The notes beneath the pieces were generated by a model, which was not told where the DNA came from, made no database searches, and saw only the letters and a program-made list of their open reading frames with translations. The position numbers and the translations under genes are program-made. From the NCBI GenBank assembly GCA_024407775.1, contig JAKSVV010000005.1:1-34464 (forward strand): 34,464 nucleotides of DNA, written 5' to 3'. This document shows, one piece after another, positions 1-34,464 of the stretch (position 1 is its first letter; each line of letters starts with the position of its first letter). Source of the stretch: Clostridia bacterium. GTDB lineage: Bacteria; Bacillota; Clostridia; Lachnospirales; JAKSVV01.

Positions 1-30
1 AAAATTATAATTATTTTTCGGTTATATTTT

Positions 31-85
31 CAAACAAAAAAGGGCAATTCATCCCGCCACCTAAGAGGTGGGAGACTTCTTGCCC
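31..85 (-). terminator. Nested hairpin terminator of the CPBP gene; IS200/IS605-end-like
   Basis: The outer arms GGGCAA (42-47) and TTGCCC (80-85) enclose a perfect CCACCT-AAG-AGGTGG hairpin (57-71). On the minus strand the structure is followed by a T-rich run (41-31), so it can terminate the CPBP gene. On the plus strand the flanks AATTCATC and CTTCTTGC around the hairpin resemble the right end of IS200/IS605-type (TnpB-bearing) elements. No transposase is visible inside the window. Confidence 0.6.
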
Positions 86-99
86 ATTGGGTTAAATTT

Positions 100-921
100 T
101 TAATCACATTCAGTCTTATAATAATCTGCAACCTCAGTGAGTTTTTTCTTTCTTAAAATAAGTAAACAAAGTGATGTAATAAGAATTACGAAGCAAACAT
201 CAACACTTATACTTGTTACCATCATCTGCATTTCTGTTTTTCCTTCAAGCATTCCCTGTGCTACAAACAAGAATAAATCAACTGATGCATGCATAAGAGC
301 ACATGGCCAAATTGATCTTGTTCTTAAATAAGTGCCGCCTAAAATATAACCAGCAGGAATATTGATGATGCACTGTGCAATACATAAAAAGATTGCAAGA
401 AAACTATTAATGTTAGCAAGATGGAATAAACCAAACATAACCGCACTAACTATTAAAGCTTTAAAAATCTTTTTTTCATCATCCTTACCATAGTAATCAA
501 GTAATGTATTAAGTAATGCTCCTCTGAAGAATGCCTCTTCACATATTCCTATAAGGAGCATCATAATAACAATATAGATTACTTCACTTCCTGGAAGAGC
601 AATAGCATCACTTGTTAAATAGATAGCAAATGCAATTACGATAAATACACCAATGATAAGTGAAATACAATTTTTCTTATCTTTTTTGCATCTAGCCAAA
701 TACTCACTAAAGTTAAACTTAAACACTTTCTTATAGCCAAGAGCTATACAGACAATAACTGAAAAGACAGCAGCATAAGCTTGATTTAAAACTGATATTT
801 GACCAGGTGTCTTAGCAATAAGTGGTGTAACATATCTTGCAAGTATTCCTGTAACAAAAAGTGTAACAATAGCTGATACAAATGCTATTACAATTCTAGT
901 AATCTTTCTTTTTTCTGTCAT
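100..921 (-). CDS. CPBP-family intramembrane metalloprotease (CAAX protease / bacteriocin-processing type)
   Basis: This 273-residue protein has many hydrophobic segments and the conserved motifs of the CPBP (Abi/Rce1-type) family. These are the Glu pair in CEEAFFRG (E128, E129, R133), FGLFH with H167, and a third motif with H211 and D215. In the family these residues form the active site of a membrane-embedded protease. Members process prenylated proteins in eukaryotes and are linked to bacteriocin maturation or self-immunity in some bacteria; the substrate here is unknown. The start is supported by AAGGAG about 7 bases upstream. The gene stands alone between its own promoter and a terminator, beside the giant surface-protein gene, and no bacteriocin gene is visible. 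The family call is firm and the role is open. Confidence 0.85.
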   Translation of the reverse strand: MTEKRKITRIVIAFVSAIVTLFVTGILARYVTPLIAKTPGQISVLNQAYAAVFSVIVCIALGYKKVFKFNFSEYLARCKKDKKNCISLIIGVFIVIAFAIYLTSDAIALPGSEVIYIVIMMLLIGICEEAFFRGALLNTLLDYYGKDDEKKIFKALIVSAVMFGLFHLANINSFLAIFLCIAQCIINIPAGYILGGTYLRTRSIWPCALMHASVDLFLFVAQGMLEGKTEMQMMVTSISVDVCFVILITSLCLLILRKKKLTEVADYYKTECD

Positions 922-1014
922 AAGTTTTTCTCCTTATAAATAAAACCATTTATATTTGTTAATACTTATTTAGTACTTATTTAAAATAAGCAAAATATTA
1001 TTTGTTAAGCATGA

Positions 1015-1043
1015 TTTTATTACAAAACCGCTATATTTGTCAA
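1015..1043 (-). promoter_or_regulatory. Sigma-A-type promoter of the CPBP gene
   Basis: TTGACA (1038-1043) is separated by 17 bases from ATAAAA (1015-1020) on the minus strand. The -35 is perfect and the -10 is weak. The leader would be about 90 nt. Confidence 0.5.
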
Positions 1044-1047
1044 TACA

Positions 1048-1112
1048 ATTATTTATTTATTCATTTACTTATTCATATATTTATTTATTCATATATTCAT
1101 TCATTTATTTTT
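1048..1112. repeat. Low-complexity TTTATTCA-like repeats
   Basis: Short units of the kind TTTATTCA and ATATTCAT recur imperfectly between the CPBP promoter and the terminator of the surface-protein gene. It looks like simple AT-rich slippage sequence, and no coding or regulatory role is evident. Confidence 0.5.
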
Positions 1113-1117
1113 TTGCA

Positions 1118-1145
1118 CGAAAATAGGGAGCCGAAGCTCCCTATT
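1118..1145 (-). terminator. Terminator of the giant surface protein
   Basis: AATAGGGAGC (1122-1131) and GCTCCCTATT (1136-1145) pair perfectly. Read on the minus strand the loop is TTCG, a very stable tetraloop. The T-run after it is short, so termination may be leaky. Confidence 0.7.
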
Positions 1146-1183
1146 CCCGTAGTTTAGTTTAATTTTATTTTATCTTAGTTTAT

Positions 1184-4100
1184 TTACTCTTCGTCTTCTT
1201 TCTTTCTTGCGATAAAAAGAACACTAAAGCCACCAAATACAAGTGCGAGTCCGCAAACGATTGGTGCCCAAAGGCTTGAGATTAAACCACCTGTCTGAGG
1301 TAATTTAGCTACTGCCTGTGGAGGAGTCTGTGTAACTACAACTGGAGTCTTTGGAGATGGTGTTGGTTCTGGATCCTTTGGATCATCCTTAGGGTCATCC
1401 TTTGGATCTGGATCAGGATCATTTCTTGTATATCTAAAGACAATCTTGTAACTGTTCTTTTCGATAACAAAATTATATGACTTCTTGATTTCAGAAACCT
1501 TTTCGTCATTTACCTTAACCCATGCAAGTTTATAATCACTCTTGCCTGCGTACTTTGTAAGAGTATCCTCTGTCCATTCGTCCTTAAGCTTGAATGTCTT
1601 ATTTCTTGTCTCAACACTACCAACAAATTTACCATTGCTGTAGTACTCATGAACTACTGTACCTGTTAAATCAGGACCGTAGAATTCATAGTTGATTTCG
1701 ATTGCAAAATCCTTACTAAATTCATATGACTTGCTATCTGCTGTAAATTCACTATCCTTTACACCATCAACAATTACATTAATCATTTCATAAGTATCGC
1801 CATCATAAACCTTCTTAAGTGAAACGTTTCTCTTAAGTGAATCTATGAATAAATCTGGATCTTCATCAACTGTATATGTCTTTCCGTCCCAGAGATTCTT
1901 ATATATATGCTTAACTGTTCCCTTAAGTACTGGAACTGTAAGTTCATAATAGTAATCTACTGTTGTATTAGCTTCGTAAGTATCAGCGTAATTCTTAAGT
2001 GTACTTAAGTCTGCTGTTACCTTAACGCCATTTACTTCAATGGCTGTGAGCTTGTATGTTCTACCATCGTATTCAGGAATGATATCTTCAGAGTAGCTAA
2101 AGCTTCTCTTAAAGTCATTATCTATTCCCTTAACTGTGTTCTTGTCTGTTCCAAGTACACCCTTATTAAGTGTGTAGTGGTGGAATGACTTAACATTAAG
2201 GTCTTCTGTACTAAGCTCGTAGAAGTACTGAATATGTACATCCTTATCACCCTTCTTAATAGGATCAAATGAGTACTCATCAAGTAACTCTGGTGCATCT
2301 GTTGCATTGCCTTCGGCATCAACAAATTTAACAGCTACTAACTTATAAACATTACTATCATCAGGGCAAGTTGTGATTGCTTTAGATGTCTTAAGACTAA
2401 AGTATTCTTCCTTTGTACCCTTATGGTCATACTGCTTATTAAAGTCAACGTCCTTATAGAAGTGATCTTCTACAAAGCTGTATCTTGGATAACTTGCTAC
2501 ATAGTTATATGTAATTTCGATGTTACCATCTTTAACTGCATTAAATGTATAGCTATCTTCCTTTGATACTTCTTCATTGTTAACTTCAACCTTTACAAGT
2601 TCCCACTCAATTCCATTAAAGTTTGGTCTTGAATAAGATGTGTAATCATATGTGTATGATTTTGTTGGAACTTCATCTGTGCCTGATAATTCAGCTGGAT
2701 TATCAAGATGTGTATAGATGAATTTCTCTGTAATGTTTGCTCTCTTAGCTGTATAATAGTAATTAATAGTTACATCTTTATCATCTTCACAGAAGAAGCT
2801 ATAAGACTCGTCATAAACCTTTGAAGGTTCTGTTTCATCAGCCTTTGTAAGCATTACGTAACTAAAGTCGAAAGGTACACCGTTAAGTTCAGGAATGCTC
2901 TTTGAATCCTGCTCTTTATAACTCTTGCTAATTGCCTTAGCTGTATCTTCAACCATGTTACCATTTGCATCTTCATAGAAGTGCTTTTCTGTGAAATTGT
3001 AAGGTTTCCAGCTTGCTGTATAGTAGTAATCAACAACAACATCTCCGTCTGTGTAAGCATCGAAAATCTTGCTATCAAATTTTTCTACTTTCTTGCCATT
3101 AACCTTAACTTCGGTAAGTTCAAATACTACATTCTTATATTCTGGCTTTGACTTTGACTCAATATCAAACTGATAATCAATTGCCTTACCAAGAATATTT
3201 CCATCTAATGAATCATCATCTGTATGATCATAATAATGGTTTTCTGTGAATGAGTACTTAGGTGCATCGTAATAGAATTTAACTGTTACATCATGTGATT
3301 TTTCGCTTTCGAATGTATATGATGTATCATATTTTTCTCCGCTAATTGTATCACTTGTGATTTCAGCTTTTTCAAATGTATATGTTAATCCGTTATAAGA
3401 TGTATTAGCATCAGTTGTGTAAGTTCCCTTATACTTCTCGCTTACGCTCTTACTTGGATCAATCACATAATCAACTTTGCCGTTTTCTTTAACTTTATAA
3501 TAATGCTCTACATTTACATTGTACATTGGCCATTCAGCCACGTAGTTGTAAGTAATAATAACATCATCTTTATAGTCAGAAGCTAAAATCTTATATGCTT
3601 CTTCAACTGGCATTGTCTTCTTGTTTATTGTTACAGATACAAGAGTAAATGTTACACCCTTATAAACAGGCTTAGACTTTGATGTGTAATCAAAACTAAA
3701 TTCAGTTGGTCCGAATTTAACTTCACCTGGCTTACTATCTAATGTATCATCATCTAAATGATCATAGTTATAAACCTCTGTAATCTTATAAACAGGTGCA
3801 TTGTAATAGTAATTAACAACAAAGTCTTTATCATCATCACTGAAGAATGAGAACTCTGTCTTATCACTATTTGTTAATACGTTACTTGTCTTAGCTGACT
3901 TATACTCTGATTTCTCAAATGTATATGTCTCACCATTATAACTAAAGTTTGGAGCTGTATCCTTTGTGCCCTGGTATGTGCCATCTTCGCTGTTAGCTTC
4001 AACGTACTTACCCTTGCTTACTTCATAGAAATGATGAATTTCATAATTACATGTTGCCCATGATGCTACATAGTTATAAACGATTGTTACATCGCCCTTA

Positions 4101-7100
4101 TAATCTGAAGCAAGAATCTTGTAAGATTTTTCTGGAGTTACAGTTGTTCCATTAATAGTTACACTATCAAGAGTAAATGTTACACCCTTAAATTCTGGTT
4201 TGTAATTTGATGTATAATCAAACTTAAACTCTGTTGGACCAAACTTAACTTCATTTTCCTTACTATCCTTACTATCATCATTTAAGTGATCGTAGTTATG
4301 GATTTCAGTAATGTTATGAACTGGTGCAGTATAGTAGAACTTAATAACTGCGTCCTTATCATCATCACTATAAATTTCATATGACTCATTTAAGCCAGTC
4401 TTAAATTCGTTACCAGTTTTAGCTGACTTGAATTCTGACTTTTCAAAATCATATGTGATTCCATTGTATACATTGTTTGAACTGATCTTTTCTGTTCCCT
4501 TATATGTATCAGACTTTGTGTTAGCCTTTGTATACTCTCCAGGTGCAGTTTCATAGTAGTGTTCTACTAAGTATGTGCATTCATCAAAATCAATTTCATA
4601 TGTATAAACAATCTTAACGTCTCCGTCAACAAATGAACTGAATGTGTAAACATCTTTCCAATTCTTTTCATCAACTTTGTTTCCGTTAATAGTTACAGAT
4701 ACAAGCTTATAAGTTTTTCCGTTATAAGTATACTTAGGACTTGATTCCTTATTGTATGTATAATCTACTGGATCATTATCAATCTTTCCGTTAAGTGATG
4801 AATCACTAATATGGTTATAGAAATGTTCTTCTTCAAATGTATGCTTTGGTGCAGTATAATAGAAGTTAACTACAAAGTCTTTATCAACTTCGGCATTAAA
4901 TGTATAAGAAACTTCGTTCTTATCCTGCTTACTTGGCTCAAGTGTTGATGTATAATCTGAACTCTTAAGCACGTATGTCTTGCCGTTGTAATTAAATATA
5001 GCTTTTGCAGTCTTTTCATTCTTGTAGCTTCCCTTATCTACAGGCATGCTTTCCACAAATTTACCAGACTCTACTTCATAGAAGTGATGAATCTCATAAT
5101 TGAAATATGGATTTTCTGCGCTGTAGTAGAATACTACATCTACCTTACCATCCTTTACATCCTTGTCAGTAATCTTTACAAGATCGCTAAGTGTAATCTC
5201 CTCGCCATTTACTGTTACCTTATCAAGTGTGAAAGTTTCATTTTTGTACTCTTTCTTTGATTTAGCTTCAGCAGTAAACTTAAAGTCGATTGGATCCTCT
5301 TCTACTGTTCCATCCTTTGCATCGTTTTCATGATCATATACATGCTTAACGTTAAGCTTAAAGATTGGAGCATTGAAGTAATACTCGATAGCTACATTAC
5401 CATCTACATCACTATTGAAATTAAATTCTTTAGTTGTATTTGGATATGTATTCTTTCCATCTTCTGAGAACTTTGACTCTCTAAAAGTATAAACCTTGCC
5501 GTCATAAATGTAATCGTTGTCTGTAAGGTTAACTTTCTTGTCTCCCTTATATGACTGATTATTAGCCTTAGATGTATCTTCAATGTCACCATTTTCTGTT
5601 TCATAGAAGTACTTTACGCTATAATTACATTCATTGTAATCTGCTTCATAGTAGAAATCAATTTCAACATCCTTATCATAAGCTCCTTCAAACTCATAAT
5701 GAGTTCCAGGATAAATATTTCTTGCAGGATTTGAAGCAAAATTGAAAATTCCCATCTCTGAATCGTATCTTACTTTAACAAGTTTCCAAACAATACCGTT
5801 ATGGTCTGTTACTGCATCTGCAGATGTCTTAACCTTATAATCAGTTGCTGTTCCAAGTACTTCATCATCAAGTGCTGTTCCTGTTAAGAAATCATAATGA
5901 TGATTAATTGTAATCTTGTGTACTGGCGCTTTATGATAATAGCTTACTACAACATTTCCGTCCTCATCGCTGAAGAACTTCTGCTCTGAAGTTATATCCT
6001 TAGCTGTTTCTGGATCTCCATCATTTGTAGAAATCTTTACATCAACTAATGTATAATCTTCACCATCATGACTAGGTGTATCATTTGTTGTAAGGTTGCC
6101 CTTATACTCTTTATGATCAACTGTAGTTACTGGTACATAATCACCGTTCTCATCTTCGTAGTAATTAATTACTGTGTAAGTATATGTCTTATAGTCAGCT
6201 TCGTAGTAATATTTAATATCAACATTACCATCTTTCTGTGCTTCAAACATATATGACTGAGCAAAACCTGTTTCGCCCTTCTTATATTCCTTACCATTAA
6301 TAACTACTTTGACAAGATCAAAGAGTACATTATTATATGTAGTTTCAGCAATAGACTGCTTTGAAAACTTATAAGATGTGTTAACCTTGTTAGGGAAATC
6401 CTTTGAAAGGTTTGCATCACTCTTATGTGTATAATAGTGTGACTCTGTGAATTTATATTCTGGAGCGTTATAGTAATACTGTACTTCAACCTTACCGTCT
6501 TTGCTTGCAGTGAATGTCATATTCTGATCATTACCCTGTACAAGTTCGCCGCCGTTTCTTGAAACTTTGCTGTATGCAAAAGTATAAGTTACGCCGTCTT
6601 TAACGTTATCGATTTCAGTATCATATGTTGTCTTATAAGAATCTTTGATCATCTTAGATGTATCTTCAACATAGTTCTCATTTGAACCTGTTTCGAAGAA
6701 ATGTCTAACAACGATATCATATTCTGGATATACAGCCTTATAGATGTATGTAATTTCTACATTTTTATTTGTACCTGAGAAGAATGAATATTCATCTTCG
6801 ATTAAAGCGCCCTTATGTGATACTCCATTAACTGGATCACCAGTAGCATCTTTAATGATTACTTCATCAAGTACCCAATCAGCTGCATGTTCTGCATAAC
6901 TTGCATTTGGCTTAGATTTTCTTTCAAATTTATATGTTCCGTTGTATGTAACCTTACTTGAATCTAATGCATCATCTTCATGATCATAGATGTAAGTTTC
7001 CTTAAAGTTATAAAGTCTAGCCTTATACTTGTAAGTTACAACGAAATCGCCATCGTCCTTTGAATTGAATAACTGAAGATCTTCTGTAGGTCTATCGATA

Positions 7101-10100
7101 GGATCACCTGTAGTTTTCTTTTCAATTACTTCTACAAGTTCGTAAAGATCTTTATTAACAAGTGGATCACCAATTGTTTTGATAGTCTTATTATAACTAC
7201 CTTCATCACCTGTTTTTGTTGATGTTGTTCCATCTTCTTCTTCGTACTCGTAAACAACCTTATAGCTGTAAGCATCCTTTGTGTAATAGTATGTTACTAC
7301 TACATTCTTGTTAGGATTTGCTTTAAAGTTGAATGATCTACCTAACTGCTTTACACCACTTGGCTTATCTGCTGTTTCAGTAATAGCATAACTAAATGTA
7401 TAATCATTTTCTTTATGCTCTCTAGTTGCTGGTGCTGTACTAGAAGTTTTGATTGTATACTTCTCGTTTCTTATATCTTCCTTGTCAGTTTCGTTTGTAC
7501 CATCGAGATATACATAAAACTCTTTGATATTAAACTCTCTAGCTTTGTACTTATAAGTTACTGTGAAGTCACCATCATCATCCGAATTGAAATCCTGTGT
7601 GCTCTTTGTAGGTCTATCTTCTGGGTCGTTGCCATCCTTCTTTTCTGTAACTTTTTCAAGTTCATAGTACTCATCGGCATCTGGGTCACCTGTTGTGGTA
7701 ACTGTTGTCTTGTATGTACCAGGATGTTCTTCAGGATCCTTATCTGGATACTCATAAATAACTGTATACTTGTAATCCTTTAAGTTATAATAGAATCTTA
7801 CGCTGCTATCTCTGCAAATATCAGCAATTAATCCAACGCTTTCTACCTTACCGTTATCAACAAAGTCAGAAGTTTTATATGTCTTAACTTCTGTATTTTT
7901 AAGAACATAACCTTCTTTATCCTTTGATGATACTATCTGTGATGTACTGTATTTACCACTATCAGCTAACTTAGTATCTTCAATGTATGTTCCAAAATTG
8001 TTAGGATCTTCGTAATAATACTTAGCATCCCAATTGTACTTTGGAAGTTCATATACATATGTATACTTAACTACAACATTACCGTCCTTATCAGCTGTAA
8101 ATGTATGATTAGTTGCTGCTGCATCTTTATCATTAATTGTACATGATGTAAGAACGTATGGATCTTCAGTTTTAGGCTGTGATGTCTTTGTCTCACTATT
8201 CTTGTAATACTCAACATCGCCCTTTACTGTATGACTCTTTGAAGAATCTTCCTTGTTAACATATTCATGTATTACCTGGAATGAATACTCATCGAGTTCA
8301 TAATAGAAATCATACTTTGCATTTTTGTCTGTAGTTGTGTAACTGTCTTTGATATCTACTTCAACATCATCACATGTTACTTTAGTAAGTTTATAGTTTA
8401 CTCCGTTGTAAGTTGGAATAGGTTTAGCTTCAAATGTACCTGACTCATAATCTGTATCTTCCTTAGTGAAAGTTGGATTATCACCAGTACGCTTGTTTAA
8501 ATAATGATGATTTTCTGTGTAATGATACTTTACTGGTTCAACAAAAGCTGTTGAATTAAACTTAATATAACAGTTTGACTTACCAGCACCTCTTTCAAGG
8601 TAGAAAAGCTTCATTTCATGCTGTTCTTTTTCTGCAAGTCCATTAGGGAATAAGTCCTTAAGGTTACCCTGTGACTGTCCGTTAACGATTCTCGCACCTG
8701 TTGCATAGTCAATAGTACCTGTAGTTGCACCATGGACACCACCAATATCAAGAACTAACTTTCCATCAATGAATACCCAAACGTCATCATCACCACGGAA
8801 CTCAAACATCATGTCGCTACCATCAGCAAGTTTACCACCAACTGGCATTGTGAATGGAAGATCAATCTGCATACCAAAGAAGTAATCTTTTTCTTCGTTA
8901 ATTCTAAACTGATTTCCAGCATAGTCTGTAATCTCATTGAAAGGCATGAATGCTTTTGTATAACCATTATCGTTAATGTAACCTGGATCATGGTAAAGTT
9001 TTAAGTTACCGTTCTCAACATTTTTTGTTGTAGTAAAGTGACTATCACTATCGAAAACTAAGTAACCATTACCACCATCAGCAAATGGGAAACCATATGT
9101 TCCAACAGGATTTGTAAATGGATTTCTAGAACCATTTGTCATCTGAACTTTAAGCTGGAACCCATTATCAAGGTTATTTTCAGCAAGGCCAGTAACTACG
9201 CTTGAACCACCAGTAAATTGGTTAGGCCAACCACCACGGTTACCACCAAATAAGAACTGCCAATTTTCTGCGCCCCAATCATCTTCATTGAAATTGTAGA
9301 AGCTTGCTGTCATATAAGCAGCTGGTGTATCGTACTTGATTGGTAAGTTACCATTTGGTACTGTAAGGCCTGAGCCTGAAACAACTGCAATAACTTCAAG
9401 ATCTTCAGCTAGTGCCTGTGAATAATCATACTGTGCCATAGCTGACTCAACACCATTATTTACGATCCAGCACTGAGCAGCTTTAATCTTAGTTGTCTCA
9501 TCATAACCTGTTGCGTCGAAAAATTCCTGTGTCTTAATAAATTCATTTGCAAATGGCTTAACACCACTTTGGTCTTTAAAGAACTCATCAAGCTCGGCAT
9601 TAAACGAATATGCAGGAAGCTGATCTCTAACCTTCAAATAACTCTGATTATTCCATTCTTTCGAATCATAAATCAAAGCTGTAAACTTGAAAGTTACTTT
9701 AGCTCCCTTAGCTTTAACAAATACCTTAACAAATGCATTTTCTGTAGCTTTGCTATAGTCAAAGTTTGCTGCAAGTGTATCAACTCCGTTATCACTAATG
9801 TATACTTCGCCAAGTTCAAGATCCTGACCAAAAGCGCTCTTTACATCGTTTGTAACATTTGAATTTACTGCTGCTAAAACTTCATCAGCATTTGCTGGGA
9901 AAACTGTGTCTACCTTTACAGGTATGTCATTTACGTCATCTACATAATGTATCATATACCCCTTAATTACTGGAGGTACGATTGGATCATTTTCTTCATT
10001 AGCTTTAAGCTCGACCCTAACCTTTACATTCTGTGTTACATTGACGTAATCAAAATCATTAATGGCATAACCATTAGGACTAATGCTGCTAATTGAATAT

Positions 10101-10588
10101 GTTCTGCCATCATTAAGATTTAATGCTGACTTAACTTCTTCATTGTTTGCTGCAACATCAGCTGCTTTTGCTGTTAACTCTTCTGCGGAATTTGGGAATT
10201 CCTCATTGATTGTAACAGTAACACTTCCGTTACCAAGAACAACTTCCATATCATACAACTGGATTCTAACTGGCTTTTCGCCATTAGGATCTGGTGTAGG
10301 AATAGGATCTTCTGGTTCTGGAGAAGGCACTGGGTCCTCTGGTGGAATTTCGCCATTAGGCAATTCTCCGTTTGGATCCCCAGTTGGGTCTTCATTTGGT
10401 AATTCACCATCTGGTTCTGGATTCTCATTTCCCGAAGGATCTGGGTCTTCATTACCTGGTAATTCACCATCTGGTGCTTCATTTCCTGGCTCTGGGCCTT
10501 CTGCTGCGTTAACGTTCATAGGAACATTAATACTGTTGAAAGTCAGAGTGACTGCTAATGCGCTTACTAATAATCTTTTCAGCTTCAT
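1184..10588 (-). CDS. Giant LPXTG-anchored, multi-repeat surface protein with fibro-slime-type domain
   Basis: This is a 3134-residue exported protein. Residues 1-28 look like a signal peptide ending in an Ala-rich site, and 29-106 are a Pro/Gly/Glu/Asp linker. Roughly 420-685 resemble the fibro-slime domain (a PA14-like fold), with GDDDVWVFIDGK at 599-610 followed by a conserved Asp-Ile-Gly-Gly-Val-His. From about 687 to 3050 there are some 27 tyrosine- and aspartate-rich units of about 88 residues that resemble MucBP-type beta modules. The end carries a DP/KDD linker, LPQTG at 3096-3100, a membrane segment and a basic-then-acidic tail, which are the signals for sortase anchoring to the wall. 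An adhesive, stalk-like role is inferred; the ligand is unknown. AAGGAGAG precedes the ATG. It prefers CAG for Gln, unlike the flagellins and most housekeeping genes nearby. No sortase gene lies in the window. Confidence 0.9.
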   Translation of the reverse strand: MKLKRLLVSALAVTLTFNSINVPMNVNAAEGPEPGNEAPDGELPGNEDPDPSGNENPEPDGELPNEDPTGDPNGELPNGEIPPEDPVPSPEPEDPIPTPDPNGEKPVRIQLYDMEVVLGNGSVTVTINEEFPNSAEELTAKAADVAANNEEVKSALNLNDGRTYSISSISPNGYAINDFDYVNVTQNVKVRVELKANEENDPIVPPVIKGYMIHYVDDVNDIPVKVDTVFPANADEVLAAVNSNVTNDVKSAFGQDLELGEVYISDNGVDTLAANFDYSKATENAFVKVFVKAKGAKVTFKFTALIYDSKEWNNQSYLKVRDQLPAYSFNAELDEFFKDQSGVKPFANEFIKTQEFFDATGYDETTKIKAAQCWIVNNGVESAMAQYDYSQALAEDLEVIAVVSGSGLTVPNGNLPIKYDTPAAYMTASFYNFNEDDWGAENWQFLFGGNRGGWPNQFTGGSSVVTGLAENNLDNGFQLKVQMTNGSRNPFTNPVGTYGFPFADGGNGYLVFDSDSHFTTTKNVENGNLKLYHDPGYINDNGYTKAFMPFNEITDYAGNQFRINEEKDYFFGMQIDLPFTMPVGGKLADGSDMMFEFRGDDDVWVFIDGKLVLDIGGVHGATTGTIDYATGARIVNGQSQGNLKDLFPNGLAEKEQHEMKLFYLERGAGKSNCYIKFNSTAFVEPVKYHYTENHHYLNKRTGDNPTFTKEDTDYESGTFEAKPIPTYNGVNYKLTKVTCDDVEVDIKDSYTTTDKNAKYDFYYELDEYSFQVIHEYVNKEDSSKSHTVKGDVEYYKNSETKTSQPKTEDPYVLTSCTINDKDAAATNHTFTADKDGNVVVKYTYVYELPKYNWDAKYYYEDPNNFGTYIEDTKLADSGKYSTSQIVSSKDKEGYVLKNTEVKTYKTSDFVDNGKVESVGLIADICRDSSVRFYYNLKDYKYTVIYEYPDKDPEEHPGTYKTTVTTTGDPDADEYYELEKVTEKKDGNDPEDRPTKSTQDFNSDDDGDFTVTYKYKAREFNIKEFYVYLDGTNETDKEDIRNEKYTIKTSSTAPATREHKENDYTFSYAITETADKPSGVKQLGRSFNFKANPNKNVVVTYYYTKDAYSYKVVYEYEEEDGTTSTKTGDEGSYNKTIKTIGDPLVNKDLYELVEVIEKKTTGDPIDRPTEDLQLFNSKDDGDFVVTYKYKARLYNFKETYIYDHEDDALDSSKVTYNGTYKFERKSKPNASYAEHAADWVLDEVIIKDATGDPVNGVSHKGALIEDEYSFFSGTNKNVEITYIYKAVYPEYDIVVRHFFETGSNENYVEDTSKMIKDSYKTTYDTEIDNVKDGVTYTFAYSKVSRNGGELVQGNDQNMTFTASKDGKVEVQYYYNAPEYKFTESHYYTHKSDANLSKDFPNKVNTSYKFSKQSIAETTYNNVLFDLVKVVINGKEYKKGETGFAQSYMFEAQKDGNVDIKYYYEADYKTYTYTVINYYEDENGDYVPVTTVDHKEYKGNLTTNDTPSHDGEDYTLVDVKISTNDGDPETAKDITSEQKFFSDEDGNVVVSYYHKAPVHKITINHHYDFLTGTALDDEVLGTATDYKVKTSADAVTDHNGIVWKLVKVRYDSEMGIFNFASNPARNIYPGTHYEFEGAYDKDVEIDFYYEADYNECNYSVKYFYETENGDIEDTSKANNQSYKGDKKVNLTDNDYIYDGKVYTFRESKFSEDGKNTYPNTTKEFNFNSDVDGNVAIEYYFNAPIFKLNVKHVYDHENDAKDGTVEEDPIDFKFTAEAKSKKEYKNETFTLDKVTVNGEEITLSDLVKITDKDVKDGKVDVVFYYSAENPYFNYEIHHFYEVESGKFVESMPVDKGSYKNEKTAKAIFNYNGKTYVLKSSDYTSTLEPSKQDKNEVSYTFNAEVDKDFVVNFYYTAPKHTFEEEHFYNHISDSSLNGKIDNDPVDYTYNKESSPKYTYNGKTYKLVSVTINGNKVDEKNWKDVYTFSSFVDGDVKIVYTYEIDFDECTYLVEHYYETAPGEYTKANTKSDTYKGTEKISSNNVYNGITYDFEKSEFKSAKTGNEFKTGLNESYEIYSDDDKDAVIKFYYTAPVHNITEIHNYDHLNDDSKDSKENEVKFGPTEFKFDYTSNYKPEFKGVTFTLDSVTINGTTVTPEKSYKILASDYKGDVTIVYNYVASWATCNYEIHHFYEVSKGKYVEANSEDGTYQGTKDTAPNFSYNGETYTFEKSEYKSAKTSNVLTNSDKTEFSFFSDDDKDFVVNYYYNAPVYKITEVYNYDHLDDDTLDSKPGEVKFGPTEFSFDYTSKSKPVYKGVTFTLVSVTINKKTMPVEEAYKILASDYKDDVIITYNYVAEWPMYNVNVEHYYKVKENGKVDYVIDPSKSVSEKYKGTYTTDANTSYNGLTYTFEKAEITSDTISGEKYDTSYTFESEKSHDVTVKFYYDAPKYSFTENHYYDHTDDDSLDGNILGKAIDYQFDIESKSKPEYKNVVFELTEVKVNGKKVEKFDSKIFDAYTDGDVVVDYYYTASWKPYNFTEKHFYEDANGNMVEDTAKAISKSYKEQDSKSIPELNGVPFDFSYVMLTKADETEPSKVYDESYSFFCEDDKDVTINYYYTAKRANITEKFIYTHLDNPAELSGTDEVPTKSYTYDYTSYSRPNFNGIEWELVKVEVNNEEVSKEDSYTFNAVKDGNIEITYNYVASYPRYSFVEDHFYKDVDFNKQYDHKGTKEEYFSLKTSKAITTCPDDSNVYKLVAVKFVDAEGNATDAPELLDEYSFDPIKKGDKDVHIQYFYELSTEDLNVKSFHHYTLNKGVLGTDKNTVKGIDNDFKRSFSYSEDIIPEYDGRTYKLTAIEVNGVKVTADLSTLKNYADTYEANTTVDYYYELTVPVLKGTVKHIYKNLWDGKTYTVDEDPDLFIDSLKRNVSLKKVYDGDTYEMINVIVDGVKDSEFTADSKSYEFSKDFAIEINYEFYGPDLTGTVVHEYYSNGKFVGSVETRNKTFKLKDEWTEDTLTKYAGKSDYKLAWVKVNDEKVSEIKKSYNFVIEKNSYKIVFRYTRNDPDPDPKDDPKDDPKDPEPTPSPKTPVVVTQTPPQAVAKLPQTGGLISSLWAPIVCGLALVFGGFSVLFIARKKEDEE
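1430..8530 (-). repeat. About 27 protein-level repeats of ~88 residues
   Basis: Each unit opens with an aromatic-rich strand (for example YSFTENHYYDH or CNYEIHHFYEV), then a loop, a Tyr-Asn-Gly-Tyr strand with Leu-Val or Phe-Glu, and closes with Asp-Gly-Asp-Val followed by YYY-x-A. DNA identity between units looks modest, so the array is old rather than freshly expanded. Units were counted by eye from the opening strands. Confidence 0.8.
2230..6470 (-). repeat. Higher-order A-B alternation inside the repeat array
   Basis: Sixteen consecutive units alternate between two types. Type A follows an Ala-Pro junction and carries DHLDD/NHISD/THKSD-like loops. Type B follows an Ala-(Ser/Asp/Glu)-(Trp/Tyr) junction and carries FYEVxxGK/YYETxxGE-like loops. 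The building block is therefore a pair of about 178 residues present eight times. Confidence 0.7.
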
Positions 10589-10602
10589 TATTTTTTCTCT
10601 CC

Positions 10603-10620
10603 TTAAGACTATCGTCTTAA
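10603..10620 (-). promoter_or_regulatory. Inverted repeat abutting the ribosome-binding site of the surface protein
   Basis: TTAAGAC-GATA-GTCTTAA on the minus strand is a perfect 7-bp stem. Its 3' arm supplies the first bases of TTAAGGAGAG, the Shine-Dalgarno, so folding could limit ribosome access. About 30 nt further upstream is a second SD-like run, AGGAGGAGAGG, without a useful start codon after it. Confidence 0.5.
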
Positions 10621-10748
10621 ATCATTGTCAATAAGTTACCTAATACCTCTCCTCCTATAGAGTAAAACTAAAATAAAATATTAAACTATTATTCATCTCT
10701 GGCATGCTTTATTAAGCATTAAAAAAATAGAGACAAAATATCTTTTTT

Positions 10749-10777
10749 ATTTTACCATATTTTCCACATTATGTAAA
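10749..10777 (-). promoter_or_regulatory. Promoter of the giant surface protein
   Basis: TTTACA (10772-10777), a 17-base spacer and TAAAAT (10749-10754) predict a 5' leader of about 150 nt. The leader also holds the hairpin ATGCTT-AATA-AAGCAT (10704-10719) as well as the SD-linked inverted repeat. Confidence 0.6.
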
Positions 10778-10954
10778 CAATTTTTGATAAATTTTTTCCA
10801 TTTTTTTCTAAATAATTTCTTAGAGAGTGCAAACCCTTTATTTATGAGGCTTAAATAATGAATTACAATAATTATTTTTTCACTTTTCTCTATATATTAT
10901 AAAAATATATAAAAAATCTTAAAAATACACATGAAAAATATTATAAAAATTCAT

Positions 10955-10996
10955 AAAAAAAGTGGATGATTTTTATAAAATCATCCACTTTTTTTA
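10955..10996. terminator. Strong symmetrical (bidirectional) terminator
   Basis: AGTGGATGATTTT (10961-10973) and its complement (10977-10989) form a 13-bp stem flanked by an A-run on the left and a T-run on the right, so it could act in both directions. It lies between the surface-protein promoter and the flgM terminator with no gene to serve, which hints at an undetected short transcript. Confidence 0.75.
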
Positions 10997-11191
10997 TTAA
11001 ATCTGTATATGTATCTATTATTTTTATATATTTTTATCATTTTCTAGGGATATGATATATCAAATCCCTATATTTACCCATTTTTATATACAAATCACCA
11101 TTGCTAACCCTATATTTATGCCATTTTCTTATATATTTATCTATCCAATCCCTAAAATAGCATTATTTTAACCCTATTTAACTTTATAGCA
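10997..11191. other. Gene-free spacer with recurrent CCCTA motifs
   Basis: No ORF of meaningful length is present. CCCTA, or its complement TAGGG, recurs five times (near 11045, 11069, 11105, 11149 and 11170), twice as CCCTATATTTA. The segment is bounded by terminators on both sides. It could hold a small RNA, but no good promoter was found. Confidence 0.35.
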
Positions 11192-11216
11192 TAAAAAAAG
11201 GAAGCATAAGCTTCCT
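11192..11216 (-). terminator. flgM terminator
   Basis: AGGAAGC (11199-11205) and GCTTCCT (11210-11216) form a 7-bp stem followed on the minus strand by seven T. Confidence 0.85.
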
Positions 11217-11246
11217 ATTTTTATCATTATCCTTTTTTCCTACTTA

Positions 11247-11513
11247 TTATCCCATAAGCTTATCAACTAAAGCATCGATGTCGTAGTCATAAGTTCCATT
11301 ATCCATTCTTTGTTTGATGTCATTTACTAGATCTTCTCTTACGTCATCAGCTTTCATTGCTTCTTGTAAAGCTAGAGTGAAGTCTGCAGCTGTTTTTGAT
11401 AATTCAGCTTTATCCTTACCCATTGTACGTGCAACTCCATTTACACCATTCGCTTTATTTACGCTTGAAGTATTATATACTCCATAAGTAGCATTAATTT
11501 TATTTACATCCAT
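11247..11513 (-). CDS. flgM: FlgM, anti-sigma-D (sigma-28) factor
   Basis: This 88-residue protein matches the FlgM family: a flexible N-terminal half and a C-terminal half with the conserved VREDLVNDIKQRMDNGTYD stretch and a closing Val-Asp-Lys-Leu-Met helix. FlgM holds the flagellar sigma factor inactive until the hook-basal body is complete and, in many species, until it is exported. I place the start at the ATG at 11511-11513, because AGAGGTG lies 6 bases upstream; an in-frame GTG nine bases earlier overlaps that Shine-Dalgarno. Two sigma-D-type promoters precede the gene, so it is probably under the feedback control of the factor it inhibits. It is monocistronic, ends in a strong terminator, and lies away from the flagellin island. 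Confidence 0.9.
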   Translation of the reverse strand: MDVNKINATYGVYNTSSVNKANGVNGVARTMGKDKAELSKTAADFTLALQEAMKADDVREDLVNDIKQRMDNGTYDYDIDALVDKLMG

Positions 11514-11557
11514 GTAAATCACCTCTTTCTAAATTACTCTAGAACCTTCTATATTAT

Positions 11558-11584
11558 TTATCGGCTCTGCTTTTAATTTCTTTA
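11558..11584 (-). promoter_or_regulatory. Sigma-D (sigma-28) promoter of flgM, proximal
   Basis: TAAA (11581-11584), 15 bases, then GCCGATAA (11558-11565) on the minus strand is an essentially perfect sigma-28 promoter, about 45 bases upstream of the flgM start. Confidence 0.85.
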
Positions 11585-11592
11585 TACCTATA

Positions 11593-11617
11593 AGAAAAAT
11601 ATTTTAAATATTTTTCT
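11593..11617. repeat. AT-rich palindrome between the two flgM promoters
   Basis: A 25-base near-perfect palindrome has 12-base arms built on AGAAAAATATTT. It lies between the tandem sigma-D promoters and could be a protein site or a hairpin in the longer transcript. Confidence 0.4.
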
Positions 11618-11627
11618 CCTACTATAT

Positions 11628-11654
11628 ATATCGGATGTTTTAATAAAAAGTTTA
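11628..11654 (-). promoter_or_regulatory. Sigma-D promoter of flgM, distal
   Basis: TAAA (11651-11654), 15 bases, then TCCGATAT (11628-11635). It is a second sigma-28-type promoter 70 bases upstream of the first, with the same spacing. Confidence 0.75.
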
Positions 11655-11696
11655 CATTTTTTTACAATTTTTATTAATTTTTTTAAATATTTTTAT

Positions 11697-11712
11697 ATGC
11701 ATAATTATGCAT
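11697..11712. repeat. 16-base palindrome ATGCATAATTATGCAT
   Basis: A perfect palindrome lies between the anti-sigma gene and the flgM promoters, with a T-run only on the plus-strand side. No convincing minus-strand terminator was found after the anti-sigma gene, so read-through into flgM is possible. Confidence 0.4.
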
Positions 11713-11801
11713 GTTTTTATTTATCATATTTATACATAAATTATAACATATTATACATATAAAAATCAATAATTTTTAAGTTGTATCTTATTATGTATTT
11801 A

Positions 11802-13253
11802 TTAATCTCTATCTTTTAGTAAGAATGTTTTTAATCCAAAGAATACAAATGCAAATAGTATTAAGAAGAATATTATAAATAAAATATTTTCTGTTATCCA
11901 TAAGAATACATCTTGTAACATTCTAACGAAATTATTCCATCCATTTATGAATCCTTTTTTAATTCCATTAGCAAATGTTTTACCTGATAAAATTCCTTCT
12001 AGATCTTCTTCACTTATTTCTTTAAATGTTACTTCTAGTTTTACTATTTCTATTTCTTTACTCTTTGCCTCTAATTTTGCTTCAAGATTTTTTATAGCTT
12101 CTTCTTCGCTCTTTATATTTTCACTCAGGGCAGCCTCCTCAGTGTCATAATTATCACTATCTTTATCTAAGCTGTCTCTTTCATTTTTATGTGTAAGTAA
12201 TTGTTCTCTAACATTACTTAGCATAACTTCAACATCTTCTTTTGTTTCAATATCTATTTCATCTTGGGTAACATTAATATCATACTTACCTAGTTTTTCA
12301 ATTTCGCTTTTTAAGTTATTATAATTTTCACCAAGAACTCTTAATGCAATAGTACATGTTCTATCATCATCTTGTGTTAGAACATTATTTGGATTATTAA
12401 GATAAATATTTTCATAATAAATTTTTGCATTATATTTATCACATGATTTTTTTAATTCATCAATTGATTTATCAAAGTTTGATGTATATAAATTCATTAA
12501 ACCTTTTTTAGTTACTTCATCATCTGTTTCTAAAACTAGTGCATACTCATCAACATTACTAAATCCTTTTTGACTAATTATATCGTTAGTAGTATTTGAT
12601 ATACTTCCAGCATATGTTGATTCTTCTTTTTCTTCACTAGTAGCTTCTTCTAAAGTTTTATCTAGATAAGCACCATCATTTGTTGTTACACCAAAATCTA
12701 AATTATCACTAACTACTTTTATTTCATCATTAGATTCTTCTTCGCTTGCTTCTTCAGCTGCTGCTTTAGTATCAGATTTTTTAGTACTAAATAGTAAGTC
12801 ATCAGCTGTTAGTGATTTTGATTTTGTATTTTCTGCTTTTTCTTTTTCTATTGCTTCATTAACTTTTTCATTTAGTTTTAATACATTCATATTTTTAAAA
12901 TCTATGTTTTTGAAATCTATGAATGATAAACCAAAGGCTACAATAAATACTGCAGCTAGTGCAACACTTGCTCTTCTTAGAGCTGTTACTACTGCAATTT
13001 TATTTTCTCTTTTTTCTGTTTCATTAAATGATTTCATACCATTAACTTCAACCATGATATTTTTATGTAGTTCATCAGGAACTAGTTTAGGGCTATCATT
13101 TTCTATGGCATTCATCATCTTTTTAACTTTCTTATATTCACTAGCACACCAAGGGCATTCTTTAAGATGTTCTTTTATTTCATCCATTTGTTCTTTACTA
13201 AGACTTTCTTCATAAAATTTAAAACTTAGTTTTTTAACTTTACCACATCTCAT
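11802..13253 (-). CDS. Membrane anti-sigma factor: zinc-finger plus DUF4349-like domain
   Basis: This is a 483-residue protein. The cytoplasmic N-terminus carries the anti-sigma zinc-binding signature H29-x3-C33-x2-C36. A membrane segment lies at about 94-112, followed by an acidic low-complexity stretch to about 230. A large outer domain (about 236-450) with a long coiled coil and a final membrane helix (about 450-475) matches the layout of DUF4349 proteins. The gene starts 5 bases after the ECF sigma gene, so it is almost surely the cognate anti-sigma factor. By family knowledge it would hold the sigma factor at the membrane, and release would depend on the outer domain. The inducing signal is not known. 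The DUF4349 assignment rests on overall layout rather than on one diagnostic motif. Confidence 0.8.
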   Translation of the reverse strand: MRCGKVKKLSFKFYEESLSKEQMDEIKEHLKECPWCASEYKKVKKMMNAIENDSPKLVPDELHKNIMVEVNGMKSFNETEKRENKIAVVTALRRASVALAAVFIVAFGLSFIDFKNIDFKNMNVLKLNEKVNEAIEKEKAENTKSKSLTADDLLFSTKKSDTKAAAEEASEEESNDEIKVVSDNLDFGVTTNDGAYLDKTLEEATSEEKEESTYAGSISNTTNDIISQKGFSNVDEYALVLETDDEVTKKGLMNLYTSNFDKSIDELKKSCDKYNAKIYYENIYLNNPNNVLTQDDDRTCTIALRVLGENYNNLKSEIEKLGKYDINVTQDEIDIETKEDVEVMLSNVREQLLTHKNERDSLDKDSDNYDTEEAALSENIKSEEEAIKNLEAKLEAKSKEIEIVKLEVTFKEISEEDLEGILSGKTFANGIKKGFINGWNNFVRMLQDVFLWITENILFIIFFLILFAFVFFGLKTFLLKDRD

Positions 13254-13258
13254 AAAAA

Positions 13259-13915
13259 TTATTTACCCCCTTTCACTAGTTCTTCATTCTTAAAAGAAAA
13301 ATCTTTATACTGATTTCTTTTTCTTTTCTTTTCAAGTTTTAAATATTTTTCTTTTATTTGTAATCTACCTCTATTTACTCTAACCTTAACAGTATTAATA
13401 TTTACTTTAAGAGTTTCACTTATTTCTTCATAAGTTAATCCTTGCATATCTCTAAGAACTATGACTACTCTATATTTAAGTGGAAGAGATTTTATTATGT
13501 TTTTAATATCACCTCTAAGTTCTTCTTCAATCATAAGTTCTTCAGGAGTCTTACCTTTTTTATCAGGAACTTCATATGTTGGCATGTCTTCAGGATCTAC
13601 TATATCAAATATTCTTTTTTTCTTTCTGTTATATTCATCTATACATGTGTTGATTGCAATTTTATAAACCCATGTTTTAAATTGAGAGTTAAATTTAAAT
13701 GAATTAATATTCTTATAAATTTTAACGAATATTTCTTGAGTACAATCTTGTGCATCTAGTGAGTTATAAAAAACATTATAACAAAGGTTATACACATAAC
13801 CTTCATATAGTGTTACTAGATGTTCAAATGCTTTCATATTTCCACGTTGGGCTTCGACTACTGTTTCGTTTTCATTGCCCATAGATAATAAATTAATTTC
13901 TTTATTCTTAGACAT
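13259..13915 (-). CDS. ECF-type RNA polymerase sigma factor
   Basis: This 218-residue sigma factor has only regions 2 and 4, as expected for the extracytoplasmic-function group. Region 2 lies at about 14-90 (AFEHLVTLYEGYVYNLCY, then CTQEIFVKIYKNI and TWVYKIAINT). Region 4 lies at about 125-190, with the helix-turn-helix LTYEEISETLKVNINTVKVR. I start it at the ATG at 13913-13915, which has AAGGA 7 bases upstream; an in-frame start further upstream would overlap comEA and lacks such a site. It follows comEA by 19 bases and precedes its anti-sigma gene by 5. The target regulon cannot be read from this window. No ECF autoregulatory promoter was recognised. Confidence 0.88.
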   Translation of the reverse strand: MSKNKEINLLSMGNENETVVEAQRGNMKAFEHLVTLYEGYVYNLCYNVFYNSLDAQDCTQEIFVKIYKNINSFKFNSQFKTWVYKIAINTCIDEYNRKKKRIFDIVDPEDMPTYEVPDKKGKTPEELMIEEELRGDIKNIIKSLPLKYRVVIVLRDMQGLTYEEISETLKVNINTVKVRVNRGRLQIKEKYLKLEKKRKRNQYKDFSFKNEELVKGGK

Positions 13916-13934
13916 ATACTTATCCTTCTTTATT

Positions 13935-14483
13935 TTATACTTCAATGTATTTTTTAATTTTATTAAATTTAGCTTCACCTATGCCGCTAACATTTTTAAT
14001 GTCATCGATAGAATTAAAATTACCTTTATCATTTCTATAAGAAATAATTTTAGAAGCAATGGCTTCACCTATGCCAGGTAATTTTGTTAAGTCATTAAGT
14101 GATGCTTTATTAATATTTATTATTTCATATGTGATATTATTTTTATCTTCATAAGTTGCATTAGTTTTTGTTTTAGTTTCATCTTTAGTTTCTTTTACTT
14201 CATCATTAATATTATTTTCTTTTTCATTTTCTTTTTTAATTTCATCATTAATATTTTTCATATCATTTTTTAATATATTATTTTTAACCATTGTTTCAAT
14301 GGTGATGTTGCCATCAGTAAATCTATCTCCAGAGATATGATTATCTATTAGTGTGATTAATGTTAATGATAAGATTGTAATTAAAACTATTAAAAATATT
14401 TTAATGTTATCAATGTTTAAAAACTTATTAGTAATATCACTTACTATTATGTTAGAGAATATTTTTAGTCTTTCCTTATCCGT
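13935..14483 (-). CDS. comEA: ComEA-like DNA-binding protein, apparent ACG start
   Basis: The reading frame is open for 182 residues from an ACG at 14481-14483 that sits exactly 7 bases after AAGGAG. Residues 29-46 are a single membrane helix. About 60-120 is a Lys/Glu/Asn-rich linker, and 124-180 are two helix-hairpin-helix motifs (INKASLN, LPGIGEAIA at 135-143, VSGIGEAKF at 165-173). This is the ComEA layout: a membrane-tethered receptor for incoming DNA in natural transformation. The first ordinary ATG (14291) has no Shine-Dalgarno and would delete the membrane anchor. No ATG, GTG or TTG occurs in the 64 upstream codons. Either ACG is used inefficiently, or the start has been lost by mutation. 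It lies 26 bases after punA and upstream of the ECF sigma gene. Confidence 0.7.
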   Translation of the reverse strand, partial: TDKERLKIFSNIIVSDITNKFLNIDNIKIFLIVLITILSLTLITLIDNHISGDRFTDGNITIETMVKNNILKNDMKNINDEIKKENEKENNINDEVKETKDETKTKTNATYEDKNNITYEIININKASLNDLTKLPGIGEAIASKIISYRNDKGNFNSIDDIKNVSGIGEAKFNKIKKYIEV

Positions 14484-14509
14484 ATATTATCTCCTTCATA
14501 TTTTGTTTT

Positions 14510-15325
14510 TTATTTACCTATTTCTTTTATGATTGCTTCAGTAAGTTTCATCATATCATTCTTTACTCTTTCTGATACTTCTAAAACTTCTTTATGATCT
14601 AATGGTTTATCTAAAATACCAGCGGCCATATTTGTTATGCAGCTAAGTCCTAAGATATCCATACCCATGTGACGAGCTACTAATGCTTCAGGTACTGTAC
14701 TCATACCTACCATATCTCCACCAAGTATTCTAACCATTTTTACTTCACTAGGTGTTTCGTAGTTTGGTCCAGTAAGATAAGTATAAACTCCTTCTTGTAC
14801 TTTTAGACCTAAACTATCAGCAACAAGTTTCACTTTATCACGAAATTCTTTTTTATAAACATTACTCATGTCAGGGAATCTTGGCCCGAACTCATCATAG
14901 TTTTTACCGATAAGAGGATTACGCATTCCAAGGTTAATGTGATCAGTAATAATAGCAATGTCACCAGGGTTAAAACTTTCATTAACTGCTCCTGCTGCAT
15001 TTGTTAAGATTACTTTTTTAATACCAAGGTATCCGAATACTCTCATAGGGAATGTTACTTCTTTCATATCGTAACCTTCATAGTGATGTATTCTTCCTTT
15101 CATCATTAATGTTTTAACATCACCAATCTTTCCGTATATAAGTTTACCAGCATGTCCTACGACTGTTGAGACTGGGAAGTTTGGTATGTCTTTATAATCG
15201 ATTTCGATACAATCACTAGCAATGTCAGCTAGATCAGAAAGACCTGATCCTAGAACTATTACTAGATCAATATCATCATTAATTTTGCTTTTAATAAATT
15301 CAGCTGCTTCTTTAATTTTTTCCAT
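14510..15325 (-). CDS. punA: Purine nucleoside phosphorylase, trimeric (family 2) type
   Basis: This 271-residue enzyme should cleave purine ribo- and deoxyribonucleosides with phosphate to the base and (deoxy)ribose-1-phosphate. Visible motifs are the phosphate loop LGSGLS (25-30), GRIHHYEGY (77-85), TNAAGAVN (108-115), GPNYETPSE (186-194) and GMSTVPEA (207-214). N232 in SCITNMAAG is the usual base-contacting Asn of guanine/hypoxanthine-specific enzymes. Length is normal for the family, and AGGAG precedes the ATG. It has its own promoter just after the pgi terminator and leads a likely operon with comEA, the ECF sigma factor and its anti-sigma factor, a mixed company with no obvious metabolic link. 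Confidence 0.93.
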   Translation of the reverse strand: MEKIKEAAEFIKSKINDDIDLVIVLGSGLSDLADIASDCIEIDYKDIPNFPVSTVVGHAGKLIYGKIGDVKTLMMKGRIHHYEGYDMKEVTFPMRVFGYLGIKKVILTNAAGAVNESFNPGDIAIITDHINLGMRNPLIGKNYDEFGPRFPDMSNVYKKEFRDKVKLVADSLGLKVQEGVYTYLTGPNYETPSEVKMVRILGGDMVGMSTVPEALVARHMGMDILGLSCITNMAAGILDKPLDHKEVLEVSERVKNDMMKLTEAIIKEIGK

Positions 15326-15431
15326 AAGAGGCTCCTTTTCATTTTAAATTATTTTTTGTTTTGTTTTTTTGTTTTCACTTTATTATTTGTTTCAATTTTG
15401 TTTTAGAAATACTTAATATTTCTCCAATTTA

Positions 15432-15459
15432 ATTATACATTGATAAATCTATTTAGCAA
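15432..15459 (-). promoter_or_regulatory. Promoter of the punA operon
   Basis: TTGCTA (15454-15459), a 16-base spacer and TATAAT (15432-15437). It lies directly downstream of the pgi terminator, giving a leader of about 100 nt. Confidence 0.6.
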
Positions 15460-15473
15460 GATTAATGACATAT

Positions 15474-15504
15474 AAAAAATGGCATACATAGCATGCCATT
15501 TTTT
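15474..15504 (-). terminator. pgi terminator
   Basis: ATGGCAT (15479-15485) and ATGCCAT (15493-15499) pair around a 7-base loop, with A- and T-runs extending the stem on both sides. Confidence 0.8.
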
Positions 15505-15539
15505 ATATGTTTTATATTTATTTTTATTTTTCATTTTTA

Positions 15540-16949
15540 TTAACAAATAAATTTATCTGTTCTCTTCTTTTGTGATTCAAGTTCTTTTTTCTTTTCTTCA
15601 TAACCTGGTTTATTAAAGATTGCATATGTACAGTTCTTACCTTCTTCAACTCCTGGTTGATCGAATGCATTTATGTTCATAAGTTCTCCCATAAATCCTG
15701 TGGCTATTTCCATCATTTGAATAAACTGCCCGATATAGTACTCATTTATTTCTGGGAATATTATTTTCATATTTGGTTTACCCATTTTATTTAATGCTAT
15801 TTCTGTTGATGATAATTCAACATTAATAAGTTCATTTTGAGTATGTCCACCTAAGAAATTTATTTCTGGTATATCTCCATATACTTCTGGTATCATAAGT
15901 TCATTTTTAAATCTTTCATTCTTTAAGAATACTACTATCTTATCAAATGGTCCTTCAGTATATAGTTGTAATTGTGAGTGTTGGTCTGTTACACCTAATG
16001 CTTTAATAGGTGTCATACCTCCCCATACTTCTTTTCCTTCATTATCAAATTTCTTACCTATTGATTCAGCCCAAAGTTGGCAGTACCAATCTGACATATA
16101 TTTTAATCTATCAGAGTATGGCATCATAACAGATAATTTTTTATTTTTATTCATAAGAATATAATGAATGATTGCATACATATAAGCTGGTGATTCTCTA
16201 TAGTTTGTTTTATCACAAGCCATATCCATTTCTTTAGCACCACGAAGTAATTCAGAAATATTTATACCACACATAGCAGCAGCAAGAAGTCCAACTGGTG
16301 TAAGTTCACTAAATCTTCCTCCAACTCCACTAGGTACTACAAACATCTTATAACCTTTTTCTTTTCCTATTTTAACAAGGTTACCTTTTTCTTTATCTGT
16401 AGTAAATACAAAGTGATCTTTAAGTTCATCTTCATTATCTAAAACTTTTTTCATTTTTTCTTCAATGATCATAAATTGACTCATTGTCTCAGATGTACTA
16501 CCTGATTTACTTATTACATTAAATAAACATTTCTTAAGATCTACTATATCTAAGAAGTTTACTATTTTTTCTGGATCAACATTATCAAGAACATAAAGTC
16601 TAGGGCATCCTTTTCTTTGTTCTTTTGTTAGTTCATTATAATATGGATGATTTAATGCTTGTTGTACAGCTATAGGACCAAGTGCAGAACCACCTATTCC
16701 TAGAACAACAAATGTATCAATGACTCCTTTTTCTTTTACACTTTCAACATAGTCATTAATATCATTAACAACATCATCTTGAACAAAAGGCATTAATCTA
16801 AAATCCATCTTGCCTTCATCTTTTTTCTTTTTCATACCTTCGATAGCACTAGCTATTTTGTCTTTATATTCATTAAAGTCATCGCTATCTATTCCATGTT
16901 CTCCAACATATTCTTTTATTACATTATTGTAATCAAGTCTTAAATTCAT
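15540..16949 (-). CDS. pgi: Glucose-6-phosphate isomerase
   Basis: This 469-residue enzyme interconverts glucose-6-phosphate and fructose-6-phosphate, feeding both glycolysis and, through fructose-6-phosphate, GlmS further upstream. Signature pieces are GIGGSALG (84-91), the phosphate-binding SKSGSTSET (147-155), GGRFSELTPVG (210-220), the catalytic Glu in AESIGK (E295) and the His in TDQHSQLQ (H324). The length suits Bacillota enzymes. I place the start at the ATG at 16947-16949, which has GAGG 5 bases upstream; an in-frame GTG six bases earlier overlaps that site. It is monocistronic between its own promoter and terminator. Confidence 0.95.
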   Translation of the reverse strand: MNLRLDYNNVIKEYVGEHGIDSDDFNEYKDKIASAIEGMKKKKDEGKMDFRLMPFVQDDVVNDINDYVESVKEKGVIDTFVVLGIGGSALGPIAVQQALNHPYYNELTKEQRKGCPRLYVLDNVDPEKIVNFLDIVDLKKCLFNVISKSGSTSETMSQFMIIEEKMKKVLDNEDELKDHFVFTTDKEKGNLVKIGKEKGYKMFVVPSGVGGRFSELTPVGLLAAAMCGINISELLRGAKEMDMACDKTNYRESPAYMYAIIHYILMNKNKKLSVMMPYSDRLKYMSDWYCQLWAESIGKKFDNEGKEVWGGMTPIKALGVTDQHSQLQLYTEGPFDKIVVFLKNERFKNELMIPEVYGDIPEINFLGGHTQNELINVELSSTEIALNKMGKPNMKIIFPEINEYYIGQFIQMMEIATGFMGELMNINAFDQPGVEEGKNCTYAIFNKPGYEEKKKELESQKKRTDKFIC

Positions 16950-16988
16950 ACTCACCTCGAATATATAAATTTTATTTCATTACATAAA

Positions 16989-17016
16989 ATTATAAAACTT
17001 ATTTTTTAGATTTCAA
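16989..17016 (-). promoter_or_regulatory. pgi promoter
   Basis: TTGAAA (17011-17016), a 16-base spacer and TATAAT (16989-16994). Confidence 0.65.
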
Positions 17017-17075
17017 TAATTTATTTGGTGATATATTTTAGATAAATTTATATATATAAAAACAAAAAAGAAAAT

Positions 17076-17115
17076 AAAAAAATTCCATACTTATAAATAA
17101 GTATGGAATCTTTTT
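17076..17115. terminator. Terminator of the lipoprotein gene (symmetrical)
   Basis: ATTCCATACTTAT (17082-17094) pairs with its complement at 17097-17109. An A-run lies on the left and a T-run on the right, so the hairpin suits the minus-strand gene and could act both ways. Confidence 0.8.
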
Positions 17116-17160
17116 GATTTTAAATTTTTCTTTTGGTTTTAGTTTTTAGGTAATTGTTTA

Positions 17161-18180
17161 TTAATCATTATTAAACATGTCTTCTTTACTTGGGTTAGTT
17201 GAGTTAAGTCCGTAGTTAGGACTAAGTAATGTTATGATCTGTCCGCCATAAACAGTATATGATTCTGCTCTTGTTTCAAGACCCATACCAAAGAAACGTG
17301 GCTCGTAATCTGAATTATCAAGACCTCCCTTTGATACCATATCCATTGCTATATCACAAATGTATGATGTACCATCAATGGCTACAGCATTATTAAGAAT
17401 CTGTGATGCGCCTTCATATTCTTCATCAAGAACCTGATCTGTTTCTGATTCAACGTATGTTCCTATCATAAGAACACCTACACTCTGAATATCAAACTGG
17501 TTTAACATAAAACTATAAAGACATGTTGCATTTACATATGATAACTCACCGTTATTATATTCATCGAAGAACTGCTGCATGTTAGATGAAAGTTCTTTAT
17601 CTTCTGCTCTCTTTTCAAACACATCTTTATATTCAAAGTGATTTAAAACATAGTTATAACATTCACGTGATATTTCAGAATCCATTGTATAGCCATTCTT
17701 AATTTCAGTAAGTGCTGCATCCATATCTGCTTCAAAAGCAAAAATACTTTCCATTATTTCTTCCTTATCATTAGGATAGAATAACTTAAGATTTGATGGT
17801 GAACTTTCGTCAGGATCATAGCCTACAAGAAGTCCTATTGGGTTTGAGTAACATACTACATACCATAGTTCTTTAATATCTGTTGATGTTAAATTATACT
17901 CTGATAAATCAACTTCATCATCACCGTTTCTAATTGCAGTAATAACATCCTTAGATGGATCAACAAGTTTCTCTTTAAGAGTTGTAAGCGGAACATAAAT
18001 CTTTTCTGGATCATATGTTTCAAAAGTTACATCACTAGGAAGATATCCATCAGATGAAGTAATAAGATCTTCTTCAACTGGCAAATCGCCAAGATCAATT
18101 TCATCGTTCTTCTTTCCGCATCCAATAAGTGTACTTAATACAAGTACTGCTACTAACGTTGTTATTATTTTTCTATTCAT
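17161..18180 (-). CDS. Lipoprotein with a degenerate transglutaminase-like region
   Basis: This 339-residue protein starts with a lipoprotein signal peptide (lipobox LIGC, lipidated C21), so it should be anchored on the outer face of the membrane. Residues 168-280 resemble a transglutaminase/protease core. C220 in NATCLYSFML sits where the nucleophile would be, and a strand pair resembling His-Ala-Trp-Asn...Asp-Gly...Asp is present as ILNNAVAIDG (261-270) then D276. Aligned on the Asp-Gly, the catalytic His is Ile261, so activity is doubtful. All seven Gln codons are CAG, unlike pgi or glmS next door. It has its own promoter and terminator. The domain resemblance is by eye and the function is unknown. 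Confidence 0.65.
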   Translation of the reverse strand: MNRKIITTLVAVLVLSTLIGCGKKNDEIDLGDLPVEEDLITSSDGYLPSDVTFETYDPEKIYVPLTTLKEKLVDPSKDVITAIRNGDDEVDLSEYNLTSTDIKELWYVVCYSNPIGLLVGYDPDESSPSNLKLFYPNDKEEIMESIFAFEADMDAALTEIKNGYTMDSEISRECYNYVLNHFEYKDVFEKRAEDKELSSNMQQFFDEYNNGELSYVNATCLYSFMLNQFDIQSVGVLMIGTYVESETDQVLDEEYEGASQILNNAVAIDGTSYICDIAMDMVSKGGLDNSDYEPRFFGMGLETRAESYTVYGGQIITLLSPNYGLNSTNPSKEDMFNND

Positions 18181-18266
18181 ACCTTATACCTCGCACCTTG
18201 TTAAACATTTACCTATTAACCTTTTTAGTATTAGTTTTTATTTGCTAACACAATTTTGTAATCAAT

Positions 18267-18295
18267 ACTATATCATGAAATCGGATATATGTAAA
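18267..18295 (-). promoter_or_regulatory. Promoter of the lipoprotein gene
   Basis: TTTACA (18290-18295), a 17-base spacer and TATAGT (18267-18272). Confidence 0.55.
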
Positions 18296-18332
18296 GAATA
18301 ATTTTAAATAAAATTCATTTATAAAGAAATTG

Positions 18333-18364
18333 TAAAAAAATAAGATGCATATATAATATGCATC
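18333..18364 (-). terminator. glmS terminator
   Basis: GATGCATAT (18344-18352) and ATATGCATC (18356-18364) form a perfect 9-bp stem followed on the minus strand by a T-rich run. Confidence 0.8.
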
Positions 18365-18397
18365 CTATTTCTTCAATTCTATTTTTTAAAATTATTT

Positions 18398-20224
18398 TTA
18401 TTCAACTGTAACACTCTTTGCTAAGTTTCTTGGTTTATCAACATCATTACCAAGTAGTGTTGCAAAATAATATGCTATCATTTGTTGAGGTATATTAGCT
18501 AGAACTGATGTGAATGCCCATTCTGTTTTTGGAATATATATTACATCATCTGTAATATCACTCATATCTAATCCTTCTTCTGTGATTACAACAATTTTCG
18601 CTCCTCTTGCTTTTACTTCTTTTAGATTTGATTTTGTTTTTTCTATTAAATCTTCATCTAGTACTATTCCTACAACTAGTGTTGCACTTTCCATAAGAGC
18701 AATAGGTCCATGTTTTAATTCACCTGCTTGATAACTTTCACTATGAAGGTATGCTATTTCTTTTAATTTTAATGATCCTTCTTTAGCTACATAGTAATCC
18801 ATGCCACGTCCAATATAAAATACATTCTTTGCTTTAATATATTTTTTAACTATATCTTTTATATAATCTTCTTTAGCTAATACTTCTTCAATTTGACTTG
18901 ATAATTTTAACATAGCACATTTAAATGTATTAAAGTCATCTTCTTGCATAAGATTTTTTTCTTTTGCTATATATACACTTAATAAATACATACATATTAC
19001 TTGTGCTGTATATGCTTTAGTACTAGCAACAGCTATTTCAGGTCCTGCACATGTATGAATTGTATAATCACATTCTCTATCTATACTAGATCCTATGACA
19101 TTTACTATACCAAGTGTTTTTGCTTTTCTTTCTTTAGCTAGTCTAATAGCTGCAAGTGTATCTGCTGTTTCTCCAGATTGTGATATTGCTATCACTAATG
19201 TTTTATCATCAATGATTGGATCACGATATCTAAATTCACTAGATACATCAGTGAATATTGGAATACGTACTAATTTTTCTATTAGATACTTTCCAATAAG
19301 TCCAGCATGGAATGCTGTTCCGCATGCTACTATATATATTTTATTAAATTCATTAATATCTAAGTTTGCATTTTCAAAAGTAATATTATCACTACTATTT
19401 GATAATCTTCCGTTTAATGTATCACGAACTGTATGAGGTTGTTCATGCATTTCTTTTAGCATGTAATGTTCATAACCACCTTTTTCAGCACTCTCCATAG
19501 TCCATGTTACTTTAGTAATAGGTTTATCTTTTTCATTACCAAGAGTATCATATATAGTTACATCTTTTTTAGTTAATACACCTATTTCATTATCTTCTAG
19601 GATATATACTTCCTTTGTGTATTCAAGTATTGCAGGAATATCTGATGCAATGAAATTTTCTTTAGCATCTTTTTCACCCTTACCAATGATAAGTGGTGAA
19701 TCTTTTTTCATACAATAAAGAGTATCTGCTTCATCATTAAACATAGCACATATTGCGTAGCTACCTCTAATAACTTTTGATATATCCATTAAAGTTTTCT
19801 TAGCATCACCTTCATAATATTTATCAAGAAGATGAGCTAATACTTCAGTATCTGTTTCTGTTATAAATTTATATCCTTCTTTTATAAGTTCATTCTTAAG
19901 TTCAAGATAATTTTCTATAATACCATTATGTACTACAGCTATTGTTTTATTTTTATTAAAGTGTGGGTGTGCATTAATTTCTGATGGCTTACCATGAGTT
20001 GCCCAACGTGTATGACCAATTCCCATTTGAGAAGGTAAATTTATTTTTTCAACTTTCTTTGCTAATTTATCAAGTCTACCATTTTCTTTAAAGATTGAAA
20101 TTTCATCATCAGTTTTTAATGCAATACCTGCACTATCATATCCTCTATATTCTAACTTACTAAGTCCATTTAATAATACTTCTTTAACGTCTCTATTTCC
20201 AATGTATCCGACTATTCCGCACAT
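18398..20224 (-). CDS. glmS: Glutamine--fructose-6-phosphate aminotransferase (isomerizing)
   Basis: This 608-residue enzyme makes glucosamine-6-phosphate from fructose-6-phosphate and glutamine, the first step to UDP-GlcNAc and peptidoglycan. The N-terminal class II glutaminase domain has the nucleophile C2 (exposed once Met is removed), EYRGYDSAGI (25-34), HTRWATHG (71-78) and HNGIIENY (99-106). Two SIS sugar-binding domains follow, with SQSGETADT in the first, and the chain ends in the family tail LAKSVTVE. GGAGG lies upstream of the ATG. The 108-base gap to cdaR is too short and lacks the core of a glmS ribozyme. The gene appears to be co-transcribed with cdaA and cdaR; glmM, often next to these genes, is absent. 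Confidence 0.96.
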   Translation of the reverse strand: MCGIVGYIGNRDVKEVLLNGLSKLEYRGYDSAGIALKTDDEISIFKENGRLDKLAKKVEKINLPSQMGIGHTRWATHGKPSEINAHPHFNKNKTIAVVHNGIIENYLELKNELIKEGYKFITETDTEVLAHLLDKYYEGDAKKTLMDISKVIRGSYAICAMFNDEADTLYCMKKDSPLIIGKGEKDAKENFIASDIPAILEYTKEVYILEDNEIGVLTKKDVTIYDTLGNEKDKPITKVTWTMESAEKGGYEHYMLKEMHEQPHTVRDTLNGRLSNSSDNITFENANLDINEFNKIYIVACGTAFHAGLIGKYLIEKLVRIPIFTDVSSEFRYRDPIIDDKTLVIAISQSGETADTLAAIRLAKERKAKTLGIVNVIGSSIDRECDYTIHTCAGPEIAVASTKAYTAQVICMYLLSVYIAKEKNLMQEDDFNTFKCAMLKLSSQIEEVLAKEDYIKDIVKKYIKAKNVFYIGRGMDYYVAKEGSLKLKEIAYLHSESYQAGELKHGPIALMESATLVVGIVLDEDLIEKTKSNLKEVKARGAKIVVITEEGLDMSDITDDVIYIPKTEWAFTSVLANIPQQMIAYYFATLLGNDVDKPRNLAKSVTVE

Positions 20225-20332
20225 ATTCTTCGCCTCCTAGACATCCATGTATTTTAATTTATTAAAATATATTTTATATTATTCAATTTTTATTTAATTT
20301 TATTTCTATCTATAGTTTTAATTTTATTTTTA

Positions 20333-21343
20333 TTATTTAGCACTGCTATTTTTTAGTGTATATGTAATGCTAACTTTATTAACATTATCCACATTAACTA
20401 GTGCTTCATTTAAAACTACTTCTTTATTTTGTGTATAGTTACCTGCTGTTTTTTCAAGATCCATACTTATTGATAAACTATCTGCTAATTTATCTATGAT
20501 ATCATCTGTTCCTGCGACAACTATTTCTGATGGTGAGAATTTTACACTATCAAGTTCTAAGTTCTTTGGAACTTTTTTAACATCTAAATTAAACTTAACT
20601 GTTTTCTTAATTAATACAGGAACTTGTACTTGAACTTTTTCAGGTGATACTGATAATCCTTCGACTACTTTTCCATTTGAATCATATACTTTAACAGCTA
20701 CTTCGTTGATTTCTCCATTTGGTGAATTTACTTCAACATCTGCTACTACTTTTTCTATTCTATCCATAGCATCTTTACCACCACTAATTTCAACTTTTTG
20801 TGGTAATACTTTTATCTTAGATTCATCAACATAATAATCATTTCCTACATTAGCTTTTAATATTACTGAAACATCTTTTGACTCTGTTACTTTTTTATCT
20901 ATGTTTATTAATACATATTCAAGTGATTGTCTATCTATCTTTATACTAGATTTTAGTTTATCAGGAATATTAACTGTTACAGGAAGATATACACCTTCTT
21001 CTGTTACATATTTATTTGATGTATAGTAATCATTAATATCTACTGTTGCTAAGATATCTTCTTTAAATTCTCTAAGTTTACCAAGGTTAACTTTTCCTCC
21101 AGAGAATTTTACTGTAATTTCATCTTCACTAAATCCATTAAATATTAAATCATCTTGTGCTAATACTTCTTCATTCTTTGCTTCAAGTACAATGTCTTTT
21201 AGAGTAAATGTATCATCTGGGTTTTCAGCTTGAACGACAACATACCAAGCAATGATAGCAAGAATAACTGATAATAGTTTTAGTAAAAAGTTAAAATTAT
21301 TTTCATTTTTCTTTTTATTACTTTTCTTTTTGTTATTAATCAT
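20333..21343 (-). CDS. cdaR: CdaR, YbbR-domain regulator of diadenylate cyclase
   Basis: This 336-residue protein has a short basic N-terminus, one membrane helix (about 19-40) and an extracytoplasmic part built of repeated YbbR-type beta domains. In Bacillota, CdaR binds CdaA in the membrane and tunes c-di-AMP output, in a module tied to cell-wall precursor synthesis. Its start overlaps the cdaA stop by one base (21343), which suggests translational coupling. glmS follows after 108 bases. Confidence 0.88.
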   Translation of the reverse strand: MINNKKKSNKKKNENNFNFLLKLLSVILAIIAWYVVVQAENPDDTFTLKDIVLEAKNEEVLAQDDLIFNGFSEDEITVKFSGGKVNLGKLREFKEDILATVDINDYYTSNKYVTEEGVYLPVTVNIPDKLKSSIKIDRQSLEYVLINIDKKVTESKDVSVILKANVGNDYYVDESKIKVLPQKVEISGGKDAMDRIEKVVADVEVNSPNGEINEVAVKVYDSNGKVVEGLSVSPEKVQVQVPVLIKKTVKFNLDVKKVPKNLELDSVKFSPSEIVVAGTDDIIDKLADSLSISMDLEKTAGNYTQNKEVVLNEALVNVDNVNKVSITYTLKNSSAK

Positions 21344-22218
21344 TATTTTAATTTTCCTTTCACTTCAGTTGTAACTTTTTTAACTATAGAACGTGCTTTC
21401 TTTTCTTTTTTAACACTAGCTATAATTTCGTTTCTTAAATGTTCTCTAACAACATTTTGTTTAAGTTCTCCACCTGTTGCGATAGAAATAGCACCTGTTT
21501 CTTCACTAACTATAACAACTATAGCATCAGATATTTCAGAAATACCTATACCCGCTCTATGTCTTGTTCCATATTTTTTGTTAATAGTAGGATTGTTTGA
21601 TAATGGTAAGTAACATGTTGCATAAGTGATCATGTTATCACGAACCATAACAGCTCCATCATGAAGTGGTGTATTTTTTTCAAATATATTAACAAGAAGT
21701 TCACTTGAAACTGTAGCGTTAAGTTTAATACCTGTAACTTCAAATTCACCAAGTTTAACATCTTGTTCTATAACTATAATAGCACCAGTTTTAGCATCAG
21801 CCATTTGCTTAGCTCCTGTTACTATTTCATCTATTGTTCTAATTGAAATTTTTTCACTGTTATTATGCTCTTCAATTGAGAATAAACTTTTAAACCAATT
21901 ACTAGTACCGATTTTTTCAAGAGCAGTTCTAAGTTCAGGTTGGAAGATAATAACGATAGCAATAATACCAACACTAATAGTGTTTGAAATAATCCAAAGT
22001 ACTGTACTAAATTTAAATATATAAGCAATACCAGCAACAAGTAAGATCATAAGAAGACCTTTAAAAAGTGCCCATGCTCTAGTATTACGAATGATAAGCA
22101 TAATTTTATAAATAAGATATGCTACTATTGAAATATCAAGGATGTCTGTAATACCTATGTTAGGTAAATTAATCATAAAATTAATAATGGCATCCCATAT
22201 TGTTTGTAATGTATTCAT
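21343..22218 (-). CDS. cdaA: CdaA, membrane diadenylate cyclase
   Basis: This 291-residue enzyme condenses two ATP into cyclic di-AMP, a second messenger for potassium/osmotic balance and wall homeostasis. Three membrane helices lie within 1-95, followed by a DAC domain. The two catalytic motifs are intact: DGA at 187-189 (HDGAVMV) and GTRHRAG at 217-223, with SEETG at 238-242. Length matches CdaA (DacA/YbbP) proteins. GAGGGG precedes the ATG. It leads the cdaA-cdaR-glmS transcription unit. Confidence 0.94.
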   Translation of the reverse strand: MNTLQTIWDAIINFMINLPNIGITDILDISIVAYLIYKIMLIIRNTRAWALFKGLLMILLVAGIAYIFKFSTVLWIISNTISVGIIAIVIIFQPELRTALEKIGTSNWFKSLFSIEEHNNSEKISIRTIDEIVTGAKQMADAKTGAIIVIEQDVKLGEFEVTGIKLNATVSSELLVNIFEKNTPLHDGAVMVRDNMITYATCYLPLSNNPTINKKYGTRHRAGIGISEISDAIVVIVSEETGAISIATGGELKQNVVREHLRNEIIASVKKEKKARSIVKKVTTEVKGKLK

Positions 22219-22272
22219 ATATTTCCCCTCAATAATTTTTATATAATTTTTTTATTTTAATTTATATTAAAA

Positions 22273-22300
22273 AGTATAGCAATAACTTTCATAAATGCAA
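22273..22300 (-). promoter_or_regulatory. Promoter of cdaA-cdaR-glmS
   Basis: TTGCAT (22295-22300), a 16-base spacer and TATACT (22273-22278). It lies between the terminator of the rubredoxin-domain gene and cdaA. Confidence 0.55.
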
Positions 22301-22345
22301 TAAAATAAATCTTATTTTTTCGTTAACTAAATGTTAAATTTATGT

Positions 22346-22375
22346 AAAGAAAAAAGCACTCATAATGAGTGCTTT
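22346..22375 (-). terminator. Terminator of the rubredoxin-domain gene
   Basis: AAAGCACTCAT (22353-22363) and ATGAGTGCTTT (22365-22375) pair, with a T-run following on the minus strand. Confidence 0.8.
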
Positions 22376-22399
22376 ATATGTTACTTTATATTTCTCTAA

Positions 22400-22726
22400 T
22401 TAATATTGTAATCCAAAATAAGCTCTAGATGAACCACATATTGGACAGCTCTTTGGAGCAGATGAATTGTTGTGGATATATCCGCAGTGTTGGCATACCC
22501 AAACTAGATCTTCATCTTTTGTAAACATTTTTTCATTGCTAGCTGTTCTAAAAACTTTAGCATAGCTTTCCATGTATTTGTTTTCACTAGCAATATAATC
22601 TTTAATTAAAAAATTGTTGTAATCTTTTTCTGTAAGAAAATCAGATCCTGTAACTTTTCCAAAAGGATTGATGTCTCTTGTATCATTTATTTTTACTTGT
22701 GACCAGTTAAAATCTTTAAGTTTCAT
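22400..22726 (-). CDS. Small protein with C-terminal rubredoxin-like iron site
   Basis: This is a 108-residue protein. Residues 75-105 form a rubredoxin-like (rubrerythrin C-terminal type) iron site with C78-x2-C81 and C94-x2-C97 and flanking aromatic residues (W76, Y83, F104). The first 70 residues do not show the ExxH motifs of the rubrerythrin di-iron domain, so this is not a standard rubrerythrin. An electron-transfer or redox-sensing role is inferred from the iron site only. GGGAGG precedes the ATG. It is monocistronic behind a near-consensus promoter, so it may be strongly expressed. Confidence 0.8.
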   Translation of the reverse strand: MKLKDFNWSQVKINDTRDINPFGKVTGSDFLTEKDYNNFLIKDYIASENKYMESYAKVFRTASNEKMFTKDEDLVWVCQHCGYIHNNSSAPKSCPICGSSRAYFGLQY

Positions 22727-22785
22727 AATTAACCTCCCATAAAAATCGTATATATAATAATCGTTTATTCATTTTTATTATGCAT

Positions 22786-22814
22786 ATTATATATCAAAAG
22801 TGAATTTATGTCAA
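22786..22814 (-). promoter_or_regulatory. Consensus promoter of the rubredoxin-domain gene
   Basis: TTGACA (22809-22814), a 17-base spacer and TATAAT (22786-22791) on the minus strand: perfect hexamers at ideal spacing. Confidence 0.8.
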
Positions 22815-22874
22815 CCAAAAATTATTGATTTATTATATATTTTTTTGTTAGGTTTTATCTAAGGTTATAAGTAT

Positions 22875-22910
22875 AAAAAGAAAGGAAGAACTAGGTGTTG
22901 TTCTTCCTTT
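22875..22910 (-). terminator. Terminator of the fla2-fla1 unit
   Basis: AAAGGAAGAAC (22881-22891) pairs with GTTCTTCCTTT (22900-22910), with a T-run following on the minus strand. The 150 bases between it and the flagellin stop codon show no gene. Confidence 0.8.
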
Positions 22911-23061
22911 TATTATATTGCTATAATTATTACCAAAATTATTATTGTAATACTTAGCGTAATGTATTATAAAATTAATAACTTAAACAAGTTATACCAT
23001 ATACTCTCTTTAAGATTATGTAAAACCTAGCCGAACACTTTTATAGCGTAACTCGTTCTAG

Positions 23062-24285
23062 CTAGCCTTGTAATAATTGTAAAGCTTGTTGAGGTCTTGC
23101 GTTAGCTTGAACAAGCATAGCTTGTGCGGCTTGTTGTAATATGTTATTCTTTGTATAATCCATCATTTCTTCAGCCATATCAACGTCTCTAACTGTAGAT
23201 TCAGCAGATGTCATGTTTTCAGCTGTTGTATTTAAGTTGTTCATTGTGTATTCAAGTCTGTTTTGAATAGCCCCGTATTTACTACGTTCATCAGATACTA
23301 ATTTGATTGCTTTATCGATAACATCGATAGCGTTGTTAGCACCTTCTCTTGTTGAAATGTTTAATGAGAATTGAACATTATCAGAATTTGTTCCGTTGTT
23401 AACATTAGCTTCAGCAGCCCAAACACCATTGTTTGCAGCTACACTTGAAGCATCTGTTGCTTCACTAACAATTCCTAATCTTAAAGCTCTCATATCATTA
23501 AATTCTGTATTAATAACTTGGTTAGAGTTAGCTCCAACGTGGAAGTAAACACTGTTATCAATTCCTGTTACTGCAGCTTTTGCAGCAGCACCAGCAGTAT
23601 TTGCAATACTATTTATTTTAGCTCCACCAATTTCACTTATTGTTAAACCAACTGCATTAGCAGCAACGTCACCAGCTACTACTTGTTGAAGAGTAACTGT
23701 TATAGCTGCTTTTGCAAATCCGTCTTCTGCAACTACTTTCCAAGATTGACCATCAATAATGAATTGATCACCTTTTGCAAGAGCATTTTTTAATCCTCCT
23801 GTTGCTAATGTTAATGTAACAGTAGATTTAGCTTCTGTTACAGCGTCAGCTGTTTCTTTTTTAGTTTTATCACCATTAAGAATTTTCATTCCGTTGAATT
23901 CTGTTGTAGCACCGATTCTATTAATTTCAGAAGTTAATTGTGCCATTTCAGATTGTAGGGCTTCTCTATCTTCTTGAGCGTTTGTATCTGTAGCAGCTTG
24001 TACTGCTAGTTCTCTCATACGTTGTAAGATAGAATGTTCTTCGTTTAATGCTCCTTCAGCAGTTTGTATCATTGATACTCCGTTAGCAGCATTTGTAGAA
24101 GCTTGATTTAAACCTCTAATTTGTGATCTCATTTTTTCAGAAATTGAAAGTCCGGCAGCGTCATCTGCGGCTTTATTAATTTTATATCCTGAAGATAATT
24201 TTTCCATTGATCTATCAGCTGAGTTACCAGCGATTCCTAAACTTTTATAAGTGTTTAACGCACTAATATTATGTGCAATAACCAT
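23062..24285 (-). CDS. fliC: Flagellin (fla1)
   Basis: This 407-residue flagellin is the filament subunit. The N-terminal D0/D1 part (1 to about 145) begins MVIAHNISALNTYKSLG and includes LSSGYKINKAADDAAGLSI. A variable surface part (about 146-290) follows, and the C-terminal D1/D0 part ends in the conserved NARPQQALQLLQG. It lies 131 bases downstream of its near twin (25625 start), differing mainly in the variable region. No terminator separates the two, so they may share a transcript. The leader carries a CGGA-loop hairpin 19 nt upstream of AAGGAGGA. Confidence 0.95.
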   Translation of the reverse strand: MVIAHNISALNTYKSLGIAGNSADRSMEKLSSGYKINKAADDAAGLSISEKMRSQIRGLNQASTNAANGVSMIQTAEGALNEEHSILQRMRELAVQAATDTNAQEDREALQSEMAQLTSEINRIGATTEFNGMKILNGDKTKKETADAVTEAKSTVTLTLATGGLKNALAKGDQFIIDGQSWKVVAEDGFAKAAITVTLQQVVAGDVAANAVGLTISEIGGAKINSIANTAGAAAKAAVTGIDNSVYFHVGANSNQVINTEFNDMRALRLGIVSEATDASSVAANNGVWAAEANVNNGTNSDNVQFSLNISTREGANNAIDVIDKAIKLVSDERSKYGAIQNRLEYTMNNLNTTAENMTSAESTVRDVDMAEEMMDYTKNNILQQAAQAMLVQANARPQQALQLLQG

Positions 24286-24319
24286 ATTAAAATCCTCCTT
24301 GATTTTTTAAAATTTATTT

Positions 24320-24337
24320 GTGAGAATCCGTTCTCAC
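24320..24337 (-). promoter_or_regulatory. GGA-loop hairpin in the fla1 leader (CsrA-type site)
   Basis: GTGAGAA-CGGA-TTCTCAC, a perfect 7-bp stem with GGA in the loop. The Shine-Dalgarno AAGGAGGA lies 19 nt downstream and offers a second GGA. Confidence 0.65.
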
Positions 24338-24385
24338 GTTTCTATATTAACCTATTTATATTCTATTTAATCGACCTTTCTTTAC

Positions 24386-24405
24386 TAATTAGCGTAACCT
24401 AATTA
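24386..24405 (-). repeat. Hairpin between fla2 and fla1
   Basis: TAATTAG-(6)-CTAATTA lies just after the fla2 stop. It has no T-run, so it looks more like a processing or stabilising structure than a terminator. Confidence 0.35.
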
Positions 24406-24416
24406 CGAATTAATTA

Positions 24417-25625
24417 TTAGCCTTGTAATAATTGTAAAGCTTGTTGTGGTCTTGCGTTAGCTTGAACTAACATTGCTTGTGCAGCTTGTTGTAAGATGTT
24501 GTTCTTTGTATATGACATCATTTCTTCAGCCATATCAACGTCTCTAACTGTAGATTCAGCAGATGTCATGTTTTCAGCTGTTGTATTTAAGTTGTTCATT
24601 GTATATTCAAGTCTGTTTTGAATAGCCCCGTATTTACTACGTTCATCAGAAACTAATTTAATAGCTTTATCGATAACATCGATAGAAATATTAGCTCCTT
24701 CTCTTGTAGAAATATTTAATGAGAATTGAACATTGTCAGAATTTGTTCCGTTATTTACGTTAGCTTCAGCAGCCCAAACACCATCGTTTGCAGCTACGCT
24801 TGTAGCATCTGTTGCTTCACTAACAATTCCTAATCTTAATGCTCTCATATCATTAAATTCTGTATTAATAACTTGATTTGAGTTAGCTCCAACGTGGAAG
24901 TATACACTATTATCTACTCCAACTACAGCATCTTTCTTAGCTTTACCTTCTGTATTTGTAATACTTTTAATTTTTGATCCGCCAATTTCACTTATTGTTA
25001 AAGCAACTGAATTAGCAGCAACGTCACCAGCTATTACTTGAGTTAATGTAACTGATTCAGCATTTTTTGCAGCAGCAGTAGCTTTCCATGATTGACCATC
25101 AATTATAAAATGTGTATTTGCATCAATTGCATTTTTTAATGCATCTGTTTCAAGTGTAATTACAGCAGCACTTGCTGTTACAGCATCAGCTGTTTCTTTC
25201 TTTGTTTTGTCTCCATTAAGAATTTTCATTCCGTTGAATTCTGTTGTAGCACCAATTCTGTTAATTTCAGAAGTTAATTGTGCCATTTCAGATTGTAGGG
25301 CTTCTCTATCTTCTTGAGCGTTTGTATCTGTAGCAGCTTGTACTGCTAGTTCTCTCATACGTTGTAAGATAGAATGTTCTTCGTTTAATGCTCCTTCAGC
25401 AGTTTGTATCATTGATACTCCGTTAGCAGCATTTGTAGAAGCTTGATTTAAACCTCTAATTTGTGATCTCATTTTTTCTGAGATAGATAGTCCGGCAGCA
25501 TCATCAGCAGCTTTGTTAATTTTGTAACCTGAACTTAATTTTTCCATTGATCTATCGGCTGAATTACCAGCGATACCTAAACTTTTGTAAGTGTTTAAAG
25601 CACTTATGTTGTGTGCAATAACCAT
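24417..25625 (-). CDS. fliC: Flagellin (fla2), near twin of fla1
   Basis: This 402-residue flagellin is almost identical to fla1 over the first ~150 and last ~115 residues and differs in the middle (about 151-290), the surface-exposed part in flagellins. A stretch of 218 bases (25261-25478) is identical at DNA level to 23921-24138 of fla1, while the flanks differ at silent sites, pointing to gene conversion. AAGGAGG precedes the ATG. The proximal leader holds two GGA-bearing hairpins. It may be transcribed with fla1. Confidence 0.95.
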   Translation of the reverse strand: MVIAHNISALNTYKSLGIAGNSADRSMEKLSSGYKINKAADDAAGLSISEKMRSQIRGLNQASTNAANGVSMIQTAEGALNEEHSILQRMRELAVQAATDTNAQEDREALQSEMAQLTSEINRIGATTEFNGMKILNGDKTKKETADAVTASAAVITLETDALKNAIDANTHFIIDGQSWKATAAAKNAESVTLTQVIAGDVAANSVALTISEIGGSKIKSITNTEGKAKKDAVVGVDNSVYFHVGANSNQVINTEFNDMRALRLGIVSEATDATSVAANDGVWAAEANVNNGTNSDNVQFSLNISTREGANISIDVIDKAIKLVSDERSKYGAIQNRLEYTMNNLNTTAENMTSAESTVRDVDMAEEMMSYTKNNILQQAAQAMLVQANARPQQALQLLQG

Positions 25626-25662
25626 AGTTTTTTTCCTCCTTGATTTTTAAAAAAAATTAATC

Positions 25663-25676
25663 GAGCATCCATGCTC
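25663..25676 (-). promoter_or_regulatory. GGA-loop hairpin in the fla2 leader
   Basis: GAGC-ATGGAT-GCTC. GGA is presented in the loop about 20 nt upstream of the Shine-Dalgarno. Confidence 0.6.
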
Positions 25677-25679
25677 TAT

Positions 25680-25703
25680 GCAATACGTCCTTAATCATAT
25701 TGC
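25680..25703 (-). promoter_or_regulatory. Second GGA hairpin in the fla2 leader
   Basis: GCAATA and TATTGC pair around a 12-base loop that contains AAGGA, directly upstream of the previous hairpin. Confidence 0.4.
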
Positions 25704-25879
25704 GTGCCATAACTTTGATTATTTCCCTACTATTAAGATTTAAAAATTTGCGTAGCTCTTAATAGCTAACAACATATAAATATTAGTTTGGATTTTTTCT
25801 TCTGACTTCTATTACTATAATCTTAGGTTAGAAACTTTAAGATTTAAAATTAGATATAGAAATAAAATATTTTTTTAGA

Positions 25880-25913
25880 TAAAAAAATAGAGCATCTAAA
25901 AATAGATCCCCTC
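25880..25913 (-). terminator. Terminator-like hairpin upstream of fla2
   Basis: ATCTA (25894-25898) pairs with TAGAT (25903-25907), and outer GAG/CTC arms (25890-25892 and 25911-25913) add an asymmetric second stem. A T-rich run follows on the minus strand. It would end a transcript begun near 26137. Confidence 0.5.
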
Positions 25914-26035
25914 ACATACTGGTTTTAAAAATATAATATAGACATAAGTAAAAAACATTTAATCTTATGCAATCTTTGTAATAATTATAGCATTAAATTA
26001 AAATATTCTTTTTCTTATTATTCTTATTACTTTGT

Positions 26036-26049
26036 TCCCATCCGTGAGA
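26036..26049 (-). promoter_or_regulatory. CGGA-loop hairpin 1 in the candidate small RNA
   Basis: TCTCA-CGGA-TGGGA, a 5-bp stem with one G-T wobble, the same loop as the fla1 leader hairpin. Confidence 0.45.
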
Positions 26050-26070
26050 TTGTAATAATATTAATCATTA

Positions 26071-26088
26071 AAAAGCATCCGTGCTTTT
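26071..26088 (-). promoter_or_regulatory. CGGA-loop hairpin 2 in the candidate small RNA
   Basis: AAAAGCA-CGGA-TGCTTTT, a perfect 7-bp stem with GGA in the loop. Confidence 0.55.
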
Positions 26089-26143
26089 ATTTATATATAC
26101 ACAACATAAACTAACATTTGTTAGTTCACATTCACCTAACTTA

Positions 26144-26171
26144 ATTATACATAGTTTTAGTTTTTAGTCAA
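26144..26171 (-). promoter_or_regulatory. Promoter upstream of the candidate small RNA / fla2
   Basis: TTGACT (26166-26171), a 16-base spacer and TATAAT (26144-26149). The context AAAAGTATTGAC matches the promoters of fla3 and of the gene starting at 33479. Confidence 0.7.
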
Positions 26172-26217
26172 TACTTTTTTATAAAAAAATTTGACATACT
26201 TTTTTATAAAAAAATTT
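26171..26217. repeat. Tandem 25-base direct repeat
   Basis: A 22-base AT-rich string occurs twice without change (26171-26192 and 26196-26217), period 25. It lies between the fla3 terminator and the -35 of the next promoter and overlaps both. Confidence 0.7.
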
Positions 26218-26247
26218 TAACCCCTAGTTTTAGGGGTTAAATTTTTT
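26206..26247. terminator. fla3 terminator (symmetrical)
   Basis: TTTAACCCCTA (26216-26226) and TAGGGGTTAAA (26231-26241) form an 11-bp stem with A/T-runs on both sides. Confidence 0.85.
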
Positions 26248-26275
26248 GATATCTGAACGTTTATTTATTCTAGGA

Positions 26276-27385
26276 TTAATCTTTACTTTCACTGCTTGTA
26301 TTTATATCAGAATTATTTGAAACTTTATTAGAATTTGTTTTAGGTATGTCTAATAAACTTGTATGTTTTACTGGCATACTCCCTTGTGATCCAAAGGAAT
26401 CTTGTAATAATGATAATGTTGATTCTGGCATAACCATTGCTTGTGATAAAAAGCTTTGAGCTGATGCTACTAATATTGAACTCTTAGTAAACTCCATCAT
26501 CTCACTTGCTATATCTGTATCAACTATTCTTGAGTTAGCTGCCATTAAATTTTCTTTTTCTATAGTTAAACTATTAAATGTATGTTCTAGTCTATTAACT
26601 ATTGCACCATATTTACTTCTTTCTTGTGATACAACATTAACTGCTGCATCTATTACATCTATTGCAGCATTAGCTCCTTCTCTTGTAGTAATATCAAGTG
26701 AGTGTGCTTCGAATTCACTAGTGATTGCATTAATAACATTCTTACTATTAGCATATATTCCTTGATAAACCTTACCACCAATTTCAACATCTTCAAGAAC
26801 AAGACCAAGTGCAGTCTTTGGTTCTTTAGCTATACCAATGGCGATAGCTGTCATATTAGAAAAAGATACATTAATAGTTTCATCACGATTAGCACCTACT
26901 TGGAAGTATAATGAATTATCATCTCCTTCTATTACTATAGATCCTTCATATATCCTGCTATCTGATTTAGCACCAGTTAAAAGACTCATTCCATTAAACT
27001 CAGTTGTCTCACCTATTCTATTTATTTCATTAGTAAGTTCAACAACTTCTTTTTGCATAGCTTCTTTATCATCAAGGCTAGTAGTATCAGTAGCACTATT
27101 AACACTAAGTTCTCTCATACGCAAAAGAGCCCTATGAGTTTCCCCTAGAGCATTTTCAGCAATTTGTACCATTGATACAGCATCTTCTGTATTAACAGTA
27201 GCTTTATTTACACCTCTTATTAAGGCTTTCATTTTTTCACTAATAGATAGACCTGCAGCATTATCTGCTGATCTATTAATTTGATACCCAGTAGAAAGCT
27301 TCTCCATTGCTTTCTCTTTAACCTTATCATTTCTCTTTAATGACTTATAAGTATCAATAGCTATAACATTACTAGCTATAACCAT
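26276..27385 (-). CDS. fliC: Divergent flagellin with C-terminal tail (fla3)
   Basis: This 369-residue flagellin is clearly homologous at both ends (MVIASNVIAIDTYKSL; LSTGYQINRSADNAAGLSI; TTEFNGMSLLTG; YGAIVNRLEHTF) but is the most divergent of the five. The normal flagellin end, here STLSLLQ, is followed by about 40 extra residues rich in Ser, Asn and Lys. Flagellin C-termini pack inside the filament core, so the tail is unusual and hints at a minor, cap-near or specialised subunit. I start at the ATG at 27383-27385; an earlier in-frame GTG lies before the Shine-Dalgarno AAGGAGGAG and cannot be the main start. It is monocistronic with a strong promoter, a GGGAT-loop hairpin and a terminator. 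Confidence 0.92.
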   Translation of the reverse strand: MVIASNVIAIDTYKSLKRNDKVKEKAMEKLSTGYQINRSADNAAGLSISEKMKALIRGVNKATVNTEDAVSMVQIAENALGETHRALLRMRELSVNSATDTTSLDDKEAMQKEVVELTNEINRIGETTEFNGMSLLTGAKSDSRIYEGSIVIEGDDNSLYFQVGANRDETINVSFSNMTAIAIGIAKEPKTALGLVLEDVEIGGKVYQGIYANSKNVINAITSEFEAHSLDITTREGANAAIDVIDAAVNVVSQERSKYGAIVNRLEHTFNSLTIEKENLMAANSRIVDTDIASEMMEFTKSSILVASAQSFLSQAMVMPESTLSLLQDSFGSQGSMPVKHTSLLDIPKTNSNKVSNNSDINTSSESKD

Positions 27386-27408
27386 ACACTCCTCCTTGAG
27401 CACGTTTC

Positions 27409-27425
27409 GTGATAATCCCTATCAC
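27409..27425 (-). promoter_or_regulatory. GGA-loop hairpin in the fla3 leader
   Basis: GTGATA-GGGAT-TATCAC, a perfect 6-bp stem. An alternative hairpin CACG-AAA-CGTG (27401-27411) overlaps its 3' arm, so the two could compete. Confidence 0.6.
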
Positions 27426-27444
27426 ATACTAACTACATACTATA

Positions 27445-27473
27445 ATTATAAAACCTAGTATTTTTCTTGTCAA
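27445..27473 (-). promoter_or_regulatory. fla3 promoter
   Basis: TTGACA (27468-27473), a 17-base spacer and TATAAT (27445-27450), a sigma-A consensus. The leader is only about 50 nt. Confidence 0.8.
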
Positions 27474-27535
27474 TACTTTTCTTGCACTATGAAATAGACA
27501 AAACCTTGTATCAGATTAGTCTAAGGAGAAAAAAG

Positions 27536-27567
27536 ACATAAAAAAATACCTCCCAAAAGGGAGGTAT
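27536..27567 (-). terminator. fla4 terminator
   Basis: ATACCTCCC (27546-27554) and GGGAGGTAT (27559-27567) pair around AAAA, with a T-run following on the minus strand. Confidence 0.9.
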
Positions 27568-27607
27568 AATATATAAATAAAAGTTATTAACCTATAAATT
27601 TGATGGA

Positions 27608-28459
27608 TTATTGAAGAAGTTGTAAAGCTTGTTGAGGTCTTGCATTTGCTTGAACTAACATAGCTTGTGCAGCTTGTTGTAAGATATTGTTCTTTGTATA
27701 TTCCATCATTTCTTTTGCCATATCTACGTCACGGATTGTAGATTCAGCAGAAGTCATGTTTTCAGCTGTTGTATTTAAGTTGTTAATAGTGTATTCAAGT
27801 CTATTTTGAATAGCACCATATCTAGATCTTTCTTTAGATACTTGGCTAATAGCTGCATCGATAACATCGATAGCTGCGTTAGCTCCTTCTCTTCCAGAAA
27901 TATCTACGCTCTTTAATTGATCAGCAACTGCGATAGTTCCACCTTCACCAACTTTACCTAATTTGTCAGAACCCATATCGTCGAAAGTTACAGCAATAAC
28001 TTGGTCTTTATTAGCTCCAACATGGAATTTAGTTTCACCTTTAGTACCATCTAATAATTTCATTCCGTTGAATTCTGTTGTATCAGAAATTCTATCAACT
28101 TCAGCAATTAATTGTTGCACTTCAGATTGTAAAGCTTGTCTATCTTCAGTTGCGTTAGTATCAGTAGCAGATTGAACTGCTAGTTCTCTGATTCTTTGTA
28201 AGATTGAGTGAGTTTCGTTTAAAGCACCTTCAGCTGTTTGTATCATAGATACACCATTAGCTGCGTTAGTTGATGCTTGGTTAAGACCTCTAATTTGAGA
28301 TCTCATTTTTTCAGAAATACTAAGTCCTGCGGCGTCATCACCAGCACGGTTAATTCTATAACCTGAACTTAATTTTTCCATAGATTTGTTCATGCTTCCA
28401 CCAGCAAATCCTAATGCCTTATAAGTATTTAAGGCTGCTACGTTATGTGTTATTACCAT
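27608..28459 (-). CDS. fliC: Short flagellin (fla4)
   Basis: This 283-residue flagellin has almost no variable domain: the D1 arms are joined by a short loop after TTEFNGMKLLDG. It keeps MVITHNVAALNTYKALG at the start and NARPQQALQLLQ at the end. The frame stays open upstream to 28570, but that part is the conserved leader RNA. The start is the ATG at 28457-28459, with AAGGAGGGG before it. Its leader is nearly the same as that of fla5. It is monocistronic. Confidence 0.95.
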   Translation of the reverse strand: MVITHNVAALNTYKALGFAGGSMNKSMEKLSSGYRINRAGDDAAGLSISEKMRSQIRGLNQASTNAANGVSMIQTAEGALNETHSILQRIRELAVQSATDTNATEDRQALQSEVQQLIAEVDRISDTTEFNGMKLLDGTKGETKFHVGANKDQVIAVTFDDMGSDKLGKVGEGGTIAVADQLKSVDISGREGANAAIDVIDAAISQVSKERSRYGAIQNRLEYTINNLNTTAENMTSAESTIRDVDMAKEMMEYTKNNILQQAAQAMLVQANARPQQALQLLQ

Positions 28460-28464
28460 AATAA

Positions 28465-28594
28465 TCCCCTCCTTGAGATAATCTAGCATCGGCATCCTTG
28501 CCGTTCCATCGTGTGACAACCACTTGTGCATGAAAAAATTTACACGGGTTGCGGTAATTTGATTGATCAAGTCAATCTTAAAATATTAACCTAT
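28465..28594 (-). promoter_or_regulatory. Conserved structured leader of fla4
   Basis: About 130 nt upstream of fla4 align closely with 30210-30337 before fla5. They contain an AGGA-loop hairpin near the SD, a long-range CAACC/GGTTG pairing and a distal GATTGA/TCAATC hairpin (28561-28577). Both local hairpins show compensatory changes between the copies. Confidence 0.7.
28490..28503 (-). promoter_or_regulatory. GGA-loop hairpin in the fla4 leader
   Basis: CGGCA-AGGA-TGCCG. In fla5 the outermost C-G pair is T-A. The context CAAGGATG is close to the CsrA consensus. Confidence 0.7.
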
Positions 28595-28692
28595 GATTTA
28601 TCCTGTACAGATAAACGATGTGTTTTGCCTGCTAGTACGCTTGGACAAGGTATAAAGAAAATTCGTGCAAATACTCTTTTTCTTATATATAT

Positions 28693-28701
28693 ATTATACC
28701 A
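28693..28701 (-). promoter_or_regulatory. Extended -10 promoter of fla4
   Basis: TGGTATAAT is an extended -10 without a clear -35. The same nonamer precedes fla5. The predicted leader is about 225 nt. Confidence 0.6.
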
Positions 28702-29024
28702 TATTTTGGAAAATAAATAAAGCATTTTTAGTAAAAAAAGTTAAATTTTGTAAAATATTTTTTATGCAATATAAGTATTGATTTTACTACATTTCATGAA
28801 AATTAATCCTGCTATCTCTCTATTTCCCATAGTTTCACAATTTTATATCTTATACCCTTGTATTTATCATATGAAAATAAAGTATTGTTATAGTTGTCAA
28901 CGTTTCACTATTGTTTCATAGAAATTAGTATTGATATTTTATAAGTATTTTGATCTATATTTTTACTATATTTTTAACTTCATTTTTTATCATTTTCCTA
29001 CATATATATATGTAGAAAATTGCA
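28702..29024. other. Gene-free spacer with GTTTCA and AGTATTGA motifs
   Basis: No ORF is evident. GTTTCAC occurs at 28832 and 28902 and GTTTCAT at 28913. AGTATTGA occurs near 28772 and 28929. A palindrome CTACATATA-TATATGTAG lies at 28998-29015. The same motifs recur upstream of fla5, which suggests regulator sites. Confidence 0.4.
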
Positions 29025-29062
29025 AAATAAAAACCTCCCGGAGGACACTCCCAGAGGTTTTT
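29025..29062 (-). terminator. fla5 terminator
   Basis: AAAAACCTC (29029-29037) and GAGGTTTTT (29054-29062) pair, with an inner GGAG/CTCC stem. A T-run follows on the minus strand. Confidence 0.8.
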
Positions 29063-29110
29063 ATATATGAAATCAACGATTAATCATATTTACTATAGAA
29101 TATCAAATCC

Positions 29111-30205
29111 TTATCTTAAAAGTTGTAAAGCTTGTTGAGGTCTAGCATTAGCTTGAACTAACATAGCTTGTGCAGCTTGTTGTAAGATACTTGTCTTTGT
29201 ATATTCCATCATTTCTTTAGCCATATCTACATCACGGATAGTAGATTCAGCAGAAGTCATGTTTTCAGCTGTTGTATTTAAGTTGTTGATTGTGTATTCA
29301 AGTCTGTTTTGAACAGCACCATATTTAGATCTTTCTTTAGATACTTTTGTTATAGCATAGTCTATAGCATTAAGAGCTCTATTTGCTCCTTCTCTAGTAG
29401 AAATATCTATTTTTGTGACTACAGCATCACCAACTTTTTTACCAACACCTAAGCTTACTGCTCCCATGTCTTCAAATGTAACACCAATTACTTGGTCTTT
29501 ATTTGCACCAACATGGAAGTATACTGATGTATCATCACCTTTAGTACCAACGGCACCACTTGTTACTGTGAAATCTGTACCAGTTGCTAGTTTAATATCA
29601 GCAACTTGTTTTGTTACTTCATCAGCAGTATGTACAATATCTCTTACAGTAACTGTGACTTTAGCACCAGTTCTTTCAATATCATAATCTTTGTTATCAA
29701 ATTTTTCATAGAATGCTTTCGCAGCAGCTTCATCAGCAAATGTTTTTTCTGCTTTTGTTGCTGTAGCTCCAGTATATTTAATATCTTTTTCACCATTTAA
29801 AATTTTCATTCCGTTGAATTCAGTAGTATCAGAAATTCTTTGAATTTCACTTACTAATTCATCAACTTCAGATTGTAAAGCTTCTCTATCTTCAGTAGCG
29901 TTAGTATCAGTAGCAGATTGTACTGCTAGTTCTCTAATTCTTTGTAAGATAGAGTGAGTTTCATTTAACGCACCTTCAGCAGTTTGAATCATAGAAACAC
30001 CATTAGCTGCGTTTGTAGACGCTTGGTTAAGACCTCTAATTTGAGATCTCATTTTTTCAGAAATTGATAAACCAGCGGCGTCATCACCAGCACGGTTTAT
30101 TCTATAACCTGAACTTAATTTTTCCATAGATTTGTTCATGCTTGTTCCTGATGAACCTAATGCCTTATATGTATTTAAGGCTGATACGTTATGTGTTATT
30201 ACCAT
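29111..30205 (-). CDS. fliC: Flagellin (fla5)
   Basis: This 364-residue flagellin starts MVITHNVSALNTYKALG and ends in NARPQQALQLLR. Its conserved arms are closest to fla4, but about 80 residues are inserted after TTEFNGMKILNGEKD (roughly 145-235), forming the variable surface part. AAGGAGGGG precedes the ATG. It shares with fla4 the long conserved leader and the extended -10 promoter, so the pair probably arose by duplication including the regulatory region, followed by gain or loss of the middle domain. Confidence 0.95.
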   Translation of the reverse strand: MVITHNVSALNTYKALGSSGTSMNKSMEKLSSGYRINRAGDDAAGLSISEKMRSQIRGLNQASTNAANGVSMIQTAEGALNETHSILQRIRELAVQSATDTNATEDREALQSEVDELVSEIQRISDTTEFNGMKILNGEKDIKYTGATATKAEKTFADEAAAKAFYEKFDNKDYDIERTGAKVTVTVRDIVHTADEVTKQVADIKLATGTDFTVTSGAVGTKGDDTSVYFHVGANKDQVIGVTFEDMGAVSLGVGKKVGDAVVTKIDISTREGANRALNAIDYAITKVSKERSKYGAVQNRLEYTINNLNTTAENMTSAESTIRDVDMAKEMMEYTKTSILQQAAQAMLVQANARPQQALQLLR

Positions 30206-30209
30206 AATA

Positions 30210-30337
30210 TCCCCTCCTTGAGATCATCTAGTATTGGCATCCTTGCCATTCCTTCATGCAACAACCACTTGTGCATAGATAAATTTACACGGGTTGCGGT
30301 AATTTGATTGCTTAGCAATCATAAAATATTAACCTAT
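30210..30337 (-). promoter_or_regulatory. Conserved structured leader of fla5
   Basis: This is the counterpart of the fla4 leader. The distal hairpin is GATTGC/GCAATC (30306-30320), so one pair has changed from A-T to C-G with pairing kept. Two blocks, one of 15 and one of about 30 bases, are unchanged between the copies. Confidence 0.7.
30235..30248 (-). promoter_or_regulatory. GGA-loop hairpin in the fla5 leader
   Basis: TGGCA-AGGA-TGCCA, the covarying partner of the fla4 hairpin. A further GGA lies 8 nt upstream in both leaders. Confidence 0.7.
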
Positions 30338-30412
30338 AAATTATTAACCTATAAAAATTTCGGACACAAATAAGATAATTAGTATTTGCATAAACTTTCT
30401 TATTTATATTAT

Positions 30413-30421
30413 TATACCACA
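30413..30421 (-). promoter_or_regulatory. Extended -10 promoter of fla5
   Basis: TGGTATAAT, identical to that of fla4. No convincing -35 is seen. The predicted leader is about 200 nt. Confidence 0.6.
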
Positions 30422-30723
30422 AAATGGCATTTTTTTCCATACTTTTGTTTAAAATAATTGTTAAAATTTAGTATATTTTTGCATCATTTGTTTCACACAA
30501 TTATATCATTTTTTGATATCTTAAAAGTCTCATAAATACAAGGTTTATCAAACTTGTTTCACAGACAAATCACATGAAATTTAAGGTTAAAAAAATTATA
30601 TACATAACAAATATAGTATTGACGATAAACACTTTGTTTCACAAGGTTTTTATCACTTTTTCACGCCATATTTTTTATATCATTTTTACATTTTCCTTCT
30701 ATATTATATATACATATTTTTAT
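30422..30723. other. Gene-free spacer upstream of fla5
   Basis: No ORF is convincing. GTTTCAC is found at 30490, 30556 and 30636, each time as TTGTTTCACA-like, and AGTATTGA at 30615. These match the motifs upstream of fla4 at a similar distance from the promoter (80-230 bases). Confidence 0.4.
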
Positions 30724-30756
30724 GCAATAAAAAACTCCAGGATAACCTGGAGTTTT
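30724..30756 (-). terminator. Terminator of the 32056-31678 unit
   Basis: AAAACTCCAGG (30731-30741) and CCTGGAGTTTT (30746-30756) pair around ATAA, with a T-run following. Confidence 0.9.
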
Positions 30757-30826
30757 ATATATTAATTTTATTTATAACTAAACTATCTATGACTACTCAC
30801 ATAATATATATTTTTTTATCTTTCAA

Positions 30827-31678
30827 TTAGTTATTTAAGAATAAATCTACAACGTTTCTATTTGGTTCTATTTTTTGAGATCTTTGTGCTAGATTTATTT
30901 CATATCTAATTGCATTTTGTAACTGTTCAACTTGTCTACGCGCAACTTCTGCGCTTCTTATTTTAGCTTGCTCAGCTGAGTAAGCACTTTGGTCTAATTC
31001 TAAGCATTCTGGATATCTTGTAAGTTCACTAATATTAATAGTAACTTCACGTCTATAAGAATCTATTTTAGAAATTGCTGTTCCTATTACCGATAATGCT
31101 GTAGATGCTCCTGCGGGTTCTGTTACGTCGAAAGTATAAGGTGGCATATAGCTTTCACCTTGGATTCTTACACTATCAAGGCTTACTTTAGATATATTAT
31201 CTACACTAAGTCCTAATGTTTGTGAATCCACCCTTTCTAACCTAACTTCAATTTTATTATTATCGGTATCAGAATCTGTATAGCTGCCATCAAGTAATGG
31301 TTTGCCATCAAATTCTTGATTAATAGAGATCTTATTTATATCATCAACGTATTTTATTAACTTTTCTTCGATATCTACTTTTTCATCATGTGATAGCGCT
31401 GTAAAATCAGTATTCTTAACTAGATCTTCCATCTTAGTTAGTATCTCACGATCCTTACTAAGCCCGCTATCTGCCATTTGAAGAGCACTTATTTTAGCTT
31501 CATATTTTTTATGAATATCGTTTGTTTGATAAGTACTTTTAATATCACTCTTTATAGTTTCAGCTTTAATACTTTCAGTTTCTACTTTTTCAACCTTTTC
31601 TTTAGGTTTGAAATTAGTATCAACCTTTTGCACAGAACGAATTTCATCTAATCTAGCAGCTTGCATTTCTAATATCAT
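30827..31678 (-). CDS. Divergent flagellin-like protein
   Basis: This 283-residue protein lacks the flagellin N-terminus (no MVIxHN segment) and instead starts with a charged, low-complexity stretch. Downstream it follows the flagellin plan: a helical segment ALQMADSGLSKDREILTKME, then NQEFDGKPLLDG where flagellins have TEFNGMKLLDG, a GASTALSVIGTAISKI segment matching the ANAAIDVIDAAI helix, and a C-terminal helix with an Ala/Arg/Gln pattern. It may be a minor filament component or a secreted relative; function is unproven. The start is the ATG at 31676-31678, with AGGAGGTG before it. It shares EIRSVQ near its N-terminus with the 94-residue neighbour. Its leader has an AGGA-loop hairpin. Confidence 0.6.
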   Translation of the reverse strand: MILEMQAARLDEIRSVQKVDTNFKPKEKVEKVETESIKAETIKSDIKSTYQTNDIHKKYEAKISALQMADSGLSKDREILTKMEDLVKNTDFTALSHDEKVDIEEKLIKYVDDINKISINQEFDGKPLLDGSYTDSDTDNNKIEVRLERVDSQTLGLSVDNISKVSLDSVRIQGESYMPPYTFDVTEPAGASTALSVIGTAISKIDSYRREVTINISELTRYPECLELDQSAYSAEQAKIRSAEVARRQVEQLQNAIRYEINLAQRSQKIEPNRNVVDLFLNN

Positions 31679-31707
31679 AATAATCACCTCCTTGCACTAA
31701 TAGTATT

Positions 31708-31721
31708 GCCAATCCTTTGGC
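31708..31721 (-). promoter_or_regulatory. GGA-loop hairpin before the flagellin-like gene
   Basis: GCCAA-AGGA-TTGGC, a perfect 5-bp stem about 15 nt upstream of AAGGAGGTG. Confidence 0.65.
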
Positions 31722-31771
31722 GTTAACTAGCTAGCAATGAATAGTCATAATAATATATTTTTATAAATTAA

Positions 31772-32056
31772 TTAACTTAATGTAGCTAATGCTTTATCTC
31801 TGATAGTATCAACTCTGTCCATAACTTTAAGAGATTCTTTTTGTTTCATTTGTTCTTTTACTTCTTTGATTTTAACCTTAGCTTCACTAGATGATTTAAT
31901 TTGTTTACCTTTAATTTTCATGTCATTAAATTTAGCTTTTCTAACGTTAGATTGTTTTCTAACTTCTTTAGCTTCAGCTTTCTTTACATTAATGGCTTTC
32001 TTTTCAATCCTTGGTGTTTCAATCTTTGTTTGAGCTTGTACACTTCTTATTTCCAT
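31772..32056 (-). CDS. Small basic protein of the flagellin island, function unknown
   Basis: This 94-residue protein is very rich in Lys, Glu and Val, has no Cys or membrane segment, and is predicted to be mostly helical or disordered. It begins MEIRSVQAQTKIE; the EIRSVQ motif also occurs near the N-terminus of the flagellin-like product of the next gene, with which it seems to form an operon. AGGGAGG precedes the ATG, and an AGGA-loop hairpin lies in the leader, as for the flagellins. A role in flagellar assembly or export is inferred only from location and shared regulation. I do not recognise the family. Confidence 0.6.
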   Translation of the reverse strand: MEIRSVQAQTKIETPRIEKKAINVKKAEAKEVRKQSNVRKAKFNDMKIKGKQIKSSSEAKVKIKEVKEQMKQKESLKVMDRVDTIRDKALATLS

Positions 32057-32086
32057 AATTATATTTCCTCCCTAAAAATGTATTTC

Positions 32087-32098
32087 GTAATCCTTTAC
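32087..32098 (-). promoter_or_regulatory. GGA-loop hairpin before the 94-residue gene
   Basis: GTAA-AGGA-TTAC, the shortest stem of the set (4 bp), with the same AGGA loop and similar position. Confidence 0.5.
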
Positions 32099-32117
32099 TG
32101 CATAATTATCTACATAT

Positions 32118-32126
32118 ATTATAACA
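32118..32126 (-). promoter_or_regulatory. Extended -10 promoter of the 94-residue gene
   Basis: TGTTATAAT on the minus strand. The -35 is not clear. It resembles the fla4 and fla5 promoters. Confidence 0.5.
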
Positions 32127-32328
32127 CAAATTGGCAAATAATGGAATATTTTATGGAAATTTTTTTGCATTATTTTTTTCCAGTTTTCTAAGCCCATAAA
32201 AGGATAAATGGTAAAACGCCAATCAATACTTTTTCCATATTTTTTATAAGAATAGTATTGATATGAAACATAGATTCCTTCTATATTATTGTTATATTTA
32301 ATATATTATAAAACAGAAATCCATGCAT
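32127..32328. other. Spacer with a perfect 9-base inverted repeat
   Basis: ATCAATACT (32222-32230) and AGTATTGAT (32254-32262) face each other across 23 bases, and ATGAAAC follows. No gene is visible. It is the most regular example of the AGTATTGA motif scattered through the island. Confidence 0.45.
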
Positions 32329-32353
32329 TAAAAAAGCCCTCTATTTGAGGGCT
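32329..32353 (-). terminator. Terminator of the 84-residue gene
   Basis: AGCCCTC (32335-32341) and GAGGGCT (32347-32353) pair, with a T-run following on the minus strand. Confidence 0.85.
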
Positions 32354-32363
32354 AGTTAAGTTC

Positions 32364-32618
32364 TTAGTTATTAAATCCATATGGATTATATGCTGGAGTA
32401 GACACTATATCTATCTTTACATCATGACTAGGCATTATAAAGTGATATGTTCCAGCTGGATCTTGCATTGAGAAAGTAAATTCAACATCATCTGACTTTG
32501 GTGTTAATATTCCACCCATCATTTGCGTTACGCGAAATGTTACTTCAGATCCTGCTTCAATCTCACTATCTTCTATTCCATATAATGAATTGTTTCCTGC
32601 TATATCTAACTTTGGCAT
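32364..32618 (-). CDS. Small beta-rich protein resembling one extracellular repeat domain
   Basis: This 84-residue protein has no signal peptide or membrane segment. The region GSEVTFRVTQ followed by GTYHFIMPSHDVKIDI (about 57-72) resembles the closing strands of small extracellular beta domains (InlB B-repeat-like) that end in a Phe-x-Met-Pro-x-x-Asp-Val pattern. Here the domain stands alone. AAGGAGG precedes the ATG. It is flanked by its own terminator and that of the upstream gene. It is the only gene of the island without a clear GGA-loop hairpin. Function unknown. Confidence 0.6.
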   Translation of the reverse strand: MPKLDIAGNNSLYGIEDSEIEAGSEVTFRVTQMMGGILTPKSDDVEFTFSMQDPAGTYHFIMPSHDVKIDIVSTPAYNPYGFNN

Positions 32619-32705
32619 AATATCCTCCTTAACTCAAAATAGCGCATCTATACGTCAGTTTTTACTATAATATATCATAAATACTGATATTCATCTACCT
32701 TTTTA

Positions 32706-32741
32706 ACTAAAAAAGTGACATGAAAGCGATTCATGCCACTT
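32706..32741 (-). terminator. Terminator of the 238-residue flagellin-like gene
   Basis: AAGTGACATGAA (32713-32724) pairs with TTCATGCCACTT (32730-32741) with one mismatch, and a T-run follows. Confidence 0.75.
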
Positions 32742-32762
32742 ATATTATATTATATTTTATTT

Positions 32763-33479
32763 CTAATATAAATTATTATCACTAACTGCTTGTGATCTTA
32801 TTAATTCTTGTCCACGAGTATATATTTCACTCTTTAATGATTGCATAAGTTCACGTGCAACGCTTGCATCTACATAGCTAAATCCAGAAGATCCGCTTGT
32901 TAATTCACTAGTTTTTTCATCTATCTTTGATTTACATGTTGCTATTTCATTTGTTATCTTTGTAATAGCGCTTTCTATTGTAGCCATTGCATTTGTTAGA
33001 TCTTCTTTTGAGTCAATCTTCAAATCTTGTAATGGTAAGAAATTTTTACCTCCAAGTCTTATGCTAGGAATTTGAAAGCTTTCATTACCGTCATCACCTT
33101 CAAATAACATTACGCCTTGGTAAGTTGTCTTATCAGATACTTCTTTAAGCTCTTCTTTCATGAGAGATATGCGATTATTGATATCTTCAATATTGCTATA
33201 CTTACCACTAATAATATCTTCTTTTGTTTGTTCTAAGACTTTAGCTTGTTTCTTTAATCCAGAACTTGCAACTTGAAACCTAGTAACTTCATCTTGAGTA
33301 CTTAGTGCCTTAACATTTCTTGTAGCAATATCTTCATTACCATCATGTCTTATTTCGCTTAATATTTCTTTTTCTTCCATTATTTCTCCAGCATTCTTTA
33401 TACTACTAGTCTTACCTGCTGGTTTTTCGTTATTAAATCCAACACTTTGTAATCCACTTAGCACATTTTCCACTCTCAT
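32763..33479 (-). CDS. Second divergent flagellin-like protein
   Basis: This 238-residue protein starts MRVENVLSGLQSVG and is mostly helical. The central part keeps the flagellin order: SSGLKKQAKVLEQTKEDI (first D1 helix), KTTYQGVMLFEGDDGNESFQI (compare TEFNGMKLLDG...FHVG), NAMATIESAITKI (compare ANAAIDVIDAAI). The end, VDASVARELMQSLKSEI, recalls the VDMAKEMMEYTKNNI helix. The N-terminal D0 segment and the NARPQQALQLL ending are missing. FlgL was considered because of the MRV start, but the rest fits flagellin arms better. AAGGAGG precedes the ATG. It is monocistronic with a consensus promoter and a GGGAT-loop hairpin. Confidence 0.6.
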   Translation of the reverse strand: MRVENVLSGLQSVGFNNEKPAGKTSSIKNAGEIMEEKEILSEIRHDGNEDIATRNVKALSTQDEVTRFQVASSGLKKQAKVLEQTKEDIISGKYSNIEDINNRISLMKEELKEVSDKTTYQGVMLFEGDDGNESFQIPSIRLGGKNFLPLQDLKIDSKEDLTNAMATIESAITKITNEIATCKSKIDEKTSELTSGSSGFSYVDASVARELMQSLKSEIYTRGQELIRSQAVSDNNLY

Positions 33480-33518
33480 ATTAGCCTCCTTGCTATAGAT
33501 TCATAGGTACACATTGTG

Positions 33519-33542
33519 GTGAAAACTAATCCCTATTTTCAC
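33519..33542 (-). promoter_or_regulatory. GGA-loop hairpin before the 238-residue gene
   Basis: A 7-bp stem GTGAAAA/TTTTCAC continues into a TA/TA pair (one bulged G) and presents GGGAT in the loop, as in the fla3 hairpin. Confidence 0.6.
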
Positions 33543-33570
33543 GAGTATACACTCTCCCTATTTTGCCTTA

Positions 33571-33598
33571 ATTATACAATATAGTTTTTATTTGTCAA
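33571..33598 (-). promoter_or_regulatory. Promoter of the 238-residue flagellin-like gene
   Basis: TTGACA (33593-33598), a 16-base spacer and TATAAT (33571-33576). The upstream context AAAAGTATTGACA is the same as at fla3. Confidence 0.8.
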
Positions 33599-33662
33599 TA
33601 CTTTTGAGTAATTTATGTAAACTAATTTTTTCGCTCTAAGTATTATAAACACTAACTTTTTT

Positions 33663-33699
33663 TAAAAATAAAAAGGGTTAACACGCACGTTAACCCTTT
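33663..33699 (-). terminator. Terminator of rplU-prp-rpmA
   Basis: AAAGGGTTAAC (33672-33682) and GTTAACCCTTT (33689-33699) pair around a 6-base loop, with T-rich sequence following on the minus strand. Confidence 0.85.
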
Positions 33700-33743
33700 A
33701 TATATTAATTCTCTAAAACTTTCATTCATAAATAGGCTAGAAA

Positions 33744-34028
33744 CTAAGCTCTTTCTTCATATACAGAAACTTTAGTTTTGCTTCTTCCCATTCTTTCAAA
33801 TTTTACATATCCATCGATTAAAGCAAATAATGTATCATCAGATCCGATTCCTACATTTTTACCTGGATGAATTTTTGTTCCTCTTTGTTTATATAAGATA
33901 TTTCCAGCTAAAACAAATTGTCCGTCAGCTCTTTTAGCTCCTAATCTTTTTGATTCTGAGTCTCTTCCGTTCTTTGTTGAACCTTGTCCTACCTTATGAG
34001 CAAAGAATTGTAAATTCAATCTTAACAT
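33744..34028 (-). CDS. rpmA: Ribosomal protein L27 with cleavable N-terminal extension
   Basis: This 94-residue protein is bL27 of the large subunit, near the peptidyl-transferase centre. It begins [20 protein letters not shown]; the first nine residues (to the Phe pair) are the Bacillota-type extension that Prp removes before assembly, leaving Ala-His at the new end. The body with [14 protein letters not shown] is typical. The start codon overlaps the end of prp by 7 bases with AAAGGAGG before it, indicating translational coupling. Confidence 0.97.
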
Positions 34029-34366
34029 TGTATTTCCTCCTTTACACTAATGTATTTATGTTCATACTCTTCATTAATCTGAGTTAGTCCAAGATATAAA
34101 GTCTTACTTAAAGTGATAAGTTCACTAGATGCTTTATTATCTTTTATTGTTGGCATATTTATAGTAATACTTGCCTTTTTAACGTCTTCATCAATTTCTA
34201 CTTTATCTTTAGTATTTAGCTCCATACTATTTGCAAGTGTAATCATGAGTACGCTTACGGCGCTACATACGATATCCTTACCAGGATCTGCAAACATTGC
34301 ATGACCACTAGTTTCAAAATAATAAGGGATACCTTCTTTATTTTTTTTAATTACTACATTAATCAT
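34022..34366 (-). CDS. prp: Prp, cysteine protease that trims L27
   Basis: This 114-residue protein matches the Prp (YsxB) family. The catalytic pair is visible: H22 in SGHA and C34 in [10 protein letters not shown]. In Bacillota it cuts the N-terminal extension of L27, a step needed for ribosome function. It lies between rplU and rpmA in the conserved order and overlaps rpmA. AAGG lies upstream of the ATG. Confidence 0.95.
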
Positions 34367-34386
34367 AATAGCCTTCTTATAATTTA

Positions 34387-34464
34387 TTATTTTACAATCT
34401 TTTCAATTCTTACAGCTGTAAATGGTTGTCTGTGACCATTTTTACATTGTGAAGCTTTTTTAGA
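34387..34464 (-). CDS. rplU: Ribosomal protein L21, C-terminal fragment (runs off the window)
   Basis: The last 26 codons encode the typical bL21 ending GHRQPFTAVRIEKIVK and stop with TAA at 34387-34389, 20 bases before prp. The gene order rplU-prp-rpmA supports the call. The rest lies beyond the right edge. Confidence 0.9.
   Translation of the reverse strand, partial: SKKASQCKNGHRQPFTAVRIEKIVK

Follow-up and report, generated by a model that had tools for sequence, protein, structure and literature searches.

Upstream of the flagellin genes fla2 and fla1 we found a leader region of about 510 nt which, according to our predictions, is gated by a terminator and responds to CsrA. This is the reading we favour, although we place its probability somewhat below an even chance. 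It is based on two hairpins of the CsrA type, a weak terminator-like hairpin downstream of them, a predicted alternative helix between the two, and the recurrence of these parts at a second flagellin locus of the same genome. The window, i.e. the whole stretch of 34,464 nt that was analysed, is contig C70 of a 1.43-Mb assembly which is 70% complete; the G+C content of the window is 31%. The flagellin genes cluster in its right part on the minus strand (Table 1), and no terminator was found when the junction between fla2 and fla1 was searched. The genome as a whole contains 15 Flagellin_N matches, located on contigs C2, C69, C70, C82, C91 and C103, which is a large flagellin set for an incomplete assembly of this size. 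Genes for both CsrA and FliW are present, CsrA (82 aa) being encoded directly after FliW on contig C60. Elsewhere in the window, an ORF of 3134 aa (1184-10588, minus strand) is without any Pfam match.

Table 1. Features of the fla2 leader, the flagellin genes of the window and the second copy of the module on contig C69.
Feature	Position	Strand	Description
Promoter TTGACT-N16-TATAAT	26171-26144	-	sigma-A type, 11/12
HP1	26088-26071	-	hairpin AAAAGCA(CGGA)TGCTTTT, putative CsrA-type CANGGAUG loop
HP2	26049-26036	-	hairpin TCTCA(CGGA)TGGGA, second putative CsrA-type site
CUCAC	26048-26044	-	5' arm of predicted antiterminator helix P1; overlaps HP2
GUGAG	25915-25911	-	3' arm of predicted P1; overlaps base of terminator stem
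Terminator-like hairpin	25912-25881 (stem 25912-25889)	-	AGGG-G-AUCUA-UUUU-UAGAU-G-CUCU, then A and U7
fla2-proximal hairpin	25703-25680	-	AAGGA in a larger loop; possible CsrA site
fla2-proximal CsrA-type hairpin	25676-25663	-	GAGCA(TGGA)TGCTC
fla2 Shine-Dalgarno AAGGAGG	25641-25635	-	also an AAGGA site
fla1	23062-24285	-	flagellin, 407 aa; second gene of the operon; 91% identical to fla2
fla2	24417-25625	-	flagellin, 402 aa; Flagellin_N and Flagellin_C matches; first gene of the operon
fla3	26276-27385	-	flagellin
fla4	27608-28459	-	flagellin
fla5	29111-30205	-	flagellin
Flagellin-like gene	30827-31687	-	
Flagellin-like gene	32763-33479	-	
C69 promoter TTGACA-N16-TATACT	6254-6227	-	11/12
C69 parts, in order after the promoter			HP1 AAAGCAAGGATGCTTT, extra ATTAAGGATAAT hairpin, HP2 ATCTCACGGATGGGAT, further ACATAAGGATGT, then GTGAGAGGATCTATAATAGATGCTCCTTTTTT

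A preliminary description of this DNA had pointed to a strong promoter followed by about 255 nt without an ORF, and both are borne out: the promoter is present, and the fla3-fla2 interval has no minus-strand ORF of at least 60 aa. We infer a transcript start near 26137, from which about 510 nt of ORF-poor sequence extend to fla2 (26137-25626). The parts of this leader follow each other in the order HP1, HP2, weak terminator-like hairpin, and finally the CsrA hairpin and the Shine-Dalgarno sequence of fla2 itself. The context AAAAGTATTGAC of the promoter is shared with the fla3 promoter and with that of the gene whose start lies at 33479. It has three exact matches, and four if one mismatch is allowed, compared to 0.67 expected. 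A near-match, AAAGTATTGACA-N16-TATACT, belongs to the copy on contig C69. Immediately 5' of the promoter there are two tandem copies of AATTTTTTTATAAAAAAGTAT (26213-26172, minus strand), perhaps an A+T-rich upstream promoter element. At the level of RNA, folding of the segment 26137-25876 (262 nt) revealed a structure more stable than that of shuffled sequences (z -4.36).

HP1 and HP2 both correspond to CANGGATG hairpins with an ANGGA loop. It had been stated that they read the same, and indeed CACGGATG is found at exactly two positions of the window (26083-26076 and 26046-26039), both of them in ANGGA-loop hairpins. Two occurrences were reached in 3 of 100 shuffles, and no shuffle of the region, out of 1000, gave two ANGGA-loop hairpins. 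These observations support HP1 and HP2 as putative CsrA-type sites, HP2 of the window being weak when taken alone. The additional GGA described near the end of the module is also there (GGGGAUC), but it lies inside the terminator stem and not in an ANGGA loop. The terminator-like hairpin at 25880-25913, likewise part of the preliminary description, is real but imperfect, with -10.2 kcal/mol when folded alone. It was overlooked by a simple terminator scan because its stem contains a G.G mismatch.

A second copy of the module is present in the same genome on the minus strand of contig C69 (L104), where it precedes another tandem flagellin pair. The first gene of this pair shows 84% identity to fla2 and starts at 5662, about 295 nt past GTGAGAGGATCTATAATAGATGCTCCTTTTTT; in the two copies, the distance to the flagellin pair downstream is 260-300 nt. 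The C69 copy has four ANGGA hairpins as compared to two in the window. The HP1 cores differ solely at the N of ANGGA, the lowest pair having changed from A-U to U-A, and in HP2 a stretch of 15 bases, ATCTCACGGATGGGA, is identical. The two leaders are alike in islands only, namely the promoter -35 region, the hairpins HP1 and HP2, and the terminator including the GUGAG that flanks it on the 5' side. In a composition-weighted alignment of the leaders, the HP1-HP2 segment (local score 35.6) and the terminator segment (32.2) scored above 27.8, the highest value among 300 shuffles, while the -35 island (18.1) stayed within the null. A chain-of-exact-matches test between the leaders gave a score of 78 against a null maximum of 95; this test is uninformative because of the A+T richness. 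The hairpin and its U7 tract are retained in both copies, although both terminators are weak (-10.2 kcal/mol in the window and -7.9 kcal/mol on C69, compared to -12 to -18 kcal/mol for seven other terminators of the window). The retention of CsrA-type sites together with a terminator-like end at a second flagellin locus argues for function.

In both copies the HP2 5' arm CUCAC is complementary to the GUGAG at the base of the terminator. The GUG of GUGAG is outside the terminator stem, yet it is conserved in C69. The resulting helix P1 is a predicted antiterminator, mutually exclusive with HP2 and overlapping a putative CsrA site in both copies. Its pairing probability in the free RNA amounts to 0.67-0.99 in the two copies, and the lower pairs of the terminator become weaker. 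With HP2 locked as a hairpin, these pairs reached 0.91-0.99 in the window and 0.90-0.94 on C69, and the mean probability of the lower terminator stem rose from 0.49 to 0.97 and from 0.17 to 0.92, respectively. As controls, the GUG was randomised, the spacer was shuffled, or everything except HP2 and the terminator was shuffled, with 60 trials each; a shift as large as the observed one was reached in 0, 1 and 0 of 60 trials for the window and in 0, 2 and 0 of 60 for C69. The switch is a thermodynamic folding prediction which was devised after the folds had been seen; it draws on just two copies, both of them paralogs within a single incomplete assembly. The terminator overlaps P1 by no more than one or two base pairs, and it is partly formed even in the free RNA of the window.

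Based on these predictions, the leader could operate as follows. Without CsrA, CUCAC would pair with GUGAG, the resulting P1 would open the base of the terminator, and RNA polymerase would continue into fla2-fla1. Free CsrA would arise when unsecreted flagellin occupies FliW. A CsrA dimer bridging HP1 and HP2 would then block P1, the terminator would close, releasing a short RNA some 255 nt in length, which may retain one CsrA dimer and act as a modest decoy. Such a direction, from CsrA to termination, is consistent with the role of CsrA as a repressor of flagellin. The terminated product could also titrate CsrA in trans. The complete picture, in which a CsrA-controlled intrinsic attenuator precedes flagellin operons and its terminated leader, a mimic of an initiation region, serves as CsrA decoy alongside FliW, is in our opinion doubtful.

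CsrA-type hairpins are not restricted to the distal part of the leader. An ANGGA-loop hairpin precedes the start of all seven flagellin or flagellin-like genes of the window, mostly just 5' of the AAGGAGG Shine-Dalgarno sequence, and the minus strand harbours nine strict ANGGA hairpins compared to 0.375 expected from shuffles. At fla2, and likewise at fla1, fla4 and fla5, a CsrA-type hairpin is combined with a GGA site over the Shine-Dalgarno sequence. The stem of this hairpin shows a compensatory change between the fla4 and fla5 leaders (CGGCAAGGATGCCG and TGGCAAGGATGCCA). Among flagellin loci of other genomes, with the fla2 locus included, 24 of the 35 scanned leaders have such a hairpin at most 90 nt from the start, as would be expected from the hag and flaA leaders already described (PMC7652899, PMC4894983). 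Extra upstream CsrA hairpins are rare in the flagellin leaders of other genomes (2 of 34, the fla2 locus omitted).

Several further arrangements were observed. The leaders of fla4 and fla5 (28457-28630 and 30203-30370, minus strand) contain a long conserved structured segment, ACCGCAACCCGTGTAAATTT..TGCACAAGTGGTTGT, 5' of the CsrA hairpin, for which no matching Rfam family was found. In Alkalicoccus chagannorensis (L040, 5815-5890) the interval separating a csrA-like ORF from a flagellin gene contains a very strong terminator, whose 5' arm is overlapped by a hairpin with AAGGA in its loop, so that CsrA binding and termination could be mutually exclusive. At the same locus (5412-5441) two ANGGA hairpins are located before the csrA-like ORF and 3' of a sigma-D-like promoter, which suggests that this gene may itself be a CsrA target. 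In UBA5324 (L010, 5774-5852) an interval of the same kind, with a csrA-like ORF on one side and a flagellin gene on the other, contains a terminator-like stem with a nested CCCGGT(AAGGAC)ACCGGG hairpin.

The HP1-HP2 segment resembles a flagellin translation-initiation region, i.e. a CsrA hairpin followed by a Shine-Dalgarno hairpin, minus the Shine-Dalgarno sequence and the start codon. HP2 of the C69 copy (ATCTCACGGATGGGAT) and the Shine-Dalgarno hairpin that precedes fla4 and fla5 (ATCTCAAGGAGGGGAT) agree at all but 2 of 16 positions, and the alignment of the C69 HP1-HP2 segment with the fla5 initiation region scored 27.7, the null maximum being 22.1. With a model built from HP1-HP2 alone (R1), the best weak matches include the genome's own initiation regions of fla1, fla4, fla5 and fla2, and over 52 flagellin loci of other genomes weak matches were obtained with flagellin initiation regions among them. 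HP1-HP2 is thus probably a former flagellin initiation region, or the product of the same constraint. Relatives of the module itself were not found at a greater distance: R1 detected only the two known copies and no third in 295 genomes of the order, and the DNA of the locus gave only short weak matches in 56 genomes, none of them of the same family. In viral contigs a 14-base HP2 pattern retrieved 90 stretches, and R1, applied to 80 of these 90, gave none above 25.1 bits; plasmids gave no match. No Rfam family matched the leader at the gathering score. The C69 copy matched the sponge family CsrC below threshold (13.7 bits, E 0.09; cut-off 61), which at most reflects its ANGGA hairpins.

How else could the module be explained? 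It had been proposed as a CsrA-titrating small RNA, possibly the relic of a flagellin gene. In the former case, a free-standing RNA of about 255 nt would end at a constitutive terminator and act as a decoy in trans only, and fla2 would have its own unrecognised promoter. The CsrA-type sites (two CANGGAUG hairpins in the window, four ANGGA hairpins on C69), the conserved terminator-like end, the lack of a Shine-Dalgarno sequence and a start codon in HP1-HP2 and the sub-threshold CsrC similarity of the C69 copy are in line with this, but that similarity is far below the family cut-off, the two sites of the window copy would suffice for about one CsrA dimer, and the weak terminator is not fully closed in the free RNA. 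Moreover, both copies remain 5' of flagellin genes, and between the terminator and the flagellin start the best promoter reaches 9/12 before fla2 and 8.5 before the C69 gene, compared to 11/12 upstream; a pattern search found no sigma-28 promoter before fla2. While the putative sites and the terminator-like end of the proposed small RNA are supported, its independence is quite unlikely. The alternative already named in the preliminary description, a terminator-gated leader of fla2, fits better because both copies lie 260-300 nt before a flagellin pair, because no convincing promoter follows the terminator, and because of the predicted HP2/terminator switch.

We also considered that fla2-fla1 might simply have a long 5' leader of the ordinary kind with additional CsrA sites, in which the hairpin 25912-25889 neither terminates nor switches and CsrA blocks translation only, the abundant leader possibly titrating CsrA as in the flaA mRNA of Campylobacter (PMC4894983). 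The strong upstream promoter, the weakness of the hairpin and the leaders of fla4 and fla5, which are also about 200-240 nt long when counted from their best predicted promoters, would agree with such a leader. However, the hairpin with its U-tract and GUGAG flank is among the few islands kept, which is hard to explain if it were inert, and we consider an ordinary leader unlikely. Even less can be said for a decayed flagellin gene, in which an internal deletion would have left leader and 3' tail with no present function. The reported 11-base exact match to the 3' end of fla1 and fla2 exists (AATTATTACAA), but it is near chance, since shuffles reached this length in 31% of cases against whole genes and in 1.7% against the tails alone. 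It is absent from the C69 copy, there are no other coding remains, and the same islands were kept in two copies while the remainder drifted. We therefore rejected the 3'-tail relic and regard the decayed gene as very improbable. What stands of the relic idea is an origin of the leader type, supported by the likeness of HP1-HP2 to an initiation region that lacks its Shine-Dalgarno sequence and its start codon.

The terminator-gated leader, which we prefer, would be of interest for several reasons. According to a review from 2020, the joint action of FliW and sRNAs on CsrA is still to be determined in any species (PMC7652899), and the locus is a concrete candidate, with testable bases, for FliW and an RNA antagonist of CsrA in one cell. 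If true, the proposed mechanism would extend the flagellin-FliW-CsrA loop to the control of transcription and would show a flagellin initiation region turning into a regulatory decoy. In the literature searched we found no CsrA-controlled intrinsic attenuator; the review describes the Rho-dependent pgaA case (PMC7652899).

By the sequence features tested, the leader belongs to the hag kind of CsrA/FliW-controlled flagellin leaders; its action as an attenuator or sponge would resemble that of known systems. As in Bacillus subtilis, csrA and fliW are adjacent, and a CsrA-type hairpin and a site covering the Shine-Dalgarno sequence precede flagellin genes (PMC7652899); unlike in hag, a further pair of CsrA hairpins, which lacks a Shine-Dalgarno sequence, is located upstream, and a terminator-like hairpin precedes the gene by about 260 nt. 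The Campylobacter jejuni flaA leader, which titrates CsrA, similarly has two adjacent CANGGANG-motif hairpins in a genome with FliW (PMC4894983), but its sites are within the flagellin mRNA itself, whereas those of the fla2 leader make up a module of their own, followed by a terminator-like hairpin. With the sponges CsrB, CsrC and RsmX/Y/Z the module shares ANGGA hairpins in an untranslated RNA with a terminator-like end. It differs from them in having two sites only (four in C69), in lacking an Rfam match at the family cut-off, in its position in cis before flagellin genes and in the presence of FliW in the genome. In Escherichia coli, CsrA remodels the pgaA leader and thereby causes premature Rho-dependent termination, as summarised in PMC7652899 (citing Figueroa-Bossi 2014); CsrA would act likewise here, but on a predicted intrinsic terminator. 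Finally, in protein-controlled attenuators such as the B. subtilis rplJL leader, the site of the protein (L10 in this case) overlaps an antiterminator arm facing an intrinsic terminator (PMC4538822). The fla2 leader is predicted to have the same layout, with CsrA instead of L10 as the regulator.
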